Of a DNA stretch of 64,000 nt, positions 1 to 64,000 are shown in pieces; the stretch's first letter is position 1; each line of letters begins with the position of its first letter. The stretch is from NCBI RefSeq assembly GCF_008704395.1, contig NZ_CP023695.1, forward strand, positions 806,001 through 870,000. The letters are read 5' to 3'. Under the pieces are notes generated by a model. That model had not been told where the DNA came from. It did not search any database and worked only from the letters and a program-made list of their open reading frames with translations. The translations under genes and the position numbers were made by a program. Source of the stretch: Streptomyces alboniger. Its GTDB lineage: Bacteria; Actinomycetota; Actinomycetes; Streptomycetales; Streptomycetaceae.

Positions 1-109
1 GCGCCGAACGCCACCGGCGCCTGCGCACCGCGTCCCCGATCCGGCCGCCGACCTCCCGGGGTGCCATCCGGGACAGCCGCCGCAGGTACCAGCCCGCGGT
101 CATGGTCAT
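1..109 (-). CDS. Probable heparinase II/III family lyase, N-terminal fragment
   Basis: Only the first 36 codons lie in the window, reading off its left edge. The ATG at 109 overlaps the TGA of the preceding oxidoreductase gene as ATGA, so the two are translationally coupled. The visible N-terminus has a WYLRRLSRM segment followed by basic residues and an REVGGRIGDAVRRR stretch. This resembles the helical start of heparinase II/III (alginate lyase-like) proteins found in actinomycete polysaccharide operons. Such enzymes cleave uronic-acid polysaccharides by beta-elimination, which would suit the AlgD-like dehydrogenase in the same operon. The catalytic region is outside the window, so the family call is tentative. 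Confidence 0.5.
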   Translation of the reverse strand, partial: MTMTAGWYLRRLSRMAPREVGGRIGDAVRRRRWRSA

Positions 110-2307
110 CGCGCGCCCGCCAGCGTCACCGGGGCGCCGGCGACCAGGCCGGCCCGTACGGCGAGGGTGGCCGCCGTGGTGGCGGCCAGCGACGGAAGCG
201 GTACCGGCATCGGCCCGCCGGTCCGCACGGCCTTGATGAACGCGGCCAGCTCGGCGGACTGGCCCTTGTCCCGGGCCTTGGGCAGTCGTGAACCGACCCA
301 CCGCCTGCGGCGGCCGTCGTACACGGCGGCGCGCACGAAGTCGTCGAGCCGCAGCACCTTGCCGTCCGCGATCAGATCCAGCGTCTCCTTGGGGAAGCCG
401 GGCGGGCCGGTGGTGACGTAGGTGATGGTGGCGGTGGACCCGTCGGGGTAGCGCAGCACGACCTGGAGGTCTTCGTTGCCGGGCGCGGCGAGGGCGTACA
501 CCGAGACCGGGTCGGCCCCGAGCAGCCAGCTCGCCGTGTCGATGAAGTGCCCGCCCTCCCCGGCGAACCGCGAGCCCTCGGTGCCCTGTTGGAGGTACCA
601 GCTGCCGTGCTGCAACCGGCCCGCGTTGACCAGGTAGCGCAGGCTCGCCGGGCCGGTCCGGGCGCCGAACCGCGCACGGGCCTCGTGCAGGAGCGGCGCG
701 AAACGGCGGTTGAAGCCCACCTGGAGCCGGTCGTTGCCGGACTCCTCCACCGCCGCGAGCACCCCGGCCAGTTCGTCCTCGGTGAGGGCGAGGGGCTTCT
801 CCACGAACACGGCCTTGTCGGCGAGGAGCGCTTTTCGGGTCAGTTCGGCGTGCGAGCTGTGGCGGGTGACCACGAACACGGCGTCGATGGCAGGGTCGCC
901 GAGGACGGCGTCGAGGTCGGTGGTCGCCTCGGCGAAGCCGAACTTCCGCTTCGCGTTGGCCGCGGACAGCGCCGTCGTGGTGACGACGGTCGACAGCGTG
1001 ACGCCGTCGCGCTGTGCCAGGTGGGGCAGCAGCATCGACGTGGCGTAGTTTCCCGCGCCGACGAACGCGACGCGCACCGGTGTCCTGGCGGCCCGGCCGG
1101 GGCTCCGCCGCACGTTCACGGCGGGCACGTTCACCGCGGGCACCGCCACGGCCGGGGCCGCCGCCTCCGCCGGCTGTTCGACGGGGCCAAGGTAGCGGAA
1201 CAGGACGGCCACAGCCTTCAGTTCGCCGTCCTTCAGGCGCTGGTAGGTCTCGACGGCGGCGTCGAACTCGGCTACGTGGGAGACGAGGGGCTCCACGTCG
1301 ACGCGGCCGCGGGCCAGGAGGTCGAGGAAGCACGCGAGGTTGCGGCGCTCGGTCCAGCGCACGTAGCCGATCGGGTAGTCCCGCCCCTCCAGCTCGTACT
1401 CCGGGTCGTAGCGGCCGGGGCCGTAGGAGCGGGAGAAGCGGACGTCCAGCTCCTTCTCGTAGTACGCGTTCCACGGCAGGTCCAGACGGCACTTGCCGAT
1501 GTCGACGACCCTGCCTCGGTCCCGGCAGAGCCGGGCGGCCAGCTCCACGGGCTGGTTGCTGCCGCCGCCCGCGGCCAGGTACACCTGGTCCACGCCGTGG
1601 CCGCCGGTCAGTTCGGCGACGGCGGCCTCCACGGCGGCGGACGAGGGGTCGCCGCAGGCCGCGGCGCCCAGGCGCTCGGCCAGCTCGCAGCGCGCCGGGT
1701 CGGGGTCGGCCCCGACGACGCGGACGCCCGAGGCGGTGAGCAGTTGCGCCACCAGCTGGCCGATCAGGCCGAGGCCGATGACCAGCGCCACGTCGCCGAG
1801 CTGCGGCTCGCCGCGGCGGACGCCCTGCAACGCGATCGACCCGACGGTGCCGAAGGCCGCGTGCCGCGGAGCGAGGCCATCGGGCAGCTGGGCGTAGAGG
1901 TTCTTCGGCACCCAGTTCAGCTCGGCGTGCAGCGCGTGTTCGTTGCCGGCACACGCCACGAGGTCGCCGGCCTTCACGTCGTCGATCCCGGTGCCGACCT
2001 GCTCGACGACCCCGCACAGCGAGTAGCCCAGGGGCGTGTAGGAATCCAGCTTGCCCATCACCTTGCGGTAGGTGGCGGGCACTCCGTTGGTGGCCACGCT
2101 CTGCATGACCTTGGCCACCTGGTCCGGCCGGGAGCGGGCCTTGCCCACCATCGACATGCCGGCCTCGGACACCTTCATCAGCTCGGTCCCCGTGGATATC
2201 AGCGAGTAGACGCTGCGGACCAGTACACCGCCCGGCTTGCACCCCGGCACCGGCACGTCGAGCACCGCCAGCTCGCCGCTCTTGTAGTTCTGTACAACCT
2301 GCTTCAC
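106..2307 (-). CDS. Two-domain oxidoreductase (zinc-type dehydrogenase fused to Gfo/Idh/MocA)
   Basis: A protein of about 733 residues with two nucleotide-binding halves. Residues 1 to about 350 are a medium-chain alcohol dehydrogenase-like domain with the Rossmann motif GLGLIG at 178-183. From about residue 405 follows a Gfo/Idh/MocA domain starting with FVGAGNY and carrying the family EKP motif in VFVEKPLAL. The family is common in bacterial surface-polysaccharide loci and probably oxidises or epimerises a nucleotide sugar or a polymer-derived sugar. The GTG at 2307 is chosen because AGGAG lies just upstream. The same frame runs open to 3636, but that part is a shadow of asnB. The stop overlaps the next start. 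The exact substrate cannot be read from the sequence. Confidence 0.85.
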   Translation of the reverse strand: MKQVVQNYKSGELAVLDVPVPGCKPGGVLVRSVYSLISTGTELMKVSEAGMSMVGKARSRPDQVAKVMQSVATNGVPATYRKVMGKLDSYTPLGYSLCGVVEQVGTGIDDVKAGDLVACAGNEHALHAELNWVPKNLYAQLPDGLAPRHAAFGTVGSIALQGVRRGEPQLGDVALVIGLGLIGQLVAQLLTASGVRVVGADPDPARCELAERLGAAACGDPSSAAVEAAVAELTGGHGVDQVYLAAGGGSNQPVELAARLCRDRGRVVDIGKCRLDLPWNAYYEKELDVRFSRSYGPGRYDPEYELEGRDYPIGYVRWTERRNLACFLDLLARGRVDVEPLVSHVAEFDAAVETYQRLKDGELKAVAVLFRYLGPVEQPAEAAAPAVAVPAVNVPAVNVRRSPGRAARTPVRVAFVGAGNYATSMLLPHLAQRDGVTLSTVVTTTALSAANAKRKFGFAEATTDLDAVLGDPAIDAVFVVTRHSSHAELTRKALLADKAVFVEKPLALTEDELAGVLAAVEESGNDRLQVGFNRRFAPLLHEARARFGARTGPASLRYLVNAGRLQHGSWYLQQGTEGSRFAGEGGHFIDTASWLLGADPVSVYALAAPGNEDLQVVLRYPDGSTATITYVTTGPPGFPKETLDLIADGKVLRLDDFVRAAVYDGRRRRWVGSRLPKARDKGQSAELAAFIKAVRTGGPMPVPLPSLAATTAATLAVRAGLVAGAPVTLAGAR

Positions 2308-2324
2308 CCGAACTCCTCTGATTC

Positions 2325-4259
2325 CTAAGCCGTTAACCGAGTGCTCTGGCCGGACCCAGAGGTCGCGTCGCGATACCAGTACTCGAGGGTCAGCACATGC
2401 CACAGATGCTTGGAGAAGTCCCGCTGCCCGGCTGCGTCCTCGGCGACCATCCGCGCCAGCGCGTCGCGGCGCAGGATCCCGGAACCGACGAGCACACCGT
2501 CGTGCACCACCTCGCGCACCAGCGGTGCCAGGTCCCGGCTCATCCACGCCCGCAGCGGGGCGCTGAACAGGCCCTTGGGCCGGTACGCGATCTCCCGGGG
2601 CAGGATCGAGGTGGCCGCTTCCTTGAGGACCGCCTTGCCCTGCCGTCCGACGATCTTGCGGTCGCCGGGGACGGTGAACGCGGCCTCGACCACGTCGACG
2701 TCCACGTACGGCACCCGCACCTCGGTCGACGCCGCCATGCTGGAGCGGTCCGTGTAGGCGAGGTTCAGACCCGGCAGGAACATGCGGGCGTCGCCCAGGC
2801 ACATGCGGTTGACGAAGTCGTCGAGGTCGTTGTCCTGGTAGATGTCGGCGTGCTCGGTCAGCACGTCCTGCACCGTCCCGGCCAGATCCGGATTGACCAG
2901 GGCGAGCAGTTCGTCCCGGTCGTACATGGTGTAGCTGCGGCGGAACGCGGTCTCCTCCGGCAGCTCGGCGAAGGAGAGGAACCGCTTGGCGAAGCGCACC
3001 GACCGGTAGCCCCGGCGGGAGGTGGCCACCGGCAGCCGGTCCACGCTCGCCGACAGGCCGCGCCGCAGGGGCCGCGGAATGCGCTGGTAGCGCAGGGCGA
3101 GCACATTGGCGAGGTGCTTGCGGTACCCGGCGAACAGCTCGTCGGCGCCCATTCCCGAGAGCATCACCTTGACCCCGGCCTCCCGTGCGGCCGAGCAGAT
3201 CAGGTACGTGTTGATCGCGGCGGGGTCGCCGATGGGCTCGTCCAGGTGGTAGGTCATCCGCGGCAGCAGGTCGAGCACGTTCGGAGCGATCTCGATCTCG
3301 TGCAGGTCGACGCCGAACCGTTCGGCCACCTGCCGGGCATAGCGCAGATCGTCCGGCATCGCCTCGAACTTGGCGTCCTCGGCGCGGAATCCGATCGTGT
3401 AGGCGGAGATCCCGGGCCGGTGGCGGGCGGCCAGCGCGGTCAGCCAGCTGGAGTCGAGGCCACCGGACAGGAAGGTCGCCACGGGTACGTCGGAGAGCAG
3501 GTGGCGCCGGGTCGACTCCTCGACGACGGCGGCCACGTCCGGCCGCTCGCCCGCGCGGGCCCGCTCCTGGGCCTCGCCCGCGACGTCCTTGAGGTTCCAG
3601 TACCGGCCGCGTTCGATCCGCCCGTCGGGCCGGCACCGCAGCCAGCTCCCCGGCATCAGCTTCTCCGCTTCGCGGAACGCGCAGCGTGAGTCCGGCACCC
3701 AGTAGTAGAGCAGCGACGCCACCAGGGCGGCCTGGTCCACCTCCAGCGATCCGCCCGTCGCGGCGGCGAGCGCCTTGAGTTCGGAGGCGAACATCAGGCC
3801 CTCGCCACGCCGCAGCAGGAAGAGCGGCTTGATGCCGAGCTGGTCGCGGGCGAGCACCAGGTCACCGGTGCGCTCGTCGAAGATCCCGAACGCGAACATG
3901 CCGCGCAGCCGGGGCAGGCAGTCGGTGCCCCAGCGCCGCCAGGCCTCGAGGAGCACCTCGGTGTCGGAGGTACCGCGGAAGCGCACACCGGTGGCCGCCA
4001 GCTCGGCGCGCAGCTCGGGCGCGTTGTACAGCTCGCCGTTGTACGTGAGGGCGAGGCCGTCCGAGACCATCGGCTGGGCGCCGGTCTCGGACAGGTCGAT
4101 GATGGACAGCCGGCGGTGCCCGAGGTGCACCTCGCCGTCACCGGTGGGGTGGCCGTAGCGGCCCGCTCCGTCCGGGCCTCGGTGGGCGAGGGTGTCGGTG
4201 AGCCGGTCGGTCACGGCCTTCCCGTCCGGCCACCGGTACGTGCCTGCGATGCCACACAT
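2325..4259 (-). CDS. asnB: Asparagine synthase (glutamine-hydrolysing), EPS-operon type
   Basis: A 644-residue class II amidotransferase. Cys2 after the initiator Met is the glutaminase nucleophile. RLSIIDLS and NGELYN are typical of the glutaminase domain. The synthetase domain has the ATP pyrophosphatase loop SGGLDS at 265-270. Free asparagine synthesis uses aspartate, glutamine and ATP, but AsnB homologues inside polysaccharide operons are thought to amidate a carboxyl group on a sugar such as a uronic acid. That role fits here because the operon encodes a nucleotide-sugar 6-dehydrogenase. The gene lies 17 bp upstream of the two-domain oxidoreductase and starts 3 bp after the Wzz-like gene. 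The amidation role is inferred. Confidence 0.9.
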   Translation of the reverse strand: MCGIAGTYRWPDGKAVTDRLTDTLAHRGPDGAGRYGHPTGDGEVHLGHRRLSIIDLSETGAQPMVSDGLALTYNGELYNAPELRAELAATGVRFRGTSDTEVLLEAWRRWGTDCLPRLRGMFAFGIFDERTGDLVLARDQLGIKPLFLLRRGEGLMFASELKALAAATGGSLEVDQAALVASLLYYWVPDSRCAFREAEKLMPGSWLRCRPDGRIERGRYWNLKDVAGEAQERARAGERPDVAAVVEESTRRHLLSDVPVATFLSGGLDSSWLTALAARHRPGISAYTIGFRAEDAKFEAMPDDLRYARQVAERFGVDLHEIEIAPNVLDLLPRMTYHLDEPIGDPAAINTYLICSAAREAGVKVMLSGMGADELFAGYRKHLANVLALRYQRIPRPLRRGLSASVDRLPVATSRRGYRSVRFAKRFLSFAELPEETAFRRSYTMYDRDELLALVNPDLAGTVQDVLTEHADIYQDNDLDDFVNRMCLGDARMFLPGLNLAYTDRSSMAASTEVRVPYVDVDVVEAAFTVPGDRKIVGRQGKAVLKEAATSILPREIAYRPKGLFSAPLRAWMSRDLAPLVREVVHDGVLVGSGILRRDALARMVAEDAAGQRDFSKHLWHVLTLEYWYRDATSGSGQSTRLTA

Positions 4260-4262
4260 GTC

Positions 4263-5825
4263 CTACCGCACCTCCTGGTCGCTGTACGGGGCCCGCGCGG
4301 CCGGCATCGAGGGCCGCTCCGTGCGCGACCGGCCCTCCCCCACTGCCTCGACGGCGTGGGAGATACCCCCACGGTTCTGTCGGGCCGGCCGCTCGTGCGG
4401 GCCGCGCGGCGCCGTGTGCGGTCCGTCCCACAGCGTGCCGTCGGTCGGGTCACGCGGATCGGGGTCGACCAGCACCACACCGATCACCGCGATGCCCTGG
4501 TCCGCGAGTTGGCGCGCCACGGTGTGCAGCCACGCGGCGTTGCCGTGCCCGGCACGCACGACGAGCACGGTCCGGCCGCCGAGGTGGTGGAGGTCGGTCC
4601 ACGCCGTGCCGGGCGCGACCGAGCCGACGCCGAGCCGGCGCGTCTGCTGCGGCACGGCCGCGGCCTGCTCGCCGCTGACCACACTCGGCTCTCCTGGTTT
4701 CCGTCGGCCGGTGGCGAGCTGTGGGCCGGGCAGTCCATCGACGACGACCACCGGCCCCTGCGCCGCCAGTACCCTCGCGACATCGAGGGCGATCGCGCTC
4801 GTGGTGCGGGCGCAGCCCAGTTCCAGCAGCGACACCGGTTCCGCGGAGCCGCGCACGGTGCGGGCCAGGGTCGTGGTGAGCCGTTCCCGTGCCGTCCGGG
4901 TGCGTCGGCGCTGCCACGGCTCGGCCCAGCGGCGGGGTGCGCGGGGCAGCTCCGCGATGACCGAGGCTCCCAGGTTCACCGCGATCTCCCGGCGCAGCAC
5001 GGGGCGGTCCGCCACCACCGTGCCGACCGCGGCCAGCACGAGCCCGAGGACGAGCCCGAGGACGAGCCCGATCGCGGCGTTGGTGCCGGCGGCCTTGGGC
5101 AGGGAGTGCCCCACCGCACGCGGGCCGTCGACGATCTGCGTACCGGCGATGAGCTTGGGCGTGCCGGTGCGTGCCTCGGCGGCGCGCTCGTCGAAATCGG
5201 CGATCCGTGAGTTGAGTTCGGCGCGGCGGGCGAAGAGCGTCTCGATGCTCGCCGAGGCTTTCGGGTCGGTGTCCGGTGAGCGGTCCCCGATCGCCTTGTT
5301 GACCTGGGCGAGTTCGTCCCGCATGCGGTCGCGCTGGTCGAGCAGGGCCTTGGCCTCGGCCTGCGCGGTCTCCCGCATCCGCCGTACGTGGTCCGCGACG
5401 AACGCGTCGGCCAGGGCCTTGGCGCGGGCCACCGCTTGGGTGTCGCTGTCACCGGTCACATCGATCTGCAACAGGTTGTTGGTCAAGCCGGTGCCCCGGT
5501 AGTCCCGCATGAAGTCTTCCGGTTCTTCCGGTGAGCCGAGGGACCGCAGGGCCTTGCCGGCGATCCGTGTGGTCCCCAGCAGCTCGACGTCGGTGCGGAT
5601 GAGCGTTCCGGTGTCGTTGGGCTGGTCGTCCTGGTGCACGACCAGCACCTTGGCCACCGCGCTCGGCCGCGGTGGCAGCAGGACCGCCACCGCCGCGCCG
5701 ATCAGCATGCCCAGCACCGCCATGAGGCACCACAGGCGGCGGCGCCTGCGTACGGCCACCACCAGTGCCTGGAGGTCGAGGAGCGGAACGGCCGTGGGCG
5801 GCTCGGACGTCGTACTCGTCGTCAC
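4263..5825 (-). CDS. Wzz-like polysaccharide chain-length protein with degenerate ATPase tail
   Basis: A 520-residue membrane protein. A first membrane segment lies at about 31-50, and a second at about 250-272 is built from LVLG repeats. The loop between them is charged and helical, as in Wzz/CpsC polysaccharide co-polymerases. The C-terminal cytoplasmic part (about 290-520) has the layout of a CpsD-type tyrosine kinase (a VVVVDGLPG strand like the kinase Walker A' strand) but no recognisable Walker A lysine loop, so it may scaffold rather than phosphorylate. The GTG at 5825 overlaps the upstream TGA as GTGA. Its C-terminal 100 residues are low complexity and may be disordered. Confidence 0.75.
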   Translation of the reverse strand: MTTSTTSEPPTAVPLLDLQALVVAVRRRRRLWCLMAVLGMLIGAAVAVLLPPRPSAVAKVLVVHQDDQPNDTGTLIRTDVELLGTTRIAGKALRSLGSPEEPEDFMRDYRGTGLTNNLLQIDVTGDSDTQAVARAKALADAFVADHVRRMRETAQAEAKALLDQRDRMRDELAQVNKAIGDRSPDTDPKASASIETLFARRAELNSRIADFDERAAEARTGTPKLIAGTQIVDGPRAVGHSLPKAAGTNAAIGLVLGLVLGLVLAAVGTVVADRPVLRREIAVNLGASVIAELPRAPRRWAEPWQRRRTRTARERLTTTLARTVRGSAEPVSLLELGCARTTSAIALDVARVLAAQGPVVVVDGLPGPQLATGRRKPGEPSVVSGEQAAAVPQQTRRLGVGSVAPGTAWTDLHHLGGRTVLVVRAGHGNAAWLHTVARQLADQGIAVIGVVLVDPDPRDPTDGTLWDGPHTAPRGPHERPARQNRGGISHAVEAVGEGRSRTERPSMPAARAPYSDQEVR

Positions 5826-7231
5826 GCTGAGCCTCCCGTCGCGTGGCCGTGGCCCGCGAGCGCCGGGGTGGCGTTCTTCGGAGGGTGGTCGGCGGTTCGT
5901 GGCGGCCGGGTACGGACCGTGGTGGCGACGACGACGCCGACGACCTCGTGTCCGGCGTCCGCGCACGCCTCGGCGACGCCGGTGAGTTCCCCCGTGGTGC
6001 AGTGGCCCGCGCTGAGCACGATCAGGGCTCCGGACTCGCTGTCGCGGTCCGGCACGATCGGCCGGGACACCGGAACCTCCACCACGCGCAGCGTGGGACA
6101 GCCCTTGCTCGAAGAGCTTCTGGAAGAGCTAGGGGCCGGGTCTCTCCCGGCCTCGGCCACGAGCTGCCCGGCGGCCCGGCGGGCGATCGCGTCGCTGTCC
6201 GGGACGACCACCAGCAGCCGCCGGGGGGCGGGCAGTTGGTCGCGGAGGCGAGCACACACCCGCCGGTAGCGGACGCGCGTGGCGGCCTCGTCGGCGTACC
6301 TCTGCGGGGTGGGGGTGTCCCACCGGGTGTCGAGGCCGAGGAGCCTGCGCGTCCAGGCCCGGGGGCCGCGGCCCCCGGGCCGGTGGGTGTGCCGTTCAAC
6401 GGGGACGTCGACCGTGCCGAGGAGCGCCGCGCCCAGGGCCGCCGCGATCTCCGGTTCGGTGCGCGGCCGGCGGTTCACGCGTGCGGCGGCGAGGTGGCCG
6501 ATGACCGCGAGCAGGAAGAACAGCAGCGCTCCGCCGCCGATGAGCTGCGTCCTGGTGGGCGGCGCCTCGCCGGTCGGCCGGGCCGCCGGCCCCATGACGA
6601 CCATGCCGGCCTGGTCGGCCGCGGGGTCGGCCTGGTCCAGCTTCTTCATGGCCTCCTCCAGCGCGGTGCGCAGCTTTTCGAGCGAGGTGCGCGCCTGCAC
6701 GCTCTCCACCGTCCGCCCCGGGTCTGCCGCCTCCGCCAGGTCGGTGATGCGGCGGTTGGTCTCCCTCACCTGCTGCCGCAGCGCGTCGGGCCCCGAAGCC
6801 GCCTCGGGGTCGGTGCCGCCGCCCGCGACGCGCGTCGCGAACGCGACGAACTGCTGGGCCAGCCGGTCGGCGAGCCGCTGCGCGCGCTCGGGGGTCTCGG
6901 CCGTGCCCGAGATCTTGATGATGTTCCCGTCGGCGGCCTCGGCGCTCACCCGGTCCCGCAACTCCTCGGCGCTGACGTCCCGCCAGCCGAGCGTGGCGGC
7001 CGTGCGGTCGACCACGGCCGAACTGGCCGCGATCTCCGCCTGGGTCAGCAGCTCGCGCTCCTCCCACTGCCCCGGCAGCAGGACCGACGCCGACGCCGTG
7101 TACCGCGGCGGGAAGAGCACGGAGGTGCCGTAGCCGACGAGCGCGCCCACCACGGCGAGGACGGCGAGCAGCCGCCAGCGCCGACGGAGCATCCGCCCGA
7201 TCGTGACCAGGCGTATCGGATCGTCGCTCAA
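5822..7231 (-). CDS. Second Wzz-like polysaccharide biosynthesis protein
   Basis: A 469-residue protein paralogous in layout to its downstream neighbour. One membrane segment lies near residues 20-40 and is followed by PPRYTASASVLLP, typical of Wzz proteins. A helical extracytoplasmic region follows, then a second membrane segment at about 228-246, then a cytoplasmic tail with an RLLVVVPDSD strand but no P-loop. It probably pairs with the adjacent protein to control chain length and export of the polymer. Translation is proposed from TTG at 7231, which overlaps the TGA of the glycosyltransferase gene as TTGA. This is an unusual start but matches the coupling seen along the operon. Confidence 0.75.
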   Translation of the reverse strand: MSDDPIRLVTIGRMLRRRWRLLAVLAVVGALVGYGTSVLFPPRYTASASVLLPGQWEERELLTQAEIAASSAVVDRTAATLGWRDVSAEELRDRVSAEAADGNIIKISGTAETPERAQRLADRLAQQFVAFATRVAGGGTDPEAASGPDALRQQVRETNRRITDLAEAADPGRTVESVQARTSLEKLRTALEEAMKKLDQADPAADQAGMVVMGPAARPTGEAPPTRTQLIGGGALLFFLLAVIGHLAAARVNRRPRTEPEIAAALGAALLGTVDVPVERHTHRPGGRGPRAWTRRLLGLDTRWDTPTPQRYADEAATRVRYRRVCARLRDQLPAPRRLLVVVPDSDAIARRAAGQLVAEAGRDPAPSSSRSSSSKGCPTLRVVEVPVSRPIVPDRDSESGALIVLSAGHCTTGELTGVAEACADAGHEVVGVVVATTVRTRPPRTADHPPKNATPALAGHGHATGGSA

Positions 7232-8508
7232 GAGCGCGGCCTCCTCCCCCGCCGGGCCGACACGCGCGCCGCCACCGGAGCGCGGTCACGGCAGGCAGCG
7301 GCGTAGGCGGCGAGCAGCGACGCCTGCGAGTTGCGCCAGGAGAGCTGCCCGCTGATCCGCTCCTGGCCGATCTTCCCCATCCGGGCCCGCTTCTGTGGAT
7401 CGTCGAGGAGCTGCGCGATGAGTTCCGCGAACGCGGCCTCGTCGTTGGCGGGCGCGTAGAGGGCGGCATCCCCGGCGGAGACGCGTGCCTCCCGGAGGTC
7501 GAACGAGACGATCGGGCGGCCCATCGCCATGTACTCAAGGACTTTGTTCATGGTCGACACGTCGTTGAGGGGGTTGCGCGGGTCGGGAGAGAGGCACACG
7601 TCCGCGGTGGACAGGTAGCGCACCAGGTCGGCGTCCGGGACGCGCCCGGTGAACTGCACCTGCTCATCGAGTCCGAGCCGCCGGGCCAGCCGCACCATCG
7701 CGTCGAAGGCGTCACCGGCGCCGACGAACACCGCGTGCCAGTCGGTCCGGCCGAGTTCGTCGCGCAGCTTCGCGAGGGACCGCAAGGCGTAGTCGACGCC
7801 GTCCTGGGGTCCCATGACGCCGAGGTAGCACAGCAGATGGGGCTTGCCGCGCTTCAAGTCCGTTTCGGGCGGCACCGGTTGGAACCGGTCGGTCGCGGGC
7901 GCGCTGCGCACCACGAAGACGTCGTCCGGTCGTCGGCCGCCACGGCGCACCGCGACGTCCCGGTAGCTCTCGTTCGTGGCGAGCACGACGTCCGCGGCCC
8001 GATAGGTCAGCCGTTCCAGCGCGCACACGCCGCGGTAGAGCAGATCCTCACCGCGGTCGAAACGGGAGAGGTACAGCTCCGGTACCAGGTCGTGCTGGTC
8101 GAAGACGAACCGCGCGCCGCGCCGCTTCAGCCACAGCGCGGGCAGGAACAGCAGGTCGGGCGGGTTGCAGGCGTGGACCACGTCGACCGGTCCGACCTTG
8201 CGGGCCAGCCGGGCCGTGTGCCACAACGCCGATCCGTACTCCCGCACATAGCCGGCCGGACCTCCGGTGGCCGCGCGCAGCGGGTAGCGGTGGATCCGCA
8301 CCCCGTCGATCTCCGCCTCCGGTTCCGTGTCGCGCGTACTCCCTCGGGGGCAGATGACGTGCACCTCCCAGCCCGCGTCGCGCAGCGTCGTGCACTCCTG
8401 CCACACGCGCCGGTCGAACGGCACGGACAGGTTCTCCACCAGGATCAGCGCGCGTCGGCCGGGCCCGTCGCCGCCGGATATGTCGTCGAGCGATATGTCA
8501 CCAAGCAA
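7228..8508 (-). CDS. GT4-family glycosyltransferase
   Basis: About 426 residues with the GT-B architecture of family 4. The N-terminal half starts with an ALILVENLSVPFDRRVW strand and turn common to actinomycete EPS transferases. The C-terminal half has VQFTGRVPDADLVRYLSTADVCLSP and a nucleotide-binding segment, VLEYMAMGRPIVSFD. It probably adds one sugar to the lipid-linked repeat unit on the cytoplasmic face. The proposed TTG start at 8508 overlaps the end of the preceding dehydrogenase gene by 11 bp. No strong ribosome site is seen, so the start may differ by a few codons. The donor sugar cannot be told from the sequence. Confidence 0.85.
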   Translation of the reverse strand: MLGDISLDDISGGDGPGRRALILVENLSVPFDRRVWQECTTLRDAGWEVHVICPRGSTRDTEPEAEIDGVRIHRYPLRAATGGPAGYVREYGSALWHTARLARKVGPVDVVHACNPPDLLFLPALWLKRRGARFVFDQHDLVPELYLSRFDRGEDLLYRGVCALERLTYRAADVVLATNESYRDVAVRRGGRRPDDVFVVRSAPATDRFQPVPPETDLKRGKPHLLCYLGVMGPQDGVDYALRSLAKLRDELGRTDWHAVFVGAGDAFDAMVRLARRLGLDEQVQFTGRVPDADLVRYLSTADVCLSPDPRNPLNDVSTMNKVLEYMAMGRPIVSFDLREARVSAGDAALYAPANDEAAFAELIAQLLDDPQKRARMGKIGQERISGQLSWRNSQASLLAAYAAACRDRAPVAARVSARRGRRPRS

Positions 8509-9829
8509 GGCCCATGTACCCCGGTTCGGTTCGGCGCGCGTCGGCGTCGGGAAGGTGGATGAGGTCGATGAGCACCGGGCCGTCCCCGCCGTGGGGGAGG
8601 GCCGACAGCACGGCCGGGTCCCTGGTGCCGACCAGGCACACCTCGGCGTGGTCGAGCACCTCGTCGACGGAGTCCGCGAGCAGCTGTGCCAGATGTGGCA
8701 GCCGGGTCTCGATGTACTCGCGGTTCGCGCCGAGGAGCCGGGAGAGGCTCACGTTGGCGTCGTAGATCTTCAGGTCGTACCCCTTGCCGAAGAGCCGCTC
8801 CGCCAGCTCCACGAGCGGGCTCTCGCGAAGGTCGTCGGTGCCGGGTTTGAAGGACAGGCCCAACAGGCCCGCCCGTCGCTTGCCGGTGCGCTCGACCAGC
8901 TCCACCGCGCGTTGCAGATGTGCGGAGTTGGAGGGCAGCACGTGGGAGAGGATGGGCACCGAGACGTCGGCCCGCTGCGCGGCGTGGACGAGGCTGCGCA
9001 GGTCCTTGGGCAGGCAGGAGCCGCCGAAGGCGAAGCCGGGCCGTAGGTAGGCGGGGCTGATGTTGAGCTTGCGGTCGGCGAGGAACACGTCGATCACCTG
9101 GTGCGAGTCCACCCCGAGCGCGTGGCACACCGCGCCCAGCTCGTTGGCGAAGCCGATCTTGAGGCCGTGGAACGCGTTGTCCGCGTACTTGATCGCCTCG
9201 GCCGTCGGGACCGGCACCCGGAACACCTCGCCGGGCAGGCCGTCGTACAGCGCCGCCACCGCGTCGCCGCTGGCGGGGTCGAACTCGCCGATGACGGTCT
9301 TCGGCGGATCGAAGAAGTCCCGCACGCTGGTGCCCTCGCGTAGGAACTCGGGGTTGACCGCGATCCCGAAGTCCACCCCGGCCGTGCCGCCGACGTGTTT
9401 CTCCAGGATCGGGACCAGCAGGTTCAGGCAGGTGCCCGGCAGCATGGTGCTGCGGAACACGATGGTCTGACGTCCGTCGCCGCGCTGACGGCGATCCGCC
9501 AGTACGGCGCCGATCTCCTCGGTGACCCGCTCCAGGTACGTGGTGCACAGGCTGCCGTTGGGCTCCGACGGCGTGCCCACGCAGACCAGCGTCACCTCGC
9601 TGTCCATGATCGCCTCGCGGACGTCGGCGGTGGCGCGCAGCGCCCCGGTCCGCACGACCTCGGCGATGAGTTCACCGATCCGCTCCTCGACCACCGGGGC
9701 CTTGCCGTCGTTGACCAGGTCGACCTTGACCTGGTTCACGTCCACCCCGATGACCTCGTGGCCCATGCTGGCCAGGCACGCGGCCGACACGCAGCCCACA
9801 TATCCGAGCCCTAGGACACTGACCCTCAT
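8498..9829 (-). CDS. GDP-mannose 6-dehydrogenase-like nucleotide-sugar dehydrogenase
   Basis: A 443-residue member of the UDP-glucose/GDP-mannose dehydrogenase family. The NAD-binding motif GLGYVG is at 7-12, and the catalytic cysteine lies in FAFGGSCLPKD near residue 270. The central and C-terminal blocks (DRKLNISPAYLRPGF, LGLSFKPGTDDLRESPLVEL, GANREYIE) follow the AlgD-type GDP-mannose dehydrogenase pattern more closely than UDP-glucose dehydrogenase. The expected reaction is GDP-mannose plus 2 NAD+ to GDP-mannuronate, a uronic acid donor for an acidic exopolysaccharide. The ATG at 9829 has GGAGGA 8 bp upstream. Substrate choice is inferred by remembered similarity and should be confirmed. 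Confidence 0.8.
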   Translation of the reverse strand: MRVSVLGLGYVGCVSAACLASMGHEVIGVDVNQVKVDLVNDGKAPVVEERIGELIAEVVRTGALRATADVREAIMDSEVTLVCVGTPSEPNGSLCTTYLERVTEEIGAVLADRRQRGDGRQTIVFRSTMLPGTCLNLLVPILEKHVGGTAGVDFGIAVNPEFLREGTSVRDFFDPPKTVIGEFDPASGDAVAALYDGLPGEVFRVPVPTAEAIKYADNAFHGLKIGFANELGAVCHALGVDSHQVIDVFLADRKLNISPAYLRPGFAFGGSCLPKDLRSLVHAAQRADVSVPILSHVLPSNSAHLQRAVELVERTGKRRAGLLGLSFKPGTDDLRESPLVELAERLFGKGYDLKIYDANVSLSRLLGANREYIETRLPHLAQLLADSVDEVLDHAEVCLVGTRDPAVLSALPHGGDGPVLIDLIHLPDADARRTEPGYMGLAW

Positions 9830-9902
9830 AGTGCGTTCCTCCCCCCGGGCAGGCCCTTGTGGCCTGGCCTCCGCGCGCCGACCGGGCGACGCTCCCCGCG
9901 CA

Positions 9903-11423
9903 TCAGTAGGCCCCCTGCCCCTGGAGCACCGCACGCAGCGTCTTCCACAAGATCACTGTGTCCAGGGCGAGCGACCAGTCCTCCACGTACCGCAGGTCGA
10001 GCCGGACCGCTTCCTCCCACGGCAGGTCGCTGCGCCCGCTGATCTGCCACAGGCCGGTGAGCCCGGGCTTGACGAGGAGCCGCCGCCGGATGTCCGGGCC
10101 GTACGCGGCGGACTCCTCCGGTAACGGCGGCCGCGGGCCGACGAGCGACATCGATCCGCCGAGTACGTTGAAGAGCTGCGGGAGTTCGTCGATCGAGTAC
10201 CGGCGCAGCACCGCTCCCACCCGGGTCACCCGCGGGTCGCGGCGGAGCTTGAACAGCAGGCCGGCGCCTTCGTTGCGGTCGGTGAGTGCGGCGCGCGCCC
10301 CGTGGGCACCGGCGACCATGGTGCGGAACTTGAAGATGGTGAACTCCCGGCCGTCCTTGCCCACTCTGCGCTGGCGGTAGAGCGCCCCGCCCCGGCTGTC
10401 CAGCAGCACGAGCAGTCCTACGAGCACCATCAGCGGCGCGAACAGGATCAGCAGGATCGCGGCGCCCAGCCGGTCGACGACCCCCTTGACCACCCGGCGG
10501 CCCCCGCTGAAGGTCGGCATGCTGACCCGCAGCAGCGGTATCCCGAGCACCGCGTCGACGTGCAGCCGCGGTCCCGCCACCTCCATGAGGACGGGGGCCA
10601 CGACCATCTCGGCATCGCTGCCTTCGAGGTTCCAGGCCAGCCGCTGCAACCGGTCCGGTGACCAGTGCGGGTCCGGTGTGACCGCGACGACGCGGTAGCC
10701 GTCACGGCGGACGTGGCCCGCGACGTCCGCCAGCCGGCCGACGACCGGTACTCCCTCCAGTTGGTCACCGTCGGGCCCGCGACCGTCCGTCGTGCACACC
10801 GCGTCCACCCGCCAGCCGAGGTGGGGGAATCTGCGGGCCCTGCTGATCAGGTCGCGCACGGTGGCCGGGCTGCCCGCGGCGAGAACCGGACGCAGACACC
10901 GTCCTTCTTTACGCTGTTTGTGCAGCCAAAGGCGCAGCAGATACCGCGCGGTCATGGTGACGAGCGCGAGCGCGGGAATCGCGACGAAGATCCATAACTT
11001 GATATTGCGTGAGGTGAGGGCGATCCCGCCGAGTGCGAGCACGACGGCCGCCGTGAACAGTGAGCGTCCCAGACGGCGGAATTCCTCCGCACCTTGGCCG
11101 AGAACAGCCGGGGCCCACGCCCGGCTCACCGCGAGCGCCGCCAGCACAAGGAGTTCGGTGCCGAAAGCGAGAATGACCCATTTCTCATGCCAATTGGCCG
11201 CGTCCCGGGCCCCGAAGAAGTTGCCGATAGCCGCCACGACGACAGTGGTGGTCACTGTATCGCTGGTGATGACGGTACGGCGGTAGCGCTGCTCCCAGTC
11301 GATCGCGGACTGGCTGATTGCCCCGTTCGTCAGACGTGCGCTTGCCGACGGAAACGGGTCGACTAATTCCCCCTGCTGCACGGGACCCCCCAGGTCACCA
11401 GTGGTTCGACGTGTTCGCCTCAC
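9903..11423 (-). CDS. Exopolysaccharide polyprenyl glycosylphosphotransferase (initiating sugar transferase)
   Basis: A protein of about 506 residues. The N-terminal half has several hydrophobic segments and a CoA-binding-like domain. The C-terminal bacterial sugar transferase domain has KFRTM, the DELPQLFNVLGGSMSLVGPRP block and KPGLTGLWQISGRSD. It transfers a sugar-1-phosphate from a nucleotide sugar to undecaprenyl phosphate, the first committed step of repeat-unit assembly. The GTG at 11423 is preferred because GGGGGAG precedes it by about 5 bp. An in-frame ATG at 11516 lacks such a site. Codon 20 is TTA (11364-11366), the rare leucine codon read by the bldA tRNA in Streptomyces. It is the first gene of the operon. 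Confidence 0.88.
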   Translation of the reverse strand: MRRTRRTTGDLGGPVQQGELVDPFPSASARLTNGAISQSAIDWEQRYRRTVITSDTVTTTVVVAAIGNFFGARDAANWHEKWVILAFGTELLVLAALAVSRAWAPAVLGQGAEEFRRLGRSLFTAAVVLALGGIALTSRNIKLWIFVAIPALALVTMTARYLLRLWLHKQRKEGRCLRPVLAAGSPATVRDLISRARRFPHLGWRVDAVCTTDGRGPDGDQLEGVPVVGRLADVAGHVRRDGYRVVAVTPDPHWSPDRLQRLAWNLEGSDAEMVVAPVLMEVAGPRLHVDAVLGIPLLRVSMPTFSGGRRVVKGVVDRLGAAILLILFAPLMVLVGLLVLLDSRGGALYRQRRVGKDGREFTIFKFRTMVAGAHGARAALTDRNEGAGLLFKLRRDPRVTRVGAVLRRYSIDELPQLFNVLGGSMSLVGPRPPLPEESAAYGPDIRRRLLVKPGLTGLWQISGRSDLPWEEAVRLDLRYVEDWSLALDTVILWKTLRAVLQGQGAY

Positions 11424-11747
11424 ACTGTTTCTCCCCCGGGAGACCCCGCCTCCCGAGCCGCGCTGTTCCTCCCCCCGAGAGGCCCCCGCCTCTCGAATAC
11501 CATCCGGCTGTTTCATCGCCGTGACGGCATAAGAATCCCTCGAAATGCGTCGCCTCGCGTCCAGACCTGTCCAGACCTGTGAAGCACGGTCAATCTAGAC
11601 CATCGGGGCCCGTCTGAAGAGGGGATGTGTGCAACTTGTGCTCAACCTTTGAAGCCCGCCCCATCGACCGGTGACCTGCCGCGTGTGTCCGGCCCACCAG
11701 GAAATGCCTTGTGACCTGTGATGACGGACGTTGTCCGGGGAATTCGA
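11424..11747. promoter_or_regulatory. Leader and probable promoter region of the EPS operon
   Basis: No convincing gene is seen in these 324 bp. The region separates the first EPS gene from an unrelated gene on the same strand, so the operon promoter must lie here. Features seen are a tandem 10-bp repeat at 11561-11580 and an AT-richer stretch at about 11586-11600 containing TCTAGATT on the minus strand, which could serve as a -10. No clear -35 accompanies it, so no promoter is claimed at base resolution. Confidence 0.4.
11561..11580. repeat. Tandem 10-bp direct repeat in EPS leader
   Basis: The decamer CCAGACCTGT occurs twice in immediate succession. It lies about 140 bp upstream of the proposed start of the EPS sugar transferase and could be a regulator site or a chance duplication. 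Confidence 0.6.
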
Positions 11748-12299
11748 TCACCGCTCCGCATGCCACCTCTCGGCCTTGGCGAGATACGGCCCGCTCACGT
11801 CGTCGGAGCCCGCGACGAGAGCGAGCCAGCGCAGTTCGTCGCAGGCGAAGAAGGACTCGCCCCAGGTGTCCACCCAGATCCGGGTCGTGCCGTCGTCCGC
11901 CGAGTGCGTCAGGTCCCACCACGCCCAACCCCGGGTCCCGGAGCCGGGGTCGAACTCGTAGAGCCAGGCCTGGAGTTCCCAGGAACCTCCCCGGATCTCC
12001 GCGGCGTAGCGCTCCCTGCCCCGCCGGGTGAACTCCGGTGCCTCTGCGGGCCGGGGACCGCTCACGGCGGTGAACCACTCGGGGACGGAGCCGACGGGCA
12101 GGTCGGCGTCGTCGAAGTTCTCGGAGAGAGCCAACCCGAGCACGGCGTCGAGCACGTTCCGAAGGCGGGCCGCGTACGCCTCGGCGGGCCCCGTCGGGGC
12201 GACGTCGAACCAGCACAGCACCGGGGGTGCGTCCTGGGCCGCGGGACGCCGGGCGACGCGGCGTTTCTCCTGCTCGATGTCCTCGGTCCCGTGCATCAT
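11748..12299 (-). CDS. Hypothetical protein, 183 residues
   Basis: I do not recognise a family. The protein is acidic and rich in tryptophan in its middle (LQAWLYEFD, GWAWWDLTHS, RIWVDTWGES), with alternating hydrophobic strands, so a compact beta-rich cytoplasmic fold is likely. It has no signal peptide and no membrane segment. The ATG at 12299 (or the adjacent ATG at 12296) has an AGAGGA about 11 bp upstream. The amino acid composition looks like a genuine protein, whereas the overlapping plus-strand frames give arginine-rich shadows. It stands alone between the EPS promoter region and a divergent secreted-protein gene. Confidence 0.7.
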   Translation of the reverse strand: MMHGTEDIEQEKRRVARRPAAQDAPPVLCWFDVAPTGPAEAYAARLRNVLDAVLGLALSENFDDADLPVGSVPEWFTAVSGPRPAEAPEFTRRGRERYAAEIRGGSWELQAWLYEFDPGSGTRGWAWWDLTHSADDGTTRIWVDTWGESFFACDELRWLALVAGSDDVSGPYLAKAERWHAER

Positions 12300-12432
12300 G
12301 CGGACGCGGTTCCTCTCGTCCCTGGGCTTCGCGCGACGTCACAGGCTACGTACCGCACCAGCCCACCGAGGGCCATGGGAGTGATAATCACACCGCAACG
12401 GGGCGAGGGGGCGCGTTCCGGCCGCCGGGAAG

Positions 12433-14073
12433 GTGAGCGTCGTCGAGCATGGCGGCATGCGTACCCGCAGGAAGAAGGAGCGCGTGTGGCTTCTTCACCT
12501 CTCCGCACTGCTGATTCTGGTCTGCGCCGTGGCCGTACCCGGTGGAGGGCGCGCGACAGCGGACGGCGCGGGAACCGGCGGCCTGGCGCTGCAAGTGCAC
12601 GTCAACTCCCGGCCGGGAACCGGGGCGCTACAGCCCGGCATCCGGGTCGGGGACCCCGTACACAAGGTCTACCGCCTGATCAATCGCACCGGGGCCGACC
12701 TCTATCACGTCCGGGTGAGCGACCCGACCCTCCCCCGCGGGACGACCGTTGACTGCGCGGGCCGCGACACGGTGGCGATGCTGCGCGGGCTCAGCTCGAC
12801 CACGTGCGCGGCCGAGACACGGGCCCTTCCCGGGGTGCACGCGGGAGACGTCACCGCCGTCGGCGCGATCCCCTCCCTGAACATGCAGTCCCGAGCCCGC
12901 GCCCGGTCCGGGTACCGCGGGGTCGGGGGCGCCCTGGCCCTCGCCGAGACGGTGAGCGTCACCCAGCAGCTCGGCGTCATCCAGTACGTCGTCACCAACC
13001 GGGGGGACCTGGCGGTTCACGACGTCCGTGTCAGCGACGCACTGCCGCTGGTGAAGGCCATCGACTGCGGGGGCGGCCGTCCCGTCGTGCCGCAGATCGC
13101 CCCCGGGCGCTCCGCGGCCTGCCGTTCCGGCGTCCAGGCCGCGCCGGGCACCTATGTGAGCAGGGGCCTCGCCGAGGCCGGCGACCGCACCGCGACGCTG
13201 GGGCGCACCGGTGCGCTGGTCCCTCCTCCGCCTCTCACGGCACGCTCCTCCGCGCAGTTCACCCTGCCGGCCCCTCGGGTCCAGCCCCCGCCCCCGCCTC
13301 CTCCACCGCCTCCGCCTCCGCCTCCGCCCAGGGCCCAGGCCGGGCAGCGGGGTGCCCCTGCTCCCCCGCCGCCCAGAGCCACGGCCCGACGGAGAGTCGC
13401 CCCCGCACCCCCGCCCGCGCGGCCTGTTCCCCCTCCGGGGGCGTCCGCGCCCGGGGTCTCCCCCGTCCCCCTCATCCTCATCGCCCCGCTCACACCACCG
13501 CCCCTCCTGCGGCTGCCGGGCGGCGCGACGGCCGGTGCTCCGGTCGCGGGCGAAGCGGCCCCGCCACCGCTCCCGGCCGGCGCGGCCCCACCCCCTCTCC
13601 CGGCAGGCGCGGTCCCGCCCGCGGTCTCACCACCTCTTCCAGCCGGGGCGGCGGCCCCACCTGCCCTCCCGCCCGGAGCGGCCCCGCCACCCCTCGCCGC
13701 GGGGGCGGCCCCGGTGCCTCCCGGAGCCGGCGTAGCGCCGCCACCTCCCGTGGCCGGGATCGCCCCGCCGCCCCCCGTGGCCGGGATTGTTCCGCTGCCT
13801 CCCGGCGCCGGGGTGGCCCCGCCGCCCCTCGTGGCAGGAGCGGCCCCGCCGCCCTTCGTGGCGGGCGTCGCCCCGCCACCACCCCTCCTGGACCCGGACA
13901 CCTCCCGGGTGACGCCGGTACAGCCACGACAGGCCGGCCAAGATGTACCGATCATGGACCACCTCTATCGTCCGGGACATGGCCCCACCGGGACCGGCCT
14001 GCTGGCCATCCTGTTCCTCGTCGTGCTGCCGGCCGTCCTGGCGGCGATCCTTCTCGGCACTCGCCTGAAGTGA
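12433..14073 (+). CDS. Secreted proline-rich surface protein with DUF11-like domains and C-terminal anchor
   Basis: About 546 residues. A basic N-terminus and a hydrophobic stretch ending near ATA-DG form a signal peptide. Two DUF11-like beta-sandwich units follow, each with a V(S/R)VSD strand and paired cysteines (about 50-130 and 160-240). Then comes a low-complexity region of about 240 residues with a run of 15 prolines and many APPPLPAGA-like octapeptides. The C-terminus has a membrane segment (GLLAILFLVVLPAVLAAILL) and a short basic tail. This is the plan of a cell-surface stalk: folded head outside, rigid proline rod crossing the wall, anchor in the membrane. The start may be GTG 12433 or ATG 12457. 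Function is unknown. Confidence 0.75.
   Translation: MSVVEHGGMRTRRKKERVWLLHLSALLILVCAVAVPGGGRATADGAGTGGLALQVHVNSRPGTGALQPGIRVGDPVHKVYRLINRTGADLYHVRVSDPTLPRGTTVDCAGRDTVAMLRGLSSTTCAAETRALPGVHAGDVTAVGAIPSLNMQSRARARSGYRGVGGALALAETVSVTQQLGVIQYVVTNRGDLAVHDVRVSDALPLVKAIDCGGGRPVVPQIAPGRSAACRSGVQAAPGTYVSRGLAEAGDRTATLGRTGALVPPPPLTARSSAQFTLPAPRVQPPPPPPPPPPPPPPPRAQAGQRGAPAPPPPRATARRRVAPAPPPARPVPPPGASAPGVSPVPLILIAPLTPPPLLRLPGGATAGAPVAGEAAPPPLPAGAAPPPLPAGAVPPAVSPPLPAGAAAPPALPPGAAPPPLAAGAAPVPPGAGVAPPPPVAGIAPPPPVAGIVPLPPGAGVAPPPLVAGAAPPPFVAGVAPPPPLLDPDTSRVTPVQPRQAGQDVPIMDHLYRPGHGPTGTGLLAILFLVVLPAVLAAILLGTRLK
13285..13329 (+). repeat. Run of 15 proline codons
   Basis: Fifteen consecutive CCN codons, using CCC, CCG, CCT and CCA, open the proline-rich rod of the surface protein. 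Mixed codon use argues against a simple recent slippage expansion. Confidence 0.9.
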
Positions 14074-14118
14074 TCCGAGAGCGCCCCTCCAGCCGCCCCG
14101 GCCGCAGAAAGGGAATCG

Positions 14119-14868
14119 ATGACGGAAACGATCGGGCTGGTCCTGGGCATGTCCCTGCTGGCCGCCGCGGGCGTCCTCCTGCGCCACCGCTACTGGCCCA
14201 ACGACGACGACTGCGAACCGCGCGAGGACGTCGCCGAGTACATCGCGATGATGGTCGGCGTGCTGTACGCGCTGCTGCTCGGGCTCTCCCTGGTGTCGGT
14301 CTGGGAGAGCCGGTCCAGCGCGGAGGAGCACGTACAGATCGAGGCGGGCGCGGCCCACGAGATCTACCAGCTCGCCGACAGCCTGCCCGCGGCCGAGGCC
14401 CTGCGCCTGCGCGACAGCGTGACGCGGTACGTACGGCACACGATGCGCGTCGAACTGCCGGCCCTGGCGGAGGGGCACCCCCCGGCCCAGGAGGGCTGGC
14501 ACCTGCTGCGGAACGTGCGGAGCGCCAACCAGGTGTCCCCCGACGCCAAGCCCATCGAACAGGCGACCGCTCAAGAGGTGCTGGCCCAGCTCCTGGTCCT
14601 GGACGACGCGCGTCGGGGACGGGAGGCGGACGCACGTGACGGCCTGTCGCCGGTTCTCTGGTTCGGCCTCCTGAGCGGAGGACTGCTCACCATCGCGTTC
14701 ATGTTCATGTTCGGCATCCAGCGCAGCGCCAGCCATGTCGTCATGGTGATGGGCCTCACCGGTCTGATCACCCTGACCGTGCTGCTCATCTACCAACTCG
14801 ACCAGCCGTTCGAGGGCCCCATGGCGGTCGACTCGTCGGCATTCGCCAGGTACTTCCCCGGGACCTAG
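14119..14868 (+). CDS. DUF4239 (bestrophin-like) membrane protein
   Basis: A 249-residue protein with four predicted membrane segments arranged as two pairs: about 5-21, 43-61, 178-196 and 204-222. The central cytoplasmic domain is charged and helical. This spacing and the ESRSSAEEHVQIE segment after the second helix match DUF4239 proteins, a bestrophin-like family of possible anion channels. Its ATG at 14119 follows the surface-protein stop by 45 bp with GAAAGGGAATCG upstream, so the two are probably co-transcribed. Physiological role is not known for this family in Streptomyces. Confidence 0.8.
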   Translation: MTETIGLVLGMSLLAAAGVLLRHRYWPNDDDCEPREDVAEYIAMMVGVLYALLLGLSLVSVWESRSSAEEHVQIEAGAAHEIYQLADSLPAAEALRLRDSVTRYVRHTMRVELPALAEGHPPAQEGWHLLRNVRSANQVSPDAKPIEQATAQEVLAQLLVLDDARRGREADARDGLSPVLWFGLLSGGLLTIAFMFMFGIQRSASHVVMVMGLTGLITLTVLLIYQLDQPFEGPMAVDSSAFARYFPGT

Positions 14869-15024
14869 CGGACACGTCCCTCCCGCGCCGCCCCTCCCGC
14901 ACCGTCTCCCGCACTCCGTGCTGCACCCGAACGGCCGCAGCAGCCCTGCCCTTCGGCGCTCCGCCGGATGTACTACGGAAAGGACCCGCCGAGGTCCCCG
15001 GGACTCTGGAGCGAGGTGGGCACG

Positions 15025-16443
15025 ATGACGGCCGAGACGGCGGACGGGATCGCTGAGCAGGCACCGGTCGGCGCCCCGTACGCCCCCGCGGCCACTCGGC
15101 GCACCGACCCCGGCCTGCTGATGGAGGCGTCCGTACTGCTGGCGGACGCCGCCCTGGCCGCGCGCAGGTCCGGGGCGGAGCTGACCGCCGCCTGCTCCAG
15201 CTGGCGGTTCGGGCTACGAGCCGTACGCCACCCCATGTGGGGGCTCGGCACCGCGCTGGCGGTGGGGCGTGCCGTGACGAACTCAGCGGGGCTCGGGTTC
15301 GCCGTCAACGGCGGCCCGGTCGGCGAGGTCGTGCGGTCCATGGCCACCGTCGCCCGGCGCAAGGCGGCCCCGGTGACGATGGCGGTCGACGCCTTCACCC
15401 TGCGCATCGAGGCCGCCACCGGCGAGCATCCCAACCTGGCCGTCCCGCTCGCCAAGCGACTCACCGACGCCGTCGTGGCCGGTCGCCGAGTAGAAGCGCT
15501 GTGTGCCGCACGGGAGTTGGTGAAACTGCTCGGTGTCACCCGCACACTCACCACGCTCAGCCCCGTCATCATGGAGCTGCTCGCGCTCCTCGCGCTCCTC
15601 GACGAGAACCCGACCAACGACAGCTTCGCCTGGGTGACCCTGGCCGGCGGCATGCCCACCACCGAGCCCCTCCTGGGGCTGCCCCGCGGGCTGCTCCAGC
15701 GCTTCAACCAGGGCACGGGGCAGGCCGAACGCGCCGAGCCCGACGCCCTGCTCCGCCGGGTCCTGGCCCGCTCGGGCAACGACATCGTCCGCTACATCGA
15801 CGACATCTCGGCGCTCGGCAACCACGGCCTCGCGCTGCTGCGCCGCATCCACTGCGCGGACGGCGCGGAACGGTACGTCCTGCTGCTGCCGGGCACCAGC
15901 TTCGGACGCCTCAGGAACCGCGGCCCGCAGGATCTCATCGGGGCGTTCGACGGGTTGCTGCGCACAGACACCACGTACACGCGTTCCATCAAACACCTCT
16001 TCGTGCGCGCGGGGGTGCCCGAGGGTGCCGAGATGATGATCGTCGGGCACAGCCTCGGTGGCATCACCGCCATGAACTTGGCGTCCGATCTGGACTTCGT
16101 GTCCACGTACCGGCTCACTCACGTGCTCACCGTCGGGTCGCCCATCGACGCCAAGCGGGCGGTCGATCCCACCGTCCGCGTGGTCAGTCTCGTGAACAAA
16201 TACGACGTCATCCCGGGCCTCGACGGGCGCGGACCGGCCTCGGCCATCGACATCCCCGCGGACTGGCTCGAACTGACATGGGTGGACGAGACGTACGACT
16301 ACCCCTTGTCGCACTCGCCCCAGGCGTACGCCAACACGCTGCGCGGTGGCCGACTGCCGTACCGCACGCAGGTGAACGCGCTGATCACCACGTACGACGG
16401 AGAGATCGTCGGCAACCAGCCCTATCTGCTGCTGGACAGGTGA
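15025..16443 (+). CDS. Alpha/beta hydrolase, lipase-like
   Basis: About 472 residues. The C-terminal half has the nucleophile elbow GHSLGG with Ser343. An Asp-containing strand (NKYDVIPGLDG) and late histidines follow, consistent with a serine hydrolase triad of the lipase class. The N-terminal 250 residues are helical, without a recognised domain or signal peptide, so the enzyme is likely cytoplasmic or peripheral. The ATG at 15025 has GAGGTGGG upstream, and the longer frame to 14968 lacks support. It is followed 40 bp later by the P450-like gene, suggesting joint action on a lipid or ester. The substrate cannot be inferred. Confidence 0.75.
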   Translation: MTAETADGIAEQAPVGAPYAPAATRRTDPGLLMEASVLLADAALAARRSGAELTAACSSWRFGLRAVRHPMWGLGTALAVGRAVTNSAGLGFAVNGGPVGEVVRSMATVARRKAAPVTMAVDAFTLRIEAATGEHPNLAVPLAKRLTDAVVAGRRVEALCAARELVKLLGVTRTLTTLSPVIMELLALLALLDENPTNDSFAWVTLAGGMPTTEPLLGLPRGLLQRFNQGTGQAERAEPDALLRRVLARSGNDIVRYIDDISALGNHGLALLRRIHCADGAERYVLLLPGTSFGRLRNRGPQDLIGAFDGLLRTDTTYTRSIKHLFVRAGVPEGAEMMIVGHSLGGITAMNLASDLDFVSTYRLTHVLTVGSPIDAKRAVDPTVRVVSLVNKYDVIPGLDGRGPASAIDIPADWLELTWVDETYDYPLSHSPQAYANTLRGGRLPYRTQVNALITTYDGEIVGNQPYLLLDR

Positions 16444-16483
16444 CCCCCGCCATGACCCGCACTCGCTTCCCGGGAGGCCGGCG

Positions 16484-17932
16484 ATGAACGCCAGCGACAT
16501 CACGACCGTGCTCCGTCGGCCCACGACGGCCTGGCCTCTGGAGAACGCCCTGGTCAGTGCGGCCATGGCCGCCCAGCGCATCTCGTGGATCGACGCCCCG
16601 GCCCGAGCACTGGGCCTCAAGGTGTTCACCCGGCGGTATCTGACGCGTCAGGTCCTCGCTCAGCTGCGGCGTACCGCGCGCGGCCGGCCGATCCTGCTGC
16701 GCACGGCGTTCGGCACCTTCTTGACCCCGCTGAACGCCGAGGACGCCCGGAGCCTGATCGGCGCCGCCGAGGAGGCCGGTGCCCGCGGCGCCGTCACCGG
16801 TCTGACCTCCCACGGCCGCCGGCTTCGGCTCTCGGCTCACACCCCGCTGCCCGTCGCACTCGCGTCCCTGAGCGCGCGGGTGCGGACGGTCGCCGCCGAG
16901 GAGGCCCTGGAGATCCTCGCCGTGCGGGGCGCCAACTCCGCCCTGGACCGCGCCGACTGGTGTGCCGTCACCCGGCGTCTCGCACGGCGCGTCGTGCTCG
17001 GTGACGTGGCGGGCGACGACACCCTCGTCAACGACATCCTCGAAGCGACGCTGCATGCCGCGGACACCACCGAGTACGCCGCTCGCGTCGCCGCGCTGCT
17101 CCGCCGCCTCGGTCCGTACGTCCATGATCCGGCCCCCGACTCGGTGGCCGCGGCGGTCCCCGACGACGGTTCGAGGGACGGCGTGGTCGAGCACGTCCTG
17201 GAGACCGTCACCCGGGCGCTCACCGACACGGTGCCCCAGGCTCTGGCCCTCGCGTCGGTCCGTCCCACCGCGCCCGCCATCGACCGGGGCGAGCAGGCCG
17301 TGGGGGCGGCGCTGCGCCACTACCCGCCCCTGTCCGCCACGGTGCACGAGGTCCGCGCCCCGTTCCGGTGGCGCGGCACGGGCGTCGACGCGGGCACCGA
17401 GATCCTGTACGCGACCGCCTGGCTGCGCGACCTGGACCCCGCGCGGGGGCACGGTGACGACGCCCCGTCGGCGTCGCTGTGCGCGGCTCCCGAACCCTGC
17501 GCCGCGGCCGAACTGGCCGTGCTGGCCGCCTGTGAACTCACCCGCGCCCTGCTGCGGCACGCCGAACCCGTCGTGCTCTCCCCCCAGGTCGAGCGTGACG
17601 CGCTGCCCGCGGATCTCCACGCGGACTCCCTCGACCTCGCTCTCACGGACGTCCACCCGCACATGACCATGGCCGACGGAACGTTCACCCCCGGCGCGGG
17701 CGCCGCCGCTCCGGTCGGGGGACGCGGGAGTGCCCGCCACGCCGCCCTCGCCTCCGACAGCGCCCGCCGCCTCGAGGAGCACGCCCGACAGCTCGCCGAC
17801 TGCGCGCGGCAGCCCGGCTGGAACCAGGACGCCTTCGGGGAGAAGTGCCGGATGACGCTGCTGGCCCATGCCGAACGCTGCGCCCGGGCGGCCGCGGACG
17901 TGAGCCGCGCCGCGCAGTGGTTCGCGAGGTGA
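16484..17932 (+). CDS. Divergent cytochrome P450-like protein with eroded haem and K-helix motifs
   Basis: A 482-residue protein. A P450 fold is suggested by a beta-1-like GRPILLRTAFGTFLTPLNAEDAR segment split around residues 67-90, a K-helix ending in ALRHYPPL with a following RWRGTGVDAGTEILY strand, and a cysteine loop at 339. Usual signatures are altered. The ExxR motif reads AxxR (Ala275, Arg278). The haem loop FxxGxRxCxGxxLA reads LxxAxExCxAxxLA, keeping only the cysteine and the LA pair. It may bind haem atypically, as peroxygenase-type P450s tolerate loop changes, or it may be non-catalytic. Coupled to the hydrolase upstream. The family assignment is by pattern only. Confidence 0.5.
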   Translation: MNASDITTVLRRPTTAWPLENALVSAAMAAQRISWIDAPARALGLKVFTRRYLTRQVLAQLRRTARGRPILLRTAFGTFLTPLNAEDARSLIGAAEEAGARGAVTGLTSHGRRLRLSAHTPLPVALASLSARVRTVAAEEALEILAVRGANSALDRADWCAVTRRLARRVVLGDVAGDDTLVNDILEATLHAADTTEYAARVAALLRRLGPYVHDPAPDSVAAAVPDDGSRDGVVEHVLETVTRALTDTVPQALALASVRPTAPAIDRGEQAVGAALRHYPPLSATVHEVRAPFRWRGTGVDAGTEILYATAWLRDLDPARGHGDDAPSASLCAAPEPCAAAELAVLAACELTRALLRHAEPVVLSPQVERDALPADLHADSLDLALTDVHPHMTMADGTFTPGAGAAAPVGGRGSARHAALASDSARRLEEHARQLADCARQPGWNQDAFGEKCRMTLLAHAERCARAAADVSRAAQWFAR

Positions 17933-17936
17933 GCCT

Positions 17937-17953
17937 CGGCCCCCTCGGGGCCG
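17937..17953. terminator. Hairpin between convergent genes
   Basis: A 7-bp GC stem (CGGCCCC / GGGGCCG) with a 3-base loop lies between the convergent P450-like and acyltransferase genes. It could terminate transcription from both sides. No U-run is present, as is common in Streptomyces. Confidence 0.6.
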
Positions 17954-17959
17954 GTGCCG

Positions 17960-18727
17960 TCACCAGAACGGGTTCGTCCGTCGGCGTACGTCCCGGTCGA
18001 CCATGCCCTGCACGGTGATCCAGACCGCGTCGCACAACCGGCGCGTCGCGGCGGACCGTTCGGCGAAGGAATCGGGGGGCTCGTAGGCCTCGGATGCCTC
18101 GGGGGCCGCGGGGGCGGAAACCGGTTCGCCCACGGTGATGCGCCACTTCGCCGGGAGCGGCAGCAGCGTGGTGACGGGAAAATAGGGGAGGTCGAACCGG
18201 CGGGCCAGCGACGTGATGCTCCCGAGTTTCGGATACGTCTCCTCGGCGCCCACGATCGACACCGGAATGACCGGCGCACCGGTCCGCATCGCCGTGACCG
18301 CGAATCCGGGGCTGAAGGGTCGCAGCCGGTAGCGCTGTGAGAACGGCTTGGCGACCCCGTCGAGCCCCTCGGGGAACACCCCGACGAGGTGGCCGTCGGT
18401 CAGCCGGTCGCGGCCCAGTGTCGGATCGTCGGCGAAGACGCCGTGGTGTCGTGCGTACGAGGCCACCGCGGGCAGCCGGAAGACGACTTGGGAGGCGTAG
18501 AAGTAGACCGGGCGGGACAGCTCCCGGAGCAGCAGGTTGTGCAGGACGAGCGCGTCGAGACCGAACGCCCCGGAGTGATTGGCGATGAGCATGGCGGGCC
18601 CGCGCTCCGGGATGTTGTCCAGTCCCGACACCTCGACCCGGAGGTAGTCGTCGGCCAACCAGCCCAGCACGCCGCTCACCGCGTCGGTGGCGATCTCGTC
18701 GAGCGACCTGGGATTCGATTCCGCCAT
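17960..18727 (-). CDS. Lysophospholipid/1-acylglycerol-phosphate acyltransferase family protein
   Basis: A 255-residue PlsC-type acyltransferase. The catalytic histidine motif is NHSGAFGLD (His51, Asp58) and the second block is VFPEG, which binds the phosphate of the acceptor. A long HxxxxxxD spacing places it with the NHSG subgroup rather than classical NHxxxxD PlsC. It would transfer an acyl chain from acyl-CoA or acyl-ACP to a hydroxyl acceptor at the inner membrane. It is divergent from an acyl carrier protein and ketosynthase pair 110 bp away, which suggests a shared acyl product. The ATG at 18727 sits in a short palindrome. Confidence 0.8.
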   Translation of the reverse strand: MAESNPRSLDEIATDAVSGVLGWLADDYLRVEVSGLDNIPERGPAMLIANHSGAFGLDALVLHNLLLRELSRPVYFYASQVVFRLPAVASYARHHGVFADDPTLGRDRLTDGHLVGVFPEGLDGVAKPFSQRYRLRPFSPGFAVTAMRTGAPVIPVSIVGAEETYPKLGSITSLARRFDLPYFPVTTLLPLPAKWRITVGEPVSAPAAPEASEAYEPPDSFAERSAATRRLCDAVWITVQGMVDRDVRRRTNPFW

Positions 18728-18746
18728 TAGTTCTCACTTTCTAATG
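18725..18746. promoter_or_regulatory. Short palindrome in divergent promoter region
   Basis: CATTAG at 18725-18730 and CTAATG at 18741-18746 form a perfect 6-bp inverted repeat with a 10-bp spacer. It covers the start codon of the acyltransferase in an AT-rich 110-bp gap shared with the acyl carrier protein gene. It may be an operator. No regulator is assigned. Confidence 0.4.
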
Positions 18747-18837
18747 AAAATGGACTACCGCAAGACTGAAGAAACCAATCAGGTGGTCCCTTTAACTAAC
18801 GGCCCGATTCCGGGTTCATCCCTCAGGGAAGGCGCCC

Positions 18838-19137
18838 ATGAATTCCTCCGCGACCCCCGCTGCACCCACGACGCCCGATACGCCCACGACCTCGGCCTCG
18901 ACCGCGACCGTGACCGCGGACCTGATCGCCGACCTGCTTGTCGACCACTTCCAGGTCAGTACGGCGGCCATCAGAGCGGACGCCCCCATGACCGACCTGC
19001 TCGCCGACTCGCTGATGGTGGTGGAGATGGCCATCGCGCTCAAGGACCGGTTCGGCGTCGTCGCTACCGAGGATGAGCTGCGTGAACTCACCTTCGGCGA
19101 GTTCACCGCACGCGTCGACCAGCGACGTGCCGGGTGA
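18838..19137 (+). CDS. Acyl carrier protein
   Basis: A 99-residue protein. The first 25 residues are a Thr/Pro/Ala-rich tail, then an acyl carrier domain with the phosphopantetheine site in LLADSLMVVEM (Ser58). The four-helix spacing is normal. AAGG lies just upstream of the ATG, and its TGA overlaps the start of the ketosynthase as GTGA. The stand-alone ACP and ketosynthase pair is not the housekeeping fab operon (no fabD or fabH beside it). It therefore probably elongates or presents an acyl chain for a specialised lipid, with the acyltransferase next door as a likely partner. Confidence 0.88.
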   Translation: MNSSATPAAPTTPDTPTTSASTATVTADLIADLLVDHFQVSTAAIRADAPMTDLLADSLMVVEMAIALKDRFGVVATEDELRELTFGEFTARVDQRRAG

Positions 19138-20333
19138 GCCGGGGGCCCGACGTCACCGTGACGGGTCTCGGTCTGGTCACCGCGGCGGGCGACACGGAAG
19201 CCACCTGGGCCGCCGTCCGCGAGGGCCGCGCCACCGCCCGCCGGGATCCGGAGTTGCGGGACCTTCCGGTCTCCCTGAGCTGTCGCGCCGACCTCGCGGA
19301 CACGGTACCGAGGAAGGGCCTCACCCCGCGGGCCGACCCCTGTGCGCGCATGGGCCTGACCGCCGTCGCGCAGGCGCTGGAGCGAGCCAAACTCGACCCC
19401 GGCGACTGGGATCCGGCCCGCGTGGCCGTCGTCACCGGCTGCTCTCTCGGCGGAATGCACTCCGCGCGGACCGCCGCCGCGAGGTTCGCCGCCGACGGCC
19501 CGACGAGCGTCTCGCCCTACTTCCTGACCGGCTATCTGATCAACATGGTGTCCGCAACCATCGCCCTGCAGCTGGGCGTACGGGGACCGGTCCTGAACGT
19601 CGCGACCGCGTGCGCGTCCGGGGCCACCGCCCTCGGCACGGCCCGTGACCTCCTCACCGCGGACAAGTGCGACATCGCCCTCGTGTGCGGCGCCGACGCC
19701 GCGGTGACGCCGGCCATCGTGACCGGTTTCGCCCAACTGGGCGCGCTGTCCGACCAGGGGTCTCGCCCGTTCGACACCGCCCGCGACGGATTCGTCATCG
19801 CCGAGGGCGCGGGGGCCCTGATCCTGGAGCGGCCCGAGCACGCCGCCGCCCGCTCGGCGCCGCACCTGGCGCGGCTCATCGGTTACGGGGCCACGACCGA
19901 CGCCCATCACCTGGTGGCTCCGCACCCCGAGGGGCGGGAGGCCGAACGGGCTCTGCGGACCGCGCTCGCGGAGGCCGGTATCGGCCTCGGGGAGGTCGGC
20001 CACGTCAACGCGCACGGCACGTCGACCCCGCGGGGCGACGCGGTCGAAGCGGGCGTGCTGGCCCGGGTCTTCCCGCACCGTCCGCCCGTCACCTCCGCCA
20101 AGGGCACCCTCGGCCACACCCTGGGCGCGGCGGGCGCCATCGAGGCGGCCCTGACCGTGCTCGCCCTGCGCGAGGACATCGTCCCGCCTGTCGCGGGACT
20201 GAGAGAGCCCGACCCGGCGTTCGCCATCGACCTCGTCACGGCATCGTCCCGCCAGCAGGAGACGAGCGTCGCCGTCAGCAACTCCTTCGGGTTCGGGGGA
20301 CACAACGCGGTCGTGGTCCTGGCGAAGGCGTGA
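19134..20333 (+). CDS. Beta-ketoacyl-ACP synthase, FabF-like
   Basis: A 399-residue condensing enzyme with the full Cys-His-His triad: Cys160 in ATACASGAT, His294 in NAHGTSTPRGD and His328 in KGTLGHTLGAAG, the last preceded by the conserved lysine. The C-terminal SFGFGGHNA loop is intact. It should catalyse decarboxylative condensation of malonyl-ACP with an acyl primer. GTG at 19134 overlaps the ACP stop, so equal expression is expected. No chain-length factor or reductase is adjacent, so it may supply one elongation step or act with the cell's FAS II enzymes. Confidence 0.9.
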   Translation: MSRGPDVTVTGLGLVTAAGDTEATWAAVREGRATARRDPELRDLPVSLSCRADLADTVPRKGLTPRADPCARMGLTAVAQALERAKLDPGDWDPARVAVVTGCSLGGMHSARTAAARFAADGPTSVSPYFLTGYLINMVSATIALQLGVRGPVLNVATACASGATALGTARDLLTADKCDIALVCGADAAVTPAIVTGFAQLGALSDQGSRPFDTARDGFVIAEGAGALILERPEHAAARSAPHLARLIGYGATTDAHHLVAPHPEGREAERALRTALAEAGIGLGEVGHVNAHGTSTPRGDAVEAGVLARVFPHRPPVTSAKGTLGHTLGAAGAIEAALTVLALREDIVPPVAGLREPDPAFAIDLVTASSRQQETSVAVSNSFGFGGHNAVVVLAKA

Positions 20334-20412
20334 CACGGGCACTCGCCGAGGCCGTCCGGCGTGAACAGAGCGCCCGGGGTACGGGAATTCGAGCGCACAC
20401 CTGCAAATTCAG

Positions 20413-20460
20413 TTGAAACTTTCCCTCATTTCACGGCGAGAAAAGAGGGTAAAGTCTCAA
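20413..20460. promoter_or_regulatory. Long inverted repeat upstream of the MerR gene
   Basis: TTGAAACTTTCCCTC at 20413-20427 is mirrored by GAGGGTAAAGTCTCAA at 20445-20460, separated by 17 bp, with one mismatch and one bulge. It ends 3 bp before the ATG of the double-MerR regulator, so it is a strong candidate for an autoregulatory operator. The right arm contains GGGTAA, which resembles a SigB-type -10 element; a matching -35 is weak. Confidence 0.65.
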
Positions 20461-20463
20461 TCC

Positions 20464-21216
20464 ATGAGATACCTGCGCCCGGTCGACCTCGCCCGCGAGC
20501 ACGGCATTTCCACCCAGGCGGTCCGCAACTACGAGCAGGACGGGTGCCTCCCCCCTGCCGACCGCACCGAGAGCGGCTACCGGGCCTACACCGCGACCCA
20601 CGCGGCGGCGCTGCGCGCCTATCTGGCACTTCTGCCGGCGCACGGATACGCGGTGAGCGGCCAGGTCATGCGCGCGCTGAACACGGGGAACGCCGACGCG
20701 GCGCTGTCGGCCATCGACCGCGGCCACGCCCAGTTGCTGCGCGACCGGGAGACGCTCGACGCGGTCGAGGTGGCCCTGGAAGACCTCGCCCAATCCGCGG
20801 GTCTCGCGCCCCAACCTCCCACCGGCGCCAAGGAGTTCAGCATCGGGGAACTCGCCCACCGCCTCGGTGTCACCGCTGCGACCCTGCGCAACTGGGAGCA
20901 GGCGGGCATCCTCGTCCCGCGGCGCGAGCCCATCTCCGGGCGCCGCTCGTACGGCGCGGACGATCTGCGCGACGCGGAGCTGACGCTGCTGCTCCGGCGG
21001 GGCGGCTATCGGCTCGACCACATCTGCACCATCGTCGAACAGATCCGGACAGCGGGTGGTACGCAGGCCCTGCACGCCGCCCTCGGCGACTGGCGGAAGG
21101 CGCTCACCACCCGGGGTCTCGCCATGCTGAGCGCGTCGGTTCAGGTCGCTCGGTACGTCGAGTTGCTCGGCATCGACGCGCCCGGAGCCGCGCGCTCCGC
21201 GCCGCGGGCGCGCTAG
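20464..21216 (+). CDS. MerR-family regulator with two HTH domains
   Basis: A 250-residue protein with two MerR-type winged helix domains. The first (residues 3-70) has GISTQAVRNYEQDGCLPPADRTESGYR. The second (about 125-195) has GVTAATLRNWEQAGIL and RRSYGADDLRD. A helical linker joins them. No metal-binding cysteine cluster is seen, so the ligand is probably organic. Two DNA-binding units could engage both arms of the inverted repeat that ends 3 bp before the start. The ATG at 20464 is chosen because the first domain begins there; no close ribosome site is visible, and the transcript may have a very short leader. Confidence 0.8.
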   Translation: MRYLRPVDLAREHGISTQAVRNYEQDGCLPPADRTESGYRAYTATHAAALRAYLALLPAHGYAVSGQVMRALNTGNADAALSAIDRGHAQLLRDRETLDAVEVALEDLAQSAGLAPQPPTGAKEFSIGELAHRLGVTAATLRNWEQAGILVPRREPISGRRSYGADDLRDAELTLLLRRGGYRLDHICTIVEQIRTAGGTQALHAALGDWRKALTTRGLAMLSASVQVARYVELLGIDAPGAARSAPRAR

Positions 21217-21389
21217 AACGATCTCCGAAAGGCACGCCGAGACGCCAAGCCACCCGCGAAGCCCCTCCGCCTGCCCGCTCTTTCCCGGTTCATGACTCCG
21301 TGGAGGGAAGTTCAGGCACATGGACGGTTTCAGGGCCGCGGGGTTGCCTTCCCGCGGCACCGGCGCGAGCAGGCCTCGTTAATCGGCAC

Positions 21390-21584
21390 ATGGATGACGT
21401 GAACGGCGATTTCGCCGCGTTCGCACAAGGCCAACTGCTGACTGGGGCCTACTGGTTGGAGTCCTCGGTACACGCGGGTGACGCGTGCCTGCGGTGCACG
21501 GCGCAAGAGCGTCCGGGACCGCGGGACGAGCCCCGTGACCAGGCCGGGAGAGCGGGGGCCGGGGCCGGCGCCGGGGCCCGGTGA
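21390..21584 (+). CDS. Possible small protein, 64 residues
   Basis: This frame lies in a gap of about 380 bp between the MerR gene and the reductase gene. It starts at ATG 21390 with MDDVNGDFAAF, continues with LLTGAYWLESS, a CLRC pair, and ends in an Ala/Gly-rich tail. The first 35 residues have a protein-like composition, unlike the upstream part of the same frame. No good ribosome site is seen. The rest of the gap, 21217-21389, shows no gene or clear signal. Function unknown. Confidence 0.35.
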   Translation: MDDVNGDFAAFAQGQLLTGAYWLESSVHAGDACLRCTAQERPGPRDEPRDQAGRAGAGAGAGAR

Positions 21585-21595
21585 ACGCCTAGCCC

Positions 21596-22306
21596 CTATC
21601 GGACGACCTTGACGCCGAAACGGGTGCCGAACCCGAGGGCGAATCCGATCGCGGAATGCATGTGGGCGTACATCTCCATTCCGCGGGCCGAGACCAGCGG
21701 GCCGAGGTCCAGGACGTCGTCCCAGCCGTAGGCGGTCAGCAGGTCGGTCGCGGCCTGTTTGGCGTCGGCGTGGTCACCCGCGATGAACATGGTGTGGTCG
21801 CCGCCGCCGACGGCCTTCGGGTCGACGACGGTCTCCTGCTCCTGGGTGACGAAACCCTTGACGACCTTGCTGGCCGGAAGGGCACGCTGGATCTGTTCGG
21901 CGAGGCTGTCGCTGTCGCACGGGTCGAGTGTCGGCATCGTGCCCCAGGGGGTGGGCCAGGGGTGTTCGATGTCGGGGTTGTAGAGGAAGGGCACGGCGTA
22001 GTCGATGAGCGTCTTGCCGGCCAGCTGGTCGGCCGCGCCGGACAGGGCGGCGACGGCGTTGTGACCGTCGATGCCGTTGATCACCAGGTCGCCTTGCCCG
22101 GCGGCGTCGGCGAACGTGTGCAGTTCGATGCCGGGCCGGTCGGCGAGCCAGGAGCCGAACGGCGCCGTGCCCATCATGTCGGACTCCGTACGGGCCAGGG
22201 TGGCCCGCGGGTCGCGCGTGCCGACATGAACCTCATGACCCAGTTCGGCCAGCCGGGCGATGTGGGCCCGGGCGCCGCCGCCGGTACCGAGGACAGTGAT
22301 CTTCAT
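21596..22306 (-). CDS. NADPH-dependent F420 reductase-like protein
   Basis: A 236-residue Rossmann protein starting MKITVLGTGGGARAHIARLAELGHEV, here split by the glycine-rich loop GTGGGA. The next strand, VHVGTRDP, ends in Thr-Arg, a pattern that favours NADP over NAD. The layout matches the F420:NADP oxidoreductase and related NAD(P)-binding family proteins. It could move hydride between NADPH and F420 or reduce a small substrate. ATG 22306 follows a perfect AGGAGG. A LysR gene lies upstream on the same strand, with a palindrome between them. Confidence 0.75.
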   Translation of the reverse strand: MKITVLGTGGGARAHIARLAELGHEVHVGTRDPRATLARTESDMMGTAPFGSWLADRPGIELHTFADAAGQGDLVINGIDGHNAVAALSGAADQLAGKTLIDYAVPFLYNPDIEHPWPTPWGTMPTLDPCDSDSLAEQIQRALPASKVVKGFVTQEQETVVDPKAVGGGDHTMFIAGDHADAKQAATDLLTAYGWDDVLDLGPLVSARGMEMYAHMHSAIGFALGFGTRFGVKVVR

Positions 22307-22348
22307 GGAAACCTCCTGATGTGCGCCCGGGGGCGGCACTGAATTTCT

Positions 22349-22370
22349 CACATTAGGTGCAATATGTGAC
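22349..22370. promoter_or_regulatory. Palindrome upstream of the reductase gene
   Basis: TCACAT at 22349-22354 and ATGTGA at 22365-22370 flank a 10-bp spacer, 43 bp before the reductase start. The half-sites fit the T-N11-A style of LysR operators, and a LysR gene is adjacent. It is a candidate site only. Confidence 0.45.
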
Positions 22371-22447
22371 ATTTGCCGCCCCAAGCTTCTTGGGTTACGC
22401 CCACTGGCTGGTCAGGAGGTGAGCTGCGGTTCCCTGGGCTGCTGATC

Positions 22448-23359
22448 TCACTCGCGATCCGGTTCGGGGAGGTGGTGGGTCACGAAGGGCCTCCCTGTGG
22501 TGAACTCCCTGAACTTCAGGGCCGCTTCAGAGAGATGGGTGTCGCGGTTCCATACGAGGGTGAGCACGCGGAGGCAGTCGGGCGCGGCCACCCGCACCCA
22601 GGCCACGGGGACCCGCGAGTGCGAGCCGACCTTGCGGGACACCGCCGGGATCAGGCCGATGCCGAGACCGGCGCTGATCATGTCCTGGCTGGCGGCCGGT
22701 TCGTCGCCCTCGCAGGAGACCAGGGGTGTGAGGCCTTCGGACGCGAACAGCCGGTCGAGCAGGGCGCGTTGCCAATGGCCTACGCGCGTGGTGACGAAGG
22801 GCTCGTCGGCGATCTCCCGGATCGTCACGCTCTCCCGCCCGTCGAGCCGGTGCCCGCGCGGCACCGCGAGCAGCACCTCCTCACGGTCCAGCTCGACCGC
22901 CTCGAAATTGGCCCCGCTCAACGGCTGTGACGCCACACAGAAGTCGACCTCCCTCGCGCGCAGTTGACGGTCCATCTCCTGCACGTTCGACTGGAAGAGC
23001 CGCACGTCGGCGCGGGGGTGGGCGGTCCGGAAACTGCCGAGGAGCGGCGTGATCGTCAGCAGGGTCTCGGAGGCGACGCTGACCCTGCCGAGACCCGTGT
23101 CCCGGGCTTCACGCACAGCCCTGCGCCCGTCGTCCAGCTCGCTCAGGGCGCGGTCGACATGGCGCAGGAAGATCACGCCGTACTGGTTGAGCCGGATGCG
23201 GCGGCCCTGCCGGTCGAAGAGCGCGGCGCCCAGATCGGCCTCCAGGCGCGCGATGGCGCGGCTCAGCGAGGGCTGGGCGACCCGCAGTTCCTCGGCGGCG
23301 CGACTGATGTGTTCGTAACGGGCCACCGTCTGGAAGTAGCGCAACTGCAAAAGATCCAC
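22448..23359 (-). CDS. LysR-family transcriptional regulator
   Basis: About 303 residues. The N-terminal winged helix is typical (LLQLRYFQTVARYEHISRAAEEL, split at the turn, followed by QPSLSRAIARLE). The C-terminal part is a periplasmic-binding-type effector domain. GTG 23359 is preferred over GTG 23374 because GAAGGTGG lies 6 bp upstream. It is divergent from cydA and upstream of the reductase gene on its own strand, so it could control either. LysR control of a bd oxidase operon would be unusual in Streptomyces. Ligand unknown. Confidence 0.88.
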   Translation of the reverse strand: MDLLQLRYFQTVARYEHISRAAEELRVAQPSLSRAIARLEADLGAALFDRQGRRIRLNQYGVIFLRHVDRALSELDDGRRAVREARDTGLGRVSVASETLLTITPLLGSFRTAHPRADVRLFQSNVQEMDRQLRAREVDFCVASQPLSGANFEAVELDREEVLLAVPRGHRLDGRESVTIREIADEPFVTTRVGHWQRALLDRLFASEGLTPLVSCEGDEPAASQDMISAGLGIGLIPAVSRKVGSHSRVPVAWVRVAAPDCLRVLTLVWNRDTHLSEAALKFREFTTGRPFVTHHLPEPDRE

Positions 23360-23410
23360 CCGAACCACCTTCACCCATGCCTGTCGGCTTCACTCACGCC
23401 TTCCGGCATC

Positions 23411-23466
23411 GCTTATGCCTTCTGCGTCATCTGCACATGACGAAACCGGTCTTGGAACGCATAAGC
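23411..23466. promoter_or_regulatory. Nested palindromes between lysR and cydA
   Basis: An inner 18-bp palindrome, CGTCAT / ATGACG with a 6-bp spacer, lies at 23425-23442. An outer pair, GCTTATGC at 23411-23418 and GCATAAGC at 23459-23466, brackets it. The set lies in the 195-bp divergent gap. It could bind the LysR protein or another regulator of the oxidase operon. I searched by eye for a Rex-type TGTGAAC / TTCACA site and did not find one. Confidence 0.5.
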
Positions 23467-23554
23467 AATTCTCCCTACGGTCGTCTCAGCGGAGCCACCG
23501 CCCCCCACCACCATCTGTCTCCCCCGTCCGTCCCCCACAGAAGTAGGTCGCATC

Positions 23555-24835
23555 ATGAGCACTGCGGACCTGGCCCGACTCCAGTTCGCGGCCACGACCG
23601 GCATCCACTGGCTGTTCGTGATCCTCACCATGGGGCTCGTCCCCCTCGTCGCGATCATGCACACCCGGGCCGCGTTCACCCGAGATCCCGTCACGAGAGC
23701 CGTCCGGGAGCGCATGACCCGCTTCTGGGGTCAGCTCTATGTCATCAACTACGCGGTCGGCATCGTCACCGGCCTCGTCATGGAGTTCCAGTTCGGGCTC
23801 AGCTGGAGCGGGCTGAGCAAGTTCGCGGGCAATGTCTTCGGCGCCCCGCTGGCTCTGGAAACCCTCATCGCGTTCTTCGCCGAGTCCACCTTCCTCGGCA
23901 TGTGGATCTTCGGCTGGGGGCGTCTGCGCAAGGGCGTGCACGTCACGCTCATCTGGCTAGTCGCCCTGACCGCGTATGCCTCCGGGTACTGGATCATGGT
24001 CGCCAACGGCTTCATGCAGCACCCCGTCGGTTACGAAGTCCGGGGTGGCGAGGCCTACTTGACCGACTTCGGGGCGCTGCTCACGAACGACAGCGCGCTG
24101 GTCGCTCTCGGCCATATCGCGCTCGCCGCGCTGACGACGGGCGGCGTCTTCGTCGCCGGGGTCAGCGCGTGGCACTTCATCCGGGGCACCAAGGAGACCG
24201 AGCTGTTCCGCGGTTCGCTGCGGCTGGGGCTCTGGGTGAGCATGCTCGCCTCCTTCTTCGTGGTCGTCGTCGGCGAGATGCAGCGGCCCGTGATCGAGCG
24301 GACCCAGCCGATGAAGCACGCGGTCCTGGAGAACAGTGGCGTCGCGGAGGTACAGGCGCGACTCGTCGGGGAGTACGGGCCCGGCGACTACGTGCCCTGG
24401 CAGGACACGATCCGGATCTCGATGGACGTGATGACGGTCATCGGCAACACGGTGTCCACCATCACGCTCATCGCCGTCGCCCTGCTCTGGAAGGACTGGC
24501 TCATCCGCCGCCGCGTCCTCCTGTACATCCTGGTGGCGACGGTGCCCTTCCCCTTCGTCGCCGCCGTCGGCGGGTGGGTCGTCCGCGAGGTGGGGCGCCA
24601 ACCCTGGCTCGTCCACGGCGAGTTGACGGTCGAGGACGCGGTCTCCCCGGTCGGCACGGCCGCGCTGGCCGTCTCGTGCGCCGCGTTCATCGCCATCTTC
24701 CTGGCGCTGGCGGTGACGAACTGGACGCTGATCACGCGCTTCGCCCTGCGCGGCCCCGACGCCACCCAGCTCGGCGCCACCGAACCGCTCCCCGGCGACT
24801 CGCCCGCCACACGCGCAGAAGTAGCGGCGTACTGA
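23555..24835 (+). CDS. cydA: Cytochrome bd ubiquinol/menaquinol oxidase subunit I
   Basis: A 426-residue membrane protein. His18 in GIHWLF is the expected distal haem ligand. The GEMQRPVIERTQPMK segment carries the conserved haem and quinol-site residues, and GRQPW is the family signature. The Q-loop is short, as in actinobacterial and Bacillus-type oxidases, consistent with menaquinol. It reduces O2 to water without proton pumping and is used at low oxygen or under nitrosative stress. It is first in the cydABDC run, 36 bp ahead of cydB. Confidence 0.95.
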   Translation: MSTADLARLQFAATTGIHWLFVILTMGLVPLVAIMHTRAAFTRDPVTRAVRERMTRFWGQLYVINYAVGIVTGLVMEFQFGLSWSGLSKFAGNVFGAPLALETLIAFFAESTFLGMWIFGWGRLRKGVHVTLIWLVALTAYASGYWIMVANGFMQHPVGYEVRGGEAYLTDFGALLTNDSALVALGHIALAALTTGGVFVAGVSAWHFIRGTKETELFRGSLRLGLWVSMLASFFVVVVGEMQRPVIERTQPMKHAVLENSGVAEVQARLVGEYGPGDYVPWQDTIRISMDVMTVIGNTVSTITLIAVALLWKDWLIRRRVLLYILVATVPFPFVAAVGGWVVREVGRQPWLVHGELTVEDAVSPVGTAALAVSCAAFIAIFLALAVTNWTLITRFALRGPDATQLGATEPLPGDSPATRAEVAAY

Positions 24836-24871
24836 GATGAACTCCCACGGCCCCATGGAAAGTTGGACGAA

Positions 24872-25903
24872 ATGAGTCTGGAGACCCTCTGGCTGGCCCT
24901 CCTCGGCCTGCTTCTCGCCGGGTACTTCGTGCTCGGCGGCTACGACTACGGCGTACAGATGCTTCACCCCCTCCTCGGCGACGGGGAAGGCCGCGGTCCC
25001 GAGGCCGAGGAGTCGGGCCGCAACGCCGCCCTGGACGCCATCGCGCCGTTCTTCCTGGGCAACGAGGTCTGGCTGGTCGCCTTCACCGGTGTCCTCTTCG
25101 GGGCCTTCCCGCATCTGGAGGGCAGCCTGCTGTCCGGCATGTATCCGCTGGTCGTGGCGATCCTCGTCGGCCTGGTCCTCGGCAACGCCGCCGTACAACT
25201 GCGCGGCCGTGCCCACAGCGCCCTCGGCCGCCGGTGGTGGGACGCCCTGATCGTGTTCGGCGGGGCGCTGCCCGCCGTGTGCTGGGGGCTCTTCCTGGGA
25301 CTGCTGCTCCACGGCGTGCCCCGCCGGGCCGACGGGAGCTTCCACATCGGGGCCGACGACGTGCTCACGCCGTTCGTGCTCGCCTGCGGACTGACCACCG
25401 CGCTGCTCTTCGCGGCACACGGGGCGGCCTTCGTCAGCCTGCGCTCCGCCCCTCACATCGCCTTCAGGGCAAGGAACTTGGGGGCCGCGCTGGTGCGGGC
25501 GGCCGCGGCCGTGGGCTGCCTGCCGCTGCTGCTCACGCTCTTCGGCGCCGGCGCCTCGATGACCAACCGCGCGACCTCGGCGGCCCTCGCCGCCCTGTTC
25601 GCGGCGGCGCTCGCCTGCGCCTGGTGTTCCCTCACGCGGGGGCACCGCGTCCGGGCGTTCGCGGCGACCTGCTGCGCGACCGTACTGCCCGTGCCGCTCG
25701 TAGGGGCCGGTCACTACCCCTACGTCCTGGTCGACGCGGCCGGGGGCGGGATGACGATCGGGCACGCGGTCACGGACGGCGTCACGCTGAGGATCCTCAC
25801 CGCGTTCGGGGTCGTGCTGATCCCGGTGATCCTCGCGTACCAGTCGTGGAGCTGGTGGGCCTTCCGCGGGCGGACGGGCCGCCGTCACCCCAGCTACTTC
25901 TGA
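24872..25903 (+). CDS. cydB: Cytochrome bd oxidase subunit II
   Basis: About 343 residues with eight or more hydrophobic segments. The N-terminal LGGYDYGVQML segment and the FFLGNEVWLVAFTGVLFGAFP block (split around FTGV) are typical of CydB. It forms the membrane heterodimer with CydA. The ATG at 24872 is preferred over an upstream TTG at 24863; GGAAAG lies about 10 bp ahead. The protein ends with a basic GRRHPSYF tail. It is followed by cydD after 59 bp. Confidence 0.93.
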   Translation: MSLETLWLALLGLLLAGYFVLGGYDYGVQMLHPLLGDGEGRGPEAEESGRNAALDAIAPFFLGNEVWLVAFTGVLFGAFPHLEGSLLSGMYPLVVAILVGLVLGNAAVQLRGRAHSALGRRWWDALIVFGGALPAVCWGLFLGLLLHGVPRRADGSFHIGADDVLTPFVLACGLTTALLFAAHGAAFVSLRSAPHIAFRARNLGAALVRAAAAVGCLPLLLTLFGAGASMTNRATSAALAALFAAALACAWCSLTRGHRVRAFAATCCATVLPVPLVGAGHYPYVLVDAAGGGMTIGHAVTDGVTLRILTAFGVVLIPVILAYQSWSWWAFRGRTGRRHPSYF

Positions 25904-25962
25904 CCGGCCACCGCTCCTGAGCGACCGCCACCGAACCCCACCCGCGACGAGAGGCACCCACG

Positions 25963-27678
25963 ATGAAGCCGGTCGAACGCCGACTGCTGCGTGAACTCCC
26001 CGTGCTGCGCCGCCATATGACGTGCTCCGTGACGCTGGCTCTCCTCGGCGCCGGGCTCGTCATCGCCCAGGCGGGCCTGCTGGCCGCGGTCCTCGCGGAC
26101 GGCTTCGCCGGGCACGGGTCACCCACCGTGCCGCTCGCCGCGCTGGGTACCGTCATGGCGCTGCGCGCGCTGCTGACCTGGGCGCACGGAGGGCTCGCGC
26201 AGCGCGCCGCGGCCGACGCCAAGCACGCGCTGCGGGACCGGATCACCGGCCGGCTGCGGCACACCGGTCCGCTGCGGCTCGCGGCCCGCCGCCACGGCGA
26301 GACCGCCACGCTGCTCACCCGCGGCCTCGACGCCCTGGACCCGTACGTCATCGGCTACCTGCCCACGATGACGGCCACCGCCGTGGTGCCCCTCACGGTC
26401 GTCGCCTGGCTGGCGTGGACCGACTGGACGTCGGCCCTCATCGTCGCCGTGACGCTGCCGTTGATACCGGTGTTCGGTGCGCTCGTCGGCATGCACACAG
26501 CGCGGCGCACCGCCCGGCAGTGGGCGCTGCTCTCGCGCCTCGGCGGGCACTTCCTCGACGTGGTGGCGGGGCTGCCGACACTGCGCGCGTTCGGCCGCGA
26601 GCGGCACCAGGCCCGGGTGGTCGGCGAGATGGCGGACGCCCATCGGCGTGCCGCCATGCGGACGTTGCGCGTGGCGTTCCTCTCCTCCTTCGTCCTGGAG
26701 ACGGTCGCCACCCTCTCCGTGGCGCTGGTGGCCGTCCCGGTCGGACTGCGGCTGCTCGGGGGCGAGTTGGAGCTTCGTACGGCACTGACCGTGCTGTTCC
26801 TGGCCCCCGAGGCGTATCTGCCACTGCGCGCCGCGGGCGCCGCCTTCCACGACAGCGCCGAGGGCGTCGCGGTGGCCGAGCGGGTTTTCGCCATCCTCGA
26901 CGAGCCCGGTGACCGCGTCGACGACGGCGACGACGACGCTCGAAGCGCCCACCGGGATGCGCGCCCGCCGCGCTCCACCGGCCGGCCGCACCTGTCCCTC
27001 GACGAGGTCACCGTCCGGTACGCCGGTCGCGCCGCGCCCGCCCTCCACAACGTCTCCCTCGCTGTACGCCCCGGCGAGCACGTGGCCCTGGTCGGACCGA
27101 GCGGGGCGGGCAAGTCCACCCTGCTGGCGCTGCTCCTCGGCTTCGTGCCCCCCGGGGAGGGCCGGGTCACGGTCGGCGGCACGGACCTCGCGGACCTCGA
27201 CGCCGACGCGTGGCGCGCCCAGGTGGCGTGGGTACCGCAACGCCCCCATCTGTTCGCGGCGTCCGTCGCGGACAACATCCGTCTCGGGCGCCCCGACGCG
27301 GGCGACGACGAGGTGCGGGAGGCGGCGCGGGCGGCCTTCGCCGACCACTTCGTCGAGGCGCTGCCGCAGGCGTACGACACGGTGCTCGGAGAGCGTGGCG
27401 CGGGGCTCTCCGCGGGCCAGCGCCAACGGATCGCGCTGGCCCGCGCGTTCCTCAAGGACGCCCCTGTGCTGCTGCTCGACGAACCGACCGCCCACCTCGA
27501 CCCCGGCAGCGAGGCCGCCGTCACGCGTGCCACGGTCGCCCTGATGCGGGGCAGGACCTCGCTCGTGGTCGCTCACCGGACGAGCCTGTTGCCCCACGCC
27601 GACCGGGTCGTCACCGTACGCGCGGGTCGCCTCACCGCCCCCCAACCACCGCTCGTAGAAGGGCTGGTGGCCTCATGA
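25963..27678 (+). CDS. cydD: ABC transporter CydD subunit (cytochrome bd assembly)
   Basis: A 571-residue half-transporter: six membrane helices, then a nucleotide-binding domain with Walker A GPSGAGKST, signature LSAGQRQR and Walker B LLLDEPT. With CydC it forms a heterodimer that exports cysteine/glutathione-type thiols or handles haem and is needed to assemble the bd oxidase. Its stop overlaps the cydC ATG as ATGA. In several Streptomyces the two halves are fused into one CydCD protein; here they are separate. Confidence 0.92.
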   Translation: MKPVERRLLRELPVLRRHMTCSVTLALLGAGLVIAQAGLLAAVLADGFAGHGSPTVPLAALGTVMALRALLTWAHGGLAQRAAADAKHALRDRITGRLRHTGPLRLAARRHGETATLLTRGLDALDPYVIGYLPTMTATAVVPLTVVAWLAWTDWTSALIVAVTLPLIPVFGALVGMHTARRTARQWALLSRLGGHFLDVVAGLPTLRAFGRERHQARVVGEMADAHRRAAMRTLRVAFLSSFVLETVATLSVALVAVPVGLRLLGGELELRTALTVLFLAPEAYLPLRAAGAAFHDSAEGVAVAERVFAILDEPGDRVDDGDDDARSAHRDARPPRSTGRPHLSLDEVTVRYAGRAAPALHNVSLAVRPGEHVALVGPSGAGKSTLLALLLGFVPPGEGRVTVGGTDLADLDADAWRAQVAWVPQRPHLFAASVADNIRLGRPDAGDDEVREAARAAFADHFVEALPQAYDTVLGERGAGLSAGQRQRIALARAFLKDAPVLLLDEPTAHLDPGSEAAVTRATVALMRGRTSLVVAHRTSLLPHADRVVTVRAGRLTAPQPPLVEGLVAS

Positions 27679-29393
27679 CGCCGCTCACGGCCACGGCAGC
27701 CGCCCCCCGGCACACCCCCCGCCCCACCCTCCGGCTCCTTCGCCGTCTCCTGCCGTACTGGCGCAGGCTGCTGCCCGCCGCGCTCGCCGCGGCGGGCAGT
27801 GAACTCGCCGCCGCCGCGCTGACGGCGACCGCCGCCTGGCTGATCACCCGCGCCGCACAGCAGCCGCCGCTCGCGTCCGTGAGCCTCGCGATCGTCGCCG
27901 TACGCGCGCTGGCCCTGGGCCGGGGCGCGCTGCGCTACACCGACCGGCTCCTCGGCCACGACAGCGTCCTGCGGGCCGTCGCGGGCTTCCGCACCCGGGT
28001 GTACGAAGCGCTGGTACCCCTCACCCCGGCGGGCACGCCCGCCTTCCGCGGCGGCGACCTGCTGACCCGGCTCGTCGATGACGTCGACGCCGCGCAGGAC
28101 CTGTTGCTCCGGGTGCTCATCCCGGCCACGGCCGCCTGCGTGGTGGCCGTGGCCGCCACCGGGACGGCCGCGGTGCTGCTGCCCCCGGCGGGCTTACCGC
28201 TCGGTCTGCTGCTGGCCGTGGCGGGACTCCTCGTACCCGCCCTGGTGCTCGCGCTGTCCCGCCGCGCGGGCCACGCGGAGAAGGCCGCGCGCGGCGAACT
28301 GGCCGTTCTCACACTGGACTTGACCGAGGGCGCGGCGGACCTCGCCGCGTACGGCGCACGGGACCGGGCCCACGCGCGCGTCCGCCACGCCTGTGCCCGG
28401 ATCGCCGCGCTGGAGCGCCGCAAGGCACTGACCACGTCACTCGCCTCGGCCGCGGTGTTGCTGCTCCAGGGCGGGGCGACGGTCGGTGTCGCCTGGTACG
28501 CGCTGCGCGCGCACGCGGACGGTGCGCTGCCCGCCGCGCACCTGACCGTCCTCGTGGTCCTCGCGCTGGTCTCCTTCGAGGCCCTCGCGCCGCTGCCCGC
28601 CGCAGCCCGCCGCCTGTCGGAGGTACGGGCCTCAGCGGGGAGGCTGGCGGTTCTCTTCGACACCCCGCCGCCCGTCGCCGACCCGCCCCGCCCTGCCCCG
28701 CTCCCCCTCGACGGCCCGCTCGGCGTCGACATCACCGACCTGCGGGTGCGCCACCGCCCCGGCGGGCCGCCGGCCCTGGACGGGGTGAGCCTACGGCTCC
28801 CGCCCGGCCGCCGGGTCGTGCTCCTCGGCGCGAGCGGCTCGGGGAAGTCGACGCTGATCGCGGCGCTGATGCGCTTCGTCCCGTACGAAGCGGGGAGCAT
28901 CCGCGTCGGCGGGCGCGAGCTGCGCGAGGTCTCGGGAGCCGACGCCCGACGCGCGATCACCGGCATGACGCAGGACGCGCACGTCTTCCACGCGACGGTG
29001 CGCGCCAACCTCCTGCTGGCCCGCCCCGACGCCACGGACGCCGACCTGCGCGAAGCGGCCCGCAGGGCCCGGCTCCTGGAGTGGATCGAGTCACTGCCCG
29101 ACGGCTGGGACACGCACCTCGGCGGGGACGGCTCCGCGATGTCGGGCGGCCAGCGCAGCCGCCTGCTGCTGGCCCGCGCGCTGCTCGCCGACCCGCCGGT
29201 GCTGGTGCTGGACGAACCCACCGAGGGGCTGGATCCGGAGACGGCGGCCGCCGTGCTCGCCGACATTCTCGACGCCACGCGCGGCCGCACCACGCTCCTG
29301 GCCACCCACGAGCGGGCGGGGCTCGCCGCCGCCGACCACGTCGTGACCCTGCCGGGCGGGCCCCACCCGGCCCCCCAGGTGATGTGCCAGTAA
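27675..29393 (+). CDS. cydC: ABC transporter CydC subunit (cytochrome bd assembly)
   Basis: A 572-residue half-transporter: membrane domain, then Walker A GASGSGKST, signature MSGGQRS and Walker B LVLDEPT. The start ATG 27675 overlaps the cydD stop. A single TTA leucine codon lies at 28194-28196 inside the membrane domain. In Streptomyces such codons need the bldA tRNA, which could tie complete bd oxidase assembly to development. A small GC hairpin at 29436-29450 follows the gene and could end the operon. Confidence 0.92.
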   Translation: MTPLTATAAAPRHTPRPTLRLLRRLLPYWRRLLPAALAAAGSELAAAALTATAAWLITRAAQQPPLASVSLAIVAVRALALGRGALRYTDRLLGHDSVLRAVAGFRTRVYEALVPLTPAGTPAFRGGDLLTRLVDDVDAAQDLLLRVLIPATAACVVAVAATGTAAVLLPPAGLPLGLLLAVAGLLVPALVLALSRRAGHAEKAARGELAVLTLDLTEGAADLAAYGARDRAHARVRHACARIAALERRKALTTSLASAAVLLLQGGATVGVAWYALRAHADGALPAAHLTVLVVLALVSFEALAPLPAAARRLSEVRASAGRLAVLFDTPPPVADPPRPAPLPLDGPLGVDITDLRVRHRPGGPPALDGVSLRLPPGRRVVLLGASGSGKSTLIAALMRFVPYEAGSIRVGGRELREVSGADARRAITGMTQDAHVFHATVRANLLLARPDATDADLREAARRARLLEWIESLPDGWDTHLGGDGSAMSGGQRSRLLLARALLADPPVLVLDEPTEGLDPETAAAVLADILDATRGRTTLLATHERAGLAAADHVVTLPGGPHPAPQVMCQ

Positions 29394-29502
29394 TACGGCC
29401 GGTAATCCGAAGGATGTACCGGAATGTCGTTCCCGGCGGCGATTCGCCGCGGCGCACCGCCGCCCAGCCTGGAAGGAGATCCCGGACGAAGGCGGTGGCA
29501 CC

Positions 29503-30702
29503 ATGCTGCACGACACGCTTCACGCCCTGCTCACCGAGCTGGCGCGGATCTCCGCACTCCCCCTGGAGCGCGGCGAGACCCTGCCCGCCCGCGCCTACAC
29601 CGACGAGGCATTCCACCGGCTCGAACACGACCGCGTCTTCCGCGGCGACTGGCTCTGCGTGGGCCACGTCGACCAGGTCGCCCGGCCGGGCGACTACCTG
29701 CGTACCGACGCGGCCGGTGAGCCGCTGGTCGTCACGCGCGACGAGGACGGGCACCTGCACGCGCTGTCCCGGGTGTGCAGGCATCGCTTCATGGACATCC
29801 TGCCGCCCGAGACGGCCCCCGAGCAGGGGTCCCTGGAGCGCCTCATGTGTCCGTACCACACCTGGACGTACCGGCTGAACGGCGAGTACGCCGGTCAGCT
29901 GGCCGGCGCCCCCATGATGAGCAAGGTCGACTTCGACCGCGCCGCGTGCCGCCTGCCCCGCTACCGCCTGGAGGTGTGGAACGGCCTGCTCATGGTCTGC
30001 GCCGCCCCCGAGGCGCCGCCACTCGCACCGCAGTTGACGGGGCTTGCCGAACGGCTCGCGCCGTACGGCCTCGCGGACCTGGTGGTCGCGTACACGGACC
30101 GGTGGGACGGGGTGCCCGCCAACTGGAAGGTGGCCTTCGAGAACGGCTCGGAGAACTACCACCACATGGGCACGCACGCCGGCACGCTCGATGTCCTCGT
30201 TCCCGGCAAGGACACCGTCGTCGACGAGAGCGACGGACGGTGGTTCAGCATGTACACCCCCTTCGCGGCCGACGCCGCCGACGCGGCGGGGGAGGACGGC
30301 GCGCCCATGGTCGGCACGCTCATCCCCGGGCTCGGCGCCCGGCAGCTGTCCGGCATGACGGTCGCGGGTGTCTTCCCGAACCTGGTGATGGCCCTGCTGC
30401 CCGACAGCGTCACGTTCGTGCGCTGGGTGCCGACAGGACCGGTCACGCACGATGCGCTCGTGACGGTGCTGGTACCCGCTCACGCCAAGCGGCAGCCCCT
30501 TTTCGAGGCGTACGTGGAGGCGTCGAGGCGCCAGTTCGAGGTGATCCAGAACGAGGATCTGGTCGCCGTGCGGGGCGTGCAGCGCGGCCTGGCCACCGAC
30601 CCCGCCCCGTCGGGCGGGCGCTTCTCCCATCTGGAGCGCCCTCTGTGGCAGTTCCAGCGGTATCTGGCGGGCCGCCTGACGGGAGCCGGGAGCGCGGCCT
30701 GA
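29503..30702 (+). CDS. Rieske-type ring-hydroxylating oxygenase, alpha subunit
   Basis: A 399-residue protein. The Rieske 2Fe-2S ligands are Cys92-x-His94 and Cys116-xx-His119. The mononuclear iron site is ENYHHMGTH, with His220 and His225. No beta subunit, ferredoxin or reductase gene is nearby, so it probably belongs to the homotrimeric alpha-only class that acts on quaternary amines, choline-like compounds or terpenoid and aromatic substrates. It relies on an unlinked reductase. GGTGG precedes ATG 29503. The substrate is not evident from the neighbours. Confidence 0.88.
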   Translation: MLHDTLHALLTELARISALPLERGETLPARAYTDEAFHRLEHDRVFRGDWLCVGHVDQVARPGDYLRTDAAGEPLVVTRDEDGHLHALSRVCRHRFMDILPPETAPEQGSLERLMCPYHTWTYRLNGEYAGQLAGAPMMSKVDFDRAACRLPRYRLEVWNGLLMVCAAPEAPPLAPQLTGLAERLAPYGLADLVVAYTDRWDGVPANWKVAFENGSENYHHMGTHAGTLDVLVPGKDTVVDESDGRWFSMYTPFAADAADAAGEDGAPMVGTLIPGLGARQLSGMTVAGVFPNLVMALLPDSVTFVRWVPTGPVTHDALVTVLVPAHAKRQPLFEAYVEASRRQFEVIQNEDLVAVRGVQRGLATDPAPSGGRFSHLERPLWQFQRYLAGRLTGAGSAA

Positions 30703-30790
30703 GCCGTGCCGGGCCGCCCACGGCGGGTACGGCTTCCCACAGCGCCTGCGTGGTACTCCTCCGGTACGCCAACAAGGAGGCCAGCACCGT

Positions 30791-31288
30791 ATGAACGACG
30801 ACGTGAACGAGGACCGTACCCCCACAGCCTGCGGCCGGCCCGGACCCGGCGACCAGCCCACCGTCGCCGACCGGGCCTGGCTGGCCATCGCCTGCCGGCT
30901 CGCCACCCAGTGCCCGCCCTCGGACAGCGCGTTCAGCGTGGGGGCGGTCGTCGTCGCCGACGACGGCACAGAGCTGGCCCGCGCCCACTCCCGCGAGCGG
31001 GACACGGACGCCCACGCCGAGGAGAGCGTCCTCGCCAAGGTCGACGCCGGCGATCCGCGGCTGTCCGACGCGACGCTGTACAGCTCGCTCGGGCCGTGCG
31101 CGGAACCCTCCTCGCGGCCCCGGCCCCGGCCCCTGCCCCGCACCCGGCTGATCGGCGAATCCGGGCTCCGCCGTGTGGTCACCGCCTGCGCGTGGGGCGC
31201 GGAGTCCCTGGAGGCCGCGGGCGTCACCGTCCTCGAACTGCCCGAGTACGCCGACGCGGCGAAGGCGCCCAACGCCCACCTGCTGTAG
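30791..31288 (+). CDS. Cytidine/RibD-type deaminase-like protein lacking one zinc cysteine
   Basis: A 165-residue protein with the deaminase zinc motif HAEES in DAHAEESVLAK, then SSLGPCAEPSSRP. In relatives a second cysteine follows about ten residues after the first. Here the segment runs RPRPRPLPRTRL with no cysteine, and an Arg/Pro repeat seems to have been inserted. The protein may bind zinc poorly or use another ligand. AAGGAGG precedes the ATG closely. It could deaminate a pyrimidine-like ring, but activity is doubtful. Confidence 0.7.
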   Translation: MNDDVNEDRTPTACGRPGPGDQPTVADRAWLAIACRLATQCPPSDSAFSVGAVVVADDGTELARAHSRERDTDAHAEESVLAKVDAGDPRLSDATLYSSLGPCAEPSSRPRPRPLPRTRLIGESGLRRVVTACAWGAESLEAAGVTVLELPEYADAAKAPNAHLL

Positions 31289-31303
31289 GCGGGCCGCGCC
31301 GCG

Positions 31304-31837
31304 TCAGGCCTGGTACTCGGTGAGGTCGATGCCGTGGACACGCAGCGCGTGGCCGGACACCGGGTGCGTCGTCTCGCGCTCCAGTGCCATGCCGAGCTTG
31401 CGGACGACGTTCTCGGAGGCCTGGTCCTCCGCCCGGTGGATGGCGACGACCCGTTCGAGGCCGCGGTCCTGGAGGGCGAACTCCAATGTGGCCTGGGCGG
31501 CTTCGGAGGCGTACCCCTGGCCCCAGAACTGCGCGCCGAGCCGCCAGCCGATGGCCGCGTCGGACGCCGCTTCCGGCAGGAACTCGGGGACGAAGAGACC
31601 CGTGAAGCCGGCCAGCTCGCCCGAGGCGAGGAGTTCGACGGCGAAGAGGCCGAAACCCTCGTCGTCCCACTCCTCCTCCCACCGCTCGATCTCCTCCGCC
31701 GTCTGTTCGAGGTCGCGGACGCGGCCGTCGTCGACGAGGCGCATGACCCGCGGGTCCGCGTTGATCTCCGCCATGGGCGCGAGGTCGCCGTCGTGCCAGC
31801 GGCGGAGGAGGAGGCGGGGGGTGCGGATCTCGGTCAT
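31304..31837 (-). CDS. GNAT N-acetyltransferase, RimJ/RimL type
   Basis: A 177-residue protein starting MTEIRTPRLLLRRW, with the acetyl-CoA loop GWRLGAQFWGQGYASEA and the RVVAIHRAEDQASENVVRKLG block (split at the turn) typical of RimJ/RimL-like acetyltransferases. It acetylates an amino group of a protein N-terminus, small molecule or drug. It is a single gene convergent with the deaminase-like gene (15-bp gap). Confidence 0.9.
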   Translation of the reverse strand: MTEIRTPRLLLRRWHDGDLAPMAEINADPRVMRLVDDGRVRDLEQTAEEIERWEEEWDDEGFGLFAVELLASGELAGFTGLFVPEFLPEAASDAAIGWRLGAQFWGQGYASEAAQATLEFALQDRGLERVVAIHRAEDQASENVVRKLGMALERETTHPVSGHALRVHGIDLTEYQA

Positions 31838-32086
31838 GGCCCCATCCTGCCCAAGGGGAGAGCTTCACCGGTAATCGGCGCCGGGCCGGGCCGCGCGCCT
31901 TGTGAAGGGGATCACAGGTGCCGGGTGTCACGGTCCGGGCGTGCGACGTGTCTCGATGAACACCCGAGAGCCGATCCGCACCACCCGCGCCGCGGGCATG
32001 CCGTCGCAGATGATGTGCTCGACGGGCCACGCCGAGGGCGAACCGGGCGACGTCGTCGCGGCCGACGACCGGGCGGCGGAGTCCGG

Positions 32087-32224
32087 TTCGAACCGGCGTC
32101 GCTGTTCCTCGCGGACGGTCAGCCGGAGTGGCTGCTCGCCTTCGAGATCCGCGACGGGCGGATCACCGGCCTGTACGGCATCCGCAACCCCGACAAGCCG
32201 CACCGTGCCGACACCTCTGGCTGA
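32087..32224 (+). pseudogene. Remnant of an ECF (SigJ-like) sigma factor C-terminal domain
   Basis: In one frame the segment FEPASLFLADGQPEW, AFEIRDGRITGLYGIRNPDKPHR, split at residue L, resembles the SnoaL-like tail of SigJ/ECF41 sigma factors, which ends with DGRI and NPDKL. There is no upstream sigma domain in any frame: 31838-32086 shows no coherent protein. It is probably the last 45 codons of a deleted gene. Confidence 0.5.
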
Positions 32225-32361
32225 TCGGCCGGCTCCGGGAGCGCAGCACCCGCTACGACCCGCCGTACGCCACCGAGTACGTCGTCGACCGCAGCCTGCC
32301 GCCGTCCAGGCACGAGATCGGCCGTATGACGTTCACCGAGGTCGACGGCGGCACGCGGGTG
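32218..32361 (+). pseudogene. Fragment of an SRPBCC (polyketide cyclase-like) gene
   Basis: Beginning at TGG 32218, a different frame reads RERSTRYDPPYATEYVVD, then SRHEIGRMTFTEVDGGTRV. This is the middle of an SRPBCC domain, where a YDPP strand and a GRMTFTE strand end in GGTRV. The similarity stops exactly where the UvrA-like gene's stop codon begins (32362), and no start codon with a ribosome site is present. It looks truncated at both ends. Confidence 0.5.
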
Positions 32362-34758
<2,397 letters not shown>

Positions 34759-34849
34759 CGTGTCTCCATCGGTAGGGCAAAGGAGCCGCCTGCGCGGCCT
34801 CCGTCGTCGTCGCCCGGCGCGATCCGGCCGGTGCCGAGCGGCTGGGGCG

Positions 34850-35362
34850 TCAGGCCAGCCAGCGGCCGTCGCGCATCAGTTCGCGGCCGGACATCTCGTT
34901 CACCTCGCGCCAGGCCTGGACGCGGCGCGGGGTGACACGGAACCAGCGGTACTGGGGGCCCGACCGGCGCGGGTCGAAGCCGGTGCGCGCGGCGAACCGG
35001 TCGCCCCGCTCCCGCGGCAGCGCGTCCATCTCCAGGACCTCGACGTCGCCCTCGATCGTCGTCACGTCGCGGGTGCGGCCCAGCGCGAGCCGGGCGGTGC
35101 GGGTGGCGGTGAGGTTCCCGCCGGTGGGACTGTCCAGCGGCGTGGCCAGGAGCAGCGTCTCGCCGTCCCAGTCGAAGGAGAGCGGCACCAGATGAGGCGC
35201 GCCGCCGGGCGAGGCGCTGGCCACCCACACGTCGATGTCGTGGGTCAGCCGGTGCTCGGTGTCGTGACGGCGCTCGGCGCGGGGGCGCGGGCCGGCGGTC
35301 CTCGGCTCCCGGAGCACCGCGGGGGCGCTTCTGTCGGGGTCGGCTGCTTCGGGGTTGTCCAT
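34850..35362 (-). CDS. PPOX-class (pyridoxamine 5'-phosphate oxidase-like) F420/FMN protein
   Basis: About 170 residues. A split-barrel fold is indicated by strands DIDVWVASASPGGAPHLVPLSFDWDG (split at HLV) and ATRTARLALGRTRDV. The pattern matches actinobacterial PPOX proteins that bind F420 or FMN and reduce small molecules. The ATG at 35362 and GTG at 35371 are equally placed; neither has a strong ribosome site. A terminator for the next gene lies upstream, so it has its own promoter. Confidence 0.75.
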   Translation of the reverse strand: MDNPEAADPDRSAPAVLREPRTAGPRPRAERRHDTEHRLTHDIDVWVASASPGGAPHLVPLSFDWDGETLLLATPLDSPTGGNLTATRTARLALGRTRDVTTIEGDVEVLEMDALPRERGDRFAARTGFDPRRSGPQYRWFRVTPRRVQAWREVNEMSGRELMRDGRWLA

Positions 35363-35424
35363 GGCGGTCACGCTAGCCGTGGCCCGGCGGCCACGCTTCT
35401 CCATTACTGATCTGTACGTGAAGA

Positions 35425-35463
35425 AGCCCCAGTGCCCGGCGGAAGCTACCGGGCACGGGGGCT
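35425..35463 (-). terminator. Hairpin terminator after the AhpD-like gene
   Basis: A 14-bp stem with one mismatch (AGCCCC-GTGCCCGG / CCGGGCAC-GGGGCT) and a 9-base loop lies 24 bp past the stop of the AhpD-like gene. On the minus strand the stem is followed by TTCTTC. It should terminate that transcript. Confidence 0.8.
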
Positions 35464-35486
35464 GTTTCCTGGCCGAACGACCCGAA

Positions 35487-35960
35487 CTACCCGAACTGGC
35501 CGACCTCGTAGTCGCCGGCGGGCTGCTGGACCATGACGTTCAGCCGGTTGAAGGCGTTGATGAGGGCGATCAGGGACACCAGTGCGGTGAGCTGCTCCTC
35601 GTCGTAGTGCTTGGCCGCGTCCGCCCAGACCTCGTCCGTGACACCACCGGCCGCGTCCGCGATGCGGGTGCCCTGTTCCGTCAGTTCCAGCGCGGCCCGC
35701 TCGGCGTCGGTGAAGACCTTGGCCTCGCGCCAGGCGGCGATCATGTTGAGGCGCAGCGGGGTCTCCCCCGCGGCGGCGGCCTCCTTGGTGTGCATGTCGA
35801 GGCAGAATCCGCAGCCGTTGATCTGGCTGGCGCGGATCTTCACGAGTTCCTGTGTCGAGGCCGGCAGCGTCGAGTCCGCGAGCGCCTTGCCCGCGGAGGT
35901 GAAGTGCTTGAGGGCCTTGCCCGCGATCGGGCTGGTGAAGAAGTTCAGGCGTGCGTCCAT
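35487..35960 (-). CDS. AhpD-like carboxymuconolactone decarboxylase family protein
   Basis: A 157-residue all-helical protein with the CxxC redox pair in NGCGFCLDMH, followed by a histidine, as in AhpD alkylhydroperoxidase-like proteins. It reduces peroxides using a thiol relay. The start MDARLNFFTSP at 35960 has GAGGAG upstream. It is a single gene with its own terminator. It probably handles oxidative stress together with a low-molecular-weight thiol such as mycothiol. Confidence 0.9.
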   Translation of the reverse strand: MDARLNFFTSPIAGKALKHFTSAGKALADSTLPASTQELVKIRASQINGCGFCLDMHTKEAAAAGETPLRLNMIAAWREAKVFTDAERAALELTEQGTRIADAAGGVTDEVWADAAKHYDEEQLTALVSLIALINAFNRLNVMVQQPAGDYEVGQFG

Positions 35961-36090
35961 GGTGGGTGCTGCTCCTCTGCCGTTGTGGTGGCTACACCCC
36001 TTTGACGGACCGGCCGGCGGCGGATGTGACACCCCTCGATGTGACGTGCGTCTCCCCGCCTTGGGCCCGTCGGCCGCCCCCGCGCCTCGC

Positions 36091-36103
36091 TAGTCTGCGC
36101 ACC
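36091..36103 (+). promoter_or_regulatory. -10 element for a probable leaderless transcript
   Basis: TAGTCT at 36091-36096 lies 7 bp before the GTG at 36104, the spacing seen for leaderless Streptomyces genes. No ribosome site is present between them, which supports a leaderless mRNA. The -35 is weak. Confidence 0.55.
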
Positions 36104-36904
36104 GTGACCGACTCGATCATCGCCCGGGACAGCACCGACGACACCGAAGTCGCCATAGCCGCGGCCCGCGCGGGCGCGGACGTGGTGCGCGACCTCTACG
36201 GACGACGGCTCGCCCGCATCGACAAGGGAGCCGGAGACTTCGCCACCGCCGCCGACGTGGCGGCCGAGAAGGCGATCCTCGGCAGCCTCCGCGCCGCGCG
36301 GCCCGAGGACGGGGTGTTCGGTGAGGAGGGCGGGCAGCAGGGCGCGGCCGGTGCCGCGCGCCAATGGCGTGTCGACCCGCTGTGCGGCACGCTGAACTAC
36401 GCCGCGGGCACCATGGTGGTGGCCGTGAACGTGGCGCTGAGGGGCGGCGCGGCGGCGGTGGCGGATCCGTTCAGCGGCGAGGTCTTCTGCACCGACGGCG
36501 AGACCGCGTGGGTCCGGGACGACGACGGTGACACGCGGCTGGCGCCCACGTCCGCCACGCGGTTGGTGGACGTCAACCTGGATCCGCCGTTCCCGAGCGC
36601 CCCGGGGTTCCGGGCGGTCGATCTGCTGGCCCGGCCGCGGTTCGCCGAGCACTTCCGCCCGCGGGTCGTCTCATCGACGCTGGCGCTGGCCTGGGTCGCG
36701 GCCGGTAAGCGTGCCGCGTACGTCACCGACGGCCAAGACCTGTCGGAGAGCGTCCACTTCGCCGCAGGCATCGCCCTGTGCCGGGCCGCTGGATGCGTGG
36801 TCACCGGAGTCGACGGCGCTCCGGTCGGCCCTGGGGTGCGGGGGCTGGTGGCGGCCGCGGACGCCGGGACGCATGAACTGTTGATGTCGGTGATCCGCGG
36901 CTGA
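36104..36904 (+). CDS. Inositol monophosphatase-like protein with altered metal-site residues
   Basis: A 266-residue protein of the IMPase fold. GEEGG is present, but the DPxDGTxNF motif reads DPLCGTLNYA, with Cys94 in place of the metal-binding Asp. The WDxAAG motif reads VHFAAG, lacking the catalytic Asp. Two of the usual Mg2+ ligands are therefore missing, so classical phosphatase activity is doubtful. The rest of the fold is well kept, suggesting selection for a changed role, for example binding a phosphorylated ligand. It starts from GTG 36104 with a probable leaderless promoter. Confidence 0.75.
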   Translation: MTDSIIARDSTDDTEVAIAAARAGADVVRDLYGRRLARIDKGAGDFATAADVAAEKAILGSLRAARPEDGVFGEEGGQQGAAGAARQWRVDPLCGTLNYAAGTMVVAVNVALRGGAAAVADPFSGEVFCTDGETAWVRDDDGDTRLAPTSATRLVDVNLDPPFPSAPGFRAVDLLARPRFAEHFRPRVVSSTLALAWVAAGKRAAYVTDGQDLSESVHFAAGIALCRAAGCVVTGVDGAPVGPGVRGLVAAADAGTHELLMSVIRG

Positions 36905-37283
36905 GCGCGAGGGCTCGACCCGAGAAGCGTGCGGCCGCGTGAGCGGCCGGGGGCGCCGGCCGTCGCCACGCGCCTTTCGGCGGTCGCCAGGAGCGCGGTC
37001 GACCCTCAGGAGCACGGCCCTCCCCGCCCTCACGCGATGCCGCTCGGGGGCGGGCCGAAGCAATGGAGGGTCCTGTCAGGGGACGGCCTTTGAGGAACGC
37101 GTCCTGCCAGGCCTGTCCGACCCTGGCCCCTGAGATGGCGACGCGGCCCCTGAGATGGCGACGGCGGCGGCGTCACGGCTGAGGCCGGTGAAGTTCCGCC
37201 ACACAGCGCTCTCTTGACGCATCATGACAGGTGAGCAGCCCGACCCCACGACCGCCACAGACCACACCGCCGAGGTGACACCC
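36905..37283. other. Intergenic region with a tandem repeat
   Basis: No convincing gene is seen in these 379 bp between the IMPase-like gene and the GNAT gene. It holds one tandem repeat at 37125-37163. An ATG at 37224 is in frame with the GNAT gene but has no ribosome site. Confidence 0.5.
37125..37163. repeat. Two direct copies of a 19-bp sequence
   Basis: GGCCCCTGAGATGGCGACG occurs at 37125-37143 and again at 37145-37163, one base apart. It may be a duplicated operator or a simple duplication. Confidence 0.85.
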
Positions 37284-37850
37284 GTGAACGACGGATCCGC
37301 GCGGAGGGCCGCGCCCGGCCCCGACTCAGCGGCGGACTCGCCCCGCCTTCAAAAGACCATCACCTACCTGGAGATGACGGACCCGGGAGACCTTCGTCCC
37401 GCACCGGCCGCCCCCGGCCTCGGCCTGCGCCTCCTGGACCGTGACTCACCCCTGGTCCGGAGCGTCCAGGGGCAGGTCGGCGAGGCCCACGGCTGGAGCG
37501 CGGCCTCCCGCACCGAGGAGGAGTGGGACGCACACCAGGCGGCCCGGCCACTGCGCCAGTACTGGCTGATCACCTTCGAGGGCGAACCCGCCGGCGTCGC
37601 CTACCTCGAACCGCAGCCGGGCGGCGACGTGGAAGTCACCGCTTTCGGGCTGCTGCCCCCGTACGTGGGCAGAGGTCTCGGCGGCTTCGCGCTGACCCTC
37701 GCGCTGCGGCAGGCGTGGGCGACCGAGCCGGTCGGCGCGCGGAACGTGCGCCGGGTGTGGCTCCACACGTCCACCACCGACCACCCCCGCGCCCTCGGCA
37801 ACTACCGGGCACGCGGCCTGCGTCCCTACCGGGTCGAAAGGGAGCAGTAG
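37284..37850 (+). CDS. GNAT acetyltransferase
   Basis: About 188 residues. The acetyl-CoA loop is LLPPYVGRGLGGFALTLAL, the strand before it is VEVTAFG, and a VWLHTSTTDHPRALGNYRARG block follows, all typical of GNAT enzymes. GTG 37284 is preferred because GAGG lies 8 bp upstream, while the longer frame from 37224 has none. It is a single gene and the substrate is unknown. Confidence 0.85.
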   Translation: MNDGSARRAAPGPDSAADSPRLQKTITYLEMTDPGDLRPAPAAPGLGLRLLDRDSPLVRSVQGQVGEAHGWSAASRTEEEWDAHQAARPLRQYWLITFEGEPAGVAYLEPQPGGDVEVTAFGLLPPYVGRGLGGFALTLALRQAWATEPVGARNVRRVWLHTSTTDHPRALGNYRARGLRPYRVEREQ

Positions 37851-37937
37851 GAGCAGGTCCATGCCTCCGCCGCACGGGGGAAGCGGATCATGCTCCGGCC
37901 CGATCTCCGCGCGCCGTGGTTCCACAACGGTGGACAC

Positions 37938-38492
37938 ATGGCAATCAGCGAAACGCACACCCTGCGTGTGGCCGGGCGAACCGAGCGGCCCGTGCCGCTC
38001 TGGGCCGAGCGCGCCGCGCGCCTGATCCCCCTCATCGGCCTGCCCGTATGTCTGTGGCGGCTGCCCATCGGGTTCGACTTCATGATGGGCATCGACGGCC
38101 CCCCGATGACGTGGGGGCGGTGGGCCAACGTGTCCTACGTCGTCGCGCTCAGCCTCCTGTCCGAGACGTTCGCCCTGCTGTGCCGCGGCCTGGTGCGCCC
38201 GTGGAGCGAGACCATGCCGAAGTGGGTACCGATGCTCCGCGGCAAACGTGTCCCGCCCTTCGTGGTGATCATCCCCGGGACCCTCGCAGGTCTGCTCTTC
38301 ACCGCGCTGCTCGTCGACTGGGCTCTCTGCACCTTCCGTATCGCCGGGTTCGCGGACGGCCCCTACGTCAACGTGTGGTGGCACATCCTGGCTGCCACGG
38401 TCAGCGGCCTGATCACCCTGTGGGGTCCGCTGGTGCTCGCCCTGACGTACGCCTACTACCAGCGCCGTTGCCGGAGTCGGCAGAGCGCCTGA
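37938..38492 (+). CDS. Four-helix integral membrane protein of unknown function
   Basis: About 184 residues with four hydrophobic segments: near residues 28-44, 66-84, 110-130 and 148-170. Conserved-looking charged turns include PWSETMPKWVPMLRGKRVPP between the second and third helices. No family is recognised with confidence. It starts at ATG 37938 after GGTGGA. It is convergent with the SigB-type sigma gene 5 bp away. Confidence 0.75.
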   Translation: MAISETHTLRVAGRTERPVPLWAERAARLIPLIGLPVCLWRLPIGFDFMMGIDGPPMTWGRWANVSYVVALSLLSETFALLCRGLVRPWSETMPKWVPMLRGKRVPPFVVIIPGTLAGLLFTALLVDWALCTFRIAGFADGPYVNVWWHILAATVSGLITLWGPLVLALTYAYYQRRCRSRQSA

Positions 38493-38497
38493 GCCCG

Positions 38498-39385
38498 TCA
38501 CTCCCGGGTGAGCAGGCCCGTCCTCAGTTCGGCCAGGGTCCGCGAGAGCAGCCGCGACACGTGCATCTGCGAGATGCCGAGGGCGGCGCCGATCTCGGCC
38601 TGGGTCATCTCCTGGCCGAAGCGCATCTCGATGATGCGCCGCTCCCGCTCGCCGAGTTCCGCGAGCAGCGGGGCCAGGGCGTGGACGTGCTCGAAGACCT
38701 CGATGGCGGGGTCCGGCGCGCCCATGACGTCGGCGAGCGAGCGGCCGCTCCGGTACGTCTCGCCCTCGTCGGCCGAGCCGTGCGGGGCGTCCAGGGACCC
38801 GGCCAGGTAGCCGTTGGCGGCCACGATCGCCTCCAGCGCCTGTTCCTCGGTCACCTCCAGGTCGGCCGCCAGCTCCTTGACCGTGGGCTCGCGGCCGAGC
38901 ACGGTGCTGAGCCGCTCCTGGGACCTGGACAGTCGCGTACGCAGCTCCTGCAATCTGCGCGGAACGTGCACCGCCCAGCTGGTGTCGCGGAAGTAGCGCT
39001 TGATCTCGCCGAGGATGCAAGGCACCGCGAACGACACGAACTCGAAGCCGCGGCTCACGTCGAACCGGTCGATCGCCTTGATCAGGCCCACGGTTCCGAC
39101 CTGGACGATGTCCTCCAGCTGACCGTTGCCACGGTTGCGGAACCGGCCCGCCACGTAGTGCACGAGGGAGAGGTTCATCTCGATGAGGGTGTTGCGGGTG
39201 TACGCGTAGTCGGGCGAGCCGTCCTCCAGCGTCGCGAGCCGGTCGAAGAAGAGCTTCGACAGTTCCCTGGCGTCCTTCGGCGCCACTTGGTGGGCTTCCT
39301 CGATCCATGGCAGAGGGGCGGCCTCACCCTGTGTCCCCTCGGTCGGATCAGCGGCCAGTTCCGCCTCGATGGTTCGAACGAGCAT
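38498..39385 (-). CDS. RNA polymerase sigma factor, SigB/SigF family
   Basis: About 295 residues. Region 2 has DIVQVGTVGLIKAIDRFD and FVSFAVPCILGEIKRYFRD, the SigB/SigF signature. Region 3 has SWAVHVPRRLQEL. Region 4 has MTQAEIGAALGISQMHVSRLLSRTL split at the turn, the -35 reader. Such sigma factors serve osmotic stress or sporulation and are held by RsbW-type anti-sigma factors. ATG 39385 (GGGGAA upstream) is preferred over TTG 39400. No anti-sigma gene is adjacent, though a SpoIIE-type phosphatase lies 1.2 kb away. Confidence 0.92.
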   Translation of the reverse strand: MLVRTIEAELAADPTEGTQGEAAPLPWIEEAHQVAPKDARELSKLFFDRLATLEDGSPDYAYTRNTLIEMNLSLVHYVAGRFRNRGNGQLEDIVQVGTVGLIKAIDRFDVSRGFEFVSFAVPCILGEIKRYFRDTSWAVHVPRRLQELRTRLSRSQERLSTVLGREPTVKELAADLEVTEEQALEAIVAANGYLAGSLDAPHGSADEGETYRSGRSLADVMGAPDPAIEVFEHVHALAPLLAELGERERRIIEMRFGQEMTQAEIGAALGISQMHVSRLLSRTLAELRTGLLTRE

Positions 39386-39418
39386 CCTTTGATTCCCCAA
39401 AGTCGTGACGTGCGCGGT

Positions 39419-40453
39419 TCAGCTCTTGAGGACCGTGAAGGCGACGCCCTCGCGGTCCCCCAGCACGGCCTCCCGCCGGGTGCCCGACCCGCGCGGTGGT
39501 GCGATGACGCGTCCGCCCTCGCGCACGGCCGCCGCGGCGGCCGCGTCGACGTCGTCCACCCGGAACGACGTGTGCCAGCGGTACTGGTCCTCGGTGCCGG
39601 GAGCGACTCCCTGCGTGAGCGCTGCGACCCTGCGCGCCCCGTCCCGCACCGCGATCTGGTCGTTGACGTACTCCACGGCGCAGCTCTCGCCGGGGTCGCC
39701 GGCCCAGCCGAGTACGCCGCCGTAGAAGAGCGCCGCGGCGAAGATGTCCCGCGTGTGCAGCTCAAGTCGGCCGACCGGGCCCTCCCCCACCGCCCACAGG
39801 CTGTCGGGGGCGCGGTGGCGCAGCCCGAACACCGCGCCTTCCGGGCACGCGGCCACGGCGGCCCGCCCGGCGTGGGTGGCCAGCGGGCCGACCGCCACGG
39901 TGGCGCCCCGGTCGCGCAGCCGCCCGGCGGCGGCGTCCACGTCGTCGACGGCGAAGTACGGCATCCAGCCCGCGTGGACGCCCGACTCGCAGGTGGTCCG
40001 GCCGATGGTGCCGACCGGCACCCCCGCCTTCAGCATCAGGGATCGCGCCTTGCCCGGCGGGCCGAGCAGCGGCACGTGGCACCAGCCGAGGACCCGGCCG
40101 TAGAACTCCTCGGCGGCCCGGACGTCCCGCGCGGCCAGGCTCAGCCAGCAGGGCGCACCGCGCGCCTCCCGCCTCACGCCCGGCGGCGGGCTTCCTGCGC
40201 CGGGCGCGGCGACCCGCCGCCGGCCCGACGCACCGGGGGCGGAAGCCGGGGCCGGGCCCGGCTGCCGTTCGCCCGCCCGGACGGCGGTGGCGGGCCACCG
40301 CCGTCCGGGCGGGACGAGACGGAGCCTCCCGGACTCGCGCACGGAATCCCCTGCGGACTGCCGTGCGGGCCGCCCGGCAGACTTCCGTGACAGCCTGCCG
40401 CCCACCCACACCCTGCGCCCGCTCTCGTCGCTCACACCGATGTCCCTTGGCAC
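39419..40453 (-). CDS. VOC-family protein with two glyoxalase-like domains
   Basis: A 344-residue protein. A basic, low-complexity N-terminal tail of about 97 residues precedes two VOC domains. The first starts GAPCWLSLAARDVRAAEEFY, the second with ELHTRDIFAAALFYGGVLGW. It is paralogous to the gene at 54058, which has the same two-domain plan. GTG 40453 has GAGGAG 7 bp upstream, supporting the long form. VOC proteins bind a metal and act as dioxygenases, glyoxalases or drug-binding proteins. It is next to the sigma factor and may be a stress target. Confidence 0.82.
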   Translation of the reverse strand: MPRDIGVSDESGRRVWVGGRLSRKSAGRPARQSAGDSVRESGRLRLVPPGRRWPATAVRAGERQPGPAPASAPGASGRRRVAAPGAGSPPPGVRREARGAPCWLSLAARDVRAAEEFYGRVLGWCHVPLLGPPGKARSLMLKAGVPVGTIGRTTCESGVHAGWMPYFAVDDVDAAAGRLRDRGATVAVGPLATHAGRAAVAACPEGAVFGLRHRAPDSLWAVGEGPVGRLELHTRDIFAAALFYGGVLGWAGDPGESCAVEYVNDQIAVRDGARRVAALTQGVAPGTEDQYRWHTSFRVDDVDAAAAAAVREGGRVIAPPRGSGTRREAVLGDREGVAFTVLKS

Positions 40454-40634
40454 AGTCTTCTCCTCGGCCCGTCACTGCTGTCTGTGGTGTGGTTCCGCGA
40501 ACAGAAGGCCGCATACCGGGACCTTGTTCACTCGCCCGCGGGACCAAGGGCACCTCCCGGCCGGACCTCGACGCCTTGAATTCGGGCAGGATCCGGGCCC
40601 CGGTGTGAGACTGCCTGTGAGGCGGTGATCACAG

Positions 40635-41834
40635 ATGGCGAGCCAATCCAGCGTTCCCGGCCCCGGAGAGCAACTACTCGAACAACTGCTCGCCTCGGCA
40701 CATGCGGCGACCCCGATGGAGCTGCCCGCCCTGGTGCAGCGCTTCGCCGACGCCGCGGGGCTCGACCGGATCGACGTATATCTGGTGGATCTGCAACAGC
40801 GTCATCTGGTGCCGCTGGCCGAGGGGCCGCCCGCCCTCGGAGTGGACTCCTCCGTAGCCGGTTCGGCCTACCGGGCCCACACGCTGCGCGTCGAGGAACT
40901 GGCGCACGGCCGCATCACCACCTGGCTGCCGCTGATCGACGGGGTCGAACGCCTCGGCGTCATCGGCGCCACGGCCTCGGCCATCGACGGGGTGCTGCTG
41001 CGGCGCTGCCGCACGCTCGCCTCCATCCTGGCCATGGTGATCACCTCCAAGCGCACCGCCAGCGACACCTTCGCGCGCCGGACACGCTCCGAGGTCATGC
41101 AGCTGCCCGCCGAGATGCTCCGCGCCTTTCTGCCGCCCCGGACGATCGGCAACTCCGACGTCATCTCGACCGCCGTCCTCGAACCGGCGTACGACATCGG
41201 CGGCGATGTCTTCGACCACTCCCTGACGCGTTCCACCCTGTACGTGACGATCCTCGACGCCATGGGCCACAACCTCATGTCGGGCCTGACCACCGCCGTG
41301 GCCATGGCCGGCTGCCGCAACGCCCGCCGCGCGGAGGCCGAGCTGCCCGAACTGGTCGACAGCGTCCAGCAGGCGCTCGCCCGGTGGCTGCCCGAGCAGT
41401 TCTGCACGGGGATCCTCGCCCAGCTGGACCTGGCGGGGGGCGTCCTGCGGTGGTGCAACTGCGGCCATCCCCCGCCCCTGCTGATCCGGGACCACCGCGT
41501 GCTCGACCGGGCGCTGGAGCGGCCCGCCCAGCCACCTCTGGGCACGCCCGCGCTGCTCGCCGGCGTCGAGTGGGAGGTGCACGAGGAGGCGCTCCAGCCG
41601 GGCGACCGCGTCCTGATGTACACCGACGGCGTCACGGAGCTGCGGACGGGAGGCGACTCCGAGTTCGGCCTCGACCGCTTCACCGACAGCATCATCCGGG
41701 CCACGGCCGCGGGCGAACCGGCCCCGGAGGCGCTGCGCCAGCTCATCCACTCCATCCTCGACCGGCAGGACAACCAGCTGCGGGACGACGCGACGCTGCT
41801 GCTGCTCGAATGGCGCCCGCCCGGCACCCGCTGA
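40635..41834 (+). CDS. GAF-SpoIIE (PP2C-type) serine phosphatase, RsbU-like
   Basis: A 399-residue protein: an N-terminal GAF-like sensor (about 20-145), a short helical linker, and a PPM phosphatase with EPAYDIGGDVFD, ILDAMGHN and GDRVLMYTDGVTE metal-binding aspartates, ending DDATLLLLEW. It dephosphorylates anti-anti-sigma proteins in partner-switching cascades. Its place near a SigB/F-type sigma factor suggests a shared stress circuit. The start ATG 40635 is divergent from the VOC gene. It has no membrane segment. Confidence 0.88.
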   Translation: MASQSSVPGPGEQLLEQLLASAHAATPMELPALVQRFADAAGLDRIDVYLVDLQQRHLVPLAEGPPALGVDSSVAGSAYRAHTLRVEELAHGRITTWLPLIDGVERLGVIGATASAIDGVLLRRCRTLASILAMVITSKRTASDTFARRTRSEVMQLPAEMLRAFLPPRTIGNSDVISTAVLEPAYDIGGDVFDHSLTRSTLYVTILDAMGHNLMSGLTTAVAMAGCRNARRAEAELPELVDSVQQALARWLPEQFCTGILAQLDLAGGVLRWCNCGHPPPLLIRDHRVLDRALERPAQPPLGTPALLAGVEWEVHEEALQPGDRVLMYTDGVTELRTGGDSEFGLDRFTDSIIRATAAGEPAPEALRQLIHSILDRQDNQLRDDATLLLLEWRPPGTR

Positions 41835-41946
41835 TCCACGGCGCGCACCCCGGGGGACTCCCCACATGCCTGAACGTGTGTTCTGGATCAGGGTGGATAC
41901 ACGCATGACATCGGCACCACGCCGCGCATGAAGGAGTACGAGCACC

Positions 41947-42471
41947 ATGGACAACGACGACGTCATGGGCGACGAGGTCTACCAGCCCGACGCGGAAGAG
42001 GTCCGCGAGGACGAGGGCATCCTCGACCCCGAGGACACGCTCAACGACCGCGCGTCCGATCCCTACGACGAAGGCTGGTCGCCTCCCGAGCGCCCTCTCG
42101 GGGTGAACCACACCGGGACCACCGCCGAGGAGCAGCAAGAGGGCGAGACGCTGGACGAGCGGCTCTCCGAGGAGGTGCCCGACCCCGCCCTGGAGGTCCC
42201 CGCGCCCGGTGAGGACGACGACGGCATCGGCGACACGACCGACACCGACGGCGAACCGATCGACGAGGCGGAGATGGGAGACGCCCGCGCCGGACGCCTG
42301 TTCGCCCCGGACGAGGGGGCCACGGAGGACCCGGAGGACGCCGCGGAACAGGACATGGTCGGCGAGGACATGGGCGTCGACGGCGGGGCGGCCTCCGCCG
42401 AGGAGGCGGCGGTGCACATCATCCCCGCGGAGGGCGAGGATCCGGCGGACTCCAGGGGTGCGGGCGGCTGA
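41947..42471 (+). CDS. DUF5709 protein
   Basis: A 174-residue, very acidic protein with a DTLNDRASDPYDEGWSPPERP block (split at YD) that is the DUF5709 signature. The protein is largely disordered by composition. DUF5709 genes are widespread in actinobacteria and their role is unknown. They are often found near stress genes, as here. A ribosome-site-like AGGAG precedes ATG 41947 after a 112-bp gap from the phosphatase. A hairpin overlaps its stop. Confidence 0.85.
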   Translation: MDNDDVMGDEVYQPDAEEVREDEGILDPEDTLNDRASDPYDEGWSPPERPLGVNHTGTTAEEQQEGETLDERLSEEVPDPALEVPAPGEDDDGIGDTTDTDGEPIDEAEMGDARAGRLFAPDEGATEDPEDAAEQDMVGEDMGVDGGAASAEEAAVHIIPAEGEDPADSRGAGG

Positions 42472-42499
42472 CCACCCGGGTGACGCACCTGGGTGGTCA
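42469..42499 (+). terminator. Hairpin overlapping the DUF5709 stop codon
   Basis: TGACCACCC / GGGTGGTCA form a perfect 9-bp stem whose first three bases are the TGA stop. The inner bases extend it with GGTG / CACC and a G-U pair. No U-run follows. Confidence 0.7.
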
Positions 42500-42626
42500 G
42501 CCGGGTGGGGCACCGGGGTGACCACTTCGGGTGGCGGTGCGCGTCAGGGCATGTCATTCCGGAGAAATTGGGATGAATCGTCTTAACTTACTGCGGTCCC
42601 CTCCCTCTGGCCCCTCTGGAGATCGC

Positions 42627-43034
42627 ATGAATCCTGCCCTGACGCGTGCCGTCACTTTCGGCGCCGGCCTGCTGCTGTGCGCCGCCCCCCTCACGGCGGC
42701 GCACGCGCTCGACACCCCCTCCGACGGCACCGGCAAGGGGGCCGCGCACGAGTCGGCGCCGCGGCCCACACTGAACGCGAAGGCGACGGTGAAGTCCGTC
42801 AAGGCGTGGCAGCAGTTCCGCGTCCACGGCTCCTCCACTCGCCTTCGTGCGGGCACGCGCGTGACGTTGCAGCAGCTCCAGCACAAGAAGTGGGTCTCCC
42901 TGCCGATCCGCATGAACACCGCCCGCAACCACACGTACAACCTGCGCGTGAAGCTCGGCATCAAGGGACTCAACAAGGTCCGCGTCGTCGGTGGCGGCGC
43001 CGTCTCCAACGTCGTCCAGGTCACCGTCCGCTGA
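42627..43034 (+). CDS. Small secreted protein
   Basis: About 135 residues. The signal peptide MNPALTRAVTFGAG... ends near AHA at residue 27, with a hydrophobic core of about 14 residues. The mature part is basic and beta-rich (SVKAWQQFRVHGSSTRLRAG, NLRVKLGIKGLNKVRVVGGG), reminiscent of a small Ig-like or adhesin fold. No family is assigned. ATG 42627 has GGAGAT upstream; an earlier in-frame ATG at 42573 would disturb the signal peptide. It stands alone and is convergent with glgB. Confidence 0.75.
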   Translation: MNPALTRAVTFGAGLLLCAAPLTAAHALDTPSDGTGKGAAHESAPRPTLNAKATVKSVKAWQQFRVHGSSTRLRAGTRVTLQQLQHKKWVSLPIRMNTARNHTYNLRVKLGIKGLNKVRVVGGGAVSNVVQVTVR

Positions 43035-43067
43035 CGCGCGAGGGCCGGTTCCGGTCTCCGCCTGCCG

Positions 43068-45353
<2,286 letters not shown>

Positions 45354-45357
45354 GGCG

Positions 45358-46698
45358 TCAGCTCTCCTCTGCGAGGCGGGCGATCGCCGCCATGGGGACG
45401 GGCAGCCAGTCGGGGCGGTGGCGGGCCTCGTAGAGCGCCTCGTACACCGCTCGGTCCGTCTCGTAGGCCCGCAGAAGCTCGGCCTCCGTACGCGGATCCC
45501 ACGTCGACTCCGCCGCGTACCCCGCGCAGTAGGCCTCCCGGCAGCGCTTCACCCACTGGGAGCGCCATGGGCGGCGGCTGTGGGCGGCGTAGTCGAAGGA
45601 GCGGAGCATGCCCGCGATATCCCGTATCGGGGCCTGGGCCCGCCGGCGTTCGTCGAGCGGGCGCGCGGGTTCGCCCTCGAAGTCGATGATGAACCACTCC
45701 TGCCGGGCCTTGAGCACCTGACCGAGGTGCAGGTCGCCGTGGACGCGCTGGGCCTCTCGGCCGGGGCCGCGGCCCGCCACGGCGCCGTACGCGGTCTTCA
45801 GCCGGGACACGTAGGGGACCAGCGCCTCCATCTGCCGGGCCGCGGTCTCCAGGCGCCCGGTCATGGCGGCGGCCAGCGGGCTGCCCCCGTACGGGTCCGG
45901 GGGCTCGGAGCCGAAGGCCTGGGCCAGCGCGAGATGCACCTCGGCGGTGGCGCGCCCAAGTTCGTAGGACTCGTCGGTGAAGTCCTCGCCCGTGGAGAGG
46001 GAGCGCAGCGCGAGGGTCCAGCCGTCGGTCGCCTCGGGCAGGAACGGCTGGAGCACGCCGAGCGTCGCCGTGCGCGGCTCGGTCGTCCAGAACCAGGCCA
46101 CGGGGGCGGGTACCCGGGCGCAGCCACGGCGGGCCAGGGCCCACGGCACCTCCAGGTCCGGGTTGACGCCGTACTGCACGCGGCGGAACAGCTTCAGGAT
46201 GAACGCGTCCCCGTACACCAGCGAGGTGTTGGACTGCTCCCCGCCGAGGAGCCGGGGCGGCAGCCCCTCCGGCACGACGGTCCGCGCGTCCCGCTCGAAG
46301 CGCAGGGGGCCCATCTCGCCGGGGACCCGCAGGCGTTCGAGGAGCAGCCCCGCCGACCAGGGGTCCAGGAGGGCGTCGTAGACGGTGAGGCCGGCGAGCG
46401 GACCCGCTTCGGGGCGGCCGACGACCGCGTGGTGGAGCCGGTGCGGCAGGTGTTCCCGTACGCCGAGGATCAGTTGGTAGCAGTCTTCGGGAGGCCCGGC
46501 GGGCCCCGTGCGGATCAGCAGGTGCAGACACCCGGGGTGCAGCTCGGTCATGGACAGGACGGCCAGGTCGGCGACGGGCCGGCCCTTGCCGGCGAACCAG
46601 CGCTGCTCGGGCAGCCACGCGCGAAGTATTCCGGCCAATGAGGTCAGCAGCCGCGGCGGGCTGAGGCTTCCGGGCGACTGCGTTGCGGTCTTCAGCAT
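45358..46698 (-). CDS. mak: Maltokinase
   Basis: A 446-residue kinase of the APH-like fold. [12 protein letters not shown] holds the catalytic Asp, and [16 protein letters not shown] holds the metal-binding Asp. It phosphorylates maltose to maltose-1-phosphate, the donor for GlgE, using maltose made by TreS. In many actinobacteria it is fused to TreS; here it is separate and sits 13 bp after treS. It is also known as pep2 in Streptomyces. Length is normal. Confidence 0.93.
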
Positions 46699-46711
46699 GC
46701 GACACGTCCCT

Positions 46712-48434
<1,723 letters not shown>

Positions 48435-48438
<4 letters not shown>

Positions 48439-50786
48439 GATGTGGGTGACCCTCCGTTCTCCCCCGGCTCCGGCCGGACGAGCACATGGGCGCCGCCCGG
48501 ACCGAGACGCACGTAGTTGGCGTCACCCCATTGGTAGGTCTCGCCGCTCAACTCGTCGCGCACCGGCACCGTCTCGTGCCGGTCGAGACCGAGGTGCGGC
48601 AGGTCCAGACGGACCGTGCCCTCCTGGGTGTGGTGGGGGTCGAGGTTGACGACCACCAGGACCAGGTCCTGGCCCTCGCGCTTGCTGTAGACGATGAGCG
48701 CGTCGTTGTCGGCGTGGTGGAAACGGAGGTTCCTGAGCTGGTGCAGGGCGCGGTGGCGTCGGCGGATCCCGTTGAGAGTGGTGATGAGCGGCGCGATGGT
48801 GCGGCCCTCCCGCTCGGCCGCCGCCCAGTCCCGCGGGCGCAGTTCGTACTTCTCCGAGTGCAGGTACTCCTCACTGCCCGGTCCGGCCGCGGTGTTCTCG
48901 CACAGTTCGAAGCCCGCGTAGACGCCCCAGCTCGGCGCGAGCGTGGCGGCCAGCACCGCCCGCGCCTCGAAGGCGGGGCGACCGCCGTCCTGGAGGTACC
49001 CGGACAGGATGTCGGGTGTGTTCACGAAGAAGTTCGGGCGTAGGAAGTGCACGGTCTCCCGAGACAACTCGGTGACGTACTCGGTCAGTTCGGGCTTGGT
49101 GTTCCGCCAGGTGAAATACGTGTAGGACTGCTGGAACCCGGCCTGCGCCAGCGCCCGCATGACGGCGGGGCGGGTGAAGGCCTCGGCGAGGAAGATGACG
49201 TCCGGGTCGGTGCCGTTGATCCGGGCGATCACCTCCTCCCAGAACACGACCGGCTTGGTGTGGGGATTGTCGACGCGGAAGATCCGTACGCCGTGCCCCA
49301 TCCAGAACCGCAGCAGCCGAACCGTCTCAGCGATCAGCCCCGGCAAGTCCCGGTCGAAGGCGAGCGGGTAGATGTCCTGGTACTTCTTCGGCGGGTTCTC
49401 CGCGTAGGCGATGGAGCCGTCCGCCCGGTGCCGGAACCACTCCGGGTGCTTGTCCACCCACGGATGATCCGGCGAACACTGCAACGCGAAGTCCAGCGCG
49501 ACTTCCAGACCCAGCTCCCCCGCACGCCGCACGAAGGCGTCGAAGTCCTCCAGGGCCCCCAAGTCCGCGTGTACGGCGTCGTGTCCGCCCTCCGGAGAGC
49601 CGATCGCCCACGGCACACCGACGTCCTGGGGGCCCGAGGAGAGCGAGTTGTTGGGGCCCTTGCGGAAGGTCGTGCCGATCGGGTGGATCGGCGGCAGGTA
49701 CACCACGTCGAAGCCCATCGCGGCGACCGCCGGCAGCCGCTCGGCAGCTGTGCGGAACGTCCCCGACACCGGCGGCTCCCCCTCCCGGACCACAGCCCCC
49801 TCCGAACGCGGGAAGAACTCGTACCAGGAACCGAACAGAGCCCGCCGCCGTTCCACCACGAGGGGCAACGCGCGCGAGCGGGTGACCCGTTCACGCAGCG
49901 GGTGCCGGGCGAGCACCGCGTCCACCTCCGGGGCGAGCGCTGCCGCGAGGCGGCCGTCAGGCGGCCGCAGTTCGTCGCGCAGCGCGTCCACGGCGGCCCG
50001 CAGCGTCCGGCGTCCGGGGCCGTCCGGCACTCCGTCGGCGGCACGCTCGTACAGCAGCGCCCCTTCTTCGAGCGTCACCTCGGTGTCGAGACCGGCCGGG
50101 ATCTTGACCTCGGCGGCGCGGCGCCAGCCGGTCACCGGGTCCGCCCACGCCTCGACGGCGTACGTCCAGCGGCCTTCCGCGTCCGGCGTCACCCGCGCAC
50201 CCCAGCGATCGCTGCCCGGGGCCAGTTCGCGCATGGGGGTCCAGGGGCCGGCCCGCCCGTCGGGGCCGAGCAGCACGACATTGGCGCCGACCGGCTCGTG
50301 TCCCTCGCCGAAGAGCGTGGCCGTGACCTGGAAGGTTTCGCCGGGGACGGCCTTCACCGGGCGGCGGCCGCAGTCGATCACGGGACGGACGTCGGAGACG
50401 GGCACGCCGAGAAGGACCGGGCCCGTGGGCGCCGATGAGGTCGTCGGGGCGGCCGGGCCCGACTGCGGAGCTCGGGTCATCGCTCTCTCCTCTGCCAGGC
50501 TCTGGCGCGCGGGGCGCGGACGGCGGCGGCGCACGACCGGGCGGACGCCGGACGCCTGCTGCTGACGGCGCGCCGGCCGCAGCCCCAGGTAGTGCTCGGC
50601 CGCCTCGGCGGCGAGCCGGGCCGTGCTCTCGCCCATCAGTACGCACAGCGTGTACGCGGTGTTCTCGAAGTGCATCCGCACGGCGCGGTCCGCGGGGTCG
50701 GCGAGCAACAAGCGCTCCCACGCCCGGTACTGGTCCAGATGCCGCGCGACCTCAGCCTTCGTAGGCAGCAGCAACACGCTGGTCAC
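48435..50786 (-). CDS. glgE: GlgE maltosyltransferase with an in-frame DUF5133 N-terminal extension
   Basis: One open frame of 783 codons. Residues 1-105 from GTG 50786 (GGAGAA 7 bp upstream) have [22 protein letters not shown] and [21 protein letters not shown] segments typical of the small DUF5133 proteins of Streptomyces, a separate family. No stop follows. The frame continues into GlgE, whose own start is probably ATG 50480 with a strong ribosome site, giving 681 residues, the normal size. GlgE catalytic residues are in RIFRVDNPH (Asp) and FLAEAFT (Glu). It adds maltose from maltose-1-phosphate to alpha-glucan. Both fused and separate products are possible. Confidence 0.85.
50485..50492 (-). 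promoter_or_regulatory. Internal ribosome-binding site for a separate GlgE start
   Basis: GAGGAGAG on the minus strand, with the GGAG core 6 bp before ATG 50480. It suggests GlgE is also translated on its own, apart from the DUF5133 extension. Confidence 0.75.
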
Positions 50787-50982
50787 CTTCTCGTTCTCCG
50801 GACGGTCACGCCCTCGACCCATGTCGGTCAAGCTTCCAACCCATGGTGCACGCGTGACCACGCAGCGTCCTGTTGGATCTTCAACGACCGGGTCTGACCT
50901 GCTCGTGTTGCACGAATGGAGCAGTGCTCCCACCCTGAGACTGACTCAGAAGCGATCAGTGTTCACGCTTCGTGCTCGGGGC

Positions 50983-50999
50983 TCGGCTCACAGAGCCGA
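50983..50999 (+). other. Hairpin in the leader of the GHKL-like gene
   Basis: TCGGCTC / GAGCCGA with a 3-base loop lies 35 bp before ATG 51035. The 248-bp divergent gap 50787-51034 also has a palindrome, GGAGCA-G-TGCTCC, at 50918-50930. On each strand there is a GTTG-N14 to 16-GGGT pair that weakly resembles SigB-type promoters. None is proven. Confidence 0.4.
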
Positions 51000-51034
51000 T
51001 GAAACCGGGGCTTCGCTGAGAGGAGCCAAGCGCG

Positions 51035-51640
51035 ATGAAGACTGCAATCCCCTGTTACTACCACCTCGAGGTGGAGATCAGCCCGGAGAGGATCGATCAG
51101 GTCAGGCGCATTCTGGCCGCACATCTCCGGCACTGGGGTCTGGGGATTCTCGTCGAGCCCGTGTGCCACTGCGCCGGTGTGCTGCTCCGGGCGGTCGAGG
51201 AACACGGAACGGACAAGAACGCCGTGGTCGAGATGTGGTGGAACGGACAGCACCTCATCACCGCCGTGTCGGACAACGAGCGGGACCTTCCGCACCCGCA
51301 CTACGGCCCGCAGGGCTACCTGGCGCAGATCGCCGCGATGAGCGACGGCTGGGGCAACTACCCGGCGACCAACGGCAAGATCATCTGGTTCTCGCACCGC
51401 GCCCGGTGTCCCGAACGCGCCCCGCTGGCGCCCCCTTCGCCCGCACCCGCACTGCGGGTGGCGCGCCCGCTGCCGCGGGAGGTGCCCGTCGCCGCGCTCG
51501 CGACTCCGGCGGAGGAGGAGCCGGTGGTCGTCGGAGCCGCCCCGGGTGCCCACACCCAGCGCGCCGAGGCATCTTGGCCCAGGATGGTGGAGCGATCCAC
51601 GGCGTCGTCCCCCGAGCCGCGCACGGCGACCACCATGTGA
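51035..51640 (+). CDS. GHKL/RsbW-like protein with eroded ATP site
   Basis: A 201-residue protein. Its fold looks like RsbW/SpoIIAB kinases: an N-terminal strand pair, then VEMWWNGQHLITAVSDNERDL (split at VSD) in the place of the D-box and GYLAQIAAMSDGWGNYPATNGKIIWFS (split at DGWG) where the glycine-rich box should be. The N-box asparagine and the GxGL loop are not present, so ATP binding is unlikely. The last 75 residues are Pro/Ala-rich. It is divergent from glgE and 131 bp upstream of glgX. It may be a regulator of the GlgE locus or a binding partner. Confidence 0.65.
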   Translation: MKTAIPCYYHLEVEISPERIDQVRRILAAHLRHWGLGILVEPVCHCAGVLLRAVEEHGTDKNAVVEMWWNGQHLITAVSDNERDLPHPHYGPQGYLAQIAAMSDGWGNYPATNGKIIWFSHRARCPERAPLAPPSPAPALRVARPLPREVPVAALATPAEEEPVVVGAAPGAHTQRAEASWPRMVERSTASSPEPRTATTM

Positions 51641-51771
51641 GCGCCCTGCTTCCTCGGCAGCGCCCGCGGCCGCGGCGACCCCGCTGGGGAAGCCGCGGCG
51701 CCGGCGTCCTCGGGCGTTCACCGGCGCCGCGGACAGACCGAGACCACGCTCACCCGTACGGAGGCAGCAGC

Positions 51772-53919
<2,148 letters not shown>

Positions 53920-54057
53920 GGCGCCCGGCCGAGTGGCGCGGCGCCCGTCCTCTTGCCCACACTGGAGGGCGGCAGGGCGCCGAGCCTCCCGCTGAGCCCG
54001 AAAGCACAGGTGCCAGACTGATCTTTCAGGGCGCCTCGATTCCAGGACGGGTTGCAC

Positions 54058-54927
54058 ATGCACCACGACAACAGGACGCCTCCGGGTCCGGACGCGACGA
54101 CGGCCCCGGGCGGGAACGGCCGGAGTACCAGGACCGGGTCGGTGCTGAGCGAGTCGGCGGTCGGCGCCCCCTGCTGGGTCAGCCTGACGGCACGCGACCT
54201 CTCCACCGCACAAAGGTTCTACGGAGCGGTGATGGGGTGGCAGTTCCGCCCGGCCAAGCTCGGCGAGCAGTTCTCCGTCGCCACGGCCCACGGCGACCCC
54301 GTGGCCGGGGTCGGCGCCATCGCCTCGTCCCTCCAGATCGCGGTGGCCTGGACGCCCTACTTCGCGGTGCTGAGCGCCGACGAGACGGTCAGCCGCGTGC
54401 GGGAGCGCGGCGGCACGACGGCGGTGGGCCCGATCCCCTTCCCCAACGGGCGCGCGGCCCTGCTCTCCGATCGCGACGGCGCCGTCTTCGGCATCTGGGA
54501 GGGCGAGATCCTCACCAGTTGGCGCAGCGAACTCCACTCGGCGCCCGCGTGGCTGCGGCTGCGCACGCGCGACGCCTTCGACGCCGCCATCTTCTACGGC
54601 GAGGTCCTCGACTGGGCGTGCGGGCGGCCCGAGTGCTGCGAGGTGCGCTACCAACAGGAAGAAGTGGTGGTCTACAGCGCGGGCCGCCCCACGGCCCGGC
54701 TGAGTTCGGGCGCCGTCGAGGCCGATCCGGACCCGGCGGTCCGCCCGCACTGGCAGGTCCACTTCACTGTCGCGGACGTCGAGGCGTGTGTGCGGGCCAC
54801 GGCCGAGAACGGCGGGCACGTGGTCGACCAGGACCTCTCGGCCCAGCCGCCGCTGGCCACGCTGCGGGACCCCGACGGCGCGCAGTTCAGGGTGGTCGCC
54901 GGGGACCCGGGGCAGCCGCCGGTCTGA
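54058..54927 (+). CDS. VOC-family protein with two glyoxalase-like domains
   Basis: About 289 residues, a paralogue of the VOC gene at 39419-40453. A disordered N-terminal tail of about 40 residues is followed by GAPCWVSLTARDLSTAQRFY and a second domain starting RLRTRDAFDAAIFYGEVLDW. Both have the FYG..(M/L)GW-type helix of the family. ATG 54058 has AGGACGGG upstream. It is 138 bp after glgX and convergent with the FAD oxidoreductase. The ligand is unknown. Confidence 0.85.
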   Translation: MHHDNRTPPGPDATTAPGGNGRSTRTGSVLSESAVGAPCWVSLTARDLSTAQRFYGAVMGWQFRPAKLGEQFSVATAHGDPVAGVGAIASSLQIAVAWTPYFAVLSADETVSRVRERGGTTAVGPIPFPNGRAALLSDRDGAVFGIWEGEILTSWRSELHSAPAWLRLRTRDAFDAAIFYGEVLDWACGRPECCEVRYQQEEVVVYSAGRPTARLSSGAVEADPDPAVRPHWQVHFTVADVEACVRATAENGGHVVDQDLSAQPPLATLRDPDGAQFRVVAGDPGQPPV

Positions 54928-54953
54928 TTGACCCGGGCAGCCGCGGGCCTGCT

Positions 54954-56585
54954 TCAGGGCCGCCCCGGCTCCCTGCCGTTGCGGTCGCGGCGGCCCAGCG
55001 CGCGCTGGGCCGCGAAGAAGACGCCCGCCCCGTAGCGGGCGCGCAGGGCGGCCCGCGCGGCGTTGGCGCCCGGGGCGCCGTGCACCCCGCCGCCCGGATG
55101 CGCCGAGGCGGACGCGAGATAGAGACCGGGCACCGGGGTCTCCGGTCGGCCGGCCCCGGGGAACGGCCGGAACACGAGCTGCTGGTGCAGGCTGGTCGTA
55201 CCGGAGTTGATGGCCCCGCCCCGCAGATTCGCGTTCAGCGCTTCCAGGGTGGGCGGTGCCAGGACGCGCCGGGCGATGATCCGCTCGCGGAAGCCGGGCG
55301 CGAGCCGTTCGATCCGCGCCTCCACGCGGTCGGCCATCGCCTCGCTCTCCCGCTCGTCCCACCTGCCCGTCAGAGAGTCCGCCCCCGCGTCGCCCTTGAT
55401 GTGCTGCGGAGTGTGCGTGTAGGCCCAGGCCGACTCGGTCCCGGCCGGTGAGCGGGTGGCGTCGGCCGTGGTCATCTGCCCGACGAGGGCGAACGGCCGG
55501 TCCGGCACGAGGCCCCGCGCGATCTGGGCGGCGAACCGCGTCAACTCGTCCACGCCCTCGGCCACATGGACCGTCCCGGCCCGCCGGGCGTCCTGTGCCG
55601 TCCAGGGGATGGGCCGGGACAGCGCCCAGTCGACCTTGAACGTGGCGAAGTCCCACTGGAAGCGCCGCAGGTCCCCGAGGAGGCGCGGCGGCAGATGAGC
55701 GGCGTCGACCAGCTGCCCGTACAGGGCGGGAGCGGCCACGTCGGCCAGTACCGCCCGGCGTGCCACGACCCCCTCCCCCGCCGCGGTGCGCACCCCGACC
55801 GCGCGCCCGCCCCGCACCACCACTTCCGTGACGCGCTCGCCGCAGTGCACGCTCCCTCCGCGGCGTTCGAGCCTGCGGACGAGAGCGGCCGTCAGCGCGC
55901 CCGCTCCGCCCACCGGCACGGGGAAGCCGTGGGTCTGTCCCAGCATGGACATCAGCCAGCCGAAGCCGCCGCTCCCCGCTGCCTCGGGCGCCAGATCCGC
56001 GTGCAGGGCGTTGCCCGCGAGCAGCAGCCGCCCGCCCTCGCCCTCGAACTCCTCCTCGCCCAGCCGGCGCACCGGGAGCAGGAGCGAGCGGGCCAGCCGC
56101 AGACCGCCGCCCGCCCGGACCCGCGCGGCCAGGCCCAGGGCGGGGCGCACCGGCGGGAACGGCGTGAACAGCGCCTGCATCAGCGGCTCCCGCAGGCGCT
56201 CCCACATGTCGTACAGGCGGTCCCAGCCGCGGCCGTCACCCGGGGCGAACGCGTCCAGCGACGCGCGGGTCAGGGCGCGGTCACGGTCCAGCACGGCGCA
56301 GCGTCCGTCGGCCAGCGGATGTGCCAGGACGTGCCCGGCGTGCGACCACCGCAGGCCTTCGCGTTCCAGGTGCATGGCGCCGAGGACCGGCGAGGCGGCC
56401 GCCAGCGGGTAGAAGGCGCTGAACATGTCGCTGACGTAGTGCGGGTGTACGCCATGGTCACTGCGTACGGCGCCGCCGGGCTCCTCCTGGGCCTCCAGGA
56501 CCACGACGCTCCAGCCCGCGTCGGCCAGTACGTTCGCCGCCACGAGGCCGTTGGGCCCCGCGCCGATCACCACCGCGTCCGGCAT
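54954..56585 (-). CDS. FAD-dependent oxidoreductase, phytoene-desaturase-like
   Basis: A 543-residue flavoprotein. The FAD-binding motif is GAGPNGLVAANVLADAGWSV (split at NVL). The C-terminal block has PVPGLYLASASAHPGGGVHGAPGANAARAA split at the glycine turn, typical of phytoene desaturase and retinol-isomerase-like proteins. It may dehydrogenate a carotenoid or other polyene or reduce a double bond. No carotenoid genes are near. It is followed upstream by an SRPBCC gene 12 bp away, so the two are probably co-transcribed. Confidence 0.85.
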   Translation of the reverse strand: MPDAVVIGAGPNGLVAANVLADAGWSVVVLEAQEEPGGAVRSDHGVHPHYVSDMFSAFYPLAAASPVLGAMHLEREGLRWSHAGHVLAHPLADGRCAVLDRDRALTRASLDAFAPGDGRGWDRLYDMWERLREPLMQALFTPFPPVRPALGLAARVRAGGGLRLARSLLLPVRRLGEEEFEGEGGRLLLAGNALHADLAPEAAGSGGFGWLMSMLGQTHGFPVPVGGAGALTAALVRRLERRGGSVHCGERVTEVVVRGGRAVGVRTAAGEGVVARRAVLADVAAPALYGQLVDAAHLPPRLLGDLRRFQWDFATFKVDWALSRPIPWTAQDARRAGTVHVAEGVDELTRFAAQIARGLVPDRPFALVGQMTTADATRSPAGTESAWAYTHTPQHIKGDAGADSLTGRWDERESEAMADRVEARIERLAPGFRERIIARRVLAPPTLEALNANLRGGAINSGTTSLHQQLVFRPFPGAGRPETPVPGLYLASASAHPGGGVHGAPGANAARAALRARYGAGVFFAAQRALGRRDRNGREPGRP

Positions 56586-56597
56586 GTCCGCTCTCCT

Positions 56598-57050
56598 TCA
56601 GCTCGCGTGAGCCGGGGCGCCGTCGCCTTCGACGAGCCGCGCCAGGCGGCTCAGCATGCTGCGGTGCCGGACCTGGATGAGGGCGTCGACCACGGCGTTG
56701 TGCAGCACCCCGCCGGGGCCCTGGAGCGGATGCTCGTCGACGATCACCAGCGTGTGCGCGCCCCACTGCCGCACCTCGATGGCGATACGGGCGGTGCCGA
56801 GCGCCCCGCTGTACGCCTCCAGCTCAAGCCGGTCCGGCTTGTCGAGGTGGCGCACCACGGTGTGTCCCGTGACCTTCCGGGGGCCGAGCTTGACGGTGTA
56901 CTCGATCCGCGAGCCGACCGCCGGCCACCGCGTGTCGAGCGGTCGGGAATCGTGCGTCCCGACCACCCAGTCGGCGTACCGGTGCCCGTCTTCCAGCACC
57001 TCCCACACCTGGGAGGGCGGCCTCTTGACCAACTGGTGGCGTACGGCCAC
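56598..57050 (-). CDS. SRPBCC-family protein
   Basis: A 150-residue protein with the START-like fold. KRPPSQVWEVLEDGHRYADWV is the first helix-strand segment, split at LED, and GPRKVTGHTVVRHLDKPDRLELE the central strands. Such proteins bind hydrophobic small molecules or act as cyclases. GTG 57050 follows GGAGG by 8 bp. It is likely co-transcribed with the FAD oxidoreductase and may bind its substrate. A longer frame to 57413 has no support. Confidence 0.82.
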   Translation of the reverse strand: MAVRHQLVKRPPSQVWEVLEDGHRYADWVVGTHDSRPLDTRWPAVGSRIEYTVKLGPRKVTGHTVVRHLDKPDRLELEAYSGALGTARIAIEVRQWGAHTLVIVDEHPLQGPGGVLHNAVVDALIQVRHRSMLSRLARLVEGDGAPAHAS

Positions 57051-57169
57051 GTCCTGCCTCCTCGTCCCGTGCCGACCCCTTGCGGCCGGCGCTCTTGCGT
57101 ATCCGGACACTCCTTGTGCATCAGCCCACAGCACTCTCGTGCGGCCCGCCACATGTGCGGCCCCGGGTC

Positions 57170-58345
57170 CTACGCTTCCGCGCTGTCGGTCTGCGGGTCC
57201 CCCGCGAGGGTCGTGAGGTCGCTCAGAAGGCGTTGCGTGTCGGCGGTCAGGCCGCCGAGGGCGGGGGTGACCCGGTAGCGGCTGTCCGTCAGCAGGTGGG
57301 TCAGCCGCTGGTGGGCCTCCTGCGCCGTGCGCAGCGCGCTGTGGCGGTCCTGCGCCGTCTCCGGGCGGTCCCGCCGCTCGGACCCGGGAGCGTCGCTCAC
57401 GTCGAGGGCGCACACGTCCCCTGCCGCCCGCAGCAGCTCGGCGAGGATGTCCGACGCGCCTTCCGGCAGGTCGGCGAGGTTCGGGCGGTCCTCGCCGGTC
57501 TCGGCGAGAGTGCGCACGGTCGTCCTGATGTGTTCCGTGATCCTGTCCCAGGCGAAGTCCCAGTCGGACGCGGGGGCGCGGGAGACGGACCGGCGCAGTT
57601 TGCGGGCAGGGTTGAAGCGGTGGCTCTCGTACGACCAGCGCCGCGCGGTGCGCAGATCCGTCACGAGGTCGGTCAGCCGCTGTGCCCTGTCGTACCAGCC
57701 CTGGGCCTTCTTCGTGTCGAACGGCTCCTCCTGGATCCCGTCCGCGACCGCGTGCAGCAGGTCACCGCTCTCCTGGGGCAGCCGGCTCCGCAGGTGCAGG
57801 ACGTCACGCTCGTGTACCGGCGGCAGGATCAGGGCGTTCACCGCGATGCCGATCACGGCGCCGACCGCGGTCTCGAAGAGGCGGTGCAGGATGTCGTAGC
57901 CCGAGTACGTGCCGTACGCGAGGACGAACAGTGCCGCCGTCGGGGCGTACATCCCCTGGGTGCCGAAGCGGGCGTAGGTGCTCAGGAGCACGGTGACGGG
58001 CAGGACGAGCGCCATCGCGGCCAGCGTGTTGTTCCCCGTGAGGACGGCAGCGCCCGCGGCCAGCAGCGTGCCGACCATGACGACCGCGATCTGCTGCATC
58101 GCCGAGCGCAGCGAGCGGTAGACGGTGCTCTGCACGAGGAACAGTGCCGTCCAGGGGGCGAGGAGGGCCATCGGCGCGCTCCACCACCACCCGGCCACCG
58201 CCCAGGCGAGCACTCCGGCGCCCGCCGCCTTGAGCGACTGGACGGTCGTGTCGCGTTCCGGCCCCGGGGTCCTGACCGCCCTGCGCGCGGATTGCCACAG
58301 GGCCGAGACCTCCCGGGTCAGCGCGTTCCACCGAATACTGGTCAC
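57170..58345 (-). CDS. FUSC-family membrane protein
   Basis: About 391 residues. A membrane domain of about six segments (about 40-180) with QSTVYRSLRSAMQQIAVVMVG and the following RFGTQGMYAPTAALFVLAYG (each shortened here) typical of FUSC/aromatic acid exporter-like proteins. A cytoplasmic helical C-terminal half follows. It probably exports aromatic acids or other organic anions, or is a structural membrane protein. GTG 58345 has GGAAGG upstream and a 38-bp gap to the SDR gene. Confidence 0.8.
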   Translation of the reverse strand: MTSIRWNALTREVSALWQSARRAVRTPGPERDTTVQSLKAAGAGVLAWAVAGWWWSAPMALLAPWTALFLVQSTVYRSLRSAMQQIAVVMVGTLLAAGAAVLTGNNTLAAMALVLPVTVLLSTYARFGTQGMYAPTAALFVLAYGTYSGYDILHRLFETAVGAVIGIAVNALILPPVHERDVLHLRSRLPQESGDLLHAVADGIQEEPFDTKKAQGWYDRAQRLTDLVTDLRTARRWSYESHRFNPARKLRRSVSRAPASDWDFAWDRITEHIRTTVRTLAETGEDRPNLADLPEGASDILAELLRAAGDVCALDVSDAPGSERRDRPETAQDRHSALRTAQEAHQRLTHLLTDSRYRVTPALGGLTADTQRLLSDLTTLAGDPQTDSAEA

Positions 58346-58382
58346 CTCTTTCCTTCCGTATGCCGCGTCCGGGCGGGCCGCC

Positions 58383-59279
58383 TCAGGGCAGCGGGGTGCC
58401 ACCGGTGGCGTTCATGATCTCGGCGGTGATGAAGCTCGCGTGCTCGGACGCGAGGAAGACGTAGGCGGGTGCCATCTCGGCGGGTTGCGCGGGCCGTCCG
58501 ATCGGCGCCTGCTTGCCGAACTCCTTGGTGTCCGGCAGCGTCGCGGGGATCAGCGGCGTCCACACCGGGCCCGGGGCCACCGCGTTGACGCGGATGCCGT
58601 CGTCGACCAGCATCTGCGCGAGTCCCTGGGTGAAGGTGACGATCGCGCCCTTGGTCATGGCGTAGTCGAGGAGGTGCGGGCTCGGCTTGTAGGCCTGCAC
58701 GGACGTGGTGTTGATGATCGATCCGCCGCGCGGGATGTGGGGCACGGCCATCTTGCAGAGCCAGAACATCCCGTACAGGTTCGTCCGTACGACCTGGTCG
58801 AACTGTTCGGTGGAGATGTCACCGATGCCTTCGGGCTGGGACATCTGGTAGGCCGCGTTGTTGACCAGGATGTCGATCCGTCCGAACTCCGTCACCGCGC
58901 GCTCCACGAGTCTGCGGCACTGCTCCTCCTCGCGGATGTCGCACGGCACGGCGAACACCTGCCGCCCGGCGTCCTCGACGAGCCGCGCCGTCTCCCGGGC
59001 GTCGCCCGCCTCCGAGGGGAGATGGGTGAAGACGATGTCCGCGCCCTCGCGTGCGAAGGCGAGGGCGACCGCCCGGCCGATGCCTGAGTCGCCGCCGGTC
59101 AGCAGCACCTTGCGGTCCTTCAGCAGGCCGCTGCCCCGGTACGACTCCTCGCCGTGGTCGGGCGGCGGGTCCATGGCGCCGGTCCAGCCGGGCGGCTCCT
59201 GGTCCTGCTGCGGGAACTCGGGCCGGGGATGACGTGTGGTCGGGTCCTGCCGGCCTTCTGCACCGGGGGTGTCGTTCAT
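58383..59279 (-). CDS. Short-chain dehydrogenase/reductase (general stress type)
   Basis: A 298-residue SDR. The NAD(P) motif is TGGDSGIGRAV, the NNAA strand is ILVNNAAYQ, and the catalytic YxxxK lies in YAMTKG, with a Ser in the TSVQ segment. The N-terminal 40 residues with FPQQDQEPPGW and a DHGEESYRGSG segment match the YhdF/YdaD-type stress SDRs. It probably reduces aldehydes or ketones made under stress. ATG 59279 has AGGAAGG upstream. Confidence 0.9.
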   Translation of the reverse strand: MNDTPGAEGRQDPTTRHPRPEFPQQDQEPPGWTGAMDPPPDHGEESYRGSGLLKDRKVLLTGGDSGIGRAVALAFAREGADIVFTHLPSEAGDARETARLVEDAGRQVFAVPCDIREEEQCRRLVERAVTEFGRIDILVNNAAYQMSQPEGIGDISTEQFDQVVRTNLYGMFWLCKMAVPHIPRGGSIINTTSVQAYKPSPHLLDYAMTKGAIVTFTQGLAQMLVDDGIRVNAVAPGPVWTPLIPATLPDTKEFGKQAPIGRPAQPAEMAPAYVFLASEHASFITAEIMNATGGTPLP

Positions 59280-59440
59280 CTGTCTGCGCCTTCCTGTTCG
59301 TCCCTTCCCACCCTCCGCCGCGGGGGCGGCTCCCACCACTTGGGAGGTGGCGGGGCCGCGTGCCGGCCGACTGGTGCCGCCGCCCGCGCGGGGGTCCGTC
59401 GGGTGCCCGGGCGGGCCAGCGTGAAACAGGGAGGTGCAGG

Positions 59441-61021
59441 TCAGTCGCTTCCGGTGAGTTCGCCGCTGAGCTTGTCGTGGAGGTGTGCGCTCGGCTGGTT
59501 CAGGCCGATGATCTCGACGGTCTTGCCGCGCCGCGCGTACTTGGTCTCGATCGCGTCCAGGGCCGCGACGGAGGAGGCGTCCCAGATGTGGGCGGCGGTG
59601 AGGTCGATGACGATCTTGTCGAGGTCGACGGTGTAGTCGAACTGACTTACGAGGTCGTTGGAGGAGGCGAAGAACAGCTCGCCGGTGACGGAGTAGACCA
59701 CGCTGTCGCCGTCGGGGCCGGTGGCGGAGGTGACGTGGACGAGGTGGGCGACGCGTCTGGCGAAGATCACCATCGCGGTGAGGGAGCCGGCGACCACACC
59801 GACGGCGAGGTTGTGGGTGGCGACCACGCACACGACCGTGACGACCATGACGGTGATCTCGCCGGCGGGCATCCGCTTCAGCGTGCTCGGGGCGACGGAG
59901 TGCCAGTCGAAGGTCGCGAAGCAGACCATGACCATGACGGCGACCAGGGCGGCCATGGGGATCTCGGAGACGACGGGGCCGAAGACGATGCAGAGCACCA
60001 GCAGGAACGAACCGGCCAGGAAGGTGGAGAGGCGGGTGCGGGCGCCGGACACCTTTACGTTGATCATCGTCTGGCCGATCACGGCGCAGCCGCCCATGCC
60101 GCCGAGGAAGCCGGTCACGATGTTGGCGATGCCCTGGCCGATCGACTCGCGGGTCTTGGAGGAGTGCGTGTCGGTGAGGTCGTCGACCAGCTTCGCGGTC
60201 ATCAGGGACTCCATCAGGCCGACGAGCGCCATGGCGAGCGCGTAGGGCGCGATGGTCGTCAGGGTCTCCACGGTGAACGGCACGTCGGGGATCCCCGGCA
60301 CCGGCAGGGAGGACGGAAGGTCGCCCCGGTCGCCCACGGTCGGCACGGCGATTCCCGCGCCCACCGTGAGGGAGGTGAGGATCACGATGGAGACGAGGGG
60401 CGCCGGGACCACCTTGGTGACCTTCGGGAGGAACACCATGAGCGCCAGGCCGCCGATGATCAGCGGGTAGACCGCCCAGGGCACGTCGCGCATCTCGGGA
60501 ACCTGCGCCATGAAGACCAGGATGGCGAGGGCGTTGACGAAGCCGACCATCACGCTGCGCGGCACGAACCGCATCAGCCTGGCGACGCCGAGCACGCCGA
60601 GGACGATCTGGAAGACGCCGGCCAGGATCACGCAGGCGATCAGATGGCCGAGGCCGTGCTCGCGGTTGAGCGGGCCGATGACGAGGGCGACGGCGCCGGT
60701 CGCCGCGGAGATCATGGCGCGGCGCCCGCCGACGACCGAGAGGGTCACGGCCATGGTGAAGGAGGCGAACAGGCCGATCGCAGGGTCGACTCCGGCGATG
60801 ATCGAGAACGAGATCGCCTCGGGGATCAGCGCGAGGGCGACGACGAGGCCCGCCAGGACCTCGGTGCGCCACACCTTCGGATCGGACAGCCAGTCGGGGC
60901 GAAGACCCCGCAGCCGGTCGGCCGGGGAGAGGGTGGAGGAGGACAAAAGTGCGGGAACCTGTCGTGCTCGGGCACACCGGGGGTCACTAGGGGGTGTGCG
61001 GGGGGCCTGAACGGCAAACAC
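59441..61021 (-). CDS. SulP-family anion transporter with STAS domain
   Basis: About 526 residues with ten or more membrane helices, the SulP pattern PEAISFSIIAGVDPAIGLFASF (split at GVDP), and a C-terminal STAS domain with KIVIDLTAAHIWDASSVAAL, split at AHIW. Such proteins carry sulfate, bicarbonate or other anions. Its promoter faces that of the carbonic anhydrase gene, so bicarbonate or sulfate is likely. The GTG at 61021 is an open-frame limit with no ribosome site; TTG 60946 (LSSSTLSPADRL) is an alternative start. Confidence 0.85.
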   Translation of the reverse strand: MFAVQAPRTPPSDPRCARARQVPALLSSSTLSPADRLRGLRPDWLSDPKVWRTEVLAGLVVALALIPEAISFSIIAGVDPAIGLFASFTMAVTLSVVGGRRAMISAATGAVALVIGPLNREHGLGHLIACVILAGVFQIVLGVLGVARLMRFVPRSVMVGFVNALAILVFMAQVPEMRDVPWAVYPLIIGGLALMVFLPKVTKVVPAPLVSIVILTSLTVGAGIAVPTVGDRGDLPSSLPVPGIPDVPFTVETLTTIAPYALAMALVGLMESLMTAKLVDDLTDTHSSKTRESIGQGIANIVTGFLGGMGGCAVIGQTMINVKVSGARTRLSTFLAGSFLLVLCIVFGPVVSEIPMAALVAVMVMVCFATFDWHSVAPSTLKRMPAGEITVMVVTVVCVVATHNLAVGVVAGSLTAMVIFARRVAHLVHVTSATGPDGDSVVYSVTGELFFASSNDLVSQFDYTVDLDKIVIDLTAAHIWDASSVAALDAIETKYARRGKTVEIIGLNQPSAHLHDKLSGELTGSD

Positions 61022-61323
61022 TTGACTGTACCCGTCTGCCCCGCATGCTCCACATGATCTCCATGCGAACCCCTGCCCAACGGTTGATCACTGCACTAAC
61101 TCGCAGGCCAGTGACGGTTATTACTCATTCTTTGGCAAGAATTTTCTCTGCTGCCGAACCTTAATGTGATGGTAAAGTAGTGGACATGACAGCCGATCAG
61201 GCTGTGTCCGGGGCGACGCGAAGTCCGCTGCCACAGCGGCCCGCGCCGCCCCACTGTCACCATCGACCCGACCACACCGCGTCCCGGCACCAGCCGAGGA
61301 GACGCAGGAGGCAGGCCACCACC
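61022..61323. promoter_or_regulatory. AT-rich divergent promoter region, SulP and carbonic anhydrase
   Basis: About 300 bp between the SulP gene and the carbonic anhydrase gene. The part from about 61080 to 61180 is distinctly AT-richer than its surroundings. TAAAGT lies near 61173-61178 and could be the -10 for the carbonic anhydrase transcript. The frame from ATG 61186 is in frame with the anhydrase but has no ribosome site and is more likely a leader. No other gene is seen. Confidence 0.5.
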
Positions 61324-61965
61324 ATGAAGTCCCTGATCGACAACGCCCGTTCGTTCGCCGCGACGCACGTCGCGGATCCCCGGAACGCCGCATCCTTCGA
61401 GGCCCTCGGGGCCGGGCAGTCCCCCGAAGCACTGTTCGTCACATGCTCCGACTCGCGCGTCGTCCCGTCCCTCATCACCGGAGCGCGCCCCGGCGAACTC
61501 TTCGAACTCCGTACGGCGGGCAACGTCGTACCCCCTTACCCCTCCGAGGGTCACCCGGACCGCGCAGGCCACCCCATGAGCGAGGCGGCCACCATCGAGT
61601 ACGCGGTCCGCGTGCTCGGCGTCCGCGACATCGTCGTCTGCGGACACTCGCACTGCGGCGCGGTGGGCGCCCTGGTGCGGGGCGAAGACCTGTCGGCCGT
61701 CCCGGCCGTACGCGACTGGCTGGAGCACTCCGTCGCTCCCGACGCCGCCCTGCGCACCCTCGCCCCGGCCACGCCGGACGTGGCGGAGGCCGTACAGACG
61801 CATGTGCTCGCCCAGTTGGAGAGGCTCCGGGAGTACCCCTGCGTCAGCGAGCGGACAGCCGACGGCTCGCTCACCCTGCACGCCTGGTACTACGAAGTGC
61901 ACACCGGCGTCGTCTCCGCCCACCGTCCGTCGTCCGACGGCCGCGCGGCGTTCGGTCCGCTGTGA
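61324..61965 (+). CDS. Beta-class carbonic anhydrase
   Basis: A 213-residue enzyme. Zinc ligands and catalytic residues are Cys41, Asp43 and Arg45 in CSDSR, and His108 and Cys111 in GHSHCGAV. It interconverts CO2 and bicarbonate. ATG 61324 follows GAGGCAGG. Genes for SulP transporters lie on both sides, so it forms a bicarbonate-handling unit with the transporter 54 bp downstream. It is likely cytoplasmic. Confidence 0.94.
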   Translation: MKSLIDNARSFAATHVADPRNAASFEALGAGQSPEALFVTCSDSRVVPSLITGARPGELFELRTAGNVVPPYPSEGHPDRAGHPMSEAATIEYAVRVLGVRDIVVCGHSHCGAVGALVRGEDLSAVPAVRDWLEHSVAPDAALRTLAPATPDVAEAVQTHVLAQLERLREYPCVSERTADGSLTLHAWYYEVHTGVVSAHRPSSDGRAAFGPL

Positions 61966-62019
61966 GGACCGTCGCGCTCCTCCGCCCGGCCCGCTCCGAC
62001 GACAGGACTCCCCACCCTC

Positions 62020-63591
62020 ATGTCCTCCTTCCTCTCTTCCTCCCTCGCTCATTTCCGCCCGCTGCGTGAGCCCGGCGTCCTGCGCCAGGACATCCTCGCC
62101 TCGCTCGTCGTCTTCCTGGTCGCCTTGCCGTTGTGCGTCGGCGTGGCGGTCGCCTCGGGTGTGCCGGCCGAACTGGGCCTGGTCACCGGCATCGTCGGCG
62201 GTCTCGTCGTCGGCTTCCTGCCGGGCAGCGCCCTCCAGGTCAGCGGGCCCGCGGCCGGCCTGACCGTGCTCGTCTTCGAGGCGGTACAGGAGTTCGGGCT
62301 CGGCATGCTCGGCGCGATCGTGCTGCTGACCGGCGCGCTCCAGATCACCCTCGGCCTGCTGCGCTGCGGCCGGTGGTTCCGTGCGATATCCGTCTCCGTC
62401 GTCCAGGGCATGCTGGCGGGCATCGGACTCGTACTGATCCTCGGTCAGCTGTACACCATGGCCGGGGCCAAGCAGCCCCGCTCCGGGATCGACAAGATCG
62501 CCGGACTGCCCGGACTGTTCGCCGACATCGCGAGCGACAGCGCTTCGCTGACCGCCGCGGCCGTCGGCCTCGGCACCATCGCGGTCCTCGTGCTCTGGCC
62601 GAAGCTGCCCGCCGCCGTGCGTGTGGTGCCCGCCCCGCTGGCCGCCGTCGCGCTGGCCACCGCCGTCGTCGCCGGGTTCGGCCTGGACGTGGCGAACGTC
62701 TCGGTACGGGGCCTGGTCGACGCCGTGCAGCCGCCGGGGCTCGGTGACCTGGCGGAGCTGGGCAGCGTGGCGGTGCTCGGCACCGTCCTCGCGTTCACCC
62801 TGATCGCGTCCGCCGAGTCGCTGTTCAGCGCGGCGGCCGTGGACCGTATGCACGACGGGCCCCGCACGCACTACGACAAGGAGCTCGTCGCCCAGGGCGT
62901 CGGCAACACGGTGTGCGGCGTGCTCGGCGCACTGCCGATGACCGCGGTCATCGTCCGCAGCTCCGCCAACGTCGCGGCGGGGGCCCGCACCCCGCTCTCG
63001 CGCATCCTGCACGGCGCGTGGCTGCTGCTGTTCGCCGTGCTGCTGCCCACCGCGCTCGGCATCATCCCGCTGGCCGCGCTCGCCGGCGTCCTGGTGCACG
63101 CGGGCTGCAAGCTGATCCCCGTCAAGGAGATCGTCCCGCTCGCCCGCGCCCACCGCGGCGAGGCCTTCGTGCTGGCCGCCACGGCGATCGCCATCCTGGT
63201 GACCAACATGTTCGAGGGCGTGGTGCTCGGCCTGATCCTCGCCGTGGTCAAGTCCGCCTGGGAGACCTCCCATGTGCACGTGGACGTACGGGAACTGCCC
63301 GGCGGCCGGCAGATCGTGACCCTCACCGGCAACGCCACGTTCCTGCGGCTGCCCCGCATCCTGGAGACGCTGGAGGCCCTGCCCAAGGACCGGCCCATAG
63401 AGCTGGACCTGACCGTGGTGCGCCACCTGGACCACGCCTGCCGCACGACGCTGGAGAACTGGGCGTTGCGGCACAACGACAGCGGCACGGAAGCGGTCCG
63501 GATGCGGACGCTGCCAGTGGCGGTCGCCCCGGCCGCCGGGCCTGCCGCGGCCGAGGAGCCCGAGCGCGCCGAGGCCCAGGCACGGAGCTGA
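62020..63591 (+). CDS. SulP-family transporter, probable bicarbonate uptake
   Basis: A 523-residue protein with about ten to twelve membrane segments and the SulP block LVVFLVALPLCVGVAVASGVP, split at VAL. The C-terminal STAS-like tail (about 415-500) ends in an acidic, Ala-rich stretch. Its ATG lies 54 bp after the carbonic anhydrase, and the pair is a familiar arrangement in which the transporter imports bicarbonate. It differs clearly from the SulP protein at 59441, so the two are not a recent duplication. Confidence 0.88.
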   Translation: MSSFLSSSLAHFRPLREPGVLRQDILASLVVFLVALPLCVGVAVASGVPAELGLVTGIVGGLVVGFLPGSALQVSGPAAGLTVLVFEAVQEFGLGMLGAIVLLTGALQITLGLLRCGRWFRAISVSVVQGMLAGIGLVLILGQLYTMAGAKQPRSGIDKIAGLPGLFADIASDSASLTAAAVGLGTIAVLVLWPKLPAAVRVVPAPLAAVALATAVVAGFGLDVANVSVRGLVDAVQPPGLGDLAELGSVAVLGTVLAFTLIASAESLFSAAAVDRMHDGPRTHYDKELVAQGVGNTVCGVLGALPMTAVIVRSSANVAAGARTPLSRILHGAWLLLFAVLLPTALGIIPLAALAGVLVHAGCKLIPVKEIVPLARAHRGEAFVLAATAIAILVTNMFEGVVLGLILAVVKSAWETSHVHVDVRELPGGRQIVTLTGNATFLRLPRILETLEALPKDRPIELDLTVVRHLDHACRTTLENWALRHNDSGTEAVRMRTLPVAVAPAAGPAAAEEPERAEAQARS

Positions 63592-63682
63592 CGCTCCTGC
63601 CGTTCCCCCATCCGTCCGGGCACGGCGTTCTGCCTCGCCGTGCCCGGATGTGCTGCATACCCACCACCTATGGAGGTTCACC

Positions 63683-63847
63683 ATGGAACAGCTCATCAAG
63701 CGCATGACGCAGGAGTCCGTCTGGCAGAAGTGGGTCGCCGCCAACTCGGCCGGCGGCGCCACGCAGGCCGCGAAGGACGGCTGCATCAGCGCGACGCCGA
63801 AGAGCGGGTGCATCAGCGCCGCCGGCAAGACCGGCTGCATCTCCTGA
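63683..63847 (+). CDS. 54-residue repeat peptide, candidate RiPP precursor
   Basis: A short gene with a perfect GGAGG 6 bp before ATG 63683. Residues 1-31 look like a leader (MEQLIKRMTQESVWQKWVAA, split here at WQ, then NSAGGATQAAK). The end carries three nine-residue units, DGCISATPK, SGCISAAGK and the truncated TGCIS at the C-terminus, with Cys at 34, 43 and 52 exactly nine apart, and Ser/Thr in each. Leader plus Cys/Ser/Thr-rich repeated core is the plan of a ribosomally made, post-translationally modified peptide (thioether, azole or other). A strong hairpin and another start follow. I recognise no named family. Confidence 0.7.
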   Translation: MEQLIKRMTQESVWQKWVAANSAGGATQAAKDGCISATPKSGCISAAGKTGCIS

Positions 63848-63860
63848 CCGGATGAGCCCC

Positions 63861-63905
63861 GCGGGGCCGCCGCCACGGCCGTACACGCCGTGGCGGCGGC
63901 CCCGC
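63861..63905 (+). terminator. Long perfect hairpin after the repeat peptide
   Basis: A 19-bp perfect stem (63861-63879 with 63887-63905) and a 7-base loop lie 13 bp after the peptide stop. It should act as a terminator or partial attenuator between a highly expressed precursor and a downstream gene. Confidence 0.85.
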
Positions 63906-63965
63906 TCCTTCCAGAGCCCGCGTCGAGAAACCCCTGCCACTCCCCGACCCCGCACCGGAGCCCCC

Positions 63966-64000
63966 TTGAACCCCGTGCCGAGCGCCGACGTCCTGGACCG
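63966..64000 (+). CDS. Start of a downstream gene, cut by the window edge
   Basis: TTG 63966 with GGAG 5 bp upstream begins MNPVPSADVLDR, and the window ends after 11 codons. It follows the repeat peptide and its hairpin on the same strand, where a modifying enzyme would be expected. Too little is visible to name it. Confidence 0.45.
   Translation, partial: MNPVPSADVLD

Follow-up and report, generated by a model that had tools for sequence, protein, structure and literature searches.

Known PaaK-type ligases, cysteine-based peptides and the layout of the locus

Classes of ribosomally made, modified peptides (RiPPs) are defined by their modifying enzymes. Lanthipeptides and other cysteine-based RiPPs have a short precursor with a leader, a core containing Cys and Ser, and a hairpin before the enzyme gene. 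PaaK-type ligases activate carboxylates and are known from small-molecule pathways. ClxA and NatL2, two solved relatives of the ligase described here, act on amino-hydroxybenzoates (structure titles and passages of PMC7204872), and NatL2, according to the same passages, makes an ester directly from the adenylate without CoA (PMC7204872).

We found a small cassette that encodes a leader/core peptide, a PaaK-type ligase and a small protein, g2. Like the lanthipeptides, it has a short precursor with a leader, a core with Cys and Ser, and a hairpin before the enzyme gene. Unlike them, it has no lanthionine synthetase (LanB/C, M, KC, L) among its own genes, its recurrent neighbours or the eight downstream proteins scanned, and no YcaO or radical SAM protein among the recurrent neighbour families or scanned downstream proteins. 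The general kind of product, a RiPP, is known; the pairing of a leader/core peptide with a PaaK-type ligase appears to be new. The open-access literature that we searched (titles, abstract beginnings and best matches) gave no description of the precursor family or of a peptide/PaaK-ligase pairing, and no RiPP use of a PaaK-type ligase. We suggest that the cassette probably represents a new class of ribosomally made, modified peptide.

The window (the whole stretch of DNA analysed, 64,000 nucleotides) is 806001-870000 of one 7.96-Mb single-contig genome, and we continued the sequence past its right end. Its last 320 bases contain a 54-codon gene, then a 19-bp hairpin, then a TTG start. The features, in window coordinates, are:

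63672..63676, plus strand: ribosome-binding site GGAGG of the precursor gene, shortly before the ATG (sequence)
63683..63847, plus strand: precursor peptide gene, 54 aa plus stop (open reading frame; at least 23 homologous loci; 197 proteins at E<=0.01)
63683..63751, plus strand: leader-like part, residues 1-23, MEQLIKRMTQESVWQKWVAANSA (alignment; putative boundary; pattern kept in a second family)
63773..63790, plus strand: core unit 1, KDGCIS (alignment, unit counts)
63800..63817, plus strand: core unit 2, KSGCIS (alignment, unit counts)
63827..63844, plus strand: core unit 3, KTGCIS (alignment, unit counts)
63861..63905, plus strand: perfect hairpin, 19 bp with a 7-nt loop, between the precursor and ligase genes (inverted-repeat search)
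63966..64000 and on to genome base 871723, plus strand: PaaK-like ligase fused to g2, TTG start (L003 1966-3723, 585 aa)

An earlier note on this DNA had described a 54-residue gene with a strong ribosome site, a 19-bp perfect hairpin and a TTG start on the same strand. All of these were confirmed, and the TTG at 63966, with GGAG upstream, opens a gene of 585 codons. The note had also proposed looking to the right for a radical SAM enzyme, lanthionine synthetase, YcaO protein or protease; the extended sequence contained the PaaK-type ligase and g2 instead.

The best inverted repeat in 60 shuffles of the spacer was 8 bp, against 19 bp in the window hairpin, and in 13 of 20 loci the inverted repeat between peptide and ligase was longer than in all 60 shuffles. 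The window hairpin has no T run. It may serve as an attenuator or stabilise RNA, and could plausibly lower expression of the enzyme relative to that of the precursor.

Genes for a carbonic anhydrase and a SulP-type permease lie directly upstream of the precursor gene (window 61180-63591). Both are recurrent neighbour families, the carbonic anhydrase near the cassette in 13/24 loci and the permease in 15/24, at varying places. Just downstream of the cassette, on the minus strand (L003 3861-7865), are stand-alone nonribosomal peptide synthetase (NRPS) genes for adenylation and for condensation, together with a P450 gene, which are not among the recurrent neighbour families.

The precursor peptide family

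Homologues of the precursor were found at 23 or more loci, all titled Streptomyces, in a scan of one genome per species, and a protein search gave the 197 family members listed above. In the window peptide the Cys residues of the three GCIS units are residues 34, 43 and 52, nine apart as the earlier note had stated. When the residues of the peptide were shuffled 200,000 times, no shuffle contained even two GCIS.

We counted core units in 125 precursors (the query, the best 120 of the 197 matches, and four from the second family) using the pattern GC[IVL][SCN]. Gly and Cys are fixed by this pattern. The 369 units found have the consensus K-x-G-C-[IV]-S. Lys stands two before Gly in 365/369 units, the residue after Cys is Ile in 359 and Val in 10, and Ser follows the Ile or Val in 366/369. 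The claim that each unit carries Ser/Thr therefore stood for the Ser after Ile and failed for the residue before Gly, which is Ser or Thr in just 175/369 units; it is the Lys that is conserved instead. Likewise, a Cys-Cys spacing of exactly nine is usual (221/244) but not obligatory, as spacings of 7, 8, 11, 12, 13 and 18 were also seen.

The number of units varies from two to four. Most precursors have three (107/125), six have four, and twelve have two. Among the matches listed, eight of the twelve two-unit precursors are matches with a changed or lost unit. Six changed units are recognisable, with a replaced Cys, Gly or Ser, and four of these six have no Cys. Cys is thus present in 371/375 units (369 strict plus six changed). 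Ser is the last residue of 119/125 precursors, and some precursors run past the last unit, ending CISKG in G390 and CISR in G626 and P0055. The core units have conserved nucleophiles (Lys, Cys and Ser) and, except for the C-terminus, no conserved carboxylate.

The leader is also conserved. Residues M1, E2, L4, I5, M8, W14, W17, A19, N21 and S22 are invariant in 17 aligned sequences, and the spacer between leader and core varies in length. The search for homologues with a conserved leader and a variable repeat count, which had been suggested as a check, thus found both. dN/dS was approximately 0.33 in the leader, 0.44 in the spacer and 0.22 in the core (23 loci, with pairs that are not independent). 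Since all three values are below 0.5, the precursor reading frame behaves as a real gene. The family therefore has the gene-encoded precursor, with a conserved leader and a distinct core, that is expected of a RiPP.

In 16/17 members the leader region (window 63683-63769) matched the Pfam family linalool dehydratase/isomerase below threshold (best E 0.00048).

The ligase, g2 and their co-occurrence with the precursor

The ligase matched no Pfam family. Its best NCBIfam model was the DVU_1553 CoA ligase, at 29.8 bits versus a cut-off of 300. A profile built from 28 ligase sequences found PaaK-type chains as its best matches: 9s3l (3.9e-7; taken as ClxA from the structure title), AjiA1 (2.4e-4), NatL2 (4.8e-4) and PaaK (5.2e-4). 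A fold search with the ligase model gave PaaK (2.1e-14), AjiA1 (8.3e-13), NatL2 (4.1e-12) and ClxA (2.4e-11) among its best matches. These four enzymes act on small acids, and we found none with a ribosomal peptide. In the fold search they show 12-19% identity to the cassette ligase, TM-scores by target of about 0.47-0.64 and rmsd of about 6-14 angstrom; for PaaK the TM-score by target was 0.58 and the rmsd 7.3, and the domain arrangement fits loosely.

The ligase model has a mean pLDDT of 71. Between residues 131 and 390, 23 of 26 ten-residue blocks are at 80-97, and pLDDT is below 50 at residues 58-77 and 110-129. E235, D290, R310 and K398 are invariant in the 28 sequences; we take these to be the adenylation-site residues of the superfamily that contact ATP or the adenylate. 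The usual phosphate-loop consensus of adenylate-forming enzymes is of the SSGTTG type. At that position the ligase has STGTNHARM, in the poorly modelled stretch of residues 58-77. With both the PaaK-type fold and the conserved Glu, Asp, Arg and C-terminal Lys present, the ligase is of PaaK-type relationship and has the usual catalytic residues.

The ligase frame of L013 is cut short, matching 1-358 of 404, owing to a frameshift or a sequencing error. Four plasmid records carry ligase relatives, three of them 26-28% identical over 73% of the query. Two of the plasmid relatives were examined, and both adjoin NRPS genes.

g2 is a small helical protein that is encoded separately in most relatives and fused to the ligase in the window strain and in L007 (2/19 loci holding both genes). 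Modelled alone, it reached a pLDDT of 87.8; within the 585-residue fusion it is poorly modelled. A structural search with the g2 model found no informative structural relative. PF27765 is assigned in the protein database to 119 of the best 120 of 363 g2 homologues, and some homologues, among the matches listed, are named glycine-rich domain-containing protein.

We compared 24 loci, the window's and 23 from the scan, and defined neighbour families from open reading frames of at least 60 aa that passed a GC3 filter. In 21/24 loci the precursor is followed by the PaaK-like gene and its g2 companion, although some of these loci show only the ligase or only g2 owing to the filter or a contig end. 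The other three are two contig ends (L009 and L025) and a relic in S. hiroshimensis (L026). The relic (about 7990-8102) retains three core units and a piece of the leader, straight after the stop of the upstream gene. It has no leader start, and there is no ligase or g2 within 8 kb downstream.

In 150 Streptomyces genomes, we found the ligase in 21 (E<=1e-20), and g2 (E<=1e-12) was present in the same genomes, where "the same" rests on genome labels, which suggest that the three draws of 150 were the same genomes. The precursor model matched 23 (E<=1e-3): those 21, G081, whose contig stops 33 bases beyond the match, and G044, where the match has no Cys unit and is spurious. Co-occurrence gave a Fisher p of about 1e-23 (ignoring lineage dependence). 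In the sets examined, the only precursors without a ligase were those at contig ends and the one relic. Precursor, ligase and g2 strictly co-occur, and the candidate modifying-enzyme gene is thus both adjacent to the precursor and co-inherited with it. Two objections that had been raised in advance, that the downstream gene might be an unrelated housekeeping enzyme and that homologues of the peptide might occur with no enzyme nearby, both failed on these distributions.

The cassette extends beyond Streptomyces. Among 345 genomes of the class, the ligase was found in six, one of which (G390) is outside Streptomyces. g2 was found in 12: the six with the ligase, two without it (G330 and G479), and four others. 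The matches in those four, and at a second place in G390, are weak, partial and g2-like. In 100 genomes of the family of G390 there were ten ligase matches, four of full length and six short and weak. All four full-length ligases (4/4) are preceded by a precursor of two units that keeps the leader pattern, and are followed by g2. On reading, the surroundings of three of the four (L093-L095) consist of genes that look mutually unrelated.

g2 homologues were also found in a second RiPP-type cassette (L070 8394-13745; L071, minus strand, 10131 down to 4778). It combines a 34-residue open reading frame, which has a single Cys, with genes for a g2 homologue and for three enzymes: a HisC-like PLP enzyme, an FAD monooxygenase and a TIGR03975 radical SAM C-methyltransferase. 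In the TIGR03975 clusters of G330 and G479, the g2 homologue (35% identical) lies between the 34-residue frame and the enzymes. The 34-residue frame reads ..AKNCW.DI., in which AKNC resembles AKNGC. These clusters use PLP, FAD and radical SAM enzymes, in contrast to the cassette, and the ligase profile had no match in G330 or G479.

The earlier reading of the locus as a candidate RiPP locus was thus upheld in part: the leader and core, the variable unit count and the strict co-occurrence support it well, and the enzyme types expected were absent from the genes scanned. Across the 24 loci, the recurrent neighbour families included no conserved protease or exporter and no conserved acid-making family, and a Pfam scan found no leader-binding domain in the cassette.

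Proposed chemistry and alternatives

Based on these results we propose, with a probability of roughly 0.45, that this is a RiPP-like three-gene cassette: the ligase would adenylate a carboxylic acid and use it to acylate every KxGC unit, and g2 would be its partner. The first gene would provide a precursor with a leader of about residues 1-23 and two to four K-x-G-C-[IV]-S core units. The PaaK-type ligase would convert a carboxylic acid to an acyl-AMP and move the acyl group to a nucleophile of the unit, not to CoA; we infer that the peptide is its substrate. The Cys thiol would be the likeliest first acceptor, with a possible later transfer to the nearby Lys amine. g2 might act as a compact helical partner in presenting the peptide, or might perform a second reaction at the Lys/Cys motif, and a host protease may release the product from the leader. 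Enzymes of the PaaK type activate carboxylates and the core has no conserved one but the C-terminus; an acid would thus have to be supplied from outside, and acylation of each unit by it is the simplest account. Counting against this reading are the unusual phosphate loop of the ligase, the lack of a conserved acid-making family, protease, exporter or leader-binding domain at the loci compared, the want of an informative structural relative for g2, the weaker g2-like proteins in genomes that lack the ligase, and the six units with a replaced Cys, Gly or Ser. A bolder version is possible, although we hold it to be doubtful: a new RiPP class founded on a PaaK-type ligase plus g2, in which every K-x-G-C-I-S unit receives one outside acid, perhaps an aryl acid, the number of units sets the valency (for example, a three-armed enterobactin-like ligand), and at least one further RiPP type also uses g2 as a partner.

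The C-terminus itself might be the carboxylate that is activated, and then joined to an amine, an amino acid or an internal nucleophile to give a C-terminal extension or macrocycle. PaaK-type enzymes activate carboxylates, the core has no other conserved one, and 119/125 precursors end in Ser. However, the precursors that extend beyond the last unit (CISKG in G390; CISR in G626 and P0055) argue against such a reaction, which would also leave the repetition and conservation of the units unexplained, and we regard it as rather unlikely. The peptide and ligase could also be an ordinary operon, with a ligase that joins a small acid to CoA and a peptide that regulates or scaffolds it without being modified. 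The best HMM is named for a family of CoA ligases (DVU_1553; 29.8 bits, cut-off 300), which is consistent with this. The leader/core layout with its variable unit number, the joint loss of leader start, ligase and g2 in the S. hiroshimensis relic (L026), and the recurrence of a g2 homologue in another RiPP-type cluster are not, and make an ordinary operon improbable.

Conservation of Cys in 371/375 units, together with the common loading of thiols by adenylate-forming enzymes, might indicate that the peptide is a ribosomal carrier that replaces an acyl carrier protein, with Cys thioesters loaded by the ligase and unloaded or modified by g2. This seems improbable, as in the 24 loci no gene family for an acceptor or an assembly line is conserved beside the cassette, and the adenylation, condensation and P450 genes of the window strain are on the other strand and are not recurrent neighbours. 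Least probable, in our estimate, is that the units bind metal, with three aryl-acyl or Cys ligands per peptide forming a chelator. Three units are present in 107/125 precursors, and the solved relatives ClxA and NatL2 act on amino-hydroxybenzoates (in passages of PMC7204872), but two- and four-unit precursors exist, and no siderophore uptake or aryl-acid gene family recurs near the cassette in the 24 loci.

The proposed acylation of the units is open to direct experiment, because the cassette is tiny, about 2 kb, and its parts can all be co-expressed. The cassette is present in 21/150 sampled Streptomyces and in a second actinobacterial family. That g2 recurs in a further RiPP-type cluster gives genome mining a new handle.

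Weaker g2-like proteins are present in genomes without the ligase. By eye, weak relatives (L064-L068 and L076-L081) share a signature like WH..IL.T..Y..C...G.FIHH, and several have a Cys-rich tail at their end (CSQCYQGC, for example). L023 has a second, shortened g2-like open reading frame of 107 residues on the minus strand, 6.2 kb upstream of the peptide.
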